Of a stretch of 64,000 bases of DNA, positions 1-64,000 are shown one piece after another. The notes below the pieces were generated by a model that searched no databases, was not told where the DNA came from, and saw nothing but the letters and a program-made list of their open reading frames with translations. Every line of letters begins with the position of its first letter. Position 1 is the first letter of the stretch. Source of the DNA: Microcella indica (GTDB lineage Bacteria; Actinomycetota; Actinomycetes; Actinomycetales; Microbacteriaceae); NCBI RefSeq assembly GCF_013414345.1, contig NZ_CP058670.1, positions 2,046,001 to 2,110,000 of the forward strand, written 5' to 3'. Both the position numbers and the translations under genes were made by a program.

Positions 1-650
1 ACTCCCTGGCTCTCGCCGCGGCGACGATCATCTTCGCCCGGTCGCCAGTGTCGCTGCTCGTGCTCGCAGCCGTGCTCGTCGCCGGGCTCGCCCTCGTGCT
101 CGTGCGGCGCCAGAAGACGGTGGCGCGGCGCGCGACACAGAGCGTGCTGCTCGTCTCACTCGCCGTATTCGGCATGCTCGCTTGGCTCTTCCGCACCGCG
201 CTCGTCGACGCCGTCGACGCCGCGACCGATGTGGAGGTGCGCACGAGCGTGTGGGCGCGGGTCACGGGCTTCATCGACCAGTACCCCGTGCAGGGCTGGG
301 GCTGGGCGGGCAAGTGGCCGAGCGACGTCTTCCCCTTCGCGGTCGTCGCCGATAGCACCGGCCGGCAGCCGCCTTCCGCGCTCAACGCCTACATGGACGT
401 GTGGCTGCAGCTGGGCCTCGCCGGGCTGCTCGTGCTCATCGTGGCGCTGAGCCTCGCGTTCGTGCGGGCCTGGCTCGTGGCCTCCGAGCGCCGCAGCACC
501 GTCTACGTGTGGCCCGCCCTCACGCTCGTGCTGCTCGCCACGACAAGCATGACCGAGAGCTACCTGCTCTACGAGGGCGGGCTGCTGCTGTTCGTGACAT
601 CGGCGTTCGCGGCCGCGCGCAACCGCTCCTGGCGCGGGCGGCTCGACTAG
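1..650 (+). CDS. O-antigen ligase/polymerase-like membrane protein, C-terminal part
   Basis: The reading frame is open from base 3 with no start, so the gene begins before the window and only about 215 C-terminal residues are visible. At least four hydrophobic segments can be seen, with a loop containing GWGWAGKWP and later PPSALNAYMDVWLQLG. A glycine/aromatic loop followed by a (H/N)xxxxxxxxxG-like segment and terminal membrane helices is typical of the Wzy/WaaL O-antigen ligase superfamily, which polymerises or transfers undecaprenyl-linked glycans outside the membrane. The neighbouring glycan genes fit that role. Whether it polymerises or ligates cannot be told from this fragment. Confidence 0.7.
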   Translation, partial: SLALAAATIIFARSPVSLLVLAAVLVAGLALVLVRRQKTVARRATQSVLLVSLAVFGMLAWLFRTALVDAVDAATDVEVRTSVWARVTGFIDQYPVQGWGWAGKWPSDVFPFAVVADSTGRQPPSALNAYMDVWLQLGLAGLLVLIVALSLAFVRAWLVASERRSTVYVWPALTLVLLATTSMTESYLLYEGGLLLFVTSAFAAARNRSWRGRLD

Positions 651-681
651 GAAGAACGTCACCCGCCCCCAGCCGTGCGAC

Positions 682-772
682 GCTTCATATGTGAAGCATT
701 CTCCTGGTCACCGTGTTATGCTTCTTATCTGACGCATATCGCGTCGAGAGCGAGATGCATCAGATCAGAAGC
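682..772. promoter_or_regulatory. Inverted-repeat operator region of hipBA
   Basis: Two inverted repeats lie in front of the HTH gene. The first is GCTTCA-TATG-TGAAGC at 682-697. The second is a long one: the arm at 720-737 matches the reverse complement of 755-772 at 16 of 18 positions, with a 17-nt spacer. Both contain the half-site GCTTC/GAAGC. HipB-type antitoxins repress their own operons by binding several palindromes, so these are likely autoregulatory operators; that assignment is an inference. Confidence 0.6.
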
Positions 773-782
773 GGAGCGCTCC

Positions 783-1040
783 ATGGACAGGAACCAGGCA
801 CCGTGGTACCGGGCACGCAGCCGTCACGACATCGGCTCTGCGGTGCGCGAGGCTCGCAAGCTCGACGGCAGGAACCAGGTCGATTTCGCTGAGCGCGCCG
901 GAGTATCGCGGTCAACCGTGCAGCGACTGGAGCGCGGTGACGACGTCTCCGTCGATGCCCTGTTGTCGGCCCTGGCCGAACTGGGCTTGGAAGCGATCAT
1001 CGTTCCCCGAGGTGCGCACGTGAGCGTGAGCACGCGATGA
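783..1040 (+). CDS. hipB: HipB-like antitoxin, XRE-family helix-turn-helix regulator
   Basis: This is an 85-residue protein starting at ATG 783, with GGAG about 8 nt upstream; an in-frame start at 675 would run through the operator palindromes and is rejected. The HTH is clear: QVDFAERAGVSRSTVQRLER, followed by DVSVDALLSALAELGLEAII, which resembles the HipB/XRE fold. Its stop overlaps the start of the HipA-like kinase by 4 nt (ATGA), the usual antitoxin-first arrangement. HipB neutralises HipA and represses the operon. The C-terminal tail after the HTH is short. Confidence 0.85.
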   Translation: MDRNQAPWYRARSRHDIGSAVREARKLDGRNQVDFAERAGVSRSTVQRLERGDDVSVDALLSALAELGLEAIIVPRGAHVSVSTR

Positions 1041-2242
1041 CGAGACTGCAGCTCTGGCTGCGCGGCGAGCATCTCGGCGAGGTCGAGCAGCTGCGCTCCG
1101 GTCGTGCGCGACTGCGGTTCTCCGGCGACGCCCTCCGCCGTTGGGGAGGGGGCAGCCGACCCCTGAGCTTGTCGCTTCCGCTCACTTCCCAGCGCGTCGA
1201 GGGCTCCAGGTTGGATACGTTCCTGGACGGGCTCCTGCCCGAGGGCGCACTGCGCGCGCAGCTCGATCGTCGGTACGGTGCACGCACCCCCGTCGACCTG
1301 CTGCGCCACATCGGCCGGGAGTGCGCTGGAGCGGTGCAGTTCACTGTCGATGACACGGTGCCCGGCGCCGGACGTCTGCGCCCGCTCAGCGAGGACGAGA
1401 CCGCGTCTCTGGTCAGGGATCTGCCGACCCTTACTCCCCCGGACGACCTGCCGCTCGGTGCATCCCTGGGCGGCGTCCAGGCGAAGCTGCTTCTGGCCCG
1501 CACCGCGAGCGGCTGGGCCTGGCCGACAGATGGAGCGATGTCGACCCACATCATCAAGCCGCAACCGAACGACCTGACCAGCCCCCCTCTTCTGATCACC
1601 GCGGAGGACTGGGCGATGCGGGTCGCCGCAGCCGCGGACCTGCCCGTAGCACGCACCGAGCTCGTCGATTTCGATGGTCGACAGGCGATCGTCGTCGAGC
1701 GCTACGACCGTGCGGGCGGGGAGCGGACCCACCAGGAGGACTTCACGCAGGCGCTCTCCGTGCCCTCTGTCTCGAAGTACGAGTCGACGTTGTCAGGTAC
1801 GGCGAGACTGAAGTCGATCGCGCAGCTGGCAGCACCGCAGTCCCACTACCCGAGTCGGTTCGCTGCCGGGCTGCTGGAGGCGGTGGCCTTCAACACGATG
1901 ATCGGCAACGGAGACGCCCACTCGAAGAACTACTCGCTCACCATCGACTCTGCAGCGCTGGTCGACATGGCGCCGCTGTACGACACGGCACCGGTGATGT
2001 TCTTGGGGCGGTTCACCCACGCTGGTCACGCCGTCGCGGGGCAGGTCGACCTGCGCTACATCACCCGGCAGCATCTCATCGACGAGGCCGTCTCATGGGG
2101 CATGAAGCCTGCGGAGGCCGACACCGTCGTCGAGGGCGTGGCGCAGCGTGTGCTCGATTCCATCGAAGCGACGTCCGTGCCGACCGAGCTCGCGACGATC
2201 GTCGAGAAGGTCCGGCACCGCGTCGGGGGATTCGGAAGCTGA
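1037..2242 (+). CDS. hipA: HipA-like serine/threonine kinase toxin
   Basis: A 401-residue protein with the HipA layout: an N-terminal HipA_N-like domain (about 1-105, including LDTFLDGLLPEGALR), a glycine-rich nucleotide loop SLGGVQAKLLL (about 143-153), the lysine of HIIKPQ (about 170), the hinge-like VERYDR, the catalytic loop GNGDAHSKNYS (about 288-298) with its Asp and Asn, and the metal-binding DMAPLYD motif. HipA kinases phosphorylate tRNA synthetases or other targets and arrest growth. All key residues appear intact, so the toxin is probably active. Translation is coupled to hipB by the ATGA overlap. Confidence 0.9.
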   Translation: MTRLQLWLRGEHLGEVEQLRSGRARLRFSGDALRRWGGGSRPLSLSLPLTSQRVEGSRLDTFLDGLLPEGALRAQLDRRYGARTPVDLLRHIGRECAGAVQFTVDDTVPGAGRLRPLSEDETASLVRDLPTLTPPDDLPLGASLGGVQAKLLLARTASGWAWPTDGAMSTHIIKPQPNDLTSPPLLITAEDWAMRVAAAADLPVARTELVDFDGRQAIVVERYDRAGGERTHQEDFTQALSVPSVSKYESTLSGTARLKSIAQLAAPQSHYPSRFAAGLLEAVAFNTMIGNGDAHSKNYSLTIDSAALVDMAPLYDTAPVMFLGRFTHAGHAVAGQVDLRYITRQHLIDEAVSWGMKPAEADTVVEGVAQRVLDSIEATSVPTELATIVEKVRHRVGGFGS

Positions 2243-2273
2243 TCCGGTTCAGCGCCGACGCTTCCGTAGGGGC

Positions 2274-3233
2274 CTACGCAGTGCGCGCGGCGAGCACCGA
2301 GTCGAGAATGTCGTCAAGGTCGTGCCGTGCACGCCAGCCGAGCTCGTCGGCGATGCGGCTGACGTCGGCGACGACGGCGGCGGGGTCGCCGGGCCGGCGG
2401 TCGCGGGTGACGGTGGCGGGAGCATCCGGGATGCGGTGCCGGATGCCCTCCACGACGTCGCGCACGCTCGACCCGACTCCCGTGCCCACGTTGTAGGCGC
2501 GGTGCGGCTCGGGCTGCCCGGGCAGGGCGTCCAGTACGGCGAGGTGCGCGTCGGCGAGGTCGCGCACGTGCACGAAGTCGCGCACGCACGTGCCGTCGGC
2601 GGTCGGGTAGTCGTCGCCGAAGATCTGCGGCGAGCGCCCGGCGTCGATCGCCTCGAGCACCATGGGCACGAGGTTGAGCACGGCCGTGTCGGCCAGGTCG
2701 CGCCAGCCTGCGCCGGCCACGTTGAAGTAGCGCAGGCTCGTGACGCGCAGGCTTTCGGCGCGGGCGACGGCGGCGGCGAGCCGCTCCCCCGCGAGCTTCG
2801 TCTCGCCGTAGGGGTTGACGGGCACGGTCGGCGCGTCTTCGGTCACGACCCCGTCGGCGTCGCCGTAGACGGCGGCGGAGCTGGAGAAGACGAGGTCGCG
2901 CACGCCCGTGGCGACCATGGCCTGCAGCACGGCGGTGAGGGCTCCGACGTTCTGCCGGTGGTACCAGAGCGGTCTGGTGACCGATTCGCCGACCTGCTTG
3001 CGGGCCGCTAGATGGATGACCGCCTCGACGCCCTCGTCGGCGACGAGCCGCGCGAGCACGCCGGCCGCGCCGGGTTCGGCGAGGTCGAGCTCGTGGGCGG
3101 GCATCCCGTCGATGCGGTGGCGCAGGCCGTGCGCGAAGTCGTCGACGATGACGGGGGTGTCGCCGCGATCGGCGAGCACACGGCAGATGTGCGAGCCGAT
3201 GTAGCCGGAGCCCCCGGTGACGAGTACGCGCAC
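2274..3233 (-). CDS. galE: UDP-glucose 4-epimerase
   Basis: A 319-residue short-chain dehydrogenase-fold enzyme that interconverts UDP-glucose and UDP-galactose (or the GlcNAc/GalNAc pair). The NAD-binding motif GGSGYIG lies at residues 7-13, SSSAAVYG at about 117-124, and the catalytic YGETK at Tyr142/Lys146. Length is normal for bacterial GalE. It sits tail to tail with hipA (31 nt apart) and supplies a nucleotide sugar to the surrounding glycan locus. Substrate preference between Glc and GlcNAc forms cannot be read from sequence alone. Confidence 0.9.
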   Translation of the reverse strand: MRVLVTGGSGYIGSHICRVLADRGDTPVIVDDFAHGLRHRIDGMPAHELDLAEPGAAGVLARLVADEGVEAVIHLAARKQVGESVTRPLWYHRQNVGALTAVLQAMVATGVRDLVFSSSAAVYGDADGVVTEDAPTVPVNPYGETKLAGERLAAAVARAESLRVTSLRYFNVAGAGWRDLADTAVLNLVPMVLEAIDAGRSPQIFGDDYPTADGTCVRDFVHVRDLADAHLAVLDALPGQPEPHRAYNVGTGVGSSVRDVVEGIRHRIPDAPATVTRDRRPGDPAAVVADVSRIADELGWRARHDLDDILDSVLAARTA

Positions 3234-3242
3234 CCGGTCAGT

Positions 3243-3443
3243 CTAGGCGGGCACTGGGAAGGCGTAGGCGATGTCGAGGTCGTGCTCACCCTCGGGCAGG
3301 CCGAGCACGAGGGCGATCACCTCACGCACGGCCGCGTCGAGTTCGTCGAAGTCGGCGCCGAAGGTGTGCGCATTGGGCAGGTCGCGAACCTGCGCGATGA
3401 GGTGCCCGGCGTCGCGTTCCACGTCGACGATCCACGTCGTCAT
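3243..3443 (-). CDS. hicB: HicB-like antitoxin
   Basis: A 66-residue protein starting at ATG 3443, which overlaps the hicA stop (ATGA) and has AGGGG about 8 nt upstream; a GTG at 3452 lies directly on that ribosome site and is less likely. The sequence WIVDVERDAGHLIAQVRDLP followed by ELDAAVREVIALVLGLP has the partial RNase-H-like fold of HicB antitoxins (a substrate-like beta-sheet plus an alpha helix). It has no obvious C-terminal DNA-binding domain, so it would be a minimal HicB. Its partner hicA is immediately upstream. Confidence 0.7.
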   Translation of the reverse strand: MTTWIVDVERDAGHLIAQVRDLPNAHTFGADFDELDAAVREVIALVLGLPEGEHDLDIAYAFPVPA

Positions 3444-3649
3444 CGCAGCCACCCCTTTCCGAGCACTGGTTCCAGGTCTCGCTCGATAGCTCTCAGCGTG
3501 CCCTTCGGCACGTCGCCGCCATGGTACGGCACCGTGGTGCGTGCGACCAGGTCCCCGAGCACGACCTCGAATAGCCGATGCGAACCGCGTTGCCTGACGA
3601 GCGTCCCACCACGCACCTTGATTCTCTTCTCGACTTCTCGCGCACGCAC
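3440..3649 (-). CDS. hicA: HicA-like mRNA interferase toxin
   Basis: The core is typical of HicA, a small dsRBD-fold RNase that cleaves mRNA: the segment GGTLVRQRGSHRLF carries the catalytic His in the family's GSH motif, followed by TVPYHGGDVPKGTLRAIERDL and a short tail. I chose GTG 3649, which gives 69 residues, close to the family norm. The frame stays open further upstream to 3790 but that part is low-complexity and runs into the next gene. No strong ribosome site is visible for GTG 3649, so the start is uncertain. It is followed by hicB with an ATGA overlap. Confidence 0.7.
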   Translation of the reverse strand: MRAREVEKRIKVRGGTLVRQRGSHRLFEVVLGDLVARTTVPYHGGDVPKGTLRAIERDLEPVLGKGWLR

Positions 3650-3740
3650 ATGGGCGAGTGTGACGCCCACACGGCCACGCCAGCTCGCGTGCACTCGACC
3701 CGTTGACGTCGATGCCGCAAGGGCCGGTGTGGAGGACGCG

Positions 3741-6224
3741 TCAGCAGCGGCGCAGGTCGCGGGCGGAGTTGCTGACGACGGCGGTGCCACCGAACACGGT
3801 AATGGTCGACGGGCTCAGATCGAGGATGTGGTTGACGACGCCCGGCTCGACGCACTTCGTTTGCGTTATGTACATGGGCCCACCCGAGATGCCAGCCAAC
3901 ACTCCGCCCGCGAGGGCGTCCGGGAAATTCTGGCCGTATGTCAGGAACGCGTCGGGTGCCGAGTCGGGGTGCGCGAACTTGTTGATGAGCAGCGAGGTCG
4001 CGTAGCGGTTCGCGCCGCCGTAGCGGGCTGTGCTCACGCCCGAAACGGCGTCGATAGCGTTCTTGACGCCGTTCGACACGACTGCCGTACCACCAGCGAT
4101 GCGAGCGACAGTGGGTTCGAGCTTCGACGAGAGGAAGCTGCGCGTGGCCGAATCGATACCCGAGGCCGCGCCGTTCACGAGCAGGATCGGCACGCCAGCG
4201 GATGCGGCCGCGGCGCCCGCCGAGAGAGCGTCGGCATAGTTGGCACCGGTCGCCACCCACACCTGCTCATCTGTGGAGAAGAACCCCTTGGTGAGGCCAC
4301 GCTGCGCGATGAGCCGTGACGTCTCGTAGCGGTTGGCGCCGCCGATACGGACGACCGAGTCGGCGTAGGACCGCAGAGCGCTCGCGACTGAGCCGCTGAC
4401 AACGCTCGAGCCTCCCACGATCACGATCGTCTGCGGGTTGAGCCGGTTGAGTTCGGATCGCACGGATGAGGGCAGGGAACCCCGCTCGGTAAGCAGGAGC
4501 GGGCCGCCCTCAGCCGCGGCCGCGGGGCCGGCGCTGAGCGCGTCCGGGAAGTTGGCGCCGTTCGCGATGTAGACCACGGGAACGTTCGGCGAGCCGGGGT
4601 ACGCACGAGCAGCGATGGCGTTGGCCGTGTCGTATCGGTTCGCTCCCGAGAGTCGCACCCCATCCGCCACGAAGATGCTTCCGGTACTCGGGGCAGCCTG
4701 CGTCTGCGAGCCCCAGCTTGCGGTCGCCGACCATTCGAGGGTGCCCCGTAGTCCGTCGAGAGGCACCGACCAGTCGCCATTCGCACCGACGGTGGGCGAC
4801 ACCGTTGCGCCGCCATTGATGGACACCTCGACACCGTGCCGAGTCGAACCACCCGTGACCCGCCCGAGGAGGTTCGGAGTCGCGCTCGGGCTGAGGCGCA
4901 CTGGCGACGATGCATTGCGATTCGTAGACGAGAACCCGATGAGCGGCTCCCAGTCGGGGTACACCTTCGTGACCTGCTCCCATGCCGAGTTTGCAGAGTA
5001 CAGAGTGCTGAACACACCGACGTTCCCCTGAACATTGCATGAGGGGAACTGGTCAGGATCGGCATTAGAGGCCGCGGACGTGATGCCGACCGCGCGGCTC
5101 CCAACCACTGCTGGCCCACCGCTGTCGCCCTGCCGGACGCAAATCGCCGCCACGATCGCACCTACGCAGTACGCGCCGGGTGCCTCGCAGTTGGACCCGC
5201 CGACAGGAACAACTTGGTCAACGCCATCGCTGAATCCATATTGTGCCGCAGTTGCAGGAGTCAAGATCGCGCCGCATGTCCAACCCGTCGTCGAACCCGA
5301 TTTGCACAAAGTCGCGCCAGATATGGCCGGCCCAGCGTCGCGAATGACCAACGGCGACGAAGCGAGAGGCGCGCCCGATGTTGAGTTGCCCCATGTAACG
5401 ATCTCAGGCTTGCCGACCCAGACGTCATTGGTGACCTGAGTAGCGCCGAAGTCGTAGTACGTGATGACCGGGTCAAAGTCTGGCGCGCCAGTGTCGAATC
5501 CCGGGTTCGCATATTCGCCAGCGACGTGACGGCCACCGTTGCCGATCTGGGTGGTGGCGCCTATAGTCCCGCCGGAGATGGTCGGGCGATTAATGGTGGC
5601 CGCTCTTCGCATCGAGCCCTCAATCGTCTCGCAATGGCCAGCCGACAGCATCTCCAGTTCGCTGTTGGAGGTATTGAGACCGACGAAACCGATAGAGCAT
5701 CGAGAAGAGTCATACACGTAGGGCATGCCACCACGGAGGTCGGCGGCGGGCTCGAGACCCTCGATAGCCTCGGTCGCGCGCGCCGCCGGTGCAGAGCCGA
5801 ACTCGACCCGGGCGCCGACGCTCTCCGCCACCCGGGCATCCGCATCGTTCTCGACGGTGACGACGAGGTCATAGCCCTCCAAGCGGGCGTCGACCACGTC
5901 GATGACCTTGGTGAGGTCGGCCACCACATCGGCTGCCGCATTGCCGGCTTCGCTCTGCGCGAGCCACTCGGCCCCGCTGAGGCCCACGTCGCGCGCGAGC
6001 GCCTGCTGCAGGCCCGCGGGCAGAGCAGCACCCTCCGCGGCGAAGTCGTCAGGCTTGACGTCGACCATGCGCGACGGCTCGTCGCCCACCGGGGTGACCG
6101 GCCGCTCGAGTGCTCGTACGGGCGCGGCCGCCGGCTCTGCTGCGGACGCAGCCGTGACCGGGGCCGCCACCAGGGCGAGGAGGGCGAGGAGCGCGCCAGT
6201 GGTGGCGGCGCGGGGGCTACGCAT
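3741..6224 (-). CDS. Secreted streptogrisin-like serine protease with three CWB2 repeats
   Basis: An 827-residue surface protein from ATG 6224, which begins a clear signal peptide (MRSPRAATTGALLALLALVA, cleavage near ASA); the upstream alternative at 6251 would overlap the preceding gene. A charged pro-region precedes a chymotrypsin-fold domain with SAGHC (His near 197), the streptogrisin hallmark GSTTGWTCG, and QGDSGGP (Ser near 368). The acidic residue is probably in PDFDPV. A linker follows, then three CWB2 domains with PLLLT, PILLV and PMYIT motifs, ending in Cys. CWB2 repeats anchor proteins non-covalently to cell-wall polymers. It is 17 nt downstream of another CWB2 gene. Confidence 0.85.
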   Translation of the reverse strand: MRSPRAATTGALLALLALVAAPVTAASAAEPAAAPVRALERPVTPVGDEPSRMVDVKPDDFAAEGAALPAGLQQALARDVGLSGAEWLAQSEAGNAAADVVADLTKVIDVVDARLEGYDLVVTVENDADARVAESVGARVEFGSAPAARATEAIEGLEPAADLRGGMPYVYDSSRCSIGFVGLNTSNSELEMLSAGHCETIEGSMRRAATINRPTISGGTIGATTQIGNGGRHVAGEYANPGFDTGAPDFDPVITYYDFGATQVTNDVWVGKPEIVTWGNSTSGAPLASSPLVIRDAGPAISGATLCKSGSTTGWTCGAILTPATAAQYGFSDGVDQVVPVGGSNCEAPGAYCVGAIVAAICVRQGDSGGPAVVGSRAVGITSAASNADPDQFPSCNVQGNVGVFSTLYSANSAWEQVTKVYPDWEPLIGFSSTNRNASSPVRLSPSATPNLLGRVTGGSTRHGVEVSINGGATVSPTVGANGDWSVPLDGLRGTLEWSATASWGSQTQAAPSTGSIFVADGVRLSGANRYDTANAIAARAYPGSPNVPVVYIANGANFPDALSAGPAAAAEGGPLLLTERGSLPSSVRSELNRLNPQTIVIVGGSSVVSGSVASALRSYADSVVRIGGANRYETSRLIAQRGLTKGFFSTDEQVWVATGANYADALSAGAAAASAGVPILLVNGAASGIDSATRSFLSSKLEPTVARIAGGTAVVSNGVKNAIDAVSGVSTARYGGANRYATSLLINKFAHPDSAPDAFLTYGQNFPDALAGGVLAGISGGPMYITQTKCVEPGVVNHILDLSPSTITVFGGTAVVSNSARDLRRC

Positions 6225-6241
6225 CGACGATCTGCCTTCTG

Positions 6242-8068
6242 CTAGGAGCACGGGCGGTAGTTGTAGGCGTTCGAGGTGAGCACCGAGGTGCCGCCGACGA
6301 ACGTGAGGCTCTGCACGCCCGAGAGCGTCAAGTGGCCGACGGCCGCTGCGGGAAGGCAGCTGCCGGGCGAGAGGTGCAGCGGCGCGTTCTGGGCACCCGC
6401 GACGGCGGCCGCCGCGAGCGCGTCAGGGAAGTTGACGCCGCTCGCGAGGTAGCCCGCGGTCGCCGTCGGGAAGGCGTAGTCGTTGATGCTCGCCGCCGTC
6501 TTGTAGCGGTCGGCGCCACCCCGACGCACGAGGGACGTCACGTCGGTGCCCGACTTCAGCGAGTTCAGGTAGTTCGTCGAGATGACGGAGGTGCCACCGG
6601 CGGCGACGACCGTCGTGGCACCCAGCTGATCGATCACACTGCGCGTGGCAGAGTCGGCCGAGTTCGAGCCCGGCGGCACGAGAAGAACGGGAACCCCGCG
6701 AGAGCCCGCGGCAGCGCTCGCCGCGAGAGCGTCGGGGAAGTTGCCGCCGCTGGCGACAAAGACCTCGTCGGCGCCATCAGGGAACGCGAGAAGCGCGAGC
6801 GCGCGGGCCGTCGCGTACCGGTCGTCGCCCGACACACGGGTGACGGTCGTAGCGAGCGCCTCCAAGGAGGCGACCACGGACCCGCTGATGACGCTCGGGC
6901 CGCCGACAACGATGATGTTCTCGGGCGCGAGCCGCACGATCTCGGCTCGCACCGAGTCCGGCAGGGAAGCTCGGTTGGTGAGCAGCAACGGCCCGCCGGC
7001 GACAGCCGCTGCGGGCGCCGCCGCGAGACCGTCGGCGAAGCCCGTGCCGACCGCGATGTAGACGGTCGAGACCGCGCTCGGGTCAGGGTAGGCCGACGCC
7101 GCAAGCGCGACAGAGGTGGAGTAACGGTCAGCCCCGGCGAGGCGCGACTTCGACACCGCGCTCGAGAGCTGCCCGGTCGGGTTGCCGAACCAGTCGGTGT
7201 AGAGGCGCCAGAAGTTGCGGTTGCCGTAGCTCGAGCAGCTGTCGCCCGTGCCGTACAGGTTGCTCATCGCGGCCGAATTGGGCGTGTAGGGGGTGTAGTT
7301 GTACAGCCCGGCGGTCGCGGCGTTGCGAATGACCACCCGCTTCGTTCCGCAGGAGGTGTTGGGGTGGTACTGGATGTACTCCGTGCCGATCTGGTTGTTG
7401 TACCACGACGGGTTCAGGCGATAGCGCTGGAACTGCCAGGCCGCCGAATACAGCTGGGGCCCGATGCCGGCGTACTCCACGTTGCAAGGAGCAGTGTCGG
7501 GGCAGTCGTAACCGAGCGCGAAGTCGACGGCGCGCTGCGAGGGGGCAGTCGACGTCACCAGGCTCTGCTCCTTCTGCAGGGTGACGAGCAAGACCTGCGC
7601 CGCGATGCCGCACGCCTGCTGCACGCGGTAGATGATGCGCGAGACGCGCTCGTCGCTGCCGGAGGAGAAGGACCGGCACTGCTCGTTGGCGCTGCGGGCC
7701 GCCGTGTCTTGCCTCAAGATGTCCAGGCAGCGTGAGTTCTGACACGTGCCGCTCTTGGACGCGAGGAAGGACTGGATCTCAGACTCGGTCATGCCATTGC
7801 GATCGTAGAACTGCAGATCGCTGATGAGGTAGCCGGGGTCGAAGTCAGAGCGATCGGCCACGGAGTCGAAGGTGTTGCCGCTCTCCACCACCGCCCGATC
7901 GGGCGTCTCGTCGATGACAACCGGCTCGACGACAGGCTGAGCGTACGCGGGAGTCGCGGCGACGACGAGGCTGCCCAGCAGCGCCGCGGCCCCGATCGCG
8001 GCCACGGCACGCAACGAGCGCCTCCGCGCCTGCGGCGCGCTGGCCTCGAGAGAAATGGACCGCGACAT
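6242..8068 (-). CDS. Secreted CWB2-repeat protein with Cys-rich, lysozyme-like N-terminal domain
   Basis: A 608-residue protein with a signal peptide (Ala-rich, probable cleavage after AYA near residue 43). Residues 60-300 form a Cys-rich extracellular domain with QKEQSLVTS (Glu167), IGPQLYSAAWQFQRY and RNFWRLYTDWFG. This kind of domain is seen in actinobacterial surface proteins often labelled hemagglutinin-like or lysozyme-like; enzymatic activity is not proven, though Glu167 is a possible acid catalyst. Three CWB2 repeats follow from about 305, with PLLLT, PVLLV and PLHLS motifs and a Cys near the C-terminus. MtrA-like repeats lie just upstream. Confidence 0.8.
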   Translation of the reverse strand: MSRSISLEASAPQARRRSLRAVAAIGAAALLGSLVVAATPAYAQPVVEPVVIDETPDRAVVESGNTFDSVADRSDFDPGYLISDLQFYDRNGMTESEIQSFLASKSGTCQNSRCLDILRQDTAARSANEQCRSFSSGSDERVSRIIYRVQQACGIAAQVLLVTLQKEQSLVTSTAPSQRAVDFALGYDCPDTAPCNVEYAGIGPQLYSAAWQFQRYRLNPSWYNNQIGTEYIQYHPNTSCGTKRVVIRNAATAGLYNYTPYTPNSAAMSNLYGTGDSCSSYGNRNFWRLYTDWFGNPTGQLSSAVSKSRLAGADRYSTSVALAASAYPDPSAVSTVYIAVGTGFADGLAAAPAAAVAGGPLLLTNRASLPDSVRAEIVRLAPENIIVVGGPSVISGSVVASLEALATTVTRVSGDDRYATARALALLAFPDGADEVFVASGGNFPDALAASAAAGSRGVPVLLVPPGSNSADSATRSVIDQLGATTVVAAGGTSVISTNYLNSLKSGTDVTSLVRRGGADRYKTAASINDYAFPTATAGYLASGVNFPDALAAAAVAGAQNAPLHLSPGSCLPAAAVGHLTLSGVQSLTFVGGTSVLTSNAYNYRPCS

Positions 8069-8103
8069 GATGAACCCCCCCCGCCCGCAGCCCCCTGCCG
8101 CGA

Positions 8104-8130
8104 GTCACAACAGTCACAACAGTAACTCGA
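8104..8130. promoter_or_regulatory. Three 9-nt direct repeats resembling an MtrA box
   Basis: GTCACAACA occurs at 8104-8112 and again at 8113-8121, and is followed by a degenerate copy starting GTAAC at 8122. Recalled from the literature, mycobacterial MtrA binds two direct repeats of a 9-mer close to GTCACAgcg. The repeats lie 36-62 nt upstream of the minus-strand CWB2 gene that starts at 8068, in its promoter region. Assignment to MtrA is an inference. Confidence 0.5.
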
Positions 8131-8169
8131 TTGCGGCACAAAAGGGAGGCCCTCACTCGGGGGCGTTCG

Positions 8170-9390
8170 TTAGACGAACCCGAGGAACGATCGCAGAGCA
8201 TCCGCACTTCTCGCGCCGTCGTGGTGGGCGCGCACGAAACCCGGCCCGGTGGAGGCCCGCTCGGCAGCGCGAGCGGGGTCGGCGACGATGTCGCGCACGA
8301 CCGACTCGAGCGTCGTCGCGGTGGCCTCGACAACCGGCAGCGCCTCCCCGCACTCGCGCTCGACGACGCCCCGCACCTGCTCGTCGACGTGACTGACGAC
8401 GACCCGGCCCGCCGCCATCGCCTCGCACGCCGCGACCCCGTAGATGCCGAGGCGCAGCTGATCGACGACGATGTCGGCCTCGCCGTAGGCGGCCACCATC
8501 TCGTCATTGCTGAGGCCCGTGATCGAGCGGTAGTCGATGAGCCCTTCCGCGGCGAGGCCGTGCAGAACGGGGTCGATGAGGTCGGTGCCCTTCACGATCG
8601 TGCGGCTCGGAATGTGCACGACGAGCGGTCGCTCCCGGCCGGCGAACGGCGCCCGCTCCGTGGCCCACCGCTGCGGGTCCACGACGACCGGCAGCCATCG
8701 AGCCTCGGGCAGGTCGACGAGCAGGTCGGGCGTGGAGACGAACACCGGCAGGTCGACCTCCGCCACGAGAGCCGCATTCTCAGCGGTGACGCGCTCGAGC
8801 GCCGCCGTCTGGTCCCACCCGCCCGGCCCGAACGGCGACCATTCGGCGCGCGCCCGGTGGCGGGAGGGCGAGCGGATGTCGCTGCCGTGGAACAGCAGCG
8901 CTACGGCGATGCCCGCGCGGCCCAACTGCCGCAGCTCGCCGCGCACGTCGCACCGGTGCGGGTCGCCGAAGAGCGGCGACGCCGACTCGAGCAGCACGTG
9001 CGTCGCCCCGTCGAGCACCGCCCGACGCTGCGCACGCTGCCACCGCCGCGACCAGCGGTACTCGCCGCGCGTGATGCTCTGGTCGGCGGGAAACTTCGCG
9101 AACCGGTCCATGTCGATCTGCATCGTGCGGGCGACGACGCCGTCGAGCCGCTCGGCGGCGCGCGCCCACGCCCAGCCCTGCCCCGCCGAGTTGGTGGGCG
9201 CCACGAGGAGGCGCACGGCCGCGTCGCGCGGCAGATCGATCGCCGGTGAAGGATGCGCGGGGTCGAAGCGCTGCGTCGGGTCGACCATGCGCGACACGAG
9301 AGCGCCGGGTGCCACGACCAGGGACGCCCGCAGCACGCTGCGCAGAGCATCCTTGCCCCGCTCCACGGGGCTTCGAGGGGGGCGCGGCAC
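8170..9390 (-). CDS. Glycosyltransferase, GT4-like (paralog of the gene at 14257-15435)
   Basis: A 406-residue cytoplasmic protein with a GT-B layout. The N-terminal half contains LLVAPTNSAGQGWAWARAAE and LLFHGSDIRSPSRH; the C-terminal nucleotide-sugar half contains VVVDPQRWA, VVHIPSRTIVKGTDLI, and GIYGVAACEAMAAGRVVVSH, the usual E-rich donor-binding region. It is clearly paralogous to the gene at 14257-15435 (shared DLPVFVSTPDLL, GLIDYR, IYGVAACEAMAAGRVVVSHV). It lies 101 nt upstream of, and co-directional with, a CWB2 gene, as its paralog does. The sugar donor and acceptor are unknown. Confidence 0.75.
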   Translation of the reverse strand: MPRPPRSPVERGKDALRSVLRASLVVAPGALVSRMVDPTQRFDPAHPSPAIDLPRDAAVRLLVAPTNSAGQGWAWARAAERLDGVVARTMQIDMDRFAKFPADQSITRGEYRWSRRWQRAQRRAVLDGATHVLLESASPLFGDPHRCDVRGELRQLGRAGIAVALLFHGSDIRSPSRHRARAEWSPFGPGGWDQTAALERVTAENAALVAEVDLPVFVSTPDLLVDLPEARWLPVVVDPQRWATERAPFAGRERPLVVHIPSRTIVKGTDLIDPVLHGLAAEGLIDYRSITGLSNDEMVAAYGEADIVVDQLRLGIYGVAACEAMAAGRVVVSHVDEQVRGVVERECGEALPVVEATATTLESVVRDIVADPARAAERASTGPGFVRAHHDGARSADALRSFLGFV

Positions 9391-9446
9391 CTGTTCACGC
9401 TACCAGCGGGGCCCGCGCCGCCCGCGAGCGCACGAAGCGCGAACGG

Positions 9447-9452
9447 TAGGCT
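9447..9452 (+). promoter_or_regulatory. Candidate -10 element TAGGCT
   Basis: TAGGCT fits the actinobacterial TANNNT consensus and lies 58 nt before the glycosyltransferase start at 9511, in the divergent intergenic region. No convincing -35 element was found, so this is tentative. Confidence 0.35.
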
Positions 9453-9510
9453 GGCACGCGCCCGCCGTACCGGCTCGGGCACCCGAGAACCGCAGGAGAC
9501 CTCACCGCCC

Positions 9511-10677
9511 ATGCCGACCGAGCGCGTCGCCCTGCTGGCTGTTCCCAGCGAGATTCTCAACGACCCGCGCGTGCGCCGCGAGATCGACTGGCTCACCGAC
9601 GCCGGCTGGGTGGTCGACACCCTCGGCTTCGGCCCGCACCCCAGCCCCCAGGTGCGCACCCACTATGAGCTGCTGCCGCCGACCGTGTGGGAGTCGAGCC
9701 CGTGGCGGCAGCTCGTGCTGCACGGCCTCATGACGAACAGCGCCAAATTTCGCCGTATCATCCAGCAGCGCATCCCCACCGACGCAGCCGACGCGGTGCG
9801 CGCAGGTACCTACGACCTCATCGTCTTCAACGATCGTGAGCTGGCACCGTGGAGCCGCGACCGCGACGTCTTCGGCGGGCTCACCGCCACGCACCTCCAC
9901 CTCGACATGCACGAGTACTTCACGCAGCGCATGCGCGAGCGCACGCCCTTCGGGCTGCTCGCGTGGAGCTGGCAGCGCTGGCTCACCCGCCGGCTCGGCG
10001 ACCCGCAGTTCACCACGCGCTCGACCGTGTCGCAGCGCCTCGCCGACTACTACGAGCATGATCGCGGGATGCCCCGGCCCGCGGTCGTGCGCAACATCCC
10101 TGAGTACGTCGAGCAGGAGCCCCGGGCCGTCGACCCGCAGCGCATCCGCCTCATCTACCACGGCCTCGCCCACTGGGAGCGGGGCCTGCGCGATCTCATC
10201 GACACGATGGGGCTCGTCGACGACCGCTTCGAGCTCACGCTCATGCTCACCGGCGACGACGCGATGATCGACGAAGTGCGGCGCATCGCGGCGCCGCACG
10301 GCGACCGCATCGTGCTTCGGCCCGGCGTGCCGGTCAAGGAGATCGCGCGCACCATCAACGAGTACGACCTCGCGATGATGGTCTACCGGCCCGTGTCGCC
10401 CAATGTGCGCTACATGCTGCCCAACAAGCTCTTCGAAGCCGTGCAGGGGCGCATCGGGGTCGTCACGGGCCGTAACGAGGTCATGATCGCCGAGCACGAG
10501 CCCTACGGCTTCGGCGTCGTCGTCGAGCCGTGGGGCGCGCAGAAGACCGCGGAGCTACTCAACGCGCTCACGGCGGAGAAGGTGCAGCAGCTCAAGGAGG
10601 CCGCGCACGCCGCCGCGCCCGTGCTGCACTCGGAGAACGAGAAGCAGAACCTGCTGCAAACGGTGGGGGCACGATGA
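9511..10677 (+). CDS. Glycosyltransferase, GT4-like
   Basis: A 388-residue protein from ATG 9511, with AGGAG about 12 nt upstream; the frame is open further 5' but that part is antisense to the divergent gene. It has GT-B features: an N-terminal half with LLAVPSEILNDPRVRREIDWL and HLDMHEYFTQRM, and a C-terminal half with RLIYHGLAHWERGLRDLID, ELTLMLTGDD and PNKLFEAVQGRIGVV, the region that binds the nucleotide sugar. Its stop overlaps the start of the following ABC transporter (ATGA), suggesting that the glycan it makes is handled by that transporter. Specificity is unknown. Confidence 0.75.
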   Translation: MPTERVALLAVPSEILNDPRVRREIDWLTDAGWVVDTLGFGPHPSPQVRTHYELLPPTVWESSPWRQLVLHGLMTNSAKFRRIIQQRIPTDAADAVRAGTYDLIVFNDRELAPWSRDRDVFGGLTATHLHLDMHEYFTQRMRERTPFGLLAWSWQRWLTRRLGDPQFTTRSTVSQRLADYYEHDRGMPRPAVVRNIPEYVEQEPRAVDPQRIRLIYHGLAHWERGLRDLIDTMGLVDDRFELTLMLTGDDAMIDEVRRIAAPHGDRIVLRPGVPVKEIARTINEYDLAMMVYRPVSPNVRYMLPNKLFEAVQGRIGVVTGRNEVMIAEHEPYGFGVVVEPWGAQKTAELLNALTAEKVQQLKEAAHAAAPVLHSENEKQNLLQTVGAR

Positions 10678-12470
10678 AGTCGGCGTGGAGGGCCGCGATG
10701 GGCGTGCTGCGCATTCTGCCGCCGCAGGCCAAGCCGTTCCTCATCATCTACTCGGTGACGCTCGGCATGCTCGCGATCCTCGACGCCATCGCGGTCGCCC
10801 TGCTCGCCGTCGTCATCGGCCCGATCCTCTCCAACAGCCCCGTCGACCTTCCGATCATCGGCCAGGTCGACGATCAGGGGCTCATCCTGCTGCTCGGCCT
10901 CGTGTGCGTGCTGATCATGTCGAAGTCGGTCATCGCCGTCGTGCTGCTGTGGGGCGCCACCCGCCGCTTCGCGCGTTACGAGCTCGACCTCGGCAGCCGC
11001 CTGTTCGAGACCTACGTGGCCGCATCGTGGACGGAGCGCCTCAAGCGCAACTCGGCCGACCTCGTGCGGCTGACCGACAATAGCGTCGCCGTCGTCATCG
11101 CAGGCCTGCTGCTGCCGGGCGCCACCCTGCTCGGCGAGGCGATGAGCTTCGTCGCGGTGCTCGGCGTGCTCGCGATCGCCCAGCCGACCGTCGCGCTCAT
11201 CTCACTGCTCTACCTGGGCTTCATCGGCGCGATGCTGTACTTCTGGGTCACCCGCCGCTCGCGCGAGGCGGGCGCCGTCACCCTGCGCTACTCGCTGCGC
11301 ACCTCGCGCCTCATCACCGAGATGATCGGCGCGCTCAAGGAGATCACGCTGCGCGACCGTCTCGGCGCGATCGGCGACGTCGTGCGGGCGAACCGCTGGC
11401 ACAGTGCGCGGGCCCGCGGCAACGCCGTCTTCCTCAAGGAGGTGCCGCGCTACGTGCTCGAGGCCGGCATCATCGGCGGCTTCCTGCTCGTCGGCGTCAC
11501 CGGCTTCCTCACCGGCGGCACGACCGGGGCCATCACCGCAGTTGCTCTGTTCGGCCTCGCCGGCTTCCGCATCGCGCCCTCCATCGTGCGCTTCCAGTCG
11601 GTCGTGAACCAGGTGCAGATGGCGGCACCGCACGCCGAGCGCGTGCTCGACGAGATCGCCCGCAGCGAGCGCACCGCGGGCCGCGGCATCGACGAGCGCG
11701 ACACCGCGACGCCCCCCGACCCCCCGCGCGAGATGGTGTTCGAGCGCGTCTCGTTCCGCTACTCCCCCGAGGCGGACGACGCCGTGCGCGAGGTCGGCCT
11801 CACCCTGCCGTTCGGGTCGGTCGCCGCCCTCGTCGGTGCCTCCGGCGCCGGCAAGTCGACGATGGTCGACCTCATGCTCGGGCTCCTGTCGCCGAGCGAG
11901 GGCACCGTGACGGTCGACGGCATCCCCCTCGATCAGGTGACCCGCTGGTGGCGCAGCCGCGTGGCCTACGTTCCCCAAGAGGTCTCGCTCTTCGACTCGA
12001 CGGTCGCCCAGAACGTCGCGCTCACCTGGAGCGCCGACTTTGATCGGGAGCGCGTGCGCGAAGCCCTCGCGATGGCGCAGCTGCTCGACGTCATCGAGGA
12101 GCGCGAGGGCGGCATCGACGCGCCCATCGGCGAGCGCGGCCTCGCGCTCTCCGGCGGTCAACGTCAGCGGCTCGGCATCGCCCGCGCCCTCTACGCGCAG
12201 CCGCTCGTGCTCGTGCTCGACGAGGCGACGAGCGCGCTCGACACCCGCACCGAGGCCGCCGTGGCCGCCGCGATCGCCGAGCTGCGCGGCTCGACGACCG
12301 TCGTCTCCGTGGCCCACCGGCTCTCGACCGTCAAGAACGCCGACACCATCTTCTTCATGAGCGGCGGCCGCCTCGTGGGCGCGGGGCCCTTCGACGAGCT
12401 CGCCGCGACCGTGCCCGAGTTCGCCCAGCAGGTGAAGCTCGCCGGTCTCGGCGACGGCGAGCTGCGGTAG
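10674..12470 (+). CDS. ABC exporter, fused membrane and ATPase domains (MsbA/PglK-like)
   Basis: A 598-residue half-transporter starting at ATG 10674, overlapping the previous stop. Residues 1-330 carry about six hydrophobic helices; the ATPase domain follows with Walker A GASGAGKST (388-396), Q-loop VPQE, signature LSGGQ (492-496), Walker B VLVLDEATSALD and the His-switch VAHRLS. This architecture (type IV/ABCB exporters) includes lipid-linked oligosaccharide flippases such as PglK. Coupling to a glycosyltransferase suggests a glycolipid substrate, but a peptide or drug is not excluded. It works as a dimer in the membrane. Confidence 0.85.
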   Translation: MKSAWRAAMGVLRILPPQAKPFLIIYSVTLGMLAILDAIAVALLAVVIGPILSNSPVDLPIIGQVDDQGLILLLGLVCVLIMSKSVIAVVLLWGATRRFARYELDLGSRLFETYVAASWTERLKRNSADLVRLTDNSVAVVIAGLLLPGATLLGEAMSFVAVLGVLAIAQPTVALISLLYLGFIGAMLYFWVTRRSREAGAVTLRYSLRTSRLITEMIGALKEITLRDRLGAIGDVVRANRWHSARARGNAVFLKEVPRYVLEAGIIGGFLLVGVTGFLTGGTTGAITAVALFGLAGFRIAPSIVRFQSVVNQVQMAAPHAERVLDEIARSERTAGRGIDERDTATPPDPPREMVFERVSFRYSPEADDAVREVGLTLPFGSVAALVGASGAGKSTMVDLMLGLLSPSEGTVTVDGIPLDQVTRWWRSRVAYVPQEVSLFDSTVAQNVALTWSADFDRERVREALAMAQLLDVIEEREGGIDAPIGERGLALSGGQRQRLGIARALYAQPLVLVLDEATSALDTRTEAAVAAAIAELRGSTTVVSVAHRLSTVKNADTIFFMSGGRLVGAGPFDELAATVPEFAQQVKLAGLGDGELR

Positions 12471-12481
12471 CGCCGACCCAC

Positions 12482-14179
12482 CTAACAGGTTCTGAGCGAC
12501 TCCACTCGGCCGCTCAGAGCGCTCGGGCCACCGACGAGGGTGAGCGAGCTCGACCCCTGTTCCAGCAGCAGAGCGCGAAGCTCGGGTCGCACGCACGTCG
12601 GCAGGCTCAGGTGCAGAGGGCCGCCGAGACTCACGGCGAGAGGCGCGGCGCCGAGGGCGTCGGGGAAGCTGAGGCCATTGGCGATGAGCGCGTTGTCGTT
12701 CGTGTCGAAGAAGAAGTCGTTGATGAGCTCACCGGTCTCGAAGCGGTCATCGCCACTGAAGCGGGTGACCTTGGCTAGGCCGTACTCCCTCTCCCATCGG
12801 TTCACCGCCAGAGCAGACACCGCGGAGTGGCCCCCTGCGACGTAGACGAGCGACGGCTCGTAGTCCTCCAGCGCATCCAGGGTCGTCTGGCTGAAGCTGC
12901 TCGCGTTTCCGTCGACCAGAAGGACGGGCATCCGTTCAGAGCCAGCGGCAGCCGCGGCCGACAGGGCATCCGCGAAGTTCGTGCCGGTCGCGATGACAAT
13001 GCGGCTGCGCGGTGACCTCCACGCGCCGCTGTTGATGAGCTTGGCGGAGGTCTCGTAGCGGTCAGCGCCCGCGACGCGCGAGACCTCCCCGCCCCACGCA
13101 TCGGCGATCTGCTGGATTCTGCGCTCGACCGAGCGCGAGATGACCGCCGTGCCACCGACAACGGTGATGATCTCTGGCTCAAGCCTGCGAAGCTCGGCCG
13201 CGGTCGCCGAAGGGAAGCTGTTCTTGGGGGTGAGCAGGAGTGGCGACTTGGTGCTTCCTGCCACGGGGGCAGCGCTGAGAGCGTCGGCGAACGACTCGCC
13301 GCTGGCGATGTAGAGCTGGAAGATCGGCCCGCCGGACGGCTTCATGGCCTTCGACACCGCCACGCTCGTGGCGTACCGGTCGGCACCGAACACTCTCTTC
13401 GTCTCGACATTCCACACCGGTGCCACCACCGCACCCACTGTCACCGTCTCGCCGGAGGTCAGCGTGAAGACCGTCGCCTCATCGGCACTCGCCACGGCGG
13501 GGTGGAATGTGCGCGCCACCGCGAGCGACCCCGTCGCCGACCGGGTCTCGACCACGTAGCGCCCGATCGGCAGGGAACCGAAGGTGAAGGCGCCGGAGCT
13601 CGCGGTACGAGTCTGCGCGACCGGAACCCAGTCACCGGACGAGTTTTCTCGGTACGCGATCACCGTGACGCGGTCGCGCGCGCTCGCCCCCGACGTCGTC
13701 TGCACGGAGCCGGTGAGGGCGGCAGTCGGCCGCAGTGTGATCGTGATGGGCGTGTAGGAGAAGGCGGAGCGCCACGGCACGACGCGCGGCTCGGCCAGGC
13801 GGGCGTCGACGACATCGTTCTCGTAGGTGGGCACGACGGCGTGGCCGCCAATGTCGCCGCCCGGAGCCTCGGCGCGCACATGGAAGTCGTAGCCCTCGTA
13901 GTTGTCGAAGCTGCGCACTTCGACCGTCCCGGCCGAGTTGGTGGTCCTCGCCCCTCCCGACCAGCCAGCGGCAACGCCGTGCTCGCTGTGACTGATGCGC
14001 ACTGTCGCCGAGGGCACCGCCACGGGGCCAGAACCGTCGTCGAAGAGCACAGTGACCGCCAGCTTGACGTCCGCGGCTGCGGGCGAGACTGCACCCAGCG
14101 GAGCCAGGAGACAGGCGAGAGCGATGGCCGCCGCAGCGGGGAGAACAAGGGACCGGTGACCGGCACGACGACGAAGCAT
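12482..14179 (-). CDS. Secreted CWB2-repeat protein with carboxypeptidase-regulatory-like domains
   Basis: A 565-residue protein with an Ala/Leu-rich signal peptide (cleavage near AAADVK, residue 36). Residues 37-245 look like two beta-sandwich modules: VKLAVTVLFDDGSGPVAVP and LTGSVQTTSGASARDRVTVI with SSGAFTFGSLPIGRYVVETR, the latter typical of carboxypeptidase-regulatory/SD-repeat folds. Three CWB2 domains follow with PLLLT, PVLLV and PLHLS motifs, and the chain ends LRTC. The stop is 12 nt from the convergent ABC transporter stop. No enzymatic domain is visible, so this is probably structural or adhesive. Confidence 0.8.
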   Translation of the reverse strand: MLRRRAGHRSLVLPAAAAIALACLLAPLGAVSPAAADVKLAVTVLFDDGSGPVAVPSATVRISHSEHGVAAGWSGGARTTNSAGTVEVRSFDNYEGYDFHVRAEAPGGDIGGHAVVPTYENDVVDARLAEPRVVPWRSAFSYTPITITLRPTAALTGSVQTTSGASARDRVTVIAYRENSSGDWVPVAQTRTASSGAFTFGSLPIGRYVVETRSATGSLAVARTFHPAVASADEATVFTLTSGETVTVGAVVAPVWNVETKRVFGADRYATSVAVSKAMKPSGGPIFQLYIASGESFADALSAAPVAGSTKSPLLLTPKNSFPSATAAELRRLEPEIITVVGGTAVISRSVERRIQQIADAWGGEVSRVAGADRYETSAKLINSGAWRSPRSRIVIATGTNFADALSAAAAAGSERMPVLLVDGNASSFSQTTLDALEDYEPSLVYVAGGHSAVSALAVNRWEREYGLAKVTRFSGDDRFETGELINDFFFDTNDNALIANGLSFPDALGAAPLAVSLGGPLHLSLPTCVRPELRALLLEQGSSSLTLVGGPSALSGRVESLRTC

Positions 14180-14256
14180 GAGACCCTCTCAGGGAGTTTT
14201 CTCGAAAGCTAATCGACGTATCTCGGCTTGTCCAATCGGGCTCGAGCGGGCCCTAC

Positions 14257-15435
14257 TCAGCCGAGCAGGAACGGCCCCAGCACCTGTGCCGAGCGGCGCC
14301 CGTCGTGCACGGCGCGCACGAAGTCGGGGCCGAGAGCCGCCGTCGCCCTCGCCGCCTCACGGTCGTCGAGCAGGCCGCGCAGCACCGTCTCGAGCTCAGC
14401 GGCGCGGGCCTGCACGATCGGCAGCCGCTGGCTCGTTGCCGCCAGCACTGTCTCGCGCGAGAAGTCGGCGACGTGGCTCACGACGACGCGGCCCGCCGCC
14501 ATCGCCTCGCACGCCGCGACCCCGTAGATGCCCATCGAGAACTGGTCGAGCACGATGTCGGCGTCGCGGTAGGCGGCGACCATGCCCTCGTGGGGCAGTT
14601 TCTCCAGCCGGCGGTAGTCGATGAGACCCTGCTCGTGCAAGCGATGCAGGGTGGGCTCCACGAGCTCGGAGCCCTTCATGGCGGCCCGAGAGGGTGCGTG
14701 CACGACGCGAGGCACGGCGCGCGACAGGGGCGCAGCATCCGTCGCCCATCGATCGACGTCGACGACGACCGGCAGCCACGTCGCCTGCGGAACGTCGCGC
14801 AGCAGGTCGGGAGTCGACACGAAGACGGGCAGGTCGAGCCGGTCGAGCAACGCGCGGTTGCACTCGGTCAGCCGTTGATAGTGGGCGATCTGGTCGCCGA
14901 GCGCAGTGCGGAACGGCGAGTCGGCCTCGAGCTCGGCGTGCCGGCTCGGCAGGCGGATATCGCTGCCGTGGCACAGCATCGCCACGTGCAGACCGCGATC
15001 GAGCGCCCACTGCACCTGCTCGTCGACCGACTCCAGCAGCACGCCGCCGAAGGGCCAGCGCTCCGCCTCGACGATGAGGTGGGTGAAGTCGCGCGCGACC
15101 ACGGCGCGCTCGACGCCCTGCCATCGGCCGGAAGCCGCATACACACCGCGCGGCACCGCCGTATCGGCGGGGTGGCGGAACCCGGCGCGCAGCACCTCCA
15201 CCATCGACACCGCGCCGACCCCCGGCAGGTGACGCTCGGCGGCGCGCGCCCACTGCCAGGCCTGCCCGGCGAAGTTCGCGGGCGCGATGTAGAGGCGCAC
15301 GGGAGTGTCGGGTGCCCGGCTCGGCGCGGGAATGTCGGCGGGGCGGTAGCGGTACTCCCCCGGCAGGAGCCGCCCGACGAGCGCCTCGGGCAGCGCGCGG
15401 ATCACGTGGCCCGCCACGCGCTTGAGGCGGCTCAC
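14257..15435 (-). CDS. Glycosyltransferase, GT4-like (paralog of the gene at 8170-9390)
   Basis: A 392-residue protein. I place the start at GTG 15435, which overlaps the upstream gene's stop (GTGA) and begins SRLKRVAGHVIRALPE; the frame is open further upstream but is antisense-like and compositionally odd. The GT-B core contains LYIAPANFAGQAWQWARAAE, MLCHGSDIRLPSRH, VFVSTPDLLRDVP and MGIYGVAACEAMAAGRVVV. It is paralogous to 8170-9390 over its whole length and, like it, is followed by a CWB2 gene (77 nt gap). Sugar specificity is unknown. Confidence 0.75.
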   Translation of the reverse strand: MSRLKRVAGHVIRALPEALVGRLLPGEYRYRPADIPAPSRAPDTPVRLYIAPANFAGQAWQWARAAERHLPGVGAVSMVEVLRAGFRHPADTAVPRGVYAASGRWQGVERAVVARDFTHLIVEAERWPFGGVLLESVDEQVQWALDRGLHVAMLCHGSDIRLPSRHAELEADSPFRTALGDQIAHYQRLTECNRALLDRLDLPVFVSTPDLLRDVPQATWLPVVVDVDRWATDAAPLSRAVPRVVHAPSRAAMKGSELVEPTLHRLHEQGLIDYRRLEKLPHEGMVAAYRDADIVLDQFSMGIYGVAACEAMAAGRVVVSHVADFSRETVLAATSQRLPIVQARAAELETVLRGLLDDREAARATAALGPDFVRAVHDGRRSAQVLGPFLLG

Positions 15436-16616
15436 GCGCGCGCCTCCCGCGCCGGGCGCGCGCGACGGTGCGGCGTCGCGGCGGCGAGCTCGACGGCGTC
15501 GGCGGCGCGGCTCGCGACCGCGGCGAGCGACACGCGCTCGAGCGCCCACGCGGCGAAGGCGGCGCGCTGCTCGCGCGTGGCGGGGTCGTCGAGTGCGCGC
15601 TGCAGCGCGACGCCGATCGCGCGCGGGTCGTAGGGCACGGCGGTGCCGAGCGGAGCATCCTCGGCGAAGACCGCGCCGGAGCCCTCGCCCGCGTACAGGA
15701 TCGGCGTGCCGCACGCGGCGGCCGCGTGCAGCTTCGCGGGGAAGAAGCGGTAGGCGGCGGCATCATCGGATGCTGGGCGCGCGCTCGCGAGCGCCACCGT
15801 CGCCCCGCGCAGCCACCGGGCCGCCTCGGCGGGGGCGACCGTCGGCAGCACATCAACGCGGCCGGGGGCCCGACGCTCGCCGGCCGCGCGCAGGGCCGCG
15901 TGATCGGTGCCCGAGCCCAGGTAGACGAGCCGCAACCCGTCGACGTGCTCGAGGGCGTGGACGAAGACGGCGGCGCCGTGCACCTCGCTGGCTGTTCCCG
16001 CGTAGAGCGCGTACGGGGCCGCGTCGACAGCGGGCCCGTCGGGCGTGTAGACGCGCGTGTCGGCGCCGTTGCCCACCTCGGCGAGGGTGTCGGCGCGCGC
16101 GCCGAGGGCGAGCAGCCGCTCGGTGAAGTCGGTCGAGACGGAGAGCACGCGCGCGGCACCCCGCACGGCCGCCCGCTCGAGCCGCCGCACGACGGCGACG
16201 ACCGCGCGCGATGTGCCCGCGTGCGCGGCGGCGTCGGAGATGATGTCAGCCGCGTAGTACACGTAGGGGGTGCGGCGCAGCCGGCTCGCCCAGCGCACGA
16301 CCGTGCCCGTCGTGGGCGGCGGCTCGACGACGACGACGTCGGCCCGGCGGGCCAGCAGCAGGCGCACCAGGAGGGGCACGTCGAAGCTGAGGTACTGCAC
16401 GTAGCCGCGCACGGCGCCCTGACGGTTGCGCAGCACGGGCCAGCGCCGCACGCGCACGCCCGGATCGTCCTCGATGCTCGTGCCGCGCGGCGGGCGGCTC
16501 GTGAGCACCTCGACCTCGTGGCCGCGCGCCGCGAGGTCGCGCGCGAGCGCCCCCAGCCGGGTCGCCGCCACGGCGGGCTCCGGCAAGAACAGGCGTGACG
16601 CGATGAGGATGCGCAT
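15432..16616 (-). CDS. Glycosyltransferase family 4 protein
   Basis: A 394-residue GT-B enzyme. The N-terminal half begins MRILIASRLFLPEPAVAATR and LARDLAARGHEVEVLTSRPP, the classical GT4 acceptor-side start; the C-terminal half has YALYAGTASEVHGAAVFVHAL, LRLVYLGSGTD and FFPAKLHAAAACGTPILYAG. The last part resembles the WbuB/WcaI-like branch, which often transfers N-acetyl sugars to undecaprenyl-linked glycans. It is first in a minus-strand operon with the next glycosyltransferase (GTGA overlap) and perhaps the CWB2 gene. Only 30 nt separate it from a divergent gene. Confidence 0.8.
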   Translation of the reverse strand: MRILIASRLFLPEPAVAATRLGALARDLAARGHEVEVLTSRPPRGTSIEDDPGVRVRRWPVLRNRQGAVRGYVQYLSFDVPLLVRLLLARRADVVVVEPPPTTGTVVRWASRLRRTPYVYYAADIISDAAAHAGTSRAVVAVVRRLERAAVRGAARVLSVSTDFTERLLALGARADTLAEVGNGADTRVYTPDGPAVDAAPYALYAGTASEVHGAAVFVHALEHVDGLRLVYLGSGTDHAALRAAGERRAPGRVDVLPTVAPAEAARWLRGATVALASARPASDDAAAYRFFPAKLHAAAACGTPILYAGEGSGAVFAEDAPLGTAVPYDPRAIGVALQRALDDPATREQRAAFAAWALERVSLAAVASRAADAVELAAATPHRRARPAREARA

Positions 16617-16646
16617 GGCCCGTTCAGGCTATCGGCCTCTGACACA

Positions 16647-17336
16647 ATGACACTCATGCCCGACGCCGTCGATTCGACCTGCTGGGTCGTCATTCCGCTC
16701 TACAACGAAGCGACGATGATCGGCGGCGTCATCGACGAGCTGCGCACCCGCTTCGCGCACGTCGTGTGCGTCGACGACGGCTCGAGCGACGACTCGGTCG
16801 CGGCCGCAGAGGCTGCGGGGGCACGGGTCATCCGTCACCCGCACAACCTCGGCCAGGGCGCGGCGCTGCAGACGGGCATCAGCTACGCGCTCACCCACCC
16901 GAGCGCCGAGTACATCGTCACCTTCGACGCCGACGGCCAGCACCGGCTCGTCGACGCGCTCGCGATGCTGCAGCGCGCCCGCGAGGAGGACCTGGCGATC
17001 GTGTTCGGCTCGCGCTTTCTCGACGACCGCACGCGCCCCGGGTTCCTCAAGACGATCGTGCTCAAGACGGCGGTCGCCGTCACCAACGTCAGCACGGGGC
17101 TCACCCTCACCGACGCGCACAACGGCCTGCGCGTGCTGCGCCGCGACGCCGCGGAGGGCATCGAGCTGAACCAGGACCGCATGGCGCACGCCACCGAGAT
17201 CGTCGTGCAGCTGGGTCGTACGCGGCTGCCGTGGGCGGAGCATCCCGTTCATGTCGTCTACACCGACTACTCGAAGGCGAAGGGTCAGTCGCTGCTCAAC
17301 TCGGTCAACATCCTCGTCGACCTCGTCATCAACTGA
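16647..17336 (+). CDS. Glycosyltransferase family 2, dolichol-P-mannose-synthase-like
   Basis: A 229-residue GT-A enzyme: VVIPLYNEATMIGGVIDEL, VVCVDDGSSDDS, HNLGQGAALQTGISYAL, and the DxD-type FDADGQHR, followed by VFGSRFLDD. The short length and the lack of C-terminal membrane helices resemble DPM1-like polyprenyl-phosphate sugar synthases. The following DUF2304 gene, 15 nt downstream, commonly accompanies such enzymes as a membrane partner. A second ATG at 16656 is an alternative start. Together they may make a polyprenyl-phosphate-linked sugar used on the outer face of the membrane. Confidence 0.8.
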   Translation: MTLMPDAVDSTCWVVIPLYNEATMIGGVIDELRTRFAHVVCVDDGSSDDSVAAAEAAGARVIRHPHNLGQGAALQTGISYALTHPSAEYIVTFDADGQHRLVDALAMLQRAREEDLAIVFGSRFLDDRTRPGFLKTIVLKTAVAVTNVSTGLTLTDAHNGLRVLRRDAAEGIELNQDRMAHATEIVVQLGRTRLPWAEHPVHVVYTDYSKAKGQSLLNSVNILVDLVIN

Positions 17337-17351
17337 GAGGGGCCCGCCATC

Positions 17352-17750
17352 ATGTGGTTCCAGATCATCCTCGTTCTCGCCCTGATCGGCATCGCCGTCT
17401 ACCTGCTGCGCTCCACGCCGAGCCCCCGCCACCTGGCGATCCGCCGCCTCGTCATGCTCGTCGGCATCCTCGTCGGCATCGTCGTCATCATCTGGCCCGA
17501 TCTGCTCACCGTGCTCGCGCAGCTCGTCGGCATCGGCCGCGGCGCCGACCTTCTCTTCTACGTCGCGATCATCATCGGCCTGCTGTACACGGTCAACGAG
17601 TACAAGCGGTCGGTGCGGCTCGCGCGCCTCAACACGCGCCTCGCGCGCGAGATCACCCTCACCGAAGCGCGTCTGAACGACCGCATCAGCGAGCTCGAAG
17701 CGCGGCTCGACTCCGGTCGACGCGACGCCAGCCGCAGCGCCACCGAGTAG
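17352..17750 (+). CDS. DUF2304 membrane protein
   Basis: A 132-residue protein preceded by a strong GAGAGGGG ribosome site. It has three hydrophobic helices (roughly 2-20, 36-60 and 65-85), then a basic/acidic amphipathic tail with ARLNTRLAREITLTEARLND predicted to be coiled coil. DUF2304 proteins are small membrane proteins found beside GT2 enzymes in actinobacterial and archaeal glycan loci; their role is thought to be anchoring or regulating the transferase. It is 15 nt after the GT2 gene and 7 nt before the next GT4 gene. Confidence 0.8.
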   Translation: MWFQIILVLALIGIAVYLLRSTPSPRHLAIRRLVMLVGILVGIVVIIWPDLLTVLAQLVGIGRGADLLFYVAIIIGLLYTVNEYKRSVRLARLNTRLAREITLTEARLNDRISELEARLDSGRRDASRSATE

Positions 17751-17757
17751 GCGCCGC

Positions 17758-18864
17758 ATGAGGATCGCCGTCACGACCGGGCTGCTGCCCGTGCCGCCGA
17801 CGTACTTCGTCGTGCAGCACGCGCTCGAGCTCGCGGCCGTGCACGACTTCGCGGTGTTCGCGCGGGCGGCGCGCGTGGGCGACCCCGACGTGGGGATCGC
17901 GATCGACTCGGTCGTTCCCGAGAGTGCCGGCTCGTGGCCGTGGCGCATGCGGCTCGCGGTTCTCGCGGGGCGGGAGCACGCGAGGCGCATCCGGTCGTGG
18001 GGGCCCGACCTCGTGCACCAGCATTTCGCGACCTGGTCGCACGGCGCGGTGAGCGCTGCCGCGCCGCTCGTGACGACGCTGCACGGCTACGACGTCGTCG
18101 CGGCGGAGAGCCGCGCGCGCACGCCCCTCGCGGCGTTCCACCGACGCAGCATCCGCCGCACGATCGAGCGCAGCGACCGCGTGCTGCCGGTGAGCCGCTA
18201 CCTGGCCGACCGGGCGATCGCCGCAGGGTTCCCGAGCGAGCGCGTGCAGGTGCACTACCAGGGCATCGACACCGACTGGTTCACGCCCGGTGAGGGGCCG
18301 ACCGACGATCGGGATGCTCCCGCCCTCGTCTTCGTCGGCCGCTGGTCGCGCGCCAAGGGTCTGCACGAGCTGCTCGACTCTTCGGTGGCACTGCAGGGGC
18401 GCACGCCGCACCGGCTGCGCGTCGTGGGCGCCGGACCGCTCGAGAGTGCGGTGCGTTCCGCAGCCGCCGCGCACCCCCACATCGAGGTGCTCGGCTCGCT
18501 GCCGCGCGCCGGGGTGCGGCAAGCGCTGCGCGGTGCGCGGGCGCTCGTGCTGCCCACCCAGCTCGACCGCGGGTGGCGGGAGGCCGCGGGGCTCGTGCTG
18601 CTCGAAGCGCAGGCTTGCGGCGTGCCCGCGATCACCTACGCGAGCGGCGGGGCGCCCGAGATGGTGCGCGAGGGCGAGACGGGGCTCGTCGTGCCCGAGC
18701 GGGACACGGCTGCGCTCGGCGACGCCCTGCACTCCCTGCTGACCCTGCCGTCGACAGAGCACCGCGCGATGGGCGTGCGCGCCCGCGAGTGGGTCGTCGC
18801 GGAGCGCAGCCTCGCGGCGAGTGCCGCGCAGCTCGACGCCCACTACCGGGAGGTCGCCGCATGA
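17758..18864 (+). CDS. Glycosyltransferase family 4 protein
   Basis: A 368-residue GT-B enzyme. It has LHGYDVVAAESRART and RSIRRTIERSDRVLPVSRYL in the N-terminal half. The C-terminal half has QGIDTDWFTPGEGP, LVFVGRWSRAKGLHELLDS (the donor-binding start), LRVVGAGPLES and LVLLEAQACGVPAITYASGG with the EX7E motif (E..ACGVP..E). All conserved GT4 elements are present. It is in a tight plus-strand operon (DUF2304 upstream, ATGA overlap with the following GT2). The donor and acceptor cannot be deduced. Confidence 0.85.
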   Translation: MRIAVTTGLLPVPPTYFVVQHALELAAVHDFAVFARAARVGDPDVGIAIDSVVPESAGSWPWRMRLAVLAGREHARRIRSWGPDLVHQHFATWSHGAVSAAAPLVTTLHGYDVVAAESRARTPLAAFHRRSIRRTIERSDRVLPVSRYLADRAIAAGFPSERVQVHYQGIDTDWFTPGEGPTDDRDAPALVFVGRWSRAKGLHELLDSSVALQGRTPHRLRVVGAGPLESAVRSAAAAHPHIEVLGSLPRAGVRQALRGARALVLPTQLDRGWREAAGLVLLEAQACGVPAITYASGGAPEMVREGETGLVVPERDTAALGDALHSLLTLPSTEHRAMGVRAREWVVAERSLAASAAQLDAHYREVAA

Positions 18865-20042
18865 GCGACGTGCCCGGTCCCGAGATCGCCGTCGAGGTGA
18901 TCGTGCCGGTGCACGACCGCGCGCGGCCTCTCGCCCGCGCTGTCGCGTCCGTCACCGAGTCTGGTCTGCGTTGGGGCGACCAGATCGTCGTGACGGTCGT
19001 GGCCCACAACCTGCCGGTCGATGCCGCTGAGGACATGCTCGCCAGCGTGCCCACCGAGGCGGTCGTGACGGTACTCGCGTGCGATGACGGACTGCCGAGC
19101 CCGGCGGGCCCGCGCACTCTCGCGCTGGAGCGGTCGCGCGCGCGCTACGTGTCGTTCCTCGACTCCGACGACTGGCTCGAGCCCGGCGCCCTCGCGCACT
19201 GGCTGCGCCTCGCCGAGCGCCACGGCCTCGCCGCGGTCATCGCGCCCGAGCGCCACGCCTCCGGTCGCGCCGTGCTCAATCCGCCCGTGCGGCCGCTGCA
19301 CGCGGGCGCCCTGCACCCCCGTCACGACCGCCTGCCGTACCGCACGGCGCTGCGCGGTCTGCTCGAGCGCGAGGCGATTCTCGAGGAGGGCCTGCGCTTC
19401 AGCACGGGCGTGACGAACGGCTCCGACCAGCCCGTGAGCCTGGGGCTCTGGTTCTCGGGCCGCCCGGTGCGCTTCGCGAGCCGCGCCCCCGCCTACGTGC
19501 TCGGCGACGACGCGCCTAGCCGGGTCACACGAACGCCGCAGCCGCTCGACGCCGAGGTGGCGGCCTCGGCGCAGCTGCTGCGCGGCGCGTGGTTCCGCTC
19601 TCTCGCGCTCCGCGATCGGCAGCTCGTGGCGACGAAGATGGTGCGCATCCATCTGCTGCCGGGCCTCGCTCTGCGTGCACTCGACGTTCCGGACGATCGG
19701 GCCGCGCACGAGTGCGCGCACGCGGCAGCGTTCCTGCACCTCGCCCGCGACGCCGCGCCCGGTCTCGAGCGCTCCCTCTCGCGCTCCGACGAGAGCCTGG
19801 TCGAGCTTCTCCTCACACCCGAGCCCGACCTGGCGCGTGTGCGCGATCTGCTCGCGCAGCGCCGCCGCTTCACTCGCCCGTCGACGCTCCTGACGCGTCG
19901 CCTGGGCGGCACCCTGCGTCGGGATGCTCCCCTGAGGCTCGCGGCGGCGTCGGCCCTGCTGCCGCTGCGTCTGCGTCTGCGTCGGGCCGCTACGCGACCG
20001 AATCCCGACGGCACATCGACCGCACCGGCGTCTCGAGGGTGA
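18861..20042 (+). CDS. Glycosyltransferase family 2 protein
   Basis: A 393-residue protein from ATG 18861, overlapping the previous stop. The GT-A domain shows EVIVPVHDRARPLARAVAS, LACDDGLPSPAGPRTLALER and the metal-binding FLDSDDWLEPGAL. The C-terminal half (about 200-393) is Arg/Leu-rich, amphipathic and not recognisable; it could bind the membrane surface. The last 25 residues are Pro/Arg/Ser-rich and end next to the 23-nt repeat array, so the natural C-terminus may have been altered there. Sugar specificity is unknown. Confidence 0.75.
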   Translation: MSDVPGPEIAVEVIVPVHDRARPLARAVASVTESGLRWGDQIVVTVVAHNLPVDAAEDMLASVPTEAVVTVLACDDGLPSPAGPRTLALERSRARYVSFLDSDDWLEPGALAHWLRLAERHGLAAVIAPERHASGRAVLNPPVRPLHAGALHPRHDRLPYRTALRGLLEREAILEEGLRFSTGVTNGSDQPVSLGLWFSGRPVRFASRAPAYVLGDDAPSRVTRTPQPLDAEVAASAQLLRGAWFRSLALRDRQLVATKMVRIHLLPGLALRALDVPDDRAAHECAHAAAFLHLARDAAPGLERSLSRSDESLVELLLTPEPDLARVRDLLAQRRRFTRPSTLLTRRLGGTLRRDAPLRLAAASALLPLRLRLRRAATRPNPDGTSTAPASRG

Positions 20043-20054
20043 TGCGGGCGAAAA

Positions 20055-20138
20055 CGCAAAAGTGATGTCTGAGTACACGCAAAAGTGATATCCCAATCCG
20101 CGCAAAAGTGATATCTCAATCTACGCAAAAGTGATATC
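20055..20138. repeat. Four 15-nt direct repeats with exact 23-nt period at the ATPase promoter
   Basis: The unit CGCAAAAGTGATATC (first copy GATGTC) starts at 20055, 20078, 20101 and 20124, so the period is exactly 23 nt; spacers are 8 nt and differ. The array ends at the start of the ATPase gene, and the last copy contains the TATC of a TATCTT -10-like hexamer (20135-20140) placed 6 nt before ATG 20147. This looks like an operator or iteron array for an oligomeric DNA-binding protein. A CRISPR is ruled out by the short spacers. Confidence 0.85.
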
Positions 20139-20146
20139 TTGTGCTG

Positions 20147-21397
20147 ATGGTGGACTATCGCACTCGCATCATCGATGCTGCTGTCGAGCGAGCACTACAC
20201 ACATTCGGCGCCGTGATTCTCGAGGGCGCACGCGCGGTAGGCAAGACGACGACCGCCCTGCGACACTCGGCCAGCTCTGTGAGGCTCGACTCTTCGCCGG
20301 ATCTCCTCGAACTGGCTGAAGCGGCCCCAGAGACGGTGCTCCGAGGCGACACCCCCCGACTCATCGACGAGTGGCAGCTCGCGCCCGCAGTGTGGAACGC
20401 CGTTCGCCATGCCGTCGACGCTCGGGGTCGGTCTGGGCAGTTCATCCTGACCGGCTCCCAGACACCCGCTGACGATGTCACACGCCACAGTGGTGCTGGA
20501 CGGTTTCGCCGGTTGCGGCTGCGCCCTATGACCTTGAGCGAGAGCGGGGAGTCTCTCGCGTGCGTCGCGCTCGGGTCCCTCTTCGACGATGGCGAGATTT
20601 CCGGAATCGGCGGCCCGAGTGTCGACGACTACGCCCAGTTGATCGTTCGTGGCGGGTGGCCCGCCCTGGTCGAGCAGACCGAACGATCTGCGACCGAGTA
20701 TCTCGACGCCTACCTCGATGACATCACCCGGGTGGACATTCCGCTCTCCGGCGAGGGAGTCGATCCGCTGCGGATGCGCGCGCTCTTGCGTGCGATCGCT
20801 CGCAACGTCGCCACCGAGGCTCCAGCCGCGAGGCTCGCCGCCGAGGCGGAGATCGACGGCGGCTCGGTCTCGGCCCAGAGCGTGCGCAAGTATCTGGACG
20901 CGCTCGATCGAGTCGGGGTTCTGGAAGAGCTTCCCGCTTGGCGCCCTCACTTGCGATCGGCAGTTCGATTGCGGGTGAGGCCGACCTGGCACTTCGTCGA
21001 CCCGTCGCTCGCCGCGGTGGGTCTCGACGCATCGGCGACCACTCTGCTCGATGACCCCAGAACCCTCGGGTTCTTGTTCGAGTCGCTGGCGATTCGTGAT
21101 CTTCGCGTCTACGCCGAGACGATGGGCGGCACAGTGGGTCGATATCGCGACGAGCGCGGGCTCGAGGTAGACGCGATCATCGAACTGCCGAACGGTCGAT
21201 GGGCAGCGATCGAGATCAAGCTTGGCGGAGACACGGCAATCGAACGGGCTGCGACGAACCTTCAGCGCCTGGCGTCGCAGGTCAGCGTCGAACGAGCCAA
21301 GAGGCTCGCGGGTCTAGCGGTGATCACTGCTGGTACGACGAGCCTGCGTCGCCGTGACGGCGTCGCCGTCATCGCCCTCGGGCACTTGACCGCGTAG
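20147..21397 (+). CDS. AAA-family ATPase with C-terminal DUF4143 domain
   Basis: A 416-residue protein. It has an N-terminal AAA ATPase with Walker A GARAVGKTT (about 27-35) and Walker B-like PRLIDEWQ, then sensor-like FILTGSQ and RFRRLRLRPMTLSE. The C-terminal part is DUF4143, with YRDERGLEVDAIIELPNG and AIEIKLGG resembling a PD-(D/E)xK nuclease core (D...ExK). ATG 20147 sits 6 nt after a -10-like TATCTT, suggesting a leaderless message; GTG 20141 is an alternative. The role of these ATPases is unsettled; they are frequent mobile cargo. The 3' end overlaps the convergent gene by 84 nt, and composition is less GC-rich than its neighbours. Confidence 0.85.
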   Translation: MVDYRTRIIDAAVERALHTFGAVILEGARAVGKTTTALRHSASSVRLDSSPDLLELAEAAPETVLRGDTPRLIDEWQLAPAVWNAVRHAVDARGRSGQFILTGSQTPADDVTRHSGAGRFRRLRLRPMTLSESGESLACVALGSLFDDGEISGIGGPSVDDYAQLIVRGGWPALVEQTERSATEYLDAYLDDITRVDIPLSGEGVDPLRMRALLRAIARNVATEAPAARLAAEAEIDGGSVSAQSVRKYLDALDRVGVLEELPAWRPHLRSAVRLRVRPTWHFVDPSLAAVGLDASATTLLDDPRTLGFLFESLAIRDLRVYAETMGGTVGRYRDERGLEVDAIIELPNGRWAAIEIKLGGDTAIERAATNLQRLASQVSVERAKRLAGLAVITAGTTSLRRRDGVAVIALGHLTA

Positions 21398-22918
21398 AGC
21401 GGTCGCCGCAGGCCGCGTCAGCAGCGGCACCGCGAGACTGACGAGCAGCGCGAACGCGAGCGCGCCGAGCAGCCACACGGCGTTGGGCCCGACCGGCCCG
21501 GCCCACCACCACTCGGCACCCGCGCCGAGGTCGAACCCGGCGCCGTCGATGCCCGTGATGTAGCGCCGCATCGTGAGGTGCAGGGCCACGAAATGCGCCC
21601 CCGCAAGAGCTGCGCCGATGAGCCAGCCCTGCAGTCGCGAGATGCGCAGCGGTGCGCCCGTGCGGCTCAGCAGCAGGAGGCCCGCGAAGAGCACGATGAG
21701 CGGCAGGAGGTAGCGCGGCTGCACCTGCTGGCCCACGCGGTCACCGCCGGCCTGCAGCACGTAGAGCGGCAGGGCCACGAGCACGGCGCCGACGAGCAGC
21801 AGGGCGATCGCCCGGCGCCGCTCGACGCGGGCGAGGCCGACGAAGGCGAGCACGACGAAGACGCCGACGACGGCGAAGGACACGAGGGAGGGCATCTGCA
21901 CGTCGAGCCAGCCGAGGCCGCCCTCGGTGAGCAGGCCCGCCCACAGCGACGGCAGGTTGAGCACGTTGTAGGCGAGCAGCGCGGGGCCCGTGATGACGGC
22001 CTCGAGACCGCCGTCGTCTGCACCACCGGTGCCGGAGCCCGAGCCGCCCGCCCCGAACCCCTGCAGGCCGCTGCCGACCTGGCGCGAGGTGAGGAAGAGC
22101 GCGAGGGCGACGACGGCCATGACCGCGGGCAGCACGGCGAGCTTCGCATAGCGCCACGTCGGGGTGACGGTGAGCACGAACACGACGGCGATCGCGAGCC
22201 CCGCGTAGAGCGCAGCGTCGCCGCGCGAGCCGGCCGCGGCGAGAGTCGAGACGACGAAGACCGCGCCCAGGCCGATGCGCCGACGCCCCGTCGCCTCGAC
22301 GTAGCCGAGCAACGCGAGCCAGCTGCTGCCGACACCGATGATCGACCACGAACTGGGGTTGTTGGAGGCGAGCAGGAAGGTGCCGAGGGGCACCATCGTG
22401 GCGAGCCACGCCCACACGAGGGTCGTGCGGCGCTCGGGCAGCAGGCTCCACAGTGCGGCGCTGAGGCCGAGGAAGAGCGCGACGCTCAGCAGGCGCATGA
22501 GCAGCGCCGACACCTGGATGTCGCCCCCCGTGAGGAGCCCCGTGACGGCGTAGTAGACGGGCGGATACTCGCCGCTGAAGTTGCCGCGCCCGGTCTCGAC
22601 GGTCTCGCTCGTCGACCAGTCGAATTCCTCCCCCTGGCACGCGGCGCTCGCTTGCGGGTCGTAGGCGTAGCAGGCGATGTCGGTGAGCGCCTCAGGCACG
22701 ACGCGCTCGTCGGCGGCCTCTCCCGGCTCGCACAGCTCACCCGCGGCAGGCCCTGCGCACCACGAGCTCGTCAGGTGGTAGTCGTCGTCGGGCGAGGAGC
22801 CGATCGGCGAAGCGAAGGCCCAGGCCACGAGGGTGAGGGCGGCGAGCACGAGCAGCAGGAGCGGCCGACGACGCTCGACGAACTGCGACGCCGCCCGCGC
22901 GACCCCGCGCTCGCTCAC
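21314..22918 (-). CDS. DUF2142-like polytopic membrane protein
   Basis: A 534-residue membrane protein with about eleven hydrophobic segments. After the first helix comes a long extracytoplasmic loop, FASPIGSSPDDDYHL...CAGP, followed by GEYPPVYYAVTGLL, the combination seen in DUF2142 and related GT-C-like proteins of actinobacterial glycan loci. These may act as polyprenyl-phosphate-sugar dependent transferases on the outer membrane face. The last 28 residues are encoded on the strand opposite the ATPase 3' end and look like read-through rather than family sequence. ATGA overlaps with the upstream glycosyltransferase gene. Confidence 0.75.
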   Translation of the reverse strand: MSERGVARAASQFVERRRPLLLLVLAALTLVAWAFASPIGSSPDDDYHLTSSWCAGPAAGELCEPGEAADERVVPEALTDIACYAYDPQASAACQGEEFDWSTSETVETGRGNFSGEYPPVYYAVTGLLTGGDIQVSALLMRLLSVALFLGLSAALWSLLPERRTTLVWAWLATMVPLGTFLLASNNPSSWSIIGVGSSWLALLGYVEATGRRRIGLGAVFVVSTLAAAGSRGDAALYAGLAIAVVFVLTVTPTWRYAKLAVLPAVMAVVALALFLTSRQVGSGLQGFGAGGSGSGTGGADDGGLEAVITGPALLAYNVLNLPSLWAGLLTEGGLGWLDVQMPSLVSFAVVGVFVVLAFVGLARVERRRAIALLLVGAVLVALPLYVLQAGGDRVGQQVQPRYLLPLIVLFAGLLLLSRTGAPLRISRLQGWLIGAALAGAHFVALHLTMRRYITGIDGAGFDLGAGAEWWWAGPVGPNAVWLLGALAFALLVSLAVPLLTRPAATALRGQVPEGDDGDAVTATQARRTSSDHR

Positions 22919-24279
22919 GAGCGACGCCCGATCCGTGCGCGCACCCGCGCCGCGAGACCGCGGACGCCGGAGTGCCGCAGGTGGTGCCAGGCCATGCGCG
23001 CGGCATGACCGGGCCCCGCGGTGCGGCGCGCGCGGCCGGAGCCTGCGCCCATGCCGCCGCGACCCGGCACGTAGTCGGCGGCGTGGTGGGGCGCGTCGAC
23101 GAAGCGCACGAGCGGCTCGAGCACGACCGGCCAGGTGTACTGCTCGCGCACGCGGGCCACGTTCGCCCGATACTGCTGGGCCGCGGCGGTGTCGGTCAGC
23201 ACGGCGGTCAGGGCGTCGGCGAGAGCATCCTCATCGTTCGCCGGCACGACCACGCCGAGCCCTTCCTCGCGCACGAGGTCGGCGAAGCCGTCGCCCTCGG
23301 TGACGACCATCGGCAGCCCCGCCCACAAGTAGTCGAGAATGCGCGTGCGGAAGGCGAACGTGGTCTCCACGTGCACGTGGTGCGTGCTCACGCCCGCGTC
23401 GGCCTCGAGCAGGAACGCACCGCGCTCGTCGTAGGGCACCCACGTGTCGTTGAAGACGACCTCGCAGCCTTCGACGCCCAGCTCGGTGGCGAGGTCGACG
23501 GCGCGGCGCACGATGCCCATCTCGTCGACCTTCGGGTGGCGAGTGCCGAGGAAGACGAGGCGGATGCCCGGCACCGACCCCTTCGCCCGCGCGACGGCCC
23601 GAATCACGGTGAGCGGGTCGAACCAGTCGTAGACGCCGCCGCCCCACAGCAGCACGCGCGAGTCGGCGTCGATCGCGGGGTGCACGCCGCGCAGGGCGCG
23701 ACCGGGTGCGGGCGGCTCGGTGGGCAGGCCGAACGGCGCGAGGGCCAGCAGGCCGCGCAGCTCGGGGTCGCCCGCGTACGTCGCGGGAGTCACCCGACCG
23801 ATCGCCGCGAGGTGGCCGAGGTAGAGCTGGCGCTGCCGCTCGCTCGCGCACAGCACGAGGTCGGCGCGGCGCAGCTGGTCGGTGAGGCTGTCGCGCGCCG
23901 TCGCGACGCGCAGGCTCCACGTCGCTCGGGCCAAGTCGCGCCCCTGCTCGAGCGCCTCCAGGTGCATGGGCGCGTAGACGTCGGCGACGAGGAACCGGTC
24001 GGTGCGGCGCAGGCTGTCGAACTGGCCGAGGCCGTAGCCCTGGAAGACGATGACCTCGGCCCAGCGCTCGTGAGCGCGGAAGGCGCGGTCATCGCCCGCG
24101 CGCACCCGCTCCACGGTGACGCCGTCGCGCGCGGACGGCTCCGTGGAGTCGCTCGTCGAGACGATGCGCACGTCGTGGCCGTGGCGCTGCAGCTCGAGCG
24201 CCATGTTCCAGGCGCGAATCGCGGGGCCCGCCATCGCGGCCCCGACAGGGTCGCCGGTGAGGATCACGACGCGCGTCAT
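22915..24279 (-). CDS. Glycosyltransferase, GT4-like
   Basis: A 454-residue GT-B enzyme. The N-terminal part reads VVILTGDPVGAAMAGPAIRA and ELQRHGHDVRIVSTS; the donor part includes LLWGGGVYDWFDPLTVIRAV, IRLVFLGTRHPKVDEMG, and TRILDYLWAGLPMVVTEGDG. It resembles the large GT4 proteins of rhamnan or arabinogalactan-type loci in actinobacteria. The C-terminal 60 residues are Arg/Gly/His-rich and probably disordered or membrane-surface binding. It is translationally coupled to the DUF2142 gene (ATGA at 22915-22918). Confidence 0.8.
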   Translation of the reverse strand: MTRVVILTGDPVGAAMAGPAIRAWNMALELQRHGHDVRIVSTSDSTEPSARDGVTVERVRAGDDRAFRAHERWAEVIVFQGYGLGQFDSLRRTDRFLVADVYAPMHLEALEQGRDLARATWSLRVATARDSLTDQLRRADLVLCASERQRQLYLGHLAAIGRVTPATYAGDPELRGLLALAPFGLPTEPPAPGRALRGVHPAIDADSRVLLWGGGVYDWFDPLTVIRAVARAKGSVPGIRLVFLGTRHPKVDEMGIVRRAVDLATELGVEGCEVVFNDTWVPYDERGAFLLEADAGVSTHHVHVETTFAFRTRILDYLWAGLPMVVTEGDGFADLVREEGLGVVVPANDEDALADALTAVLTDTAAAQQYRANVARVREQYTWPVVLEPLVRFVDAPHHAADYVPGRGGMGAGSGRARRTAGPGHAARMAWHHLRHSGVRGLAARVRARIGRRS

Positions 24280-24312
24280 GGTGGTCCTTCCCGGTTGTGC
24301 CGCCGCCCCATC

Positions 24313-25338
24313 CTATGAGCGCCCGCCGGCGGGCTGCACGAGGTCGCGCAGCACGTCGATCGCGCCGCGGCTGTAGCGGCCGTAGCGTCCGCTCACGGCA
24401 CCGGCGACGATGGCCGGGATGCGCGCGGGCTGCCAGCGCGGCAGGTCGCGCCGGCGGGCTTCGTGCGCGTGCTTCGCGCGCGCCTGCGCGACGCGGTCGG
24501 GCGCGACGCCGAGCGTGGCGAGGTGCTCGGCGAGCAGGCGCGTGCGCTCGGCGAGCAGCGGCGCGCGGCCGTCGCGGGGCTCGCGCAGCTTCGCCCAGCG
24601 ATCGGCCATGGTGGGCTTGCGCGCGCCGATCTCGTTGGCGCCGTGCTGCCGGTAGTCGATGAGCGGCTCTGGCACGAGGCGCAGGGCGTGCGGGCCGTGC
24701 GCCGCCGCGACCGCGGCGAGCCACTCGTCGTGCACCCACTCGGCGGGCAGCGGTGCGGCGCGCTCGAGCAGGGTGCGGCGCAGCACGACGGTCGCGCCGG
24801 TGACGAGGTTGCGGCGCAGGAGCACCGCGAAGGCGTCGCCCTCGGAGAGGCCGCTGCGCTCGGCGGCGGTGGCCTCGAGCGCGTCGAGAAGCGTGAGGCC
24901 GAGGGGCTCGCCCTCGCCGTCGACGAGGCGCGCGTCGGAGTGCGCGAGCTGCAGCCGGGCATCCGCGCTGAAGAGGGGCACGAGGCTGTCGAGCTTGTCA
25001 GGGCGCCACACGTCGTCCTGGTCGCTCAGGGCGATGAGGTCGCCCCGGCAGTGCGCCATCGCATCGGCGAAGTTGCCCACGACGCCGAGCGGCGGGCGGT
25101 GGCGTCGCACGACGAGCTCGGTCTGCACGGCAGGGTCGGCGGCGCGCGCCTCGGCGAGGGTGGCCTCGACGATCGCGACGGTGTCGTCGCTCGAGTCGTC
25201 GTCGCCGACGACGAGCTCGAGCGGTGCGGGGCGCTGGGCGAGAATGCTGCGCACCTGCTCGCCCACGAACTGCGCTCCGTTGCGCGTGCACAGGGCGACC
25301 GAGACGGTGAGCCGGTCGGGCTGCGCGGGCGAGGTCAT
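24313..25338 (-). CDS. Glycosyltransferase family 2, rhamnosyltransferase-like
   Basis: A 341-residue GT-A enzyme. It contains VSVALCTRNGAQFVGEQVRS, LELVVGDDDSSDDTVAIVEA and the metal-binding ALSDQDDVWRPDKLD; the SDQDDVW motif is common in bacterial rhamnosyl- and galactosyltransferases of the RfbF/RgpB type. The C-terminal helices contain ANEIGARKPTMADRW. Rhamnosyl transfer would fit the rml genes in the locus, but the donor is an inference. It lies 33 nt upstream of the GT4 gene on the same strand, so the three minus-strand genes probably form an operon. Confidence 0.8.
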   Translation of the reverse strand: MTSPAQPDRLTVSVALCTRNGAQFVGEQVRSILAQRPAPLELVVGDDDSSDDTVAIVEATLAEARAADPAVQTELVVRRHRPPLGVVGNFADAMAHCRGDLIALSDQDDVWRPDKLDSLVPLFSADARLQLAHSDARLVDGEGEPLGLTLLDALEATAAERSGLSEGDAFAVLLRRNLVTGATVVLRRTLLERAAPLPAEWVHDEWLAAVAAAHGPHALRLVPEPLIDYRQHGANEIGARKPTMADRWAKLREPRDGRAPLLAERTRLLAEHLATLGVAPDRVAQARAKHAHEARRRDLPRWQPARIPAIVAGAVSGRYGRYSRGAIDVLRDLVQPAGGRS

Positions 25339-25379
25339 CCCGTCAGCCTACGACCGCCGACCACGCCGAGGCCCGCCGG

Positions 25380-25385
25380 TAGGAT
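25380..25385 (+). promoter_or_regulatory. Candidate -10 element TAGGAT for a possibly leaderless GT2 gene
   Basis: TAGGAT matches TANNNT and ends 10 nt before ATG 25396. There is no purine-rich ribosome site in between, which fits a leaderless or near-leaderless transcript, common in actinobacteria. No -35 element is recognisable. Confidence 0.35.
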
Positions 25386-25395
25386 TCGAACCACC

Positions 25396-26271
25396 ATGAC
25401 CCGCCGCGACGATTCCGAGACCGCCCGGGTGGGTGTCGTCACGGTGGCCTTTCGCTCCAACGCGGTGCTGCCCGATCTGCTCGACTCGCTCGAGCGGGCG
25501 AGCGAGCAGCCTCTCGAGCTCGTCGTCGTCGACAACCTGCCGGGCGAGGGCTCGCTCGCGGGCGAACTGGCGCAGCAGCACGGCGGCCGCTACGTGCCCC
25601 TGCCCGACAATCCCGGCTACGGCGGCGGTATGAACGCGGGCGTCGCCGCGCTGCCGACCTCGGTCGAGTGGGTGCTGCTGTGCAACCCCGACGTCGTGCT
25701 CCTGCCGGGCAGCGTCGACACGCTCCTCGCGGTCGCGACGGCCGATGAGCGCATCGCGATCGTCGGCCCGGCAATCCGCAACGCCGACGAGACTCTCTAC
25801 CCCTCCGCCCGCTCGGTGCCGTCGCTGCGCACGGGCATCGGCCACGCGCTCTTCATGACGGTGTGGCAGTCGAACCCGTGGACGACGCGGTACCGCGACG
25901 AGCGCGCCCCGAGCGGCGAGCAGCGGGATGCCGGCTGGCTCTCGGGGGCGTGCGTTCTCGTGCGGAGGAGCGTCTTCGACGAGCTCGGCGGGTTCGACGA
26001 CGGCTACTTCATGTACTTCGAAGACGTCGATCTGGGCTACCGCGCGGGTCTCGCCGGGTACCGCAACGTGTTCGCGCCGAGCGCGGCGGTCATCCACACG
26101 GGAGCGCACGCGACGACGACCGAGTCGGCGCGCATGGTGCGCGTGCACCACGAGAGCGCACGGCGGTTCCTGCTGAGCAAGTACCGCGGATGGTGGCTGT
26201 GGCCGGTGCGGGCGGGGCTCAGCACGGCACTGCGGGTGCGCGCGGCGTGGGTGGTGCGCCGCACGCGCTGA
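25396..26271 (+). CDS. Glycosyltransferase family 2, WbbL-like rhamnosyltransferase
   Basis: A 291-residue enzyme from ATG 25396; the longer open frame upstream is antisense to the divergent gene. GT-A motifs: VGVVTVAFRSNAVLPDLLDS, LELVVVDNLPGEG, NPGYGGGMNAGV and LLCNPDVVLLPGSV (DxD-like), then ERAPSGEQRDAGWLSGACVL and GGFDDGYFMYFEDVDLGYR. The last pattern is characteristic of WbbL-type dTDP-rhamnose transferases, which add L-Rha to GlcNAc-PP-polyprenol as an early step. With the rml genes nearby this is a good candidate for starting the polymer. It is convergent with the exporter ATPase gene. Confidence 0.8.
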   Translation: MTRRDDSETARVGVVTVAFRSNAVLPDLLDSLERASEQPLELVVVDNLPGEGSLAGELAQQHGGRYVPLPDNPGYGGGMNAGVAALPTSVEWVLLCNPDVVLLPGSVDTLLAVATADERIAIVGPAIRNADETLYPSARSVPSLRTGIGHALFMTVWQSNPWTTRYRDERAPSGEQRDAGWLSGACVLVRRSVFDELGGFDDGYFMYFEDVDLGYRAGLAGYRNVFAPSAAVIHTGAHATTTESARMVRVHHESARRFLLSKYRGWWLWPVRAGLSTALRVRAAWVVRRTR

Positions 26272-26301
26272 CCGGCTGCGCGGGCCGGGCAGCCGCCGCG
26301 G

Positions 26302-27060
26302 CTACTCCTTCTCGTCGGCGAGGGCCTTCTCGTACCGGTCGGTCACCTCGGTGGCGTCGCCGACCTCGCGCAAGCGGCCCTTCTCAAGCCACGCCACCTG
26401 GTCGCACATCTCCTTGACCTGGTTCAGGGCGTGCGAGACGAAGATGACGGTGCGGCCGGCGCCCGTGAACTCGAGAAACTTCAGGCGCGACTTCTCGCGA
26501 AAGGCGCCGTCACCGACGGCGAGCACCTCGTCGACGACGAGGATGTCGGGCTCGGTGTGCACGGCGACGGAGAAGCCGAGGCGCACGTACATGCCCGATG
26601 AGTAGTTCTTGACGGGTTGCTCGAGAAACTTCTCGACGCCCGAGAAGTCGACGATCTCGTCGAACTTGGCCTTCACCTGCTTGCGGCTGAGGCCGAGAAT
26701 CGACCCGTTGAGGTAGATGTTCTCGCGCCCCGTGAGCTCGGGGTGGAAGCCACTGCCGACCTCGAGCATCGAGGCGGCCGTGCCGTTGAGGGTGATGGAG
26801 CCCTGGTCGGGGTGGTAGATGCGGGCGAGGGTCTTGAGCAGCGTCGACTTGCCCGAGCCGTTGCGGCCGATGAGGCCGAAGGTGTGACCCTGCGGCACCT
26901 CGAACGACACGTCGCGCACCGCCCAGAAGTCTTCGGCGACGGTCTTGCGGCCGCGCATGACGGCCGACTTGAGCGTCTGGTTGCGCTCCTTGTAGAGGCG
27001 GAACTTCTTCGACACGTTGTCGACGATCACGGCGGGCGGGTTCGTAGTAGTGGAGGTCAC
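26302..27060 (-). CDS. wzt: ABC transporter ATPase, polysaccharide/teichoic acid export
   Basis: A 252-residue ATPase of the Wzt/TagH/RfbE type: IVDNVSKKFRLYKERNQTLK, Walker A GRNGSGKST (65-73), AASMLEVGSGFHPELTGREN (family-specific), signature NYSSGMYVRLGF, Walker B DILVVDEVLAVGD and the His-switch VSHAL. It powers export of undecaprenyl-linked glycan through the Wzm-type permease encoded just upstream (ATGA overlap). The chain ends shortly after the nucleotide-binding domain, so the C-terminal carbohydrate-binding domain of some Wzt proteins is absent; export would not depend on recognition of a chain-end cap. Confidence 0.9.
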   Translation of the reverse strand: MTSTTTNPPAVIVDNVSKKFRLYKERNQTLKSAVMRGRKTVAEDFWAVRDVSFEVPQGHTFGLIGRNGSGKSTLLKTLARIYHPDQGSITLNGTAASMLEVGSGFHPELTGRENIYLNGSILGLSRKQVKAKFDEIVDFSGVEKFLEQPVKNYSSGMYVRLGFSVAVHTEPDILVVDEVLAVGDGAFREKSRLKFLEFTGAGRTVIFVSHALNQVKEMCDQVAWLEKGRLREVGDATEVTDRYEKALADEKE

Positions 27061-27875
27061 AGCAGTTCAGCCAATCGCTTCTCGTTGCGCGAGAAGATTA
27101 GGAAGCCCAGGGCGAAGACGATGCCGGCGGCGCCGAACACCCAGAGGGTGTCGTCGAGCGAAGGCAGCCGGTTGTCGTAGAGGAGGTTGCGGAACACGCC
27201 CACGAAGTGCTCCATGGGGTTCAGGCGGTAGACGAACAGCACCCAGTCGCCGATGTCGCGCGCGGCCTCCTCGACGAGGCTGATGGGGTAGATGATCGGC
27301 GTCAGGTACATCCACATCTGCAGCACGATCGTCGTGAAGTGCTGCGTGTCGCGAAAGTGCACGTTGAGGATGGCGAGCATCATCGCGACGCCCACGGCGA
27401 AGAGCGCGAGCAGCCCCATGGTGAAGATGACGAGCGGCAGCCACGGGAGGGGGAAGCCGCCGAAGATCCAAAGTGCGAGGGTCAGCACGCCCATCTCGAT
27501 GCCCCACGTGATGCCGACCGACGACATGACGGAGAGCGGCAGGTGCATGCGCGGGAAGTACACCTTCTTGATGAGGTTCGCGTTCGACACCATCGAGTTG
27601 AGGCCGCCGTTGACGACGCGCGAGAAATACAGCCACGGCAGCAGACCGCACATGAGCCACAGCGGGTAGATGTTGAGCCCGCTCGGATCCCCCGGGTCGG
27701 GATCGGCGCGGAAGATGAAGGAGAACACGACCGTGTAGACGAGCATCGTCGCGATCGGGTTGAGCAGCGACCACAGCTGGCCGAGCACCGTGCGCCGGTA
27801 CTGCCCCTTGACCTCGCGCATGGTGAGGTTCGCCAGCAGCTCGCGGGTACCGAGCAGCTCCTTCAGATACTTCAT
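27057..27875 (-). CDS. wzm: ABC transporter permease, polysaccharide/teichoic acid export
   Basis: A 272-residue permease starting at ATG 27875 (MKYLKELLGTRELLANLTMR); the frame is open upstream but that part is low-complexity and shadows the next gene. It contains QYRRTVLGQLWSLLNPIATM, the classical ABC-2 Wzm/TagG signature, and six hydrophobic helices, with MWMYLTPIIYPISLVEE in the fourth-fifth helix region. It forms the channel for the polymer with the ATPase encoded immediately downstream. The two genes are translationally coupled. No polymerase cap-recognition domain is present in the pair. Confidence 0.9.
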   Translation of the reverse strand: MKYLKELLGTRELLANLTMREVKGQYRRTVLGQLWSLLNPIATMLVYTVVFSFIFRADPDPGDPSGLNIYPLWLMCGLLPWLYFSRVVNGGLNSMVSNANLIKKVYFPRMHLPLSVMSSVGITWGIEMGVLTLALWIFGGFPLPWLPLVIFTMGLLALFAVGVAMMLAILNVHFRDTQHFTTIVLQMWMYLTPIIYPISLVEEAARDIGDWVLFVYRLNPMEHFVGVFRNLLYDNRLPSLDDTLWVFGAAGIVFALGFLIFSRNEKRLAELL

Positions 27876-27924
27876 CCTGTGCTTTCGACGGGCCTGGGGC
27901 ACCTCGCGGGCCGGGACAACCGTC

Positions 27925-30054
27925 TCAGTGTAGGCGACCCGAGGGGGCGCGACGTGGCGCGTGCCCGAAACGCTCGCGGCACAGCTGCTCGGCGTAGTCG
28001 GGCACGACGATCGCACTGTGCTCGGTGGGGTGGGCGACGAGCACGACCTCGTCGGCGGTGACGCCGTGACGTTCGGGCACGCCGAGTAGAGCATCCGGCC
28101 CCCAGATCGCGACCGTGCCCGCCTGCACCGTCTCCCCCAGCGCGAACACCTCGAGGGCGAGCCCATCATCGATGATCGCGTGGTAGGCGCCGCTCCACGG
28201 CTTCTCCTGCGCCGAGTGCAGGAACCCGGGGGCGTGCAGAATCGCGGTCGAGCGGCCGGCCGCGTGCTCCGCCTTGAGCATCGTGCGCAGCGCGCCAGCC
28301 GTCTTGTCGAAGGGGCCGCCGGTGCGCACGTCGGCGACGACGAGCGTGTCGACCCGGCCGCGGTCGGGGTTCGCGCCCGTGATGCGCGTGGGCGCCGAGT
28401 ACGGCCGCTGCTCGAGCGGGAACGGCAGGTACGGGGCGGAGGCGGAGGAGCTCCAGCGCTTATAGGCGCTGCGGTAGGCGACGCGCGCCGGGTGGGTCCA
28501 GCCGTCGGCCAGGTCGCTGCCGCTGAGGGAGGCGGTGTCGAAGCGCATGAGCATGAGCGGGCCGCGCGTGACGAGGTGCGGCACCTCGGCACCGAAGGCC
28601 TCCCCGATGCGAATGCGGTACTCAGAGTCGGCCGACTTGCGGGTCGAGTCGAAGTAGCCGATGCGGCCCACGACGAGCTCGCGGCGGAACAGCAGGGAGG
28701 GCTCGCTGAGGCGCAGGTAGAGGCCCCGGCCCTGGGTGAACAGCAGGTCGCTCGTGACCCGCAGCGCCGAGCTGAGGTTGGCGGGTGCGTCGGGGTGGGC
28801 GAGCAGGTGCTGCACCTGCAGCTCGAGGCGGCGCGGGTGGCTCCAGTCGTCGGAGTCCTGCATCGTCACGAACTCGCCCGTGGCGCGCTGGATCGCCTCG
28901 TTGCGGCGCACGTACGTGCCGGCGTTCTCGGTAGCGCGCACCACGGTGACGCGGTCGTCGAGAGCGTCGATGCGGGCGAAGATGTCGTCGTACTCGGCGC
29001 CGGATGCGTCGTCCATCACGAGCAGCTCCCAGTCGCGCCAGGTCTGGTCGATGATCGAGCGCACAGCGTGCAGGGTGTCGTCGTTCGGCCGGTAGGCGCT
29101 CATGATGACGGTCACGCGTGGGCCGCTCACGCTCGAGGGCGGTGCGGCCGGCGCCGCGAGGCGGTCGAAGGGCAGGCCATGGTCGCCGACCATCGTGATC
29201 GGCTCGAGGCCCGCGGCGGCGAACGACGCGTTGCACAGCGCCAGCCACGCCTCCTCGTCGCCCGCGCCGGTCTCGGCGACGTGCGGGTTGACGAGATCGG
29301 CGAGCAGCAGGCGGCGCTGCCACGACTCCGACTCCACCTGGTCGAGCACTGCGGCGGCGTCGGCGAACCGGCGGGCGCCGACGCACAGCTCTGCCACGCG
29401 CACGCGCGAGGCGTCGCTCGCGTGCGCGCTGCGGGCGACGGCGAGGTCGAGCAGCGCCTCGGCTGCCCCCTCCCCGAGATCGTGGATGCTCGCCACCCGC
29501 GCGAGGCCGACAAGCAGGTCGACGTCGACGGTACCGAGCGACCGTGACGCGGCGGGCGCCCCGAGTCGCGAGACCGCGACGAGCGCGTCCACGTCGAGCG
29601 CGCCGGCCGTCGCACGCAGGGCGAGGGCGTCGATGACGGGCCGCGTGCCCGCGTGCAGCGCGTAGGCGACGATCTCATTGGCGGCAGCTCGCTCGGCGAG
29701 CCTGTTGATGCTGCGCCGTCGCGAGAACGGGGCGAGGCTCATGGGCGCCGTGTCGGCGAGGTCTTCGAGCAGGCCGGGCGAGAGGAAGCCGGTGACCTGC
29801 GGGTTGTGCCGCGCGGGCGCCCGCGTGCGCAAGCGGCGCCGCAGAAGTACGAGGCCGTAGACGCTCAGCAGGAGGAACTGCACGAGCCAGGCGAGCACGA
29901 GCCACGGGTACTCGATCGCGGTGATCACGAGGGCGAGCAGGATGAGCACGGCCGGTTGGGCGAGCAGTGCCAGCCCCACGAGAATCTCGGCGCGGCTGAA
30001 CTTGAGTATCGGCGCGAGGTAGGGCTTGAGGAGCGCCTTGAACTCAGCCAGCAC
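27925..30054 (-). CDS. Large GT2 glycosyltransferase with N-terminal membrane and helical domain
   Basis: A 709-residue protein. Residues 20-75 hold two hydrophobic helices and an Arg-rich stretch; residues 90-310 form an all-helical region (including [20 protein letters not shown]); the GT-A domain follows with [34 protein letters not shown], and [15 protein letters not shown]. About 190 residues with unclear fold close the chain. It is paralogous to the gene at 32935-34743 (shared DLVNP, SDDWxHPRRLExQ and a common mid-domain). Its start overlaps the end of rmlA by 11 nt. Function beyond sugar transfer is unknown. Confidence 0.75.
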
Positions 30055-30913
30055 GGTTCAGCAGCCTCTGCAGGTAGGCGCCGTAGCCGCTCTTGACGAG
30101 CGGTTCGGCGAGGGCGGCGAGAGCGGCGTCGTCGATCCACCCGGCGCGCCAGGCGAGCTCTTCGATGCACCCGATCTTGTGCGCCTGCCGGTGCTCGATG
30201 ACTCGCACGTACTCCGCGGCCTCCATCATGGAGGCGACGGTGCCGGTGTCGAGCCACGCCGTGCCGCGTTCGAGGGGCTGCACCGTGAGCCGGCCGGCGT
30301 GCAGGTAGTGCTCGTTGATGGACGAGATCTCGAGCTCGCCCCGCGCACTCGGCACGATGCCCCGGGCCACATCGACGACATCGTTGTCGTAGAAGTAGAG
30401 ACCGGGCACGGCGTAGTTGCTCTTGGGGTGGGCGGGCTTCTCCTCGATGGAGACGGCGGTCATTGTCTCGTCGAATTCGACGACGCCGTACGCGCTCGGG
30501 TCGGCGACCTCGTAGGCGAAGATGAGCCCGCCGTCGAGGGAGCCTGCGGCCGCGAGTGCGCGGTCGAGGTCGGCACCGTGGAAGATGTTGTCGCCGAGCA
30601 CGAGGGCCACGCTGTCGTCGCCGATGAAGTCGGCGCCGATGAGGAAGGCCTGAGCGAGGCCTTCCGGCTGAGGCTGCACGGCGTACTGAATCGTCATGCC
30701 CAGCTGGCTGCCGTCGCCGAGCAGCGTCTCGAACTGGTCGCGGTGCTCGGGCGTCGTGATGACGAGCACCTCGCGAATGCCCGCCGTGATGAGCGTCGAC
30801 AGCGGGTAGTAGATCATGGGCTTGTCGTAGATGGGCATGAGCTGCTTCGAGATGCCCTTGGTGATGGGCCACAGCCGCGAGCCGGAGCCGCCGGCGAGAA
30901 TGATGCCGCGCAC
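30044..30913 (-). CDS. rmlA: Glucose-1-phosphate thymidylyltransferase
   Basis: A 289-residue enzyme making dTDP-glucose from dTTP and glucose-1-phosphate, the first step to dTDP-L-rhamnose. I place the start at GTG 30913, where the family begins ([20 protein letters not shown]); upstream frame is low-complexity. The nucleotide-binding [44 protein letters not shown] and [10 protein letters not shown] are all present. Length matches RmlA/RfbA (about 290). It lies between a GT4 gene and the large GT2 gene. rmlC is 1.4 kb upstream, but rmlB and rmlD are 11-14 kb away on the other strand. Confidence 0.95.
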
Positions 30914-30981
30914 TACGGCACCGCCGGGGTGGAAGAGTCCATTCGGCCATCGTATCGATGACCGGCGTGTGCGCCGGGCGA

Positions 30982-32331
30982 CTATCGGCGCGCCAGGAGC
31001 GCGCGCAGGCGACGGGATGCTCGCACGGGGTGCCGCGCAGCGCGCAGGCCGAGCGTGGCGAGGCGGGTGAGCCGCGCGCGGGCGGCAAGCCCTCGGGTGC
31101 TCGCGGCCGCCGTCTCGTCGACGCGGGCGACCCATTCCCGCCAGCGTTCAGGCAGCGGCACGGGGGCGGCGCCCGCCGCGGCGGTGAGCAGGGAGACGGC
31201 GAGGGGCAGGGAGTGCGGGCCCGACGCAATCTCGTCGGCGCGACGCCGCGCTGCCTCGCCGTGCACCGCGATGAGCTCGCGATCGTCGAGGTAGCCGCGC
31301 AGGTGGCGCGCCCACGCGTCGAAGTCGTCGGCGTCGATGACGGCACCCGTGCGCCCGTCGTCGACGAGCTCGGCGCCCGCACCACTGCGCGTGGTCAGCA
31401 CGGGCTTGCCGAGCGCGAGGCACTCGAGGGTGGAGCGGCCGAAGGCCTCCTTCTCGCTCGGGATGACGCACACATCGGCCTGCGCGACGATCGCGAACGG
31501 GTTGGGCTGCTCGCCGAGGAAGCGCAGGTCGGCGGCCACCCTCAGCCGTGCCGCGCGACGCAGCAGCTGCTCGTCGGCGTGCGCGTCGAGCACCCCGCCG
31601 ATGAAGCGAACCTCGATGCCGCTCGAGTCGAGTCGCGCGAGAGCCTCGACGACGCGCCACTGCCCTTTGCTGCGGGTGACCCGGCCGAGCACGGCGACGC
31701 GCAGTGCGGCGTCGTCGCCGAACACGTCTTGTCGCGGTTCGCGGGCCGCCTCGCGCACGCGCTCGAGGTCGACGGGCGGGTAGACGACAGCGATGTCGCG
31801 CTCGGGCATGTGCGCCTGCAGGGCGTCGGCGACGGCGCGGGAGTTCGCGACGACCGTGTGCGAGAGCGCGCCGATGTCGCGCAGGGCCGCGTCTCGCCCG
31901 TCCGGGTAGAGGAACCCTTGGCTGCGTTCGCCGAACTCGCGCACGAACCAGACGTGCGGCACACCGACGTGGGCCGCGGCGAGGGCGCCCCACGGCATGA
32001 CGAGGGTGTTCGTGATGACGAGGTCGGGCTGTTCCCGCTCGATGAGCTCGATGATGCGCCGGGTGGCGGCGGCGTTCTCGATCTCGCGCTGTCGGCGCTG
32101 CGCCCGCCCGCCGTCGGCCTCCCACACGGCCCAGCCGGTCATCGCGAGCTCGGTCGACGCCCAGCCGCGCGCGAGCACCTCGCGCGTCATGGCGGCGGAG
32201 GGCGTGGGGCCGACGACGACGGGCTCGACGGTGGGGTCGGCGGCAGTCCAGTGGTCGAGCAGGGCGAGCAGCGACTGCTCGGCTCCTCCGAGGTGGTCGG
32301 CGGCGCTGTGGCTGACGACGAGTACGCGCAT
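30982..32331 (-). CDS. Glycosyltransferase family 4 protein
   Basis: A 449-residue GT-B enzyme starting at ATG 32331, overlapping the rmlC stop by 1 nt (TGATG). The N-terminal half shows [35 protein letters not shown] and [12 protein letters not shown]; the donor half has [38 protein letters not shown], and [20 protein letters not shown] with the EX7E motif. It resembles GT4 family enzymes of rhamnan and arabinogalactan synthesis. Coupling to rmlC suggests rhamnose is made alongside; the actual donor is unknown. Confidence 0.8.
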
Positions 32332-32933
32332 CAGACCGCCAGGTCGCGGTACCGCTGCTGGCAGTCCTGCCAGGTGGGCAGCAGGCCGTCGTCCTGCGCC
32401 TGGGCGAAGCCCGGCGCCGCCTCGTCCTTGGCCGAGAGGATGAGCTCGCCGACCGGCATTCGGTAGTCGAGGCCGAGGTCGCCGTCGAGCGGGTGCACGG
32501 CGTGCTCGCGCTCGGGGCGGAAGACGTCGGTGACGAGGTAGCTGACGGAGGTGTCGTCGGCGAGGGAGACGAAGGCGTGCCCGAGGCCTTCGGCGAGGAA
32601 GAGCGCGTGGTGGTTGTCGGCGCTCAGCTCGACGCCCTGCCACTGCCCGAAGGTGGGTGAGCCGACCCGCAGGTCGACGACGTAGTCGACGATCGCCCCG
32701 CGGGTGACGGTCACGTACTTCGCCTGGCCGAGGGGCACGTCGGCGAAGTGGATGCCCCGCACGACGCCGCGCGCCGAGACCGAGGTGTTCGCCTGCACGA
32801 TCGGCACCTGGCGCCCGAGGGTCTCTGCGAGGCGGTCAGCCCGAAACCATTCGAGGAAGGCGCCGCGCTCGTCGCTGAAGACGCGGGGCTCGATGAGGTG
32901 GGCGTCAGAGATGTCGAGCGGCGTGATGAGCAC
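32331..32933 (-). CDS. rmlC: dTDP-4-dehydrorhamnose 3,5-epimerase
   Basis: A 200-residue cupin-type enzyme, the third step of dTDP-L-rhamnose synthesis. The active-site pair is at His62 (GVVRGIHFADVPLGQAKYV) and Tyr132 (SVSYLVTD), the same spacing known from mycobacterial RmlC. VFSDERGAFLEWFRADRLAE near residue 18-37 is the family start. Length (about 200) is normal for actinobacterial RmlC. It is 1 nt from the next GT4 gene and 1 nt from the upstream GT2 stop, so these genes are translated together. Confidence 0.95.
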   Translation of the reverse strand: MLITPLDISDAHLIEPRVFSDERGAFLEWFRADRLAETLGRQVPIVQANTSVSARGVVRGIHFADVPLGQAKYVTVTRGAIVDYVVDLRVGSPTFGQWQGVELSADNHHALFLAEGLGHAFVSLADDTSVSYLVTDVFRPEREHAVHPLDGDLGLDYRMPVGELILSAKDEAAPGFAQAQDDGLLPTWQDCQQRYRDLAV

Positions 32934-32934
32934 G

Positions 32935-34743
32935 TCAGGAGCCTAACAACCGGGCGGCACGGGGCCGCCGTCGGCGGTACCCGGCGTGCACGAGATGAGC
33001 GAGCGCGTCGCGCCGTACCGCTCGCGTGGTCAGCGTGCGCGGCAGCAGCCGTTCGGTGCGGCCGGTGCGCACGATCTCGACGATTCGGGCGTGCACCGTC
33101 GGGCTGTCGTGCGCGACGCCGAGCAGTGCCTCGGGGTGCCGCACGACGAGCCGGTGAACCGTGACGGCTTCATCGAGCATGACTTCGGTGATGCGACCGG
33201 TCGTGATGAGGGCCTGCAGGTCGGCGGGGCTCGACTCGTAGGCGTGCGCGAGGTGGGGCGAGAGCGCGGCCATCACCCCGACCCTGATTCGACGGTCGGC
33301 GAGCGCGGCAAGCTCGTCCACGACGGCGCGGTGCAGCGGCGCGGCGCGCTCGCACTCGCGCGGGTCGAGCACGTACAGCACGTCGAGGTCGTGCTGCGGC
33401 GGCGCTGCTGCCCGCACGATCGCCGGCACGGGAAACCGTGGCGCATCCCGACGTGGGTCGTATCGCAGGGCGGCGTGGTCGCCGCGTCGTTCACCGTGCC
33501 AGGCGGTGAAGGCGCTGCGGTAGGCGCGGTAGCCGGGGTGCATGCGCATCATGCTGAAGTCCTGCGCACTCTCCGACGCGTCGTGGCGGCGAATGTGCGT
33601 CAGGGGTGCGCTCGTCGGTTCGGCCGGTATCTGCTGCTCGAAGGCGGCCTCGATTCTGCGCCGGTACTCGGCGTCGGCGCTGCGCCGCTCGTCGGCGAGG
33701 GTGCCGAGGCCCTCCCACACGGAGCGGTGCATGAGCAGGCTCGAGTGCATCGCGTGGCGCCACGCTCCGCCGGGGTGCACCCAGCCGCCTCGCTCGGTCA
33801 TCCGGCTCGTATGCAGCATCGTCGCGGGTATCGGCGATTCTTCGATGAGGTGCCGCAGCTGCCGTTCGAGTCGTCGGGGGTGCACCCAGTCGTCGGAATC
33901 CTGCGCGGTGAGGTAGTCGCCGCCCGCCTCCCGCCAGCCGTCGGCGCGGCGGCGGTGCACGCCGGCATTGTCGTCGCACCGGATGACGCGGATGCGCTCG
34001 TCGAGGTCGGCGAGCGACTGCAGGTAGTCCTGGTATTCGGCGGGCGAGGCGTCGTCGACGAGGAGCAGCTCCCAGTTCTGCCAGGTCTGCGCGATCATCG
34101 ACCGCACCGCGGTCTCGACCATGTGGTCGGGTCGGTAGGTGGTCATGACGACGGAGACGAGCGGGCCCTCGTCGACGCGCGCGGTCGAGGCGGCGGCGAG
34201 TCGGTCGAACACCGTCGATCCGGTGTCGCGCAGGGTGAGGGGCTCGATGCCGTCGGCACGATGACGCTCGTTGACGAGACTCAGCCACCCCTCGATGGCA
34301 ACGTCGGTCGGCGCGTGGTCGCTGGCGAGGAAGGGGTTGACGAGGTCCTGCCGAAAGAGGTGGGCGCGCTCGGTGGCACCGGGCACACGCTCGTCGAGCT
34401 CGCGCGCGAGGGCGAACTGCTGAGTGCTGATGAGGCCTTCGACCACTCGGTCGCGGTGACGCCGGGAGGCACGATCGTCGCCCAGTCGCTCGGCCGCCTC
34501 GCGAAAGAGTCTGCCGGCTTCGCCCTCCGGCCTCAGGCCGCGCCCCAGAACGCGATGCGCGCGAGCCAGCGCTACGAGGCTGTCGAGGGCGCGCTCGGGT
34601 GGCGCGGTGCTCGCCGCGTGGGCGAGGGCGTCGAGCGTGGCGGGCGACGCGGTCGCAGCGGCATGCCGCACGAGCACATCGGGGGCTTGCCGGGCCAGCG
34701 CGCGGGCGGCGCGCTGAACGGGGTGTTGGGCATGTCGGGTCAT
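32935..34743 (-). CDS. Large GT2 glycosyltransferase with N-terminal helical domain
   Basis: A 602-residue protein paralogous to that at 27925-30054 but lacking its membrane helices. Residues 1-185 are helical, with LARQAPDVLVRHAAATASPA and HLFRQDLVNPFLASDHAPTD; the GT-A domain has LVSVVMTTYRPDHMVETAV, ELLLVDDASPAEYQDYL and QDSDDWVHPRRLERQLR. A C-terminal domain of unclear fold includes RAAPPQHDLDVLYVLDPREC. It is immediately upstream of rmlC (1 nt), so rml and GT genes are co-transcribed. The donor may be dTDP-Rha but this is an inference. Confidence 0.75.
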   Translation of the reverse strand: MTRHAQHPVQRAARALARQAPDVLVRHAAATASPATLDALAHAASTAPPERALDSLVALARAHRVLGRGLRPEGEAGRLFREAAERLGDDRASRRHRDRVVEGLISTQQFALARELDERVPGATERAHLFRQDLVNPFLASDHAPTDVAIEGWLSLVNERHRADGIEPLTLRDTGSTVFDRLAAASTARVDEGPLVSVVMTTYRPDHMVETAVRSMIAQTWQNWELLLVDDASPAEYQDYLQSLADLDERIRVIRCDDNAGVHRRRADGWREAGGDYLTAQDSDDWVHPRRLERQLRHLIEESPIPATMLHTSRMTERGGWVHPGGAWRHAMHSSLLMHRSVWEGLGTLADERRSADAEYRRRIEAAFEQQIPAEPTSAPLTHIRRHDASESAQDFSMMRMHPGYRAYRSAFTAWHGERRGDHAALRYDPRRDAPRFPVPAIVRAAAPPQHDLDVLYVLDPRECERAAPLHRAVVDELAALADRRIRVGVMAALSPHLAHAYESSPADLQALITTGRITEVMLDEAVTVHRLVVRHPEALLGVAHDSPTVHARIVEIVRTGRTERLLPRTLTTRAVRRDALAHLVHAGYRRRRPRAARLLGS

Positions 34744-34794
34744 GCTGGGTAGTTCTTCTCGGGTGGGCGACTGGGGGTGCTGCGGTGGTGCAGT

Positions 34795-35727
34795 TCAGGG
34801 CATGCGCAGGGCTGTGGCGTTCTCGCGCACTTCGATGATCTCGGGGTGGCGGCCGTCGCGATCGAGCGCGAGCCAGTCGTCGAGCATGGCTTTCTCGTCG
34901 TCGCGGTCTGCATCGTCGATGACGACGATCGCGCCGGGCGCGAGCCGGTCTGCGAGCAGTTCGACCGCGGGGTAGCGGGCGTGCGGGCCGGTTCCACCGG
35001 GTGGGCCATCGACAAAGAGCAGGGCGATGCCGGTCAGGTCACTCCACGACGGGGCCTCGTACCACCGCTGCTCACCGTGCTTCGTGGCGACTGCGTCGAG
35101 TGCGGCGACCCTCAGGTCGACGAGGTCGTCGACTCCGTTGCGGCGCACGGCTGTGCGCGTGACGTCGGCGAAGTCGGCGGAGGCTTCGAGGCTCACGATG
35201 CGCACGTCTCCCCCGCGCTTACGGGAGGCGAGGGCCATCCACACCGTGGTCGCCCCGCTGCCCAGTTCGAGCACGGTGCTGCCTGCCGGCAGTTCGCGAA
35301 CGTGCTCGGTGAGCATAAGGGCGGTCGCCGGCAGCGCCGACCAGCTCGTCAGGGGTACGTGCTCGCCCGGGGTCGGGTACAGGTCGTGGAGGGTGAGCAG
35401 CGCCGAGGTGTCCCTGATGACGTGGTGGCGCAGTCGCGCCTCGAGGGAGCTCGGAGCCACGCCGAGGGTGCGTTGAACACTCGCCACTGCGCTCTTGAGA
35501 TTCGCAAGCTCCTTGGCGCGAAGCGCCGCATCCTGAACCCTGATGAGCCGACGGATCGAGAACAAGGTTGCGAGCGAGGCAAGCGCGACCGCGGACAAGA
35601 TGAGCGCGAGGCCGATGAATGCCAGCGGGAGGGCACTCGTGGCGGTCGCCCAGATCAGAACCGCGAAGCCAGCAAGGGTCGCGACGCCGACGACCAACGC
35701 CAAACCTCGCCACTTCAGTGTGCCCAC
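34795..35727 (-). CDS. Membrane-anchored class I SAM-dependent methyltransferase
   Basis: A 310-residue protein. Two hydrophobic segments lie near residues 8-29 and 35-56, followed by a helical linker with IRRLIRVQDAALRAKELANL. The catalytic part begins near 120: VLELGSGATTVWMALASRKR is motif I for SAM, VRIVSLEASADF is motif II-like, and ALLFVDGPPGGTGPHARYP and IVVIDDADR follow. The FkbM/NovP-like pattern suggests O-methylation of a sugar or lipid at the membrane. Its 3' end is 51 nt from the upstream GT2 start; it is probably independent of the divergent GT39-like gene. Confidence 0.7.
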   Translation of the reverse strand: MGTLKWRGLALVVGVATLAGFAVLIWATATSALPLAFIGLALILSAVALASLATLFSIRRLIRVQDAALRAKELANLKSAVASVQRTLGVAPSSLEARLRHHVIRDTSALLTLHDLYPTPGEHVPLTSWSALPATALMLTEHVRELPAGSTVLELGSGATTVWMALASRKRGGDVRIVSLEASADFADVTRTAVRRNGVDDLVDLRVAALDAVATKHGEQRWYEAPSWSDLTGIALLFVDGPPGGTGPHARYPAVELLADRLAPGAIVVIDDADRDDEKAMLDDWLALDRDGRHPEIIEVRENATALRMP

Positions 35728-35842
35728 CTCTTCAGTCTAGCGGGCGCGAGAGCGATGCACGGGCCGCCGCATAAGCTTCCGCCCCTCGGGGCGCCCCCGA
35801 CTTCACGGGCTATGCGCGCGCATCTTTGCCACTCGGCTCGCG

Positions 35843-35848
35843 TACTAT
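35843..35848 (+). promoter_or_regulatory. Candidate -10 element TACTAT for a leaderless gene
   Basis: TACTAT fits TANNNT and ends 8 nt before ATG 35857 with no ribosome site between, which fits a leaderless transcript. No -35 element at normal spacing was found. Confidence 0.4.
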
Positions 35849-35856
35849 CGGGGTTC

Positions 35857-37524
35857 ATGACTGTGGATCCAGAGCGAAGCTCGCCGAACACTTCACTCAC
35901 GGATCGAATCGGGTCGCGACTGTCGATCGCGGCGAAGAACACCGCGTCCACGATCGCGAGCGATCGCGCGATCGTGGCCTTCCTCATCGCGGTCTTCATC
36001 CTGCGCACATACTTGTCCGACTGGAACTCGTATTGGAACGACGAGATCCTGTCGGTCTACGTGCACGGGATTTGGAACCCAACGATCCTCGACTCGGTGG
36101 TCGCCCTCTCCGAGGGCTCTATCCATCCCCCGCTCTATCAGTTCTTGCTCTACGCCTGGATGACGGTGCTCGGAGACGGCGAAGTGGCCACGCGCATGCT
36201 CTCCAACATCGCGGTCACATTGTCCGGGTACGTCTTGTATCGCATCATCCGGCTCGGATGGTCTCGCTACGTCGCATTCGCCGTGGCTGCCAGCTACACC
36301 GTGATGTCCGTACCCATGACCTATGCCGTCGAGTCCCGCTCCTACGGCCTGACCATGCTGCTGGCCACCGTCTCGATGGCGCTCCTGCTGAAGACGTTGC
36401 TCGCTCTCAAGTCATCGGGCAACTGGAGCATTGGCGGGCACTGGCCGACGGTGATCGGAGTGGTGCTGGCGAACATCGGTCTCGTCATGACCCACTACTA
36501 CAACGTCTTCTGGTTGATCGCACAGGCACTCGCCTTCGCGTTCTTCATCGTTGTAGAACGTCGCCCTCGCGACTGGTGGAAGCCCATGCTTGTCGGTGGC
36601 GCACTGAGCCTCGCCGCACCCATCACCTTCCTCGTCCTGTGGGGGCAGTCGTTCTTCACAAAGTACGGTCGACTCTCCGACTCGTTCGCTGTAGAAGGGT
36701 CATCCGCATCGACGACCCCCTGGGATCTGTTCATATCGATCGTCCTTCGAGCGAACCTTACGGAGATCCGCCTTCTTGTTCCTGCGGTCGCGTTGCTACT
36801 CGCCGCGGCCGGGCTACTGAGCCTCTGGCGGATCTTCCAGAATCGGCGCACGACAAGCGGATCCAGAGACTGGCTCTACGCCATGCTGCTGATCTGGTCG
36901 GCGCTACCGCTACTGATCACCTACCTCGTGTTCACAATCGCCGGCGTCGAGCGCTACAGCCTCCGATATTTCGTGTTCGCTGTGCCACCGTTCACCGCTC
37001 TGATCGTGCTGGGGCTCGTCACTCTCGTTCTTCTCGTCCAGCGCAAGCCCCTGGAGACCGGCAAGCCGGGCATCCCGACGACGACGCTCATCGCTGCGCT
37101 CGTCGCGCTGATGATCGTTCCGGCGGGGTTCGAGGCTGCAACGCAACGCAAGCACGATTGGCGCGGCAACGTTGCTCGCGTGATCCAAGTTGTCGAGTCG
37201 GCGCCGGAGACTGAGTACTTCCTTGTGGAAACGGGTTTTCAGGATCAGTCACGAGCAATTGTCTACTTCGAGCGCTTCAGCGACGACGTCCGCCCCGACC
37301 GGGTCTTCACCATGTCGGAGGAACGGGTAGGGGACTACTCGCAGCTTCTTGCTGCGATACCTCCCAGCGCGGATCGACTGCTCGTCTTCTTCAACCATCT
37401 CGGCGTGAAGCGGATGCCAGACCTGCCGGTCGCGCTAGACGCTGAATTCGAGCGAATCCACGCGCAACTCGATGTCAATGGCCGTGGCTACATCGTCTGG
37501 GATCTCTCCCGGCCAACCGAGTAG
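35857..37524 (+). CDS. GT39-like (dolichyl-phosphate-mannose-protein mannosyltransferase-type) membrane glycosyltransferase
   Basis: A 555-residue protein with about eleven hydrophobic helices and an N-terminal extracytoplasmic loop holding DWNSYWNDEILSVYVH and ALSEGSIHPPLYQFLLYAWM. An acidic pair in the first loop and HPPLYQF in the second are features of the GT-C/PMT superfamily, which moves sugars from polyprenyl-phosphate on the outer membrane face. The last 130 residues lie outside the membrane region (ETGFQDQSRAIVYFERFSDD). Its codon use is visibly less GC-biased than the genes on either side. It could glycosylate the polymer or a wall lipid. Confidence 0.7.
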   Translation: MTVDPERSSPNTSLTDRIGSRLSIAAKNTASTIASDRAIVAFLIAVFILRTYLSDWNSYWNDEILSVYVHGIWNPTILDSVVALSEGSIHPPLYQFLLYAWMTVLGDGEVATRMLSNIAVTLSGYVLYRIIRLGWSRYVAFAVAASYTVMSVPMTYAVESRSYGLTMLLATVSMALLLKTLLALKSSGNWSIGGHWPTVIGVVLANIGLVMTHYYNVFWLIAQALAFAFFIVVERRPRDWWKPMLVGGALSLAAPITFLVLWGQSFFTKYGRLSDSFAVEGSSASTTPWDLFISIVLRANLTEIRLLVPAVALLLAAAGLLSLWRIFQNRRTTSGSRDWLYAMLLIWSALPLLITYLVFTIAGVERYSLRYFVFAVPPFTALIVLGLVTLVLLVQRKPLETGKPGIPTTTLIAALVALMIVPAGFEAATQRKHDWRGNVARVIQVVESAPETEYFLVETGFQDQSRAIVYFERFSDDVRPDRVFTMSEERVGDYSQLLAAIPPSADRLLVFFNHLGVKRMPDLPVALDAEFERIHAQLDVNGRGYIVWDLSRPTE

Positions 37525-37605
37525 CCAGGGCGCCCTGCGGGGGCTGTGGGATAGAGGGAGCGGGAATCTCTCCCGTGCACTCGTAGATCGACCGTGAGGC
37601 GCCTC

Positions 37606-38517
37606 TCAGCGATCGCGGTTGCGCCCGTAGACCACCAGCTCTGCGAGCAGGCCGAACACCAGCAACTGGATTCCCACGACGACGAGCAGGAATCCGGCAA
37701 TGAGGAGAGGTCTGTCTCCGAGCGGAGCGCCCAGGAACCAGGTGATGGTGAGGTAGACCAGGATCGCGATGCCCGCGAGCAGGGAGACGAACCCGAGCCC
37801 GCCGAAGAGGTGGGATGGCCGGTGCTCGTAGCTCATGATGAACCGGACCGTCAGAAGGTCCATGAACCCGCGCCAGAAGCGAGCGAGACCGTACTTGCTC
37901 GATCCGAACATGCGGCGGTGATGCTCGACGGGCACTTCGGTGACGCGGTGACCCATCCACGCCGCGATGACCGTGAGGTACCGGTGCAGCTCGCCGTACA
38001 TCATCGGCCTCACGTTGTTGGCGACGGACGCCCGCATGACCTTGAATCCCGAGTTGAAGTCCTTGCCGGGAACGCCCGCGATGATCGACGTGGTCTTGTT
38101 GTAGAGCCGGGAGGTGTACTTCTTGATGAAGCGGTCCCGTCGCAGAAGGCGAGCACCCGTGACGAGATCGAATCCCTCGTCCAGCTTGCCCACCAGGCCC
38201 GCCAACTCGCGCGGGTCATCCTGACCGTCTGCGTCCATCATGACGACGACCTCAGCGCCCGCCTCGACCGCGATCGTGAACCCTCGCTTGAGCGCCGCGG
38301 CTTTCCCCGTGTTGCGGCCCATCTGCTCGAGCTGCACGGTCGCGTCGTCGCTCGCCAACCTTCTGGTGACCTCCGCGGTCTCATCCGTCGAACCGTCGTC
38401 GACGACAAGAACACGGCCCTCTCCGATCTCCGCGACAGCCGCAACGATCTGAGGAACGACTACTTCGAGGTTCTCGGCTTCATTGAAGGCGGGAACGACC
38501 ACCCAGACTTGTGCCAC
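37606..38517 (-). CDS. Glycosyltransferase family 2, polyprenyl-phosphate-sugar synthase-like
   Basis: A 303-residue protein of the ArnC/GtrB type. The GT-A half has VWVVVPAFNEAENLEVVVPQ, VLVVDDGSTDETAEVTRRL, NTGKAAALKRGFTIAVEAG and MMDADGQDDPRELAGL; the C-terminal half has two membrane helices (VSLLAGIAILVYLTITWF and PLLIAGFLLVVVGIQLLVF). This architecture makes polyprenyl-phosphate-linked sugar donors used by GT-C enzymes outside the membrane, such as the GT39-like protein encoded on the other side of an 81-nt gap (convergent). The pairing is suggestive. Confidence 0.8.
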   Translation of the reverse strand: MAQVWVVVPAFNEAENLEVVVPQIVAAVAEIGEGRVLVVDDGSTDETAEVTRRLASDDATVQLEQMGRNTGKAAALKRGFTIAVEAGAEVVVMMDADGQDDPRELAGLVGKLDEGFDLVTGARLLRRDRFIKKYTSRLYNKTTSIIAGVPGKDFNSGFKVMRASVANNVRPMMYGELHRYLTVIAAWMGHRVTEVPVEHHRRMFGSSKYGLARFWRGFMDLLTVRFIMSYEHRPSHLFGGLGFVSLLAGIAILVYLTITWFLGAPLGDRPLLIAGFLLVVVGIQLLVFGLLAELVVYGRNRDR

Positions 38518-38576
38518 TGCTGTCCCTTTGCTTGACGGTGAGGATAGACGCGGGGAGCGCCCGCTCCGAGCCTAGT

Positions 38577-38600
38577 CGGCACGTGCTTCCGCGCGTGCCG
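38577..38600. repeat. Inverted repeat in the divergent 38518-38714 spacer
   Basis: CGGCACG at 38577-38583 and CGTGCCG at 38594-38600 form a 7-bp stem with a 10-nt loop. The 197-nt spacer also contains a candidate -10 TAGGCT at 38647-38652 for the gene starting at 38715. The function of the repeat is unknown. Confidence 0.35.
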
Positions 38601-38714
38601 CCGCACTGTGCCGCAACGGGTGCCGTTCTGGAGCCAAGAGGGTGGTTAGGCTTGCGAGGTGGCGCGAGAGGATGCCGCGGCGTGCGCGCCCCAGCACGGT
38701 GAGGAAAAGGACGC

Positions 38715-39839
38715 ATGGCAAGACCCCGGAACGTAGTCATCGTCGGCCCGACCCACCCCCACACGGGCGGAATCGCTCAGCACGACACCCGTCTGGCACA
38801 TGAACTGGCCGCGCGCGGGGTGCACACCCGAGTCGAGTCATGGCGGGCGCAGTATCCGAAGCGGTCGCGCAATGGACTCGGGGAACTCGCTCAGGACAAG
38901 CCCGAGTTGCCGATCTTCCCGGAGGTGACGGAACGGCTGAAGTGGTACTCACCCGCGAGCTGGGTCTCTCTTCGCGGCCGGCTGGCGAGTGCAGACACGG
39001 TCGTGTTCGCCGTGGTGACGCCGTTCCACGCCGTACCCTACGCCTGGAGCGCCCTCGGCAAGACCGTGCCCAAGAGGATCGCGATCGTGCACAACGTGGT
39101 GCCCCACGAGAGCAGCCGTGTCGACCGGCTGCTCATGCGCTGGCTTCTCAAGCGCATGGACCAGATCATCGTGCACAACGACAGCCAGGCTGACCTCGCG
39201 CGCGCGCTCGGCGTTGCGCCGCACCGAATCGCCGTCGCCGCGCTGCCCTTCCCGGGCATCGCCGAGCCTGACGACATTCCTCGCCCCCCACGACTCGATT
39301 CCGATGACCCCCTGCGGCTGCTCTTCTTCGGCATGGTGCGCCGCTACAAGGGCCTCGACCACCTTCTGGAAGCGCTAGCGCTCACCGATGACGCGACACT
39401 CGAGGTCGCCGGGCACTTCTGGGAGGACATCGAGACGTACCGCGCTCACATACGCGAGCTCGGGCTCGACACGAGGGTCACGCTGAGAGACGGATACGTC
39501 GACGCCAGCGAGATACCCGAGCTCTTCTCCCGCAGTGATGTGCTCGTCCTCCCCTATCGCAGTGGGACGTCCAGCATTGTGAGCGATCTCGCGTTCGCGC
39601 ACAAGCGGCCGGTCATCGTCTCCGACGTCGGCGACCTCGCCGACGAGATCGACGATTCCGTGACGGGGCTTGTCGTTCCCCCCTTGGACAAGCCCGCCCT
39701 TGCTCGCGCGATCGAGCACATGGCAGACAGGACTCGGTTGGCGCGGATGGCCGACGCCGTTGCGCAGCGACCCGACAAGTCGGCCGCCGAGTGGTCTCTT
39801 TACGTATCCACCGTGCTCGACGACAGCGGACCGGCATGA
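38715..39839 (+). CDS. Glycosyltransferase family 4 protein
   Basis: A 374-residue GT-B enzyme with GAGGAAAAGGA as ribosome site. It begins RNVVIVGPTHPHTGGIAQHD with DTRLAHELAARGVHT, and the donor half holds LRLLFFGMVRRYKGLDHLLE, ATLEVAGHFWEDIETYRAHI and VLVLPYRSGTSSIVSDLAFA. Similar enzymes in other actinobacteria sit beside GtrA, GT39 and LPG-synthase-like flippases, as here. Its stop overlaps the next gene (ATGA), so both are probably expressed together. Sugar specificity is unknown. Confidence 0.8.
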   Translation: MARPRNVVIVGPTHPHTGGIAQHDTRLAHELAARGVHTRVESWRAQYPKRSRNGLGELAQDKPELPIFPEVTERLKWYSPASWVSLRGRLASADTVVFAVVTPFHAVPYAWSALGKTVPKRIAIVHNVVPHESSRVDRLLMRWLLKRMDQIIVHNDSQADLARALGVAPHRIAVAALPFPGIAEPDDIPRPPRLDSDDPLRLLFFGMVRRYKGLDHLLEALALTDDATLEVAGHFWEDIETYRAHIRELGLDTRVTLRDGYVDASEIPELFSRSDVLVLPYRSGTSSIVSDLAFAHKRPVIVSDVGDLADEIDDSVTGLVVPPLDKPALARAIEHMADRTRLARMADAVAQRPDKSAAEWSLYVSTVLDDSGPA

Positions 39840-40801
39840 GCGAGGACTCCGAAACGCCTCGCAAGCGACACAGGGTTCGATGGATCATTTCCGCGTTGTT
39901 CTACACGGCACTCGTCGTCTTCCTCGCGCTCTACCTCACGACCCTCGACTTCGAGAGCCTGACCAGCACACGGGTGGACTGGTGGATCTTCGCTCTCGCC
40001 CTCGTGGTCGGCATCACGAATCGCTACTGGATGATCCTCATCTGGATCGTCCTGCTGAACGGCCTAGGAGCGACGACGCGCGGGAAGACGACGGCCTTGA
40101 GCGTGGTCTACGCGAAGTCCTGGCTGGGCAGGTACATTCCGGGAACCGCGCCGTGGATTCTCGGCAAGATTCACTTCGCGTCTCAGCTGGGCATCTCGAA
40201 GACTCGGCTCGCCGTGAGCTCGCTCTTGGAGGCGGGCCTCCAGATCACCGTGCTCCTGGTGAGCGGCCTCGCTCTCATCGCACTCGACCCTCGAGCCTCC
40301 GTCGTCTCGAACGAGCTCCAGTGGCTCATGGTGGGCTTCACCGCCATCGGTGTCACCATGCTGCTTCCGCCGGTGTTCAATCGAGTCTTCGCGCTCGCGT
40401 ACCGTCTGATCAGACGCCGCACGATCGATGACGCCGCACTTCCCGGCTTTCGCACGATCGGCTACGGCACTGTTCTCCATGTCGTCGGAGCGATGCTGGC
40501 GGGTCTCTCGATGTTCCTGGTCGCCAGATCTCTCGACCCCACCCTCGGTGCACACGATCTGCTCTACCTCATCGCTGCGATGAACCTGGCGAGCGCAGTG
40601 AGCATGATCGCCGTGTTCGCACCCAGCGGCATCGGTGTGCGCGAGACGATCCTCGTTCTACTTCTCGGCGCCGTCATGAGCGCCGAGCTCGCCCTCCTCA
40701 CCGCTGTCGTGCTGCGCGTCTGGTCGATCATCGCCGATTTCGCGTTCCTCGGGGTTGCCGCGACCGTGCGCGGCATCGCGCGACAAGCGGGTCGCCCATG
40801 A
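39836..40801 (+). CDS. LPG-synthase-transmembrane-like protein (UPF0104), flippase-like
   Basis: A 321-residue polytopic membrane protein from ATG 39836, overlapping the GT4 stop. Eight or so hydrophobic helices include RWIISALFYTALVVFLALYL and KSWLGRYIPGTAPWILGKIH, the second being a hallmark of the UPF0104/lysylphosphatidylglycerol-synthase membrane domain. Proteins of this kind often accompany glycosyltransferases and may translocate lipid-linked sugars. Function here is an inference from context. A tiny 19-codon frame and a pyruvyl transferase follow within 50 nt. Confidence 0.75.
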   Translation: MSEDSETPRKRHRVRWIISALFYTALVVFLALYLTTLDFESLTSTRVDWWIFALALVVGITNRYWMILIWIVLLNGLGATTRGKTTALSVVYAKSWLGRYIPGTAPWILGKIHFASQLGISKTRLAVSSLLEAGLQITVLLVSGLALIALDPRASVVSNELQWLMVGFTAIGVTMLLPPVFNRVFALAYRLIRRRTIDDAALPGFRTIGYGTVLHVVGAMLAGLSMFLVARSLDPTLGAHDLLYLIAAMNLASAVSMIAVFAPSGIGVRETILVLLLGAVMSAELALLTAVVLRVWSIIADFAFLGVAATVRGIARQAGRP

Positions 40802-40857
40802 ACCGCAGCGAAGTATCTGTCGAAGAGCTACAGAAAGGCCGGGAATCCCGTGACTAG
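40798..40857 (+). CDS. Possible 19-codon coupling mini-ORF
   Basis: ATG at 40798 overlaps the upstream gene stop (ATGA), and TAG ends at 40857, 8 nt inside the pyruvyl transferase (GTG 40850). The 19-residue frame reads MNRSEVSVEELQKGRESRD. Because its start and stop both overlap the neighbours, ribosomes could pass from one gene to the next through it. There is no homology signal; it may be chance. Confidence 0.3.
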   Translation: MNRSEVSVEELQKGRESRD

Positions 40858-42133
40858 TCGCCTGCAACGAGTCGCGCACTGGGGTCGACGTCTCGTCGAG
40901 AATCGTGTCGTGTTCGACCGCGAGAGCTCCGTCTTCGCACGTGCCGTGCGCGACGGATTCGATTCAGTGCGCTCGCAGGACGCGGAGAATCGAGAGCACG
41001 TGCTTCTTGCGGGCCCCGGCGCTGGGAGCGTGGGCGACCAGGCGATGCTCGAGGCTTTCGTCGCGAACGTCGACGGGCCCGTGACCGTCATCGCACGCCG
41101 ACCCAGCGACATCGCCACGCTCCCCACTCGACTGCAGGCGCGCGCCACCCTCGAGTATCACCCTCACCTTCTCTACGGCCTCCCCCACACGGCGCGGTCG
41201 GCAGGCCGTGCCTTCGGCCTGCTGCTCGCGCGCGCACGGTCGTTCTCCGTCGTCGGGGCGGACGTCATGGACGGCAAGTACTGGGAGAGCGTCTCCGCCC
41301 GCCGCTTCCGCGTCGCGAAGATCGCCGCGCAGCTGGGAGTCGACTCGCGAGTGCTCGGATTCAGCTGGAACGCCCACCCGCTGCCGCTGCCCCGCCGCGC
41401 CATGGTGGACGCCTCGACATCGGCGCAGCTTTTCTCGCGGGATCCGGTCTCGGCGCAGCGCTTAAGACGAGACGGCGCGACGAACGTGGAAGAGGTCGCA
41501 GACCTTGCCTTCCTTACCGAGGCAGTTCCCCTCGCAGACGAGAAACTGATCGCGTGGATCAGCGCTCAACGCGAAGCCGGTCGTCGGCTCGTCTCGGTGA
41601 ACTGCAACGCGATCCTGGAGGAGTCGACGCGGCAGGTCGACGTGTACGCCGACGCGCTCAGCAAAGAGGACCCCGCGAGCATCGCCTATCTGGCGGTGCC
41701 GCACGACAGCCGGGGAGCGACGAGCGACGTCGATCTGTCTGCACACCTTGTGTCGCAATTGACGGAGCGCGGCCACTCCGCCTTCGCGCTCGACAGCGTC
41801 GCCAGTCCCGGCGAGGTGATGACTATCGCTGCCCACTCCGAACTCGTGATCTCAGGGCGAATGCACTTCTCGATCCTCGCGCTGGCAAGCGGAACGCCCG
41901 CAGTGACGATCGGGTACCAGGGCAAGGTCGCCGGCCTCTACGAGGCTATGGGCCTCGACTGCTGGGTGGAGGCCGGGCCGAGCGCGCGCGCAGAGCTGCT
42001 CGAGCTCATTCCCGCGAGCCTGGAACGACATGCCGAGCTCCGCGAAGCCGTTCGCCGCGCGCTCCCGGCGCAGAAGGAGCGAGCCTTCAAGAATCTCGAC
42101 GGGCTCGCAGCACGCGGCGGCTCGCATCCCTGA
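40850..42133 (+). CDS. Polysaccharide pyruvyl transferase family protein
   Basis: A 427-residue protein, GTG start at 40850 with AGAAAGGCCGGG upstream. It has VLLAGPGAGSVGDQAMLEAF (the GAGSxGD-type nucleotide/PEP entry), SVVGADVMDGKYWE, VLGFSWNAHPLP, and MTIAAHSELVISGRMHFSIL and LASGTPAVTIGYQGKVAGLY, typical of the PS_pyruv_trans family (CsaB/WcaK-like). These add ketal-linked pyruvate from PEP to sugars of wall polymers. CsaB-type pyruvylation is required by SLH-domain surface proteins to bind their polymer, so a similar role for the CWB2 proteins here is possible but speculative. Confidence 0.85.
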   Translation: MTSRLQRVAHWGRRLVENRVVFDRESSVFARAVRDGFDSVRSQDAENREHVLLAGPGAGSVGDQAMLEAFVANVDGPVTVIARRPSDIATLPTRLQARATLEYHPHLLYGLPHTARSAGRAFGLLLARARSFSVVGADVMDGKYWESVSARRFRVAKIAAQLGVDSRVLGFSWNAHPLPLPRRAMVDASTSAQLFSRDPVSAQRLRRDGATNVEEVADLAFLTEAVPLADEKLIAWISAQREAGRRLVSVNCNAILEESTRQVDVYADALSKEDPASIAYLAVPHDSRGATSDVDLSAHLVSQLTERGHSAFALDSVASPGEVMTIAAHSELVISGRMHFSILALASGTPAVTIGYQGKVAGLYEAMGLDCWVEAGPSARAELLELIPASLERHAELREAVRRALPAQKERAFKNLDGLAARGGSHP

Positions 42134-42157
42134 CCGGCGAGACCACCGACACGCCAG

Positions 42158-43165
<1,008 letters not shown>

Positions 43166-43168
43166 GGC

Positions 43169-44032
43169 ATGACCCGCTACCTCATCACCGGCGCCCACGG
43201 CAGCCTCGGTCACGACCTGCAGGCCGCCCTCGCCGCCGCACCGGGAACCCGCCACGTCACCGCCCTCGGGCGAGCCGAGCTCGACATCACCGACCCCGAT
43301 GCGTGCCGCGCCGCCGTCGCCGACCACGACGTCGTGCTCAACGCCGCCGCCTACACCGCTGTCGACGCCGCCGAAGACGACGAGGAGGCCGCCCACCTCG
43401 TCAACGCGATCGGCGCCGAGAACCTGGCCGCAGCATCCCGCACCGCCGGCGCCGTGCTCGTGCAGTACTCCACCGACTACGTCTTCGACGGCCGGCAGGC
43501 CGAACCGTACTCCGAAGACACCCCGCACAGCCCCGTGAGCGCCTACGGCCGCACCAAAGCCGAGGGTGAGCGCCGCGCACGCGCCGCGCACCCCGAGGGC
43601 ACGATCGTGCTGCGCACCGCCTGGCTCTACGGCGAGCACGGGCCCAGCTTCGTGCGTACCATGATGCGCCTCTACCGCGAGCGGGGCACCCTGGCCGTCG
43701 TGGACGACCAGCACGGTCAGCCGACGTGGACGCGCGACCTCGCCGACCAGACGATCAGGATGCTCGACTCGGGCCTGCGCAGCGCCACGCTGCACGGCAC
43801 CAACTCGGGCAGCACTAGCTGGCACGGCTTCGCGCAGGCTATCGTCGAGAACCTTGGCGGCGATCCCGCCGACGTCACCCCTGTCACGAGCGCCGACTAC
43901 CCCCGACGCGCACCCCGCCCCGCCAACTCGGTGCTGTCGCACGACGGGTGGCAGCAGCACGGCCTGACCCCGATGAGAGCCTGGCGCCCCGCGCTCGAGC
44001 GCGCCATGACGGCAGCAGGATGGACCCCATGA
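43169..44032 (+). CDS. rmlD: dTDP-4-dehydrorhamnose reductase
   Basis: A 287-residue SDR-family enzyme for the final step of dTDP-L-rhamnose synthesis using NAD(P)H. The nucleotide motif GAHGSLG (8-14), STDYVFDG (101-108) and catalytic Tyr126-Lys130 (YGRTK) are present, with QYSTDYVFDG and VDDQHGQPTWTRDLAD being RmlD-specific. Length is normal. Its stop overlaps the next gene by 4 nt (ATGA). It completes the rhamnose pathway with rmlB here and rmlA/rmlC 10 kb upstream on the other strand. Confidence 0.95.
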   Translation: MTRYLITGAHGSLGHDLQAALAAAPGTRHVTALGRAELDITDPDACRAAVADHDVVLNAAAYTAVDAAEDDEEAAHLVNAIGAENLAAASRTAGAVLVQYSTDYVFDGRQAEPYSEDTPHSPVSAYGRTKAEGERRARAAHPEGTIVLRTAWLYGEHGPSFVRTMMRLYRERGTLAVVDDQHGQPTWTRDLADQTIRMLDSGLRSATLHGTNSGSTSWHGFAQAIVENLGGDPADVTPVTSADYPRRAPRPANSVLSHDGWQQHGLTPMRAWRPALERAMTAAGWTP

Positions 44033-45372
44033 GCACCGCCGCACCGCCCGAACAGAAGCCGCCGCGCGCGCTGCGGCCCCGGCGCACCCTCGCCACCCGC
44101 CTCGCCCGCCGCGACGAGCCGTGGTTCGTCACCCCCGAGGCCGCCCGCAACACCCCCCTCATGCGGCTGCTCGCCGTGGCCCTGCTGCCCGACGAGGAGC
44201 GCGCCCTCGCCGGAGTCGAGCGCGCAGAGCGGGCCATGCAGTCCTGGCGGGCCGAGCACGGCGATCGCGCGCTCGACGACGCCGAGCTGGGCGAGCTGCT
44301 GCGGCAGTGCGTCGCCGACGCGCTCGCCCCCGTCGCCGGCACACCGCTGACCTCCGGCATCTCCTCGGGCTTCGACTCGCGGCCGCTCATCCAGACCATG
44401 TGGGATCTCGGGCACGAGCCCACGCTCTACTGCTGCGGGCAGCCCGGCAACATCGACTGGGACGTCGTGCAGTGGCTGCGTGAGCGCCTGGCGCTCGACG
44501 TGCACATGCTCGACACGACCACCATGCCGTTCAGCCTCGAGCAGTACGAGCTCAAGCGGGCCACCTCGCTCGACCTGCCGCTGGGAGCCGTCGGCCTCGC
44601 CAACGACCTCATCGACGAGCTCGTGCCCCGCCGCATCAACGTGCACGGCTTCCTCAACGACACCCTCACCGGTGACAACCGGGAGAAGGCGCAGGGCGCC
44701 GTCGGCGACGACCGGGCCGCGTTCATCGGCCGCAACGACCAGTTTCTGCTGCAGCAGCTCATGGAGCCGAGCTTCATCGACCGGCTTGCGCCCACTGCCG
44801 CCGTCTCCCCCGACCGCGAGCTCGACCTCTACCGGCAGTACGACATCGGCTACCGGCAGTACTCGCGCATTCGGCCTTTCGACAACGAGCACCAGACCCA
44901 CGTGTTCCCCTTCGAGGACGAGCGGTGGATGGGCTACTGGCTGGGCCGCCCCCTCGAGGAGCGCACTGCGCAGAAGCGATGGATGGCCTTCGTGCGCGGC
45001 ATGAAGTCGGAGTTGTTCGCCGACCTGGACGGCATCGAGGAGGAGGGCAAGCGGCTGCGGTGGGCGCGCAAGTGGCGCTTCTACGGCCACAAAGGCACCC
45101 CCGGCCTCATCGACCTCAAGGCGCTCGATGTCACGCCGCAGCACGAGCCGGCCTTCCCCTTCGACCCCTACGCGTGCGCGCGCAACAACCCCACCTTCCG
45201 CGCCGTGATCGAGACGAGCCTCGCCCGCGTGCGCGGGCGGCGGGTGTTTCGAAAGAGCTTCCTCGAGGCAGTCGAGACGCGCTTCTGGGCGGGCGACGTG
45301 ACCGCCTCCAAGATGCTCAATGGTGTCGTCACCGCCGATATCGCGCTCGCAAGCGGCAGAATCGACGGGTGA
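44029..45372 (+). CDS. Asparagine-synthase-domain protein lacking the amidotransferase domain
   Basis: A 447-residue protein from ATG 44029, overlapping the rmlD stop. A PP-loop-like segment SGISSGFDSRPLIQTMWDLG resembles the SGGxDS ATP-pyrophosphatase loop of asparagine synthetases. RYCYC-like lid motifs are not evident, but YRQYDIGYRQYSRIRPFDNE and VFPFEDERWMGYW match asparagine-synthase C-domains. The usual N-terminal glutamine amidotransferase (Cys2) is missing, so ammonia or another nucleophile would be needed. In glycan loci such proteins may amidate uronic acids. That function is inferred; nothing proves activity. Confidence 0.65.
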   Translation: MSTAAPPEQKPPRALRPRRTLATRLARRDEPWFVTPEAARNTPLMRLLAVALLPDEERALAGVERAERAMQSWRAEHGDRALDDAELGELLRQCVADALAPVAGTPLTSGISSGFDSRPLIQTMWDLGHEPTLYCCGQPGNIDWDVVQWLRERLALDVHMLDTTTMPFSLEQYELKRATSLDLPLGAVGLANDLIDELVPRRINVHGFLNDTLTGDNREKAQGAVGDDRAAFIGRNDQFLLQQLMEPSFIDRLAPTAAVSPDRELDLYRQYDIGYRQYSRIRPFDNEHQTHVFPFEDERWMGYWLGRPLEERTAQKRWMAFVRGMKSELFADLDGIEEEGKRLRWARKWRFYGHKGTPGLIDLKALDVTPQHEPAFPFDPYACARNNPTFRAVIETSLARVRGRRVFRKSFLEAVETRFWAGDVTASKMLNGVVTADIALASGRIDG

Positions 45373-45674
45373 CCTCTACAGACCCCGGTGCGGAGCCCTC
45401 GACTGCGCCCTCCCCTGAGTCGGCCCTCGAGCGCGACCCGTACCCGTCGTTCAGCGCCGAGGCGAGGGAGGTGCTCGACGATGAACGCGAGCGAGCCCGC
45501 GTCGAGGTGCACGCGCTCATCGACCTGCTCGAGGCCGAGCGCGCGCGTGTGGCAGACCTGAAGCAGAAGTGGCAGCTCGCGCAGTCCAGCGCCTGGCAGC
45601 TGCGGCAGCTGCGCGGTCGCGCCCTGCGGCCGCTGCGCCGACTCGTGCGCGGCCGACGCTCGGAGGCCTCGTGA
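45369..45674 (+). CDS. Small coiled-coil protein of unknown function
   Basis: A 101-residue protein starting with GTG 45369, overlapping the previous stop (GTGA), and overlapping the next start by 4 nt in turn. After a Pro/Ser-rich first 30 residues, a heptad-like helix runs through VLDDERERARVEVHALIDLL and AERARVADLKQKWQLAQSSA, ending in an Arg-rich tail. It has no recognisable family. Being locked between two coupled genes, it may bridge or regulate the glycosyltransferase it precedes. Confidence 0.6.
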   Translation: MTSTDPGAEPSTAPSPESALERDPYPSFSAEAREVLDDERERARVEVHALIDLLEAERARVADLKQKWQLAQSSAWQLRQLRGRALRPLRRLVRGRRSEAS

Positions 45675-46759
45675 GCGTCGGGCTGCGCTACCTGCCCGAC
45701 TACTCGGCGTCGAACCCGTACCAGTCGATGCTGTACAGCCGGGCATCCGAGTTCGATGTCGACGTCAGCGCGATCGCGCTCGACGACCTCGACGCACTCG
45801 ACCCGGCGGCGGGTGCGAGCATCGTGCACCTGCACTGGACCAACCCAATCATCCAACGGTTCACCGACCCGTCGCGCGCACGCGACTCGATGCGGCACAC
45901 CCTCGACGCGCTGCGCCGCTACCGCGAGCGCGGCGGCCGACTCGTGTGGACGGTGCACAACGTGCTGCCCCACGACCACAGCAACCACGTGCTCGAACTC
46001 GAACTCTGTCAGCACCTCGCCCGCGAGGCCGACGTCGTGCACGTGCTCAGCGCGAGCACCCTGCGGGCCGTCGAGCCCTACTATCCGCTGCACGACGCCA
46101 CCGTCATCATGCAAGGCCACGCGAGCTTCCTCGGCCACTACCCCGACACCGTCACGCGCGAGCACGCGCGCACCGCCCTGGGCGTCAAGCCCGACGACGA
46201 GGTCATCGTCTCCGTCGGCGGCGTGCGCCCCTACCGAGGGCTCGAACGACTTGCCGAGGCCGTCACCGGGCTGCAGCGCACCCGCCCGCGGGCGCGCCTC
46301 GCCGTCGCCGGCAGGCCCGGGCGCGGCACCGACGTCGCCGCCCTCGAGCGCGCCCTCGACGCCGTGCCCGGCACCGTGCGCCGCCTCGACTTCGTGCCCG
46401 ACGACGAACTGCAGAACTGGATGCGCGCCGCCGACGTCGCCGCCATGCCCTACGAGCGCATCCTCAACTCGGCATCGTTCCCCCTCGCCCAGACCTTCGG
46501 CGTGCCCGTCGTCGCCCCCGACCTCGGTGTGTTCCACGACCATCGCGGCGCCCCGTACCTGCACCTCTACCCGGCACGGTCCACCGAGGGGCTCGTCGCG
46601 GCGCTCGACGCCGCCCTGCGCGCCGACGACCGTGCCGAGCGCGCGGCGGCCGCGCGGGAGGCCGCCGAGGCCTACCCGCCCGCGGCGATGTCGCGCGGCT
46701 TCTTCCCGCAGCTGCTGGGAGCGCTCGGGCTCACTCACCCGCCGAGCCCGCACCAGTAG
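45671..46759 (+). CDS. Glycosyltransferase, GT4-like
   Basis: A 362-residue enzyme starting GTG 45671 (SVGLRYLPDYSASNPYQSM) and overlapping the coiled-coil gene stop. The N-terminal half has VHLHWTNPIIQRFTDPSRA and VWTVHNVLPHDHSNHV; the donor half has VIVSVGGVRPYRGLERLAEA, ARLAVAGRPGRGTDVAALE, and SFPLAQTFGVPVVAPDLGV. It resembles GT4 members such as those annotated WcaI-like. The HLHW motif near residue 60 and VHN near 93 are typical of this branch. Specificity is unknown. Confidence 0.75.
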   Translation: MSVGLRYLPDYSASNPYQSMLYSRASEFDVDVSAIALDDLDALDPAAGASIVHLHWTNPIIQRFTDPSRARDSMRHTLDALRRYRERGGRLVWTVHNVLPHDHSNHVLELELCQHLAREADVVHVLSASTLRAVEPYYPLHDATVIMQGHASFLGHYPDTVTREHARTALGVKPDDEVIVSVGGVRPYRGLERLAEAVTGLQRTRPRARLAVAGRPGRGTDVAALERALDAVPGTVRRLDFVPDDELQNWMRAADVAAMPYERILNSASFPLAQTFGVPVVAPDLGVFHDHRGAPYLHLYPARSTEGLVAALDAALRADDRAERAAAAREAAEAYPPAAMSRGFFPQLLGALGLTHPPSPHQ

Positions 46760-46770
46760 ACTGGCGCGGT

Positions 46771-46790
46771 TGTCACGACTGCGTGTGACA
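46771..46790. promoter_or_regulatory. Palindrome TGTCAC-N8-GTGACA in the leader of the next GT gene
   Basis: TGTCAC at 46771-46776 and GTGACA at 46785-46790 form a perfect 6-bp inverted repeat with an 8-nt spacer, in the 70-nt gap 40-59 nt before ATG 46830. A TAGACT at 46757-46762 is a plausible -10 element just upstream, so the palindrome would be in the 5' UTR or near the start site. It could be an operator or a short hairpin. Confidence 0.4.
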
Positions 46791-46829
46791 GAACCACCGC
46801 ACCGCCACGACGAGAGAGGGCCCCGCCGC

Positions 46830-47960
46830 ATGTCGACGCTCAGGGTCGTGCTCGACCAGGTCGGGGCTGCCCGCCCCTCCGGTATCGGCCGCTACGCCCT
46901 CGAGCTGACGCGCGCCCTCATCGAGACGGCGCCGCGCGGCATCGACGTGGCCGGCATCGTCGCCTCCTCCCCCGCCGACCACTACGCGCGCATCGAGAAG
47001 GCCCTGCCCGGCCTCACCGCCCTGCACAAGAGCGCCCTCGACCGGCGCCAGCTCGCCGCCGCCTGGCAGCACGGCTTCACGCGCCTCCCCGGCAGCGGCA
47101 TGGTGCACGCGCCCAGCCTGCTCGCGCCCCTGTACCGCCACGACCGGCTCAACAACCCTGGCGAGCAGTTCGTGGTCACCGTGCACGAGGCCACGCCGTG
47201 GACGCACCCCGAGACCATGAGCCCGCGCGCCGTCGCGTGGCACAAGGCCATGGCCAAGCGCGCCGAGCGCTACGCCGACGCCGTCGTCGTGCCCACGCAC
47301 GCCGTGGGCGACGAGCTCGCGGGCGTCATCGACGTCGGCGACCGCATCCGCGTCATCGCCGGCGCCGTCAGCAGCGACCTCGCGGTGCCCGCCGACGCGG
47401 ATGCCCGAGCTCACGCCCTCGGCCTCCCCGAGCGCTACGCCCTCGCCGTCGGACCGCTCGAGAAGCGCAAAGGAATCCCCGACCTGCTGTGGGCGATGGG
47501 CGACGTGCACGCCCCCGACGTGCCCCTCGTGCTCGTCGGCATCGACGCCGACGAGATCGCCGAGATCGAGCACCAGGCGCACCTCGACGCTGGCAGCGTC
47601 ATCGCGCTCGGCACGCTCGACGACGCCGACCTCGCGCTCGCCTACGCGCGCGCCGCCGTCGTCGTCGTGCCCAGCATCTCCGACGGCTTCGGCCTGCCCG
47701 CCCTCGAAGCCATGGGCCTCGGGGCGCCCGTCGTGCACTCCGACGCTCCCGCACTGCTCGAAGTGTGCGCCGACGCCGGGCTCATCGTGCCGCGGCTCGA
47801 CGCCGCCGGGTACCCGCGTCGGCTCGCCGACGCCATCCAGAGCGTGCTCGATGACGGCGCGCTCGCCGCGCAGCTGAGCGTGCGCGGGCGCGACCGCGCG
47901 CACGCCTACAACTGGCGCGACTCGGCCGAGAAGACCTGGCAGCTGCACGCCGACCTGTAG
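46830..47960 (+). CDS. Glycosyltransferase family 4 protein
   Basis: A 376-residue GT-B enzyme from ATG 46830 with GAGAGAGGG as ribosome site; the longer open frame is a shadow. It starts RVVLDQVGAARPSGIGRYAL, contains FVVTVHEATPWTHPETMSP and the donor half ALAVGPLEKRKGIPDLLWAM, VPLVLVGIDADEIAE, and VPSISDGFGLPALEAMGLGA with the EX7E glutamates. This resembles the mannosyl-/rhamnosyltransferases of the WbdB/MtfB type. It is convergent with the LCP gene (18 nt between stops). Confidence 0.85.
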   Translation: MSTLRVVLDQVGAARPSGIGRYALELTRALIETAPRGIDVAGIVASSPADHYARIEKALPGLTALHKSALDRRQLAAAWQHGFTRLPGSGMVHAPSLLAPLYRHDRLNNPGEQFVVTVHEATPWTHPETMSPRAVAWHKAMAKRAERYADAVVVPTHAVGDELAGVIDVGDRIRVIAGAVSSDLAVPADADARAHALGLPERYALAVGPLEKRKGIPDLLWAMGDVHAPDVPLVLVGIDADEIAEIEHQAHLDAGSVIALGTLDDADLALAYARAAVVVVPSISDGFGLPALEAMGLGAPVVHSDAPALLEVCADAGLIVPRLDAAGYPRRLADAIQSVLDDGALAAQLSVRGRDRAHAYNWRDSAEKTWQLHADL

Positions 47961-47978
47961 CGGTCGCGGGCGACAGCG

Positions 47979-49319
47979 CTACGGGGACGGGGTCGGCGTG
48001 GGCGTCGGCAGCGGCGCCACCGCCTCGGCGACGAGGATGCGCGCGAGCGCGTAGTCGGGCTGCACGTTGTCGATCGTCGGCGGCACGAGCTCGAGCCTGC
48101 GCAGCGGCAACTCGCGCCCCCGCACCGCGAGGTCGGTGAACACGCCGATCATCGACTGCGGAACATCGGTGCGCACGAGGTCGCTGCTCGCATCGGCGAT
48201 CGACTCGAACCGCGTGAGCACCGTCGCGGGGTCCAGCTGACGCAGCATCGCCTCCTGCACGTCGCGCTGATGCTCCATGCGGTCGAAGTCGGTGAGGTTG
48301 TAACGGCTGCGGGCGTACCAGAGCGCCGTCTCGCCGTCCATGCGCTGCTCCCCCGCCGCGATCTCGCCCACCACGGGGCCGCCGTTGATGCCGAGCGTGA
48401 TCGGCTCCTCCACGTCGATCACGACGCCGCCGAGCGCATCGATGAGATCCTCGAACCCCGCCATGTCGATGAGCACCGTGAACTGCACGGCGAGGCCTGT
48501 CACACCCTCCACCGCGTCGCGCATCGCCTCGATGCCCGGGCTCGACCCGGTCGCCGCCGCCGTCGGATACAGCTCCGGGCGTTCCTCCGCCCACGGGTAC
48601 AGGTAGCTGATCAAGCAGTCGTCGCCGCAGTCGAAGCCGTTCGGCCACGCCTCGTACAGCGGCGACTCCGGGGGAACTGGCGCGTCGTACAGGTTGCGCG
48701 GAATACCGATGAGCGACACAGCGCCGCTCGACGCGTCGATGCTCGCCAGCGTGATGCTGTCGGGCCGCAGGCCCAGACGGTCCGGGCCCGCATCGCCGCC
48801 GAGCAGCAGCACCGTGTACCGCCCGTCGATCGGCTCGACGATGCCGCCGCCCGCGAAGACGGCGCCCAGAGCATCCCGACCCACGCCCGTCAGATACGCG
48901 GCGTAGGCCGCCCCGCCCGTCGCCACCACGATCGTCACCGCCGTCAGCGCCGCCAGCCAGCCGCGCGCCGCCGGAACCGTGCGTACCAGACGCAGCAGCG
49001 TGAACGCGTTCAGAGTCGTCACCAGCCACAGCAGCGCGTAGAAGACGAGCGCCGCCTGAGCCAGCCACAGCACGACCACGTTCGTCGCGATCGTCAGCGC
49101 CACCGGGCGGGCGGCGACGAACAGGATGCCCGCCGCGAGCGCCACCGCCCACAGCGTGAACGTCGACGCCACCGCGAACCGACCCCACCGACGGCTGCCC
49201 GCGAGCAGCTGGGCCGTGCCCGGGATCAGCAGGTTCAGGCCGAGCAGCCACCAGGCGCGGCGGGTCATGAGCGCAGCATCCCGGGTGTCTGGATGCCGGA
49301 GCGGGGAGGTGAGCGTCAC
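47979..49319 (-). CDS. LytR-CpsA-Psr family wall-polymer ligase
   Basis: A 446-residue membrane protein. It has four hydrophobic segments in the first 150 residues (WWLLGLNLLIPGTAQLLAG onward), then the extracellular LCP domain: RYTVLLLGGDAGPDRLGLRP (phosphate-binding Arg/Asp), LIGIPRNLYDAPVP, IDVEEPITLG, and LWYARSRYNLTDFDRMEHQR. LCP proteins attach undecaprenyl-linked polymers to peptidoglycan. The four-helix N-terminus is unusual, since most LCPs have one. Start is the GTG at 49319; ATG 49268 is an alternative. It is 13 nt from purE and co-directional, probably sharing its transcript. Confidence 0.9.
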   Translation of the reverse strand: MTLTSPLRHPDTRDAALMTRRAWWLLGLNLLIPGTAQLLAGSRRWGRFAVASTFTLWAVALAAGILFVAARPVALTIATNVVVLWLAQAALVFYALLWLVTTLNAFTLLRLVRTVPAARGWLAALTAVTIVVATGGAAYAAYLTGVGRDALGAVFAGGGIVEPIDGRYTVLLLGGDAGPDRLGLRPDSITLASIDASSGAVSLIGIPRNLYDAPVPPESPLYEAWPNGFDCGDDCLISYLYPWAEERPELYPTAAATGSSPGIEAMRDAVEGVTGLAVQFTVLIDMAGFEDLIDALGGVVIDVEEPITLGINGGPVVGEIAAGEQRMDGETALWYARSRYNLTDFDRMEHQRDVQEAMLRQLDPATVLTRFESIADASSDLVRTDVPQSMIGVFTDLAVRGRELPLRRLELVPPTIDNVQPDYALARILVAEAVAPLPTPTPTPSP

Positions 49320-49332
49320 GGGGCGGGCGCGC

Positions 49333-49983
49333 CTAGGGGGCCAGGGTGGTCGGCGTGCTGCTGCTGGTGCTGGGCGCGCGGTTGGCTACCGTGCTCTTCA
49401 GCGCCTCGTTCTTCGCGCCGACCGTGCTCTCGAGGTCGCGGGCGAACGCGGCGATCGCCTCCGCCACGCGCGGGTCGTGGGATCCGATGATGCGGGCCGC
49501 CAGAATGCCCGCATTGCGGCCGCCGCCGATCGACACCGTCGCCACCGGGATTCCCGCCGGCATCTGCACGATGCTCAACAGGCTGTCGAGGCCGTCGAGA
49601 GTCTTCAGAGGAACGGGAACGCCGATCACCGGCAGCGTCGTCACGCTCGCGATCATGCCCGGCAGGTGGGCGGCGCCGCCCGCGCCCGCGATGATGACCC
49701 GGATGCCCTTGCCGGCCGCCGCGCGACCGTACGCGATCATCGCGTCAGGAGTGCGGTGCGCGCTCAGCACGTGCACCTCGACGCCGATGCCGAACTGCTC
49801 GAGGGCCTCAGCGGCTGCCTCCATGACGGGCCAGTCGGAGTCGGAGCCCATGACTACCGCGACGCGCGGGGTGGTGGGGGCGCTCGTGGTGGTGTTGTCG
49901 CTCGTGGCGGTGTTGCTCGTGGCGGTGTCGCCGGAGGCTGGGGTGTCGCCGGTGGTGGCGTCGGCGGGGTCTGGCGTGGTCAC
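49333..49983 (-). CDS. purE: N5-carboxyaminoimidazole ribonucleotide mutase with a Thr-rich N-terminal extension
   Basis: A 216-residue enzyme of purine synthesis, converting N5-CAIR to CAIR. The core (residues 40-195) has [12 protein letters not shown] (residues 44-55), the catalytic SAHRTPD with His76, and [14 protein letters not shown]. It carries an extra 39 residues at the N-terminus, rich in Thr and Ser, with pentapeptide-like repeats ([16 protein letters not shown]); no other start codon occurs in the frame between 49983 and the core, so the extension is real. The C-terminus also has a Ser/Thr/Pro tail. Unlike the usual purK-purE pair, the two genes are separated by a DUF222/HNH gene. 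Confidence 0.9.
49882..49929. repeat. Three 15-nt imperfect repeats in the purE N-terminal coding region
   Basis: GCTCGTGGTGGTGTT at 49882-49896 is followed by near-copies at 49900-49914 and 49915-49929. They encode the Thr/Ser pentapeptide-like stretch of purE on the minus strand. The 15-nt copies preserve reading frame, so length variation is tolerated. Confidence 0.6.
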
Positions 49984-50286
49984 GGGTCAATCGTAGGTGC
50001 GGGGCGGGCGCGGGGTCGGGCACGGGGCCCGCGCGCCGCGGGCGCGGTGTGTGGTGATGCGGCCGCGCGGCCCGCTGGCAGCGTGCCTTCTCGCGGTGCC
50101 CGTCCCGCCCGCCCGTATGATCCCGCGCCTCTGCACGTGAGCCTGCGATCTCTGTTGGCGCTACGCACCGTGCCCGTGCCGGCTCCCGCCCCCTCCCCTC
50201 CGTGCCGGCTCCCGCCCCCTCCAGTGCCGCCCCTCCTCCACATCCGGCGGACGCGATGAGTCGTCCAAAAATTGCACCCTCCTGTA
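49984..50286. other. Intergenic region between purE and the SOS box
   Basis: About 300 nt with no convincing gene. It holds GC-rich sequence, a TATGAT (50116-50121) that could be a -10 element, a pair of 22-nt direct repeats (listed separately) and TTGCAC at 50272-50277, a possible -35 element for the gene behind the SOS box. Nothing else is recognisable. Confidence 0.5.
50175..50222. repeat. Two perfect 22-nt direct repeats
   Basis: A 22-nt sequence starting CGTGCCGGCTCC occurs at 50175-50196 and again at 50201-50222, separated by 4 nt. It lies in the intergenic DNA that splits purK from purE. Its function is unknown; it could be a duplication left by an insertion or a slippage product. Confidence 0.7.
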
Positions 50287-50302
50287 TCGAACACTAGTTC
50301 GA
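50287..50302. promoter_or_regulatory. SOS box (LexA operator)
   Basis: The perfect palindrome TCGAACACTAGTTCGA matches the actinobacterial LexA consensus TCGAAC-N4-GTTCGA exactly. It ends 19 nt before ATG 50322. A TTGCAC (50272-50277) and TAGTTC (50295-50300) with 17 nt between them could be a promoter that LexA would block. This predicts DNA-damage induction of the DUF222/HNH gene. Confidence 0.85.
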
Positions 50303-50321
50303 TTACGAGAGAGTGGGTTCC

Positions 50322-51815
50322 ATGACTGAGTCCCTCACGACCGCCATCTCGGCGGCACGGAGCGCCCTGGAGAGCGCCCCGGATTCGGTTGCGCCGCTCG
50401 CCGGACTTCCCGACGACGAGCTGGTCGCCGCACTCTCGGAGGCTTCCGCGGTTCGGCGCATTCTGGATGCCCGCATCTCGCTCTACGCCGCCGAAGTCGC
50501 GCGGCGCTCGGCACCCTCGCTCGCGCACTCCGGGCTCGCGCAGCGGCGCGGTCACCGCACCGCCGACGAGCTCGTGCGCGTCGCGACCGGCAGCACGCAG
50601 CGCGACGCGCGCGATGCCGTGCAGGCAGGGGTCCTGCTGCTCGCAGCGGAAGCAGCCCATGCGGCGGGGCCGGGCGGGGGCGATGACGCCGACGACCGGG
50701 GTCTGGGTGTGGCCGCTCTCGAGCTTCCGGAAGGGATGCCGCCTCTGCCCGCGTGGGCGCAGGGTCTCGTGCAGCCGGTGCGCCGGGGGTCACTCTCCCT
50801 TGCCGCGCTGCAGGCGATCCGTTCGGGGCTCGGGCAGCCGACGGCGGCCGTCACGGGCGAGGTGCTGCGCGGGGCTGTCGACGCGCTGCTCGCCGAGGCG
50901 TCCACGCTCGACGCTGATCGTCTGTACCGGCGCGCTCGCGGCCTGCGGGATGAGCTCGACGCCGAGGGTGTGGCGGAACGGGAGGCCGAACGTCGATCGG
51001 CGCGGTCGCTGCGCCTGCACCGGCTGCCCGACGGCATGACCCGCGCCTCATGGTTGCTCGACCCGGAGTCGGCGGCCGTCGTCACCGACCTCTTCGACCG
51101 CGCGACGTCGCCTCGACGCGGCGGCCCCACCTTCGTGGGCGAGCGCGATGCGGCACTTGCGCAGCGCATCCGCGACGACGAGCGCACGCCCGAGCAGTAC
51201 GCCTCCGACGCGTTCCTCGCCCTCCTCGTCGCCGGCGCCGACGCCGACTCCTCGCAGCTGCTCGGCTCGGGCGCGCCGTCCGTGCGCGTGCTCGTCACCG
51301 CCGACGATCTGCGTGGCGGAACGGGCGTCGCGACCGTAGAGGGCCAGACGGCGCCGCTGTCACTCCCCACCGTGGAGCGGATGCTCTGCACGGGCACCCA
51401 CACCCCGATCCTGATCTCCGGCACGGGTCAGCCGCTCGACGTGGGCCGCACGCGACGGCACTTCACACGGCGGCAGCGCATCGCCCTCGCGGCGCGCGAC
51501 GGCGGTTGCCGGTGGGCGGGGTGCGAACGGCCGCCGTCGTGGACCGAGGCGCACCACATCAACCCCTGGCACAGCGACCACGGCCGCACCGATGTCGCCG
51601 ACGGAGTCCTGTTGTGTCGCCACCACCACTTGCTCGTGCACAACAATGGCTGGCGCATCCGTCGACGACCGGCGCGCGCCGACGAGCCGCCCGGCGAACG
51701 CTACGAGGCGATCCCGCCGCCCACCCACGACGCGCAGCAGACGCCGCTCGACCTGCCGAGCCGCAGCGAGCCGCTGCGTCGAGCCGTGCGGCCGACCCCG
51801 GTGCGTGCAGGATGA
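50322..51815 (+). CDS. DUF222/HNH nuclease, REP13E12-like
   Basis: A 497-residue protein (GTG 50313 is an alternative start). The N-terminal 350 residues are DUF222, with VRRILDARISLYAAEVARRS, RRGHRTADELVRVATGSTQR and VQPVRRGSLSLAALQAI; the C-terminus is an HNH nuclease with CRWAGCERPPSWTEAHHINP, GVLLCRHHHLLVHNNGW, and the zinc Cys and His residues all present. Members of this family (REP13E12 in mycobacteria) are repeated, mobile-associated and, as recalled, SOS-regulated. It lies opposite to and between purK and purE. No inverted repeats or transposase are visible. Confidence 0.85.
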   Translation: MTESLTTAISAARSALESAPDSVAPLAGLPDDELVAALSEASAVRRILDARISLYAAEVARRSAPSLAHSGLAQRRGHRTADELVRVATGSTQRDARDAVQAGVLLLAAEAAHAAGPGGGDDADDRGLGVAALELPEGMPPLPAWAQGLVQPVRRGSLSLAALQAIRSGLGQPTAAVTGEVLRGAVDALLAEASTLDADRLYRRARGLRDELDAEGVAEREAERRSARSLRLHRLPDGMTRASWLLDPESAAVVTDLFDRATSPRRGGPTFVGERDAALAQRIRDDERTPEQYASDAFLALLVAGADADSSQLLGSGAPSVRVLVTADDLRGGTGVATVEGQTAPLSLPTVERMLCTGTHTPILISGTGQPLDVGRTRRHFTRRQRIALAARDGGCRWAGCERPPSWTEAHHINPWHSDHGRTDVADGVLLCRHHHLLVHNNGWRIRRRPARADEPPGERYEAIPPPTHDAQQTPLDLPSRSEPLRRAVRPTPVRAG

Positions 51816-51871
51816 ACCCAAACTCGACGCCGGTCAGGTCACCCTGCGCGAGGCTCGGGGCGCCGCGACGG

Positions 51872-52978
51872 TCACCCCTCGAACTCGAAGTGGGCCGCCG
51901 CCGCCCTCGCCCGGTACACCGTCTCGTCGAGGTCGTCCCCGAGCGCCGTCACGTGGCCCGCCTTCCGGCCTGCCCGCGGTCCCTTGCCGTAGGCGTGCAC
52001 CTTCACGCTCGGCTGGTGCGCGAGCGACGCCACGATCTGATCTTCGGGCAGCGCCCCGAACACGTTGATCATGACCGTCGCCGGCGCCCGCAGCTCGGTG
52101 TCGCCGAGCGGCCAGTCGAGCACCGCGCGCACGTGCTGCTCGAACTGGCTCGTCACCGACCCCTCGATCGAGAAGTGCCCGCTGTTGTGCGGGCGCATCG
52201 CCAACTCGTTGACGAGCACCCGCCCGTTCGTCGTCTCGAACAGCTCGACGGCGAGCACTCCCGTCACGTCGAGGCCGTGGGCGACGGTCGTTGCGATCTC
52301 TGCCGCCGCGCGCTCGACCGCCTCCGTCGTGTGCGGCGCTGGAGCGAAGACCTCCGCACACACCCCTTTCTGCTGCACCGTCTCCACGACGGGCCAGGGG
52401 CGCACCTCGCCGCTCGGCCGGCGCGCGACCAGTTGCGCGAGCTCGCGTCGAAACGGCACGAGCTCTTCCACGAGCACCGGCCCCGACGCGAGCCAGTCGT
52501 CGGCCGCACTCGACTCGTCGACAACGCGCACACCCTTGCCGTCGTAGCCGCCGCGGGGAGTCTTCACGACGGCGCGGCCACCGTGATCGTCGAGGAACGC
52601 GGCCAGTTCGGCCGACGACGACACTCGCGCCCAATCAGGCATCGGCACGCCCAACTCGGCGAGGCGAGCGCGCATGGCGAGCTTGTCCTGCGCGTAGAGC
52701 AGAGCATCCGGGCCCGGCCGCACCGCGGCGCCGGCCTCAACGAGAGCGCGCAGCACCTCCTGCGGAACGTGCTCGTGGTCGAAGGTGATCGCGTCGCACC
52801 CGCGCGCGAAGTCGAGCACCGTCTCGGTATCGCGGTAGTCGCCCACGACCGTCGCGGCGAGTCGGGCCGACGAGTCGGCAGCCTCCGCCAGCACGCGCAC
52901 CTCGACGCCGAGCGCGACCGCGGGCGGAATCATCATGCGCGCGAGCTGACCACCACCGATGACGCCGACGACGGGCAT
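51872..52978 (-). CDS. purK: N5-carboxyaminoimidazole ribonucleotide synthase
   Basis: A 368-residue ATP-grasp enzyme that makes N5-CAIR from AIR, bicarbonate and ATP. It begins VVGVIGGGQLARMMIPPAV, with LDFARGCDAITFDHEHVP and the ATP-grasp segment VVKTPRGGYDGKGVRVVDE, LVEELVPFRRELAQLVARR, then NELAMRPHNSGHFSIEGSVT. GAGGAG about 6 nt upstream gives a clear start at 52978. It is divergent from the gtrA-like gene. The partner purE lies 1.9 kb downstream, beyond the DUF222/HNH gene. Confidence 0.95.
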   Translation of the reverse strand: MPVVGVIGGGQLARMMIPPAVALGVEVRVLAEAADSSARLAATVVGDYRDTETVLDFARGCDAITFDHEHVPQEVLRALVEAGAAVRPGPDALLYAQDKLAMRARLAELGVPMPDWARVSSSAELAAFLDDHGGRAVVKTPRGGYDGKGVRVVDESSAADDWLASGPVLVEELVPFRRELAQLVARRPSGEVRPWPVVETVQQKGVCAEVFAPAPHTTEAVERAAAEIATTVAHGLDVTGVLAVELFETTNGRVLVNELAMRPHNSGHFSIEGSVTSQFEQHVRAVLDWPLGDTELRAPATVMINVFGALPEDQIVASLAHQPSVKVHAYGKGPRAGRKAGHVTALGDDLDETVYRARAAAAHFEFEG

Positions 52979-53057
52979 GGCACTCCTCTAGACTGCGAAT
53001 TCGCTCGCTCCCCATTCTGTCCGATCGCGAGCGAGCGCAACGACGAAACGAGACCCG

Positions 53058-53522
53058 ATGCCGATACTGGTGGGCCAACTCGCCCGATTCGGGGCGGTCG
53101 GGATCGTCGGGCTCATCGTCGACATCGCGCTGTTCAACCTGCTGCGCGTCACCGTGCTCAGCCCCGAGGTCATCGCCGAAGGCCCCGTCATCGCGAAAGT
53201 GATCTCCACCTCGGTGGCGATCGCCGTCAACTGGATCGGCAGCCGCTACTGGAGCTTCCGCCTCGAACGGCGTCGGCCCGCGATGCGCGAGAGCCTCGAA
53301 TTCGCGCTCGTGAGCGTCGGAGGACTGCTCATCGCCGTCGGGTGCCTCGTCGTCTCACGCTACGTGCTCGGCTACACGAGCCTGCTCGCCGACAACATCG
53401 CCTCGAACGTCATCGGGCTCGCGCTCGGCAGCGCCTTCCGCTTCGTGCTCTACCGCACGTGGGTGTTCGACCCGCGGCGCCCCGTGGCCCGGCCAGCGGC
53501 ACCCGAGCACGAGGCCGTGTAG
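53058..53522 (+). CDS. GtrA-family membrane protein
   Basis: A 154-residue protein with four hydrophobic helices: QLARFGAVGIVGLIVDIALF, VAIAVNWIGSRYWSFRLERR, ALVSVGGLLIAVGCLVVSRY and ASNVIGLALGSAFRFVLYR. The pattern RYWSFR and FxxYRTWVF is typical of GtrA/DPMS, small proteins proposed to flip polyprenyl-phosphate sugars. It is 79 nt from divergent purK, a neighbourhood common in actinobacteria. It may serve the glycan locus on the other side of the purine genes. Confidence 0.85.
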   Translation: MPILVGQLARFGAVGIVGLIVDIALFNLLRVTVLSPEVIAEGPVIAKVISTSVAIAVNWIGSRYWSFRLERRRPAMRESLEFALVSVGGLLIAVGCLVVSRYVLGYTSLLADNIASNVIGLALGSAFRFVLYRTWVFDPRRPVARPAAPEHEAV

Positions 53523-53532
53523 CCACCCTGGG

Positions 53533-53607
53533 CCAGGCGCGGGGCGGCCGGGCGCGGGGCGGCCAGGCGCGGGGCGGCCAGGCGCGGGGCGGCCGCGCTA
53601 GGGGCGG
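53533..53607. repeat. Five 15-nt tandem repeats at the end of ugd
   Basis: CCAGGCGCGGGGCGG at 53533-53547 is repeated with small changes at 53548, 53563, 53578 and, more diverged, at 53593-53607. The last unit contains the ugd stop codon and encodes its final Gly-Arg-Pro. The array fills the 75-nt gap between the gtrA-like gene and ugd; it looks like tandem amplification of the ugd 3' end. Confidence 0.8.
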
Positions 53608-54893
53608 CCGAGACCCGCGTAGGTCCAGCCGGCCGAGCGCCAGTTCGACGCGTCCAAGCAGTTGCGACCGTCGACGACGATGCGCCCCCGCGCCCACCCC
53701 GCGACCTCGACCGGGTCGAGTTCACGGAACTGGTGCCACTCCGTCACGACGACGATCGCGTCGGCGCCCGAGACCGCCTCCTGGATGCTCTCCACGTAGT
53801 CGAGGTGCGGACGAATGCGGCGCGCCGTCTCGATCGCCTCCGGGTCGGTGGCTCGCACGACCGCGCCCGCGTCGACCAGCCGCTGCGCCACATCCAGGGC
53901 GGGCGAGTCGCGCACGTCGTCCGACTCGGGCTTGAACGCCAAGCCCAGCACGGTGACGGCCTTGCCCGTGAGGTCGCCCCCGAGGTTCTCGGTGACGAGG
54001 TCGACGACTCGCTGACGGCGGCGCAGGTTCACGTCATCGACGTCGGCGAGGAAGGCGAGCGAGTGGCCGACGCCGAGCTCCTCGGCGCGCGCCTGGAACG
54101 CACGGATGTCCTTCGGCAGACACCCGCCGCCGAAACCGACACCGGCGTTGAGGAAGCGGCGACCGATGCGGGCGTCGTAGCCGATCGCGTCGGCGAGCGT
54201 CGTGACATCCGCACCCGTGACCTCGGCGATCTCCGCCATCGCGTTGATGAACGAGATCTTCGTGGCGAGGAACGCGTTCGCCGAGACCTTCACGAGCTCG
54301 GCGGTCGCGTAGTCGGTGACGATGCGCGGCGTGCCCGCCTCGAGCGGGCGCTTGTAGATCTCATCGAGCACTTCGGCCGCGCGATCGTCACGGTTGTCGA
54401 CACCGTAGACGAGACGATCGGGCGAGAGCGTGTCGGAGACCGCGAAGCCCTCGCGCAGGAACTCGGGGTTCCAGGCGAGGCTCGCCCCCGTCGGCGCGAC
54501 GAGCTCCGCGAGCCGAGCAGCGGTGCCGACCGGCACGGTCGACTTGCCGACGACGAGGTGGCCGGGGCCGATGTGCGGCAGAAGCGCCTCGACCGCCGCA
54601 TTGACGTAGGTCAGGTCTGCTGCGACGCCGCCCGCCACCTGCGGAGTGCCGACGGCGATGAAGTGCACGCGCGCGTGCTCAGCGGCCGCGATGTCGGTCG
54701 TGAACCGCAGGCGAGCGTTGTCGGGCGACAGCAGTTCGCCGAGCCCCGGCTCGAAGAACGGAGCACGCCCCGCCGACAGGTTCTCGATCTTGCTCTCATC
54801 GACGTCGATTCCGACGACGTCGTGGCCGAGCTCGGCCATGCAGGCGGCGTGAACCGCACCCAGGTATCCGCATCCGATGACTGAAATTCGCAC
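53598..54893 (-). CDS. ugd: UDP-glucose 6-dehydrogenase
   Basis: A 431-residue enzyme oxidising UDP-glucose to UDP-glucuronate with NAD+. The Rossmann motif GCGYLG is at 7-12 and FFEPGLGELL at about 46-55; STVPVGTA is at 118-125. The active site has Lys202 and Asn206 (VKVSANAF), and the catalytic Cys258 is in GVGFGGGCLPKD. The C-terminal UDP-binding domain contains VTVLGLAFKPESDDVRDSPA. Length is normal. It supplies uronic acid for the surface polymer, or a precursor for further sugars. Confidence 0.95.
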   Translation of the reverse strand: MRISVIGCGYLGAVHAACMAELGHDVVGIDVDESKIENLSAGRAPFFEPGLGELLSPDNARLRFTTDIAAAEHARVHFIAVGTPQVAGGVAADLTYVNAAVEALLPHIGPGHLVVGKSTVPVGTAARLAELVAPTGASLAWNPEFLREGFAVSDTLSPDRLVYGVDNRDDRAAEVLDEIYKRPLEAGTPRIVTDYATAELVKVSANAFLATKISFINAMAEIAEVTGADVTTLADAIGYDARIGRRFLNAGVGFGGGCLPKDIRAFQARAEELGVGHSLAFLADVDDVNLRRRQRVVDLVTENLGGDLTGKAVTVLGLAFKPESDDVRDSPALDVAQRLVDAGAVVRATDPEAIETARRIRPHLDYVESIQEAVSGADAIVVVTEWHQFRELDPVEVAGWARGRIVVDGRNCLDASNWRSAGWTYAGLGRP

Positions 54894-54983
54894 CCGACGA
54901 CTCTACTGGCGCAGTCGACGCTCGGGCGAACACGGGGCGACGCGCGGGCGACGGTGCGGTGGGGCCAGGGACGGGGCGGCGAA

Positions 54984-55006
54984 GCCGGGGACGGTGCGTC
55001 CCCGGC
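54984..55006. terminator. Strong hairpin between ugd and the PH-domain gene
   Basis: GCCGGGGAC (54984-54992) and GTCCCCGGC (54998-55006) form a perfect 9-bp stem with a 5-nt loop, in the 161-nt gap downstream of the minus-strand PH-domain gene. There is no T-run, so it would be an atypical terminator. CGGCGAGACGTC also occurs twice nearby (55003-55014 and about 55032-55043). Confidence 0.4.
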
Positions 55007-55054
55007 GAGACGTCAGCGGCGAGAAACCTGCGGCGAGACGTCTGCGGGGAAGAG

Positions 55055-55600
55055 TCAGCGGCCCTCGCGGGAGCGCCGCAGCACCGGCTGCGCCGCCGTC
55101 GTGCGCCGCACGGTCGCGATCGAGGAGGTGCTCGCCTCCATGAGCTCGCTCAGAGCATCCTGCACGAGGTCTGCCCGCGGAACGTCCCGCATGATCACCG
55201 GGCGATCGAGGCCCGTGTTGATGAGCACATCCCCCGAGCGGAACATGCGCTGCAAGCCCGACTGCCGCACCGAGACGTCGTAGCCGCGCGAGTGCAGCAG
55301 CTCCTGCCGCAGGCGCACGGCGAGCCCGCCGCGCAGAGCGATGCGGCGCGTCGTGACGACGTAGTGGGTGCCCAGCCAGCGCACGAGCGGCAGCATCCAC
55401 AGCAGCACGATCGCGAGCAGGCCCGCCCCGGCGACGGCGAGCCGCTGCCAGAGCTCCTCGAGCACGAGAGCGCCATAGGTGGCCGCCCCGACCGAGCCGA
55501 TGAGCACCAGGGAGGGCAGCACGAGCACGCGCGCGTGCGGGCGAAACCGCGCCACGACGCGCTCGGGCTCGCGCCCCTGCTCACGCCCCGGGTCGGTCAT
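55055..55600 (-). CDS. PH-domain (bPH2/YdbT-like) membrane protein
   Basis: A 181-residue protein with two membrane helices near residues 28-48 and 56-72 (LVLPSLVLIGSVGAATYGAL and LAVAGAGLLAIVLLWMLPLV), followed by a bacterial PH domain: THYVVTTRRIALRGGLAVR and VLINTGLDRPVIMRDVPRAD. Proteins of this kind occur beside birA or carboxylase genes in many actinobacteria; their function is poorly known. It lies 3 nt after birA, so the two form an operon. Confidence 0.85.
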   Translation of the reverse strand: MTDPGREQGREPERVVARFRPHARVLVLPSLVLIGSVGAATYGALVLEELWQRLAVAGAGLLAIVLLWMLPLVRWLGTHYVVTTRRIALRGGLAVRLRQELLHSRGYDVSVRQSGLQRMFRSGDVLINTGLDRPVIMRDVPRADLVQDALSELMEASTSSIATVRRTTAAQPVLRRSREGR

Positions 55601-55603
55601 CCT

Positions 55604-56452
55604 CTATTCATATCGCAGGTGCGTCACGTCGCCCGCCGCCACGGCGACGACGGCCGAGGTCGCGCTCTCGCGCACGAGCAGCCGGCCGTCGTCGTCGAGC
55701 CCGCTCGCGACCCCGCGCAGCGGCGGCTGACCGGGCAGGTCGACGCGCACGGCGAGCCCGAGGGTCTGCAGGTGCTGCTCGACGAGGGGGCGCAGATCAG
55801 CGGGATGCTCCGCCTCGCGCCAGCGACCCACGAGCTGCACGAGCTCGCGCAGGTAGGCCGCGAGGGCGCGGTCGAGCAGGGTCGCACCCTCGCCGTCCAC
55901 CGGCTCGCCGTGCTCGGGCAGGCCCTCGAGGACGAGGGACGTCGCCGTGGGCACCGGCAGCTGCTGCGCCGTCATCGACACGTTGAGCCCCGCCCCGACG
56001 ACGACTCCGGTCGGGGTGAGCTCGGTGAGGATGCCGCACAGCTTGCGTCCGTCGACGAGCACGTCGTTGGGCCACTTCAGCCCGGCACCGGTCACACCGA
56101 GACCGCGCACTGCGCGCACCATCGCGACCCCGGCGAGCAGGGGCACCCAGCCGAGTCGGCGCGGGTCGAGGGCCGCGGCCGGGGAGGCGCCGCCCGGCGC
56201 GTGGGCGAGGAACACCGACACGGCGAGCGCCGTACCCGGCGGTGTCGACCACGCACGGTCGAGCCGACCGCGTCCCGCGGTCTGGGTATCGGTCGCGATG
56301 ATCGTCAGGTCGGCGAGCGCAGAATCGGGGCTCTCGGGGGTGGCCCGCACCGCGCACGAGACGAGGTCGCTGTTCGTCGAGGCGCTCGCCTCGCGCCACA
56401 CGAGGGTCGCGCCGAGCTCGGCGCTCGCGCTCGAACTCAGCGGAAGATTCAT
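55604..56452 (-). CDS. birA: Biotin-acetyl-CoA-carboxylase ligase (no repressor domain)
   Basis: A 282-residue enzyme activating biotin with ATP and attaching it to a carboxylase carrier. The catalytic core shows SASTNSDLV, TQTAGRGRLDRAWSTPPGTA (the biotinyl-AMP loop), LKWPNDVLVDGRKLCGILTE (catalytic Lys) and VVGAGLNVSM. There is no N-terminal DNA-binding domain, so it is a monofunctional ligase, as is usual in actinobacteria. The C-terminal SH3-like domain ends near ATSAVVAVAAGDVTHLRYE. It is upstream of the PH-domain gene in an operon. Confidence 0.95.
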   Translation of the reverse strand: MNLPLSSSASAELGATLVWREASASTNSDLVSCAVRATPESPDSALADLTIIATDTQTAGRGRLDRAWSTPPGTALAVSVFLAHAPGGASPAAALDPRRLGWVPLLAGVAMVRAVRGLGVTGAGLKWPNDVLVDGRKLCGILTELTPTGVVVGAGLNVSMTAQQLPVPTATSLVLEGLPEHGEPVDGEGATLLDRALAAYLRELVQLVGRWREAEHPADLRPLVEQHLQTLGLAVRVDLPGQPPLRGVASGLDDDGRLLVRESATSAVVAVAAGDVTHLRYE

Positions 56453-56489
56453 GCTGCGAGCCTAGGCGCGCCACACCCTGAGCGAACGC

Positions 56490-56518
56490 TGGACACGACC
56501 CCGGGGCGGCGCTATGGT
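56490..56518 (+). promoter_or_regulatory. Promoter of the nucleoside hydrolase-ECF operon
   Basis: TGGACA (56490-56495, one mismatch to TTGACA) and TATGGT (56513-56518) are 17 nt apart, an optimal housekeeping promoter pattern. Transcription would begin near 56525 and give a leader of about 255-275 nt before the first gene. Confidence 0.65.
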
Positions 56519-56524
56519 TACCGG

Positions 56525-56780
56525 CACGAGGGCCCCGCGCGTCACGCACGACCGCATCCGAGCCCCGCGAGTTCATGGACGAACAGGAGCCGCTTCCTTG
56601 ACTGGTTAGGTCAACGCCGCGCGATACACACCACCGGTTCGCGCCGCCGAGACCCTCCCCTCACCGCTTCAGCGGGCATCGCAACCGAGCCTCACGGCTC
56701 CGGCACGGCCCGCTTGCCAGCACGGTGAACCGTCAGGTCGCGTCGAGCATCGCCCGCGACCCTTCCGACGGTCGCCGACG
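56525..56780 (+). ncRNA. Long structured 5' leader, possible riboswitch or attenuator
   Basis: The roughly 255-nt stretch between the promoter and the nucleoside hydrolase holds no gene. Base-pairing elements can be seen: TTGAC/GTCAA (56598-56602 with 56610-56614), AGCGGGC/GCCCGCT (56671-56677 with 56708-56714, 7 bp) enclosing a GAGCC/GGCTC hairpin (56687-56700), and ACGG/CCGT (56722-56733, TGAA loop). None match a riboswitch class I can name. A regulatory role for the downstream transporter operon is an inference. Confidence 0.4.
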
Positions 56781-56798
56781 ATGAAAGGACCGCACACC

Positions 56799-57920
56799 GT
56801 GCCTCCCAGCACCGTGCCGAACACCAGCCCCGCTGTGCCGACCAGCACCGCCCTCCCGACCAGCCCCACCGTGCCGCTGCTCGTCGACGTCGACACGGGC
56901 ATCGACGACTCGCTCGCCCTGCTCTACCTGCTCGCGAGCCCCGAAGCCGACATTCTCGGCATCACGTGCACCGCCGGCAACGTGCCCGCCCGACAGGTGG
57001 CGATCAACAACCTCGCGTGGCTCGACCTGTGCGGCGCGCCCGAGATCGAGGTGGCCCTCGGCAGCGAAGTGCCCGTGCTCGCCCCGCTCATGACGACGGA
57101 GGAGACCCACGGCCCGCAGGGCATCGGCTACGCCGAGCTGCCCGCACCGTCGCGCACGATCAGCGAGCGTCACGCCACCGAGGTGTGGATCGAGACGGCG
57201 AGGGCGCATCCCGGTGAGGTGATCGGTCTCGTGACCGGCCCGCTCACGAACCTCGCGCTCGCCCTGCGCCTCGAACCGGAGCTGCCGCGCCTTCTCAAGC
57301 GCCTCGTGATCATGGGCGGCGCCTTCCACCACTCCGGCAACACGACGCCCGTGAGCGAGTGGAACATCGCCGTCGACCCGGAGAGCGCCAAGATGGTGTT
57401 CGACGCGTTCAGCGGCCTGCCCGCCGACCGCCGCCCCATCGTGTGCGCGCTCGACGTCACCGAGCGCATCGAGATGAAGCCGGAGCACTTGCGTCGCATC
57501 GCCGACGCCATCGGTGATGAGGATGCTGCGCTCACGCCCGACAGCGCCTTCGGTTCCCGATCTCGCGCCCGCAACCCCGTGCTGCGGCACCTCACCGACG
57601 CGGTGCGGTTCTACTTCGAATTCCACGTGACCCACGACCAGGGCTGGCTCGCCCACATGCACGACCCGTTCGCCGCGGCCGTGGCCCTGCACCCCGAGCT
57701 CGCGACCCTGCGCCCGGCCACCGTCGACGTCGAGCTCGGCGGAACCCTCGCCCGGGGTCAGACCATCGCCGACTTCGCGGGCCTGTGGGGCCGCGACCCC
57801 AACGCCGCGATCGTGGTCGACACCGACCCCGCGGCGTTCTTCGACCACCTCATCGAGCGCGTCTCCGCCCTGGCGACGCGCGTCGGCGAGGCGGAGGAGG
57901 GTGGTGAGCGGCAGCCGTGA
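56799..57920 (+). CDS. Nucleoside hydrolase (inosine-uridine preferring type)
   Basis: A 373-residue enzyme that hydrolyses nucleosides to base and ribose. I chose GTG 56799, which has AAAGGA about 10 nt upstream; ATG 56781 is an alternative that has no ribosome site. After a Pro/Thr-rich first 30 residues the core begins PLLVDVDTGIDDSLALLYLL with the Ca2+-binding Asp cluster, then LVTGPLTNLALAL, KRLVIMGGAFHHSGNTTPVS, EWNIAVDPESAKMVF and HMHDPFAAAVAL, the C-terminal Asp. It is followed by an ECF transporter operon, so the imported substrate is probably a nucleoside or its base. Confidence 0.9.
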   Translation: MPPSTVPNTSPAVPTSTALPTSPTVPLLVDVDTGIDDSLALLYLLASPEADILGITCTAGNVPARQVAINNLAWLDLCGAPEIEVALGSEVPVLAPLMTTEETHGPQGIGYAELPAPSRTISERHATEVWIETARAHPGEVIGLVTGPLTNLALALRLEPELPRLLKRLVIMGGAFHHSGNTTPVSEWNIAVDPESAKMVFDAFSGLPADRRPIVCALDVTERIEMKPEHLRRIADAIGDEDAALTPDSAFGSRSRARNPVLRHLTDAVRFYFEFHVTHDQGWLAHMHDPFAAAVALHPELATLRPATVDVELGGTLARGQTIADFAGLWGRDPNAAIVVDTDPAAFFDHLIERVSALATRVGEAEEGGERQP

Positions 57921-57990
57921 GGCCCACGCCCGTCACCCTTTCCACCCCCGCGGCATGGCGCCGCACGTCATCGAGTGCAAGGAGGCATTC

Positions 57991-58824
57991 ATGAGCAGCA
58001 CCACCGGCGCGACGGTTGACCCCAACCGCACGCGCAACCGTATTTTCGTCGGGTTGGGGGCCGCCGTCATCGTGGCGACGTACCTCTACCTCATCCTCGC
58101 CCAGCCGACTGAGCTGGCCGAGGGCGGTCTCGGCACCTCAGCGCTCATCGCGCTGGCCGGGTACCTCATCGGAGCCGCGCTCATCGCGGTCGGTGCGATC
58201 CACCGACTGCCGACGGCGACCCTGAGCCTCATCCCCATCGCGATCGTCATCAACATCGCGGTCGGGCAGCTCGCGGCGACGCTCGGCCTGCCGGTGTACC
58301 TCGACTCGATCGGCACGGTGCTCGTGGGCGTGCTCGCCGGCCCCGCCGCCGGCGCGGTCACGGGTGCGCTGACGAACGTCATCTGGGGTCTCACGATCGG
58401 ACCGATCGCGCTGCCCTTCGCGGTCACCGCAGTCGTCATCGGTGTGCTCGCGGGCTATGCGGCCCGACTGGGCATGTTCCGCCGGTTCTACCTCGCGCCG
58501 GTCGCGGGCTTCGTGACGGGCATCGTCGCGGCGCTCGTCTCGGCTCCCATCGCGGCGTTCATCTTCGGTGGTGCGACGAGCGGCGGTACGGGCGCTCTCG
58601 TGGCGGCGTTCCAGGCGTTCGGCAACTCGCTTCTCGCCTCGACGACGCTGCAGGGTCTGCTGAGCGACCCGCTCGACAAGACGATCACGTTCACGGTCGT
58701 CGTGCTGATCCTGTTCGCCCTGCCGGGCAGGCTGCGCAGCAGGTTCCCGTTCGTGCGGCAGTACAACGTGTTCGGCAAGGTGACTCCGGTCGCCCCCGCC
58801 GAGCCGGCCGCGCCGAAGGCCTGA
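57991..58824 (+). CDS. ECF transporter S component (substrate-binding membrane protein)
   Basis: A 277-residue membrane protein from ATG 57991 with the excellent ribosome site AAGGAGG. It has six or so hydrophobic helices and the loop GLPVYLDSIGTVLVGVLAGP followed by AGAVTGALTNVIWGLTIGPI, matching the S-component (EcfS) family that binds the substrate, such as a vitamin, nucleobase or nucleoside. It precedes T and two A components, making a complete ECF importer. The substrate is unproven; the nucleoside hydrolase 70 nt upstream suggests a nucleoside or nucleobase. Confidence 0.85.
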   Translation: MSSTTGATVDPNRTRNRIFVGLGAAVIVATYLYLILAQPTELAEGGLGTSALIALAGYLIGAALIAVGAIHRLPTATLSLIPIAIVINIAVGQLAATLGLPVYLDSIGTVLVGVLAGPAAGAVTGALTNVIWGLTIGPIALPFAVTAVVIGVLAGYAARLGMFRRFYLAPVAGFVTGIVAALVSAPIAAFIFGGATSGGTGALVAAFQAFGNSLLASTTLQGLLSDPLDKTITFTVVVLILFALPGRLRSRFPFVRQYNVFGKVTPVAPAEPAAPKA

Positions 58825-58882
58825 GCCGCCGACCGGCGGACTCGACCCCACTCGGGCAACCCAGACAGGACAGCACGAAACG

Positions 58883-59665
58883 ATGACGACGACGACCCTC
58901 TACCTGGAGCGCACCTCGGCGCTGCACCGCCTGAACCCTGTGACGAAGCTCGTGGCACTGCTCTCGATCATCCTCGCGGTCTTCGCGGTACCGCACTGGT
59001 GGATCCCGCTGGGGATCGTCGCCGTCGTCATCGTGCCTGCCGCCGTACTCGGTCGAGTCGGCGGCAGGCTGCTGCGCCTGTTCCTCATCCTTCTCCTGCC
59101 GCTCCTGGTGGTGCTGTTCATCATCCAGGGCCTGTTCTACCCCGACGGCTCGACCGTGCTGTGGGAGTGGGGCCTCGCCCAGCTCACCACCGAGGGGCTG
59201 CTGTTCGCGCTCACGATCGGCTCGCGCCTGACCGCCCTCGTGCTCGGCTCGCTCGTCTTCGTGCTCACGACCGACCCGGCCCGACTCATGAGCGCGCTGA
59301 CGCAGGTGGGCATGAGCCCCAAGATCGCCTACGTCATCAGCGCGAGCCTGCAGATCATTCCGGCGTTCCAGGCGCGTGCGCAGAGCATCCTGCTCGCCCA
59401 GCAGGCCAGGGGCCTGGCGATCGTCGGCAGCCCCCTCAAGCGCGCCCGCGCCCTGCTGCCCCTGCTGGGCCCCCTCATCCTCGGAATGATCACCGACGTC
59501 GACGAGCGGTCGACGGCGATGGAGGCGCGCGCGTTCGGCGCGACGCCCAAGCCGACGAGCCTCATCGTTGTTCCTGACCCGGTCGGCGAGCGCGTGGCGC
59601 GCTGGCTGATGTTCCTCAGCGCGATCGCGGTGGTCGTGCTCGTCGTCGTGGGGGTGATCGCGTGA
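58883..59665 (+). CDS. ecfT: ECF transporter T component
   Basis: A 260-residue membrane protein. It has five or six helices and the T-component cytoplasmic motifs: LAQQARGLAIVG (first Ala-Arg-Gly) and TAMEARAFGATPKPT (second), which contact the two ATPases. The N-terminus, LYLERTSALHRLNPVTKLVA, is typical of EcfT. Together with S and two A subunits it forms the energy-coupling module in the membrane. It is 58 nt after the S component and its stop overlaps an alternative GTG start of the first A component (GTGA). Confidence 0.9.
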   Translation: MTTTTLYLERTSALHRLNPVTKLVALLSIILAVFAVPHWWIPLGIVAVVIVPAAVLGRVGGRLLRLFLILLLPLLVVLFIIQGLFYPDGSTVLWEWGLAQLTTEGLLFALTIGSRLTALVLGSLVFVLTTDPARLMSALTQVGMSPKIAYVISASLQIIPAFQARAQSILLAQQARGLAIVGSPLKRARALLPLLGPLILGMITDVDERSTAMEARAFGATPKPTSLIVVPDPVGERVARWLMFLSAIAVVVLVVVGVIA

Positions 59666-59673
59666 CCGAGCCC

Positions 59674-59727
59674 GACCGTGAGATGGAGAGCGACCGTGAG
59701 ATCGAGCGCGACCGCGTGAAGGAGACG
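59674..59727 (+). repeat. Three 18-nt in-frame repeats before ecfA
   Basis: GACCGTGAGATGGAGAGC at 59674-59691 is repeated as near-copies at 59692-59709 and, more diverged, at 59710-59727. They would encode DREMES, DREIER and DRVKET if translation began at GTG 59662. Whether they are translated depends on which start is used. Confidence 0.55.
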
Positions 59728-59730
59728 ACG

Positions 59731-60606
59731 ATGGCGAACGCGAACGCGCCCATGATCGCGTTGGAGGGCGTCGGCTTCGCCTACGAGGATGCCGAGCGCT
59801 TCACGCTCGCGAACCTCGACCTGCGCATCGATGCCGGAACCGTGACGGGCATCGTCGGCGCCTCGGGGGCGGGCAAGACGACACTGGCGAAGACGATCGC
59901 CGGGTTCATCCCCCTCAACGAGGGCGGCACGTACCGCGGCACCGCGAGCGTCGCTGGCCGGGTGCTCGCCGACGGCACGCTCTCCGAGGCGGCGGCGGCC
60001 GTCGGGCTCGTGACGCAGAACCCGTTCAACCAGATCTCGGGCGCGCGCTTCACCGTGCGCGAGGAGCTCGCGTTCGGACTCGAGAACCGCTCGGTGCCGC
60101 GCGACGAGATGGAGCGCCGCGTCGACGAGGTGGCTGCGCGCCTGCGTCTGGAGCCGCTGCTCGACCGCTCCCCCTACGCTCTCTCCGGCGGGCAGATGCA
60201 GCTCGTCGCGATCGCCTCGATGGTCATCATGCAGCCGCCCGTGCTCGTCATGGACGAGCCGACCTCGCAGCTCGACCCGGCCGGCACGCGCCTCGTCTAC
60301 GACGTGCTGAGCACCCTCAGCGACGGCGGCACGACCATCGTCATCATCGAGCACAAGACCGAGCTGCTGCACGAGCACTGCGACTCGATCGCCGTGCTTG
60401 CCGGCGGGCTCATCGTGCACCACAGCACTCCCGGCGCGGTGCTCGCCGACGACCGGCTCACGAGCTGGGGAGTGGGCGAGACGCGTGTCACCGCGGCGGC
60501 GCGACTCGCGCGCGAGCGCGGGCTGCTGCCCGTCGAGCGCGCCCTCCCGATCGGGGTGCACGATGCCGTCGAAGCGTTCTCGACGCAGAAGGGAGCAGCG
60601 TCGTGA
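59731..60606 (+). CDS. ecfA: ECF transporter ATPase, first A component
   Basis: An ABC ATPase of 291 residues from ATG 59731, which has AAGGAG 7 nt upstream. GTG 59662, overlapping the ecfT stop, would add 23 residues made of a charged hexapeptide repeat (DREMES, DREIER, DRVKET) and is an alternative. The core has ALEGVGFAYEDAERFTLANL, Walker A GASGAGKTT, LVTQNPFNQISGARFTVREE, signature LSGGQMQLVAIASM, Walker B VLVMDEPTSQLDPAG and His-switch IIEHKT. One of the two ATPase subunits of the ECF module. Confidence 0.9.
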   Translation: MANANAPMIALEGVGFAYEDAERFTLANLDLRIDAGTVTGIVGASGAGKTTLAKTIAGFIPLNEGGTYRGTASVAGRVLADGTLSEAAAAVGLVTQNPFNQISGARFTVREELAFGLENRSVPRDEMERRVDEVAARLRLEPLLDRSPYALSGGQMQLVAIASMVIMQPPVLVMDEPTSQLDPAGTRLVYDVLSTLSDGGTTIVIIEHKTELLHEHCDSIAVLAGGLIVHHSTPGAVLADDRLTSWGVGETRVTAAARLARERGLLPVERALPIGVHDAVEAFSTQKGAAS

Positions 60607-61433
60607 GCGAGTCGGCGATCAGCGTGCGCGGGCTCGTGCACACGTACCCCTCCGGCGTCACGGCGCTGCACGGAGTCGACCTCGATGTCGCCCCCGGCGA
60701 GCGCGTCGCGATCGTCGGCCAGAACGGCGCAGGCAAGACGACCCTCGTACGCCACCTCAACGGCATGGTGCGGCCGACGGAGGGCGAGGTGCGCATCGGC
60801 GACTGGTCGACGACGGAGAAGTCCATCGCCGAACTCGCGCACCGCGTCGGCTACGTCTTCCAGAACCCCGACGAGCAGATCTTCGCCCGCACGGTCGCCA
60901 CCGACGTGGGCTTCGGGCCCAAGAACCTCGGGTTCGACGAGGTGCGCGCGCAGCAGGCTGTCTCCGACGCGCTCGAGGCCGTGGGCCTCGCGCACGAGGC
61001 CGACGTGCACCCCCACCACCTGTCGCTGAGCGAGCGCAAGCGCATCGCGATCGCCGCGGTGCTCGCCATGCAGACCCCCATCGTCGTGCTCGACGAGCCG
61101 AGCACCGGCCAGGACGACGCGGGCGTGCAGCTCATCGCGGGCATCGTCGACTCCCTCATCGCGCAGGGCCGCACGGTCGTCGCGATCACGCACGACATGG
61201 ACTTCTGCATCGAGAACTTCGACCGCGTCGTCGTCATGGCGCAGGGCGAGGTGCGCGCCGACGGGCCGGCCGAGCAGGTCTTCGCCGACGTCGCCGCGCT
61301 CGAGGCCGCCGCCGTCGAGCCCCCTCAGCTGCTGCGGGTGGCGCGGGCGCTCGGCTGGGGCGGGACGCCGCGGGATGCTCGCGCCTTCGTCGACCAGCTG
61401 GCTCAGCAGCGCGGCTCCGGGTCGGGCGCATGA
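60603..61433 (+). CDS. ecfA: ECF transporter ATPase, second A component
   Basis: A 276-residue ABC ATPase starting at GTG 60603 and overlapping the previous stop (GTGA). It has SVRGLVHTYPSGVTALHGVD, Walker A GQNGAGKTT, VGYVFQNPDEQIFARTVATD, signature HLSLSERKRIAIAAVLAM (an LSxxE variant in place of LSGGQ), Walker B IVVLDEPSTGQDDAG and His-switch ITHDMD. The asymmetric signature of this subunit (LSLSE) contrasts with the canonical LSGGQ of the first, so the pair probably forms a heterodimer. It drives the ECF transporter. Confidence 0.9.
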   Translation: MSESAISVRGLVHTYPSGVTALHGVDLDVAPGERVAIVGQNGAGKTTLVRHLNGMVRPTEGEVRIGDWSTTEKSIAELAHRVGYVFQNPDEQIFARTVATDVGFGPKNLGFDEVRAQQAVSDALEAVGLAHEADVHPHHLSLSERKRIAIAAVLAMQTPIVVLDEPSTGQDDAGVQLIAGIVDSLIAQGRTVVAITHDMDFCIENFDRVVVMAQGEVRADGPAEQVFADVAALEAAAVEPPQLLRVARALGWGGTPRDARAFVDQLAQQRGSGSGA

Positions 61434-62347
61434 GCGGGCTCACCTTGCTCGCCCTGCTCGCGAGCGGCTTCCTCGGCGTGAGCGACTTTCTCGGCGGCGT
61501 GCTGTCGCGGCGCATCCCGCTCATGGTCGTCCTGCTCGTCTCGCAGGTCGTCGCCGCGATCGCACTGAGCACGCGCCTCATCGTCGAGCCGTTCGACCCG
61601 AGCGCCTCCGACGCGATCCTGTGGGGCGTCATCGGCGGCGCCGCGACCGCCGTCGGCGTCTCGTGCCTGTTCCGCGGCCTCGCGATCGGCACGATGGGCG
61701 TGGTCGCGCCCATCACGTCTCTCAGCGTGGCCGTCCCGGTCATCGTGGGTCTCGCAGGAGGGGACCCGGTGTCGTGGCTGCTCGGCATCGGCCTCGCCGT
61801 CGCCGTCGTCGGCACCGTGCTCGCCTCGGGGCCGGAAATACGGGCCGGAGCACTGGAGGGCCGCCGCAACCGCCTGCTCTCGGTCGTGTTCGCCGTGCTC
61901 TCGGCGTTCGGCTTCGGCCTCGCCAACGTGTCGGTCGCCTACGGCAGCGTGCAGGGTGTCAGCACGACGCTCGTCGTCAACATGCTCGTCGTGCTCGGCC
62001 TCTACCTCGTCGGGTTCTCCATCTGGGTGCACATCCGCCTGCGCGGTGCGGCGGCCCGCCTGCACGCCGGGAAGACGGCGAGCCCCGCCCTGCTGCCGGT
62101 GCCGATCCGCGCGCGCGACTGGGTCGGCATGGCGGCGATCGGCGTGCTCGGCTACGCGGCCCAGCTCTCCTTCGCACTCGCGAGCCTCGACGGAGCGCTG
62201 AGCGTCGTCGCGGTGCTCGCGTCGCTGTACCCCGTCGTCACGGTGCTGCTCGGCTGGCGGCTGCTCGGGGAGCGTCTGCTGCGCATCCAGATCGCCGGCG
62301 TCGTCATGGTGTTCCTCGGCGTCTCGACGATCGCGGCATCCGCCTAG
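61430..62347 (+). CDS. EamA-family (DMT) permease
   Basis: A 305-residue membrane protein from ATG 61430, overlapping the second A-component stop. Ten hydrophobic helices in two repeats are visible, with FLGVSDFLGGVLSRRIPLMV at the start and, in the second half, IGVLGYAAQLSFALASLDGA and SLYPVVTVLLGWRLLGERLL, typical of EamA/RhaT transporters. Its place at the end of the ECF operon suggests export or exchange of a related metabolite or of the product of the nucleoside hydrolase. The direction of transport is unknown. Confidence 0.8.
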   Translation: MSGLTLLALLASGFLGVSDFLGGVLSRRIPLMVVLLVSQVVAAIALSTRLIVEPFDPSASDAILWGVIGGAATAVGVSCLFRGLAIGTMGVVAPITSLSVAVPVIVGLAGGDPVSWLLGIGLAVAVVGTVLASGPEIRAGALEGRRNRLLSVVFAVLSAFGFGLANVSVAYGSVQGVSTTLVVNMLVVLGLYLVGFSIWVHIRLRGAAARLHAGKTASPALLPVPIRARDWVGMAAIGVLGYAAQLSFALASLDGALSVVAVLASLYPVVTVLLGWRLLGERLLRIQIAGVVMVFLGVSTIAASA

Positions 62348-62389
62348 CGCGAAGCGACGCGGCCGCGCGGCCGTATCCTCGAGAGCACC

Positions 62390-64000
62390 ATGGCTTCTCC
62401 CGCGTCGACACCGCTGGCAGTCGACGCCCCCGCACAGCACGCTCGCCGCTGGCGACCCGAGATCCAGGCCCTTCGGGCCTTCGCGGTCGTCGCCGTCATC
62501 CTGTACCACGCTTGGCCAGCGCGCATGCCGGGCGGGTACATCGGCGTCGACGTGTTCTTCGTGGTCTCGGGGTATCTCATCCTCGGCCAGCTGGGGCACC
62601 GGCTCATCACGACGGGCCGACTCGACCTCGCCGACTTCTGGGCGCGGCGCATGCGGAGGCTGGCCCCCGCGGCGCTGCTCGTGCTCGTCGGCACGGCAGT
62701 CGCCGTCATGATCGTGGTGCCGCTCAGCCTGCAGGGCGACCAGCTCGCCCAGCTCGCGGCGAGCGCCGTCGCCCTCGGCAACTGGGCGCTTCTCGCGCAA
62801 GAGGCCGACTACCTGCAGGCCGGCCAGGCTGTCGCGCCCGGGCAGCACTTCTGGTCGCTCAGCATCGAGGAGCAGCTCTACGTCGCCGCCCCGCTCCTGC
62901 TGCTCGCCGCCGTCGTCGCCGTCACCGCGGTCGCGCGACGCCGTGCCCAGCCCGGCGAGCGCCGAGAGCTGCGACTGCGCCGCGGCGTGGTGCTCAGCAT
63001 CGTGGTCGGCGCCCTCGCGCTCAGCCTCGCCCTGTCGACGCACGCCGTCGCGACGGGGCAACCCGACGCCTTCCTCGGCACGGGCGGCCGGGTGTGGGAG
63101 TTCGCCGCGGGCGGGGTGCTCGCGCTGCTCTCGCGGAGGGGGCCGGGCAGCGTCGGAGACCCTGCCCCGCGCGACGGGAGGGCAGAGCACGCCGGGCGCG
63201 CGCGGTCGGCGGCGCGCTGGATCGGCTGGATCCTCCTCGGCGCGAGCACCCTCCTGTACGGCCCCGAGACTCCCTTCCCCGGCGCCGGCGCCATCCCCGT
63301 CGTCGTGGGCACGCTCCTCATCATCGCTACGGGCACGCCCGCGAAGCCTCGGGGCCTCGCGTGGCTCGCCGCGCGCTCCCCCGTGCAGTGGGTAGGCGGC
63401 GTCTCCTACGCCGCCTACCTGTGGCACTGGCCGCTCATCGTGCTGCTGCCCTGGGTCACGCTGCATCCGTTGACAGCGCTCGAGAAGGCGGCCATCGTGG
63501 CGGCCACTCTCGTACTCGCGTGGCTCAGCACGCGCTGGATCGAGAACCCCGTGCGATTCGGTGCCGCCTCGCGCGCGCCGTCGCTGCGGGTCATCGGTGT
63601 CGGCGCGCTCGCGAGCCTGCTCGTCGCCGGCGCACTCTGGGGCGGCGCTCAGTCGGCGCAGGCGCGCGTAGCAGATGCGGCGGATGCGGCCGAGGTCACG
63701 CGAGGCATCGGGTTCCCGCCGTCGCACGACCCCGCGGCACCCGACCCGTCGGCCGGGGACCTGCCCACCCCCGCGGAGTGCTTCGGTGCACCCGCGCTGA
63801 CGAACCCCGCGTGCGACGGTGTGCTCGAGGCCACGGGGTTCACACCCGCGGTCGAAGCCGCCTCCGGGGATCGCGCGATCATCTACTCCTCCGACTGCCG
63901 CACGAGTCTCGACAGCGACGAGGTGCTCGACTGCGCCTTCGGGCCGGTCGACGGGCGCCCCGTCGTGCTCGTCGGCGACTCGCACTCCGCCGTCTGGTTT
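62390..64000 (+). CDS. Acyltransferase-3/SGNH protein (OafA-like), 3' truncated by window end
   Basis: The frame is open from ATG 62390 to the last base (537 residues so far). The membrane acyltransferase part has WRPEIQALRAFAVVAVILYH, with the catalytic His, YIGVDVFFVVSGYLILGQ, FWARRMRRLAPAALLVL, and HFWSLSIEEQLYVAAPLLLL, all standard for the family. After about ten helices comes an extracellular SGNH-like domain that begins near 445 and contains GRPVVLVGDSHSAVWF at the very end. This type O-acetylates surface polysaccharides. The rest of the SGNH domain is outside the window. Confidence 0.9.
   Translation, partial: MASPASTPLAVDAPAQHARRWRPEIQALRAFAVVAVILYHAWPARMPGGYIGVDVFFVVSGYLILGQLGHRLITTGRLDLADFWARRMRRLAPAALLVLVGTAVAVMIVVPLSLQGDQLAQLAASAVALGNWALLAQEADYLQAGQAVAPGQHFWSLSIEEQLYVAAPLLLLAAVVAVTAVARRRAQPGERRELRLRRGVVLSIVVGALALSLALSTHAVATGQPDAFLGTGGRVWEFAAGGVLALLSRRGPGSVGDPAPRDGRAEHAGRARSAARWIGWILLGASTLLYGPETPFPGAGAIPVVVGTLLIIATGTPAKPRGLAWLAARSPVQWVGGVSYAAYLWHWPLIVLLPWVTLHPLTALEKAAIVAATLVLAWLSTRWIENPVRFGAASRAPSLRVIGVGALASLLVAGALWGGAQSAQARVADAADAAEVTRGIGFPPSHDPAAPDPSAGDLPTPAECFGAPALTNPACDGVLEATGFTPAVEAASGDRAIIYSSDCRTSLDSDEVLDCAFGPVDGRPVVLVGDSHSAVWF

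What the first reader, a model, noticed from the sequence alone, without database searches (positions are those of the whole stretch)
20055..20147. Four direct repeats with exact 23-nt period at a leaderless ATPase promoter
Seen: CGCAAAAGTGATATC at 20055, 20078, 20101 and 20124, all 23 nt apart; the last unit overlaps a -10-like TATCTT placed 6 nt before ATG 20147. Known: iteron-like arrays are bound by oligomeric proteins. Inference: the ATPase or a linked factor binds this array and regulates itself; it may also mark an insertion or replication site.
Basis: partly seen in the sequence, partly recalled or inferred. Interest (0 to 1): 0.75.

Follow-up and report, generated by a model that had tools for sequence, protein, structure and literature searches.

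The report
Private 23-bp operator arrays of ATPase-nucleases
The four repeats sit in front of a gene for an ATPase with a nuclease-type domain and unknown function, and most close relatives of that gene, from many bacterial groups and two archaea, carry their own differently spelled array with the same 23-letter spacing, which suggests that each protein recognises its own address and regulates itself.

Summary
In detail: four units (14, 15, 15 and 15 of 15 bases), exactly 23 nt apart, before an AAA_14-DUF4143 ATPase, PADLOC candidate defence gene PDC-S01. The wider finding is larger. Of 131 closer homologues (window gene included), 121 carry a significant tandem array of period exactly 23 just upstream; of 183 other predicted ORFs nearby, one does. 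A neighbouring group often uses period 22; remote DUF4143 groups mostly lack arrays (4 of 33). Unit letters differ between clades and follow the ATPase, not the host: Mantel r 0.69, 0 of 2000 permutations; the window's array is most like those of Bacteroidota with 52-53% identical ATPases. Units share orientation (86 of 100) and a GCAAA-like edge; predicted promoters keep a fixed phase to the array. In 4 genomes the native unit lies only at its own gene, bar one 2-mismatch site. The AlphaFold model shows AAA, winged-helix-like and PD-(D/E)XK-type parts. Best reading: the ATPase binds its own array and controls its own promoter. Binding is inferred, not shown. Library searches found no description.

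The parts
20032..20046 (+). possible decayed outermost unit (8 of 15 bases), one period upstream of unit 1
20055..20069 (+). unit 1, CGCAAAAGTGATGTC (14 of 15)
20078..20092 (+). unit 2, exact
20101..20115 (+). unit 3, exact
20124..20138 (+). unit 4, exact; overlaps the -10-like element; the start codon ATG lies 23 nt after the start of this unit
20135..20140 (+). -10-like TATCTT, 6 nt before ATG 20147 (leaderless start inferred)
   Evidence: sequence only
20147..21397 (+). AAA_14-DUF4143 ATPase (416 aa from ATG 20147; 418 aa from GTG 20141); PADLOC PDC-S01 model PDLC04790
20759..21001 (+). predicted winged-helix region, residues 205-285 counted from ATG 20147 (helices 207-219, 227-233, 243-255; strands 259-262 and 280-283)
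   Evidence: AlphaFold2, mean pLDDT 95.6; the label winged helix is my reading of the order of elements; weak PHROG matches at E about 0.1 lie here, one named transcriptional regulator
20873..20911 (+). presumed recognition helix, residues 243-255; residue Q244 covaries with unit bases 11 and 12 (exploratory)
21056..21376 (+). PD-(D/E)XK-type region of DUF4143; E312, E340, D342 and E356 invariant and K358 at 90% or more in 99 sequences; E356-I-K358 encoded at 21212-21220
   Evidence: fold class of PDC-S01 from a passage of PMC12988326

Best explanation
The array is the private operator of the ATPase behind it. The protein (AAA ATPase, winged helix, PD-(D/E)XK fold) binds each asymmetric unit of about 15 bp through its winged helix. 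Copies line up head to tail at 23-bp steps and control their own promoter. In this window the last unit covers the -10-like element of a probably leaderless promoter, so binding most likely represses. Array and ATPase are inherited and transferred together as one module, and the letters of the unit change with the protein. Shown by computation: the arrays, their spacing, restriction to part of the family, covariation with the protein, orientation, phase to predicted promoters, and privacy of sites in four genomes. Inferred: that the ATPase is the binder, that it oligomerises on the array, that the effect is repression, and that the wider role is defence.
For: Period exactly 23 at p of 0.01 or less upstream of 121 of 131 homologues with subfamily profile score of 350 or more, window gene included; 23 is the best period in 126 of 131 whatever its p-value. 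By group (phyla assigned by hand from record titles): Actinomycetota 58 of 64, Bacillota 33 of 35, Bacteroidota 11 of 11, Spirochaetota 6 of 6, PVC 3 of 3, Pseudomonadota 3 of 4, archaea 2 of 2, Chlorobiota 1 of 1, Patescibacteria 0 of 1, unassigned 4 of 4. Later test on 13 named plasmid and phage records (13 opened of 35 rows listed): 12 at p of 0.01 or less, period 23 (10) or 22 (2); the 13th has period 23 at p 0.022. Controls: 13 of 183 other predicted ORFs at p of 0.01 or less, one with period 23; far-upstream 6 of 133, downstream 5 of 139, gene-internal 4 of 141 at p of 0.005 or less, no common period. Array similarity follows protein identity, r 0.69, 0 of 2000 permutations; 0.68 with array G+C taken out; cross-phylum pairs alone 0.52 over 3461 pairs, not permuted. 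Paralogues in one genome carry different arrays (by eye). Units share one orientation, 86 of 100, and a common GCAAA-like edge, 6.68 bits against a maximum of 4.22 in 50 null sets, and are on average not more palindromic than column-shuffled units, 0.346 against 0.323 (a few, such as L076 and L115, are fairly symmetric). The best -35 starts 19-21 nt after the start of the last unit in 29 of 51 arrays with long leaders, null 8.5%; among 37 promoters scoring 8 or more (of 79 scanned) the -10 lies at array phase 19-22 in 33. Sites are private in 4 genomes tested with a native unit (1 or 2 mismatches allowed). Foldseek neighbours include Cdc6/Orc1 bound to origin DNA. Winged-helix columns take 34 of the top 100 covarying base-residue pairs with 85 of 413 columns.
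Against: No binding, footprint or expression data. Column-level covariation is weak: only one column (N222, counted from GTG) exceeds the 95% permutation limit, and 66 of the top 100 pairs lie outside the winged helix. In Bacillota the array lies upstream of the predicted -35 box, where activation is as possible as repression. 10 of the 131 closer homologues have no significant period-23 array. 42 of 79 promoters scanned scored under 8, and 26 of the 37 scoring 8 or more are from Bacillota, so the phase rule rests largely on one group; the -10 phase had no null of its own. Two Collinsella plasmids have a small helix-turn-helix regulator gene just upstream and a Lentilactobacillus plasmid has one downstream, so a neighbouring regulator is not excluded there.
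Confidence: 0.7

Rival explanations
1. A host or neighbouring transcription factor, not the ATPase, binds the array.
For: Promoter phase alone would fit any regulator. Two Collinsella plasmids have a small helix-turn-helix regulator gene just upstream of the ATPase, and a Lentilactobacillus plasmid has one downstream.
Against: Unit letters follow the ATPase across phyla; paralogues in one genome have different arrays; in 4 genomes the native unit occurs only at its own gene, bar one 2-mismatch site. A separate dedicated regulator would have to travel with each ATPase; among the 10 annotated plasmid stretches opened no gene product recurs beside the ATPase in all.
Confidence: 0.13
2. The array is a parking site or lock: the ATPase-nuclease sits on it as an inactive head-to-tail filament, and loss of that state (for example by competing invader DNA) releases the nuclease; control of transcription is secondary.
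For: Several units (2 to 9, mostly 3 or 4), fixed spacing, STAND/Orc-like structural neighbours and a conserved nuclease-type motif.
Against: No data on oligomers or nuclease activity; promoter phase points to transcription control.
Confidence: 0.18
3. Iterons of a replication origin, or an insertion or recombination site.
For: Direct repeats beside an ATPase gene; Cdc6/Orc1 among structural neighbours; 207 plasmid records hold a relative.
Against: In the window the module sits singly between chromosomal genes; similar flanks in G507 enclose a different gene; the ATPase matches no Rep family (neighbours not searched); arrays are not enriched downstream; the unit does not recur elsewhere apart from one 2-mismatch site.
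Confidence: 0.03
4. An RNA-level element (CRISPR-like array or leader attenuator).
For: Repeats with variable spacers; two relatives near CRISPR loci (a passage of PMC4406477).
Against: Spacers are 8 nt here; in Bacillota the array mostly lies upstream of the predicted promoter and would not be in the mRNA; here the inferred leaderless transcript starts after it.
Confidence: 0.03
5. Neutral tandem repeats kept by chance.
For: The window has many weak tandem repeats (105 rows).
Against: One period of 23 in front of one gene family and not in front of other predicted ORFs nearby.
Confidence: 0.01

Closest known systems
PDC-S01 (PADLOC candidate defence gene; Pfam AAA_14 + DUF4143)
   Same: The window protein is a member: PDLC04790, E 5.4e-67.
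   Different: None of the listings and passages seen on PDC-S01 mentions an upstream array; the array marks only part of the wider DUF4143 family.
Iteron arrays of plasmid replication initiators (recalled, from no call)
   Same: Short direct repeats at fixed spacing next to the gene of their presumed binder, with self-regulation.
   Different: The ATPase matches no Rep family; presumed binder is an AAA-winged helix-PD-(D/E)XK protein; here on a chromosome.
Orc1/Cdc6 with origin recognition boxes (their biology recalled)
   Same: AAA ATPase followed by a DNA-binding winged helix; 2qby_B, bound to origin DNA, is a Foldseek neighbour (E 1.1e-4, query TM-score only 0.20).
   Different: Extra nuclease-type domain, head-to-tail 23-bp array at a promoter, unit letters that change from clade to clade.
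MalT-like STAND regulators (their biology recalled)
   Same: STAND-type ATPase and promoter repeats; an entry on the maltose system (8bob_C, which I take to be MalT) is a Foldseek neighbour (E 5.7e-4).
   Different: MalT sites serve other genes (recalled); here the sites are private to the protein's own gene in the four genomes tested.

Membership tests
PDC-S01 / AAA_14-DUF4143 ATPases | AAA_14 and DUF4143 domains over the curated cut-offs | tested here: met
   DUF4143 94.1 bits (cut-off 28.1), AAA_14 46.3 bits (cut-off 27)
PDC-S01 / AAA_14-DUF4143 ATPases | match to a PADLOC PDC-S01 model | tested here: met
   window, E 5.4e-67; 99 of 99 aligned members match PDLC04790
PDC-S01 / AAA_14-DUF4143 ATPases | anti-phage activity | not testable with these tools
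   validation pending for most PDCs according to a passage of PMC12988326
AAA ATPase with PD-(D/E)XK domain | Walker A and B residues and D-ExK residues conserved | tested here: met
   G27, G32, K33, D74, E75, D342 and E356 invariant in 99 sequences; K358 at 90% or more; motif names recalled
Self-regulating operator array | repeated sites just upstream of the gene and private to it | tested here: met
   (121 of 131); privacy in 4 genomes
Self-regulating operator array | sites at the gene's promoter | tested here: inconclusive
   predicted promoters only; fixed phase, mainly Bacillota; for the window a -10-like element only
Self-regulating operator array | gene product binds the sites and changes expression | not testable with these tools
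   covariation only
Plasmid iterons / replication origin | replication initiator as the adjacent presumed binder | tested here: not met
   only AAA_14 and DUF4143
Plasmid iterons / replication origin | origin activity | not testable with these tools
   none
CRISPR array | spacers about as long as the repeats | tested here: not met
   15-nt core, 8-nt spacers, fixed 23-nt period

The most novel reading that the evidence does not exclude
A very common single-gene system carries its own address: each ATPase-nuclease is held, as a head-to-tail assembly, on a private 23-bp array whose letters its winged helix reads. Conserved edge plus variable core would amount to an evolvable recognition code, so that several copies in one genome work side by side without cross-talk, and disturbance of the array-bound state would be the trigger that frees the nuclease.
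Probability: 0.2. Interest if true: 0.92.

Novelty: new variant of a known kind. Interest (0 to 1): 0.78.

Why it matters
PDC-S01 is reported as the fourth most common defence system in prokaryotes, with 29,494 bacterial and 9,986 archaeal detections, and validation is pending for most such candidates (passages of PMC12988326). If the reading is right, a private, covarying array gives a concrete handle on what these proteins bind: the DNA target of most closer members could be read from the roughly 200 nt upstream of the gene, and swap experiments follow at once. It would also give a set of mutually different protein-operator pairs.

Tried and rejected
Insertion-site idea: similar flanks in G507 (about 70% and 73% DNA identity) hold another gene instead, which looks like a cell-wall-binding-repeat protein (recalled, not searched), and G507 has no match to the ATPase (G507 is 81% complete). 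This suggests that array plus ATPase came without other genes, but the ends could not be fixed: homology stops at window 19951 and resumes at 21423. G235, a close relative, carries the same module and gives no empty site. Of 20 other genomes of the genus, G235 has the same ATPase (one search covers its flank, another the protein) and 4 of the 19 others have different relatives elsewhere.

Phage origin: no relative in the viral contig collection and no exact match to two array motifs there; five faecal scaffolds labelled Bacteriophage sp. have relatives, of which three were opened, are marked unverified, and have period-23 arrays.

Residue-base code: tested twice; suggestive for the winged helix, too weak to name a code. 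The binomial value for 34 of 100 pairs (0.0012) ignores dependence among pairs.

Weak points of the counts. The repeat test lets about 7% of ordinary upstream regions pass p of 0.01 (13 of 183; the 14th positive of 184 was L057, a shortened relative with a window-type array, which I took out of the controls), so the argument rests on the common period of 23. The control ORFs are mechanical, not confirmed genes. The set: 198 profile hits, of which 1 from a repeated locus, 2 without a Walker A match and 1 identical protein were dropped, leaving 194; L057 is not in it because open frames under 340 aa were not taken. Very similar proteins are counted singly; for the 100 arrays of period 23 used for covariation the effective number at 70% identity is about 63. 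Some registers look wrong by eye (for example L017, L020, L123); 12 of 100 arrays that did not show C/T at position 3 and A at position 5 were dropped. L116-L145 are the 30 best DUF4143 places kept from 198 genomes of the phylum (72 with a match) and come from more remote groups.

Full report
Check. The array is as described, with one base different in the first unit. It lies between the end of an ORF ending at 20042 (by its residues a glycosyltransferase, recalled, not searched) and the start of an AAA_14-DUF4143 ATPase. With up to 2 mismatches the unit is found at this place only in the 2.585-Mb genome, apart from one 2-mismatch site.

Host. The genome's family group f1 holds a contig (G085:C1) of the same length, 979571, as the named Microbacterium sp. 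MPKO10 record, so the host is taken as Microbacteriaceae; the species was not identified.

Relatives. Reading the DNA in front of them (part of the printout was cut) suggested tandem arrays in front of most. A formal test on 138 upstream regions (141 distinct genes, three with too little DNA; periods 17-30; 200 dinucleotide-preserving shuffles) gave 108 at p of 0.005 or less, of which 100 have period exactly 23, 6 have 22, 1 has 24 and 1 has 26; far-upstream, downstream and gene-internal controls gave 6 of 133, 5 of 139 and 4 of 141 without a common period. With all 194 distinct genes (p of 0.01 or less; score is that of a profile built from close relatives of the window protein): score 350 or more, 121 of 131 with period 23, the window gene included; score 255-350, 9 with 23 and 11 with 22 of 30; score under 255, 2 with 23 and 2 with 22 of 33. 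Other predicted ORFs in 72 of the loci: 13 of 183 at p of 0.01 or less, one with period 23, after L057 was taken out. Thirteen named plasmid and phage records, opened after the rule was seen (13 of the 35 rows listed): 12 of 13 at p of 0.01 or less, among them Bacteroides, Prosthecochloris, Sphingomonas, Rhizobium, Lentilactobacillus, Mycobacterium riyadhense and Collinsella plasmids; the Actinomyces oris copy has p 0.022. These 13 are part of the 194. Array state changes 25 times on a FastTree protein tree against a mean of 53 and a minimum of 45 in 200 label shuffles.

Array and protein belong together. Units differ between clades but share orientation (86 of 100) and a GCAAA-like edge. Similarity of arrays follows protein identity (r 0.69, 0 of 2000 permutations; with array G+C taken out 0.68; cross-phylum pairs alone 0.52, not permuted; phyla assigned by hand from record titles). 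The window's array is most like those of two Bacteroidota (L046 and L045; protein identity 52% and 53%), and the shortened Crocinitomicaceae relative L057 carries the same type, whereas several ATPases of the window's own family with 41-49% identity have quite different arrays (L011, at 45%, has a rather similar one). Paralogues in one genome carry different arrays (G151, G199, G247, by eye). In G178, G199 and G472, as in the window's genome, the native unit tested is found only at its own gene (1 or 2 mismatches allowed); a unit of G199 had one 1-mismatch hit in G472.

Promoter geometry. Two arrangements recur. In 17 of 43 actinobacterial arrays, the window included, the last unit starts 20-26 nt before the start codon, and in several (for example L024, L028, L044) a -10-like TATAAT or TATAGT lies inside the last unit. 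In Bacillota the array mostly lies upstream of a good predicted promoter: of 26 promoters with score 8 or more, 21 have the -35 box starting 19-20 nt after the start of the last unit. Among the 37 promoters of all groups with score 8 or more (79 scanned; the others had too short a leader) the -10 box falls at phase 19-22 of the 23-nt period in 33. For the 51 arrays with at least 60 nt from last unit to start codon, the best -35 is at 19-21 in 29, against 8.5% in shuffled leaders. A -35 to -10 distance of 6 + 17 = 23 nt equals the array period, so both boxes keep the array's phase. Bacillota dominate this set, so shared descent counts too.

Protein. AlphaFold2 with 99 sequences gives mean pLDDT 95.6. 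After the AAA part follows a three-helix, two-strand region (205-285) that I read as a winged helix, then a PD-(D/E)XK-type domain. Foldseek finds an archaeal Walker-type ATPase (2qen, E 6.9e-6), Cdc6/Orc1 bound to origin DNA (1.1e-4), SAMD9, an entry on the maltose system that I take to be MalT (8bob_C), and NLR proteins; query TM-scores are low (about 0.2 to 0.44), so these show the class and not close kinship. By sequence profile only one weak PDB match appears (Rix7, E 0.0069). Pfam and PADLOC give an ATPase of unknown function; PHROGs gives two matches at E about 0.1 in the winged-helix region, one named transcriptional regulator; NCBIfam has no match. The covariation tests point weakly to the winged helix: residue Q244 at the start of the presumed recognition helix with unit bases 11 and 12; the same residue ranks second but under the 95% limit.

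How it most likely works. Units are on average asymmetric and in direct orientation, so one protomer per unit, head to tail, is the simplest picture; 23 bp is about 2.2 turns of B-DNA, so protomers would wind around the helix (inference). With the last unit over the -10-like element in the window, bound protein should block RNA polymerase: negative self-regulation. In Bacillota activation is also possible. Why a presumed defence nuclease should need three or four sites rather than one is open; a lock or sensor role is the bold reading.

Literature. Searches of the open-access library: DUF4143 is in one paper, where the passage seen lists TT_P0211 beside a CRISPR locus (PMC4406477). PDC-S01 is in three, of which I saw passages of two (PMC12988326, PMC13356809) and the listing of the third. 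COG1373 or PF13173 are in eight (none with PF13635), of which I saw one passage each of two (PMC10782964, PMC2635572) and the listing of six. One search listed 40 of 575 papers, nearly all unrelated. Four further word searches showed nothing on such arrays in the titles and abstract starts listed. Subscription papers and preprints are not covered; the original paper on the PDC candidates was not seen.

Novelty. Self-regulating operator arrays are a known kind (recalled); a family-wide rule of one period with private, covarying letters for a very common ATPase-nuclease appears new as far as these searches go.

Noticed in passing
L057 (Crocinitomicaceae contig JAMLHA010000002.1), upstream of 2501: A shortened relative of the ATPase (match to residues 3-321) still carries a window-type array of period 23.
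   Followed up: partly
window 21314-21397: The 3' end of the ATPase gene overlaps, antisense, the 3' end of the membrane-protein-like ORF 21314-22918; in G507 the similar ORF ends differently and another gene lies between the flanks.
   Followed up: partly
window 53531-53609: Tandem repeat of 15 nt, 5.3 copies, GC-rich.
   Followed up: no
window 53192-53206: Single 2-mismatch copy of the unit (CGCGAAAGTGATCTC), the only other one in the genome at up to 2 mismatches.
   Followed up: no
L203 (Actinomyces oris plasmid NZ_CP116225.1): The ATPase lies next to cas3 of a type I-U CRISPR system; its own array is weak (period 23, p 0.022).
   Followed up: no
L199 and L211 (Collinsella aerofaciens plasmids), L204 (Lentilactobacillus hilgardii plasmid): A small helix-turn-helix regulator gene lies just upstream of the ATPase in the two Collinsella plasmids and a helix-turn-helix gene downstream in the third.
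   Followed up: no
G440 and G353 (same phylum): 17 and 14 DUF4143 matches in single genomes; of 13 further copies fetched from G440, 2 carry a significant 23-nt array (L166, L174).
   Followed up: partly
L033, L125, L131, L142, L162, L191, L192, L194, L196, L205, L206: Relatives with profile score 255-350 whose arrays have period 22 instead of 23, which would let one compare two spacings of the same kind of array.
   Followed up: partly
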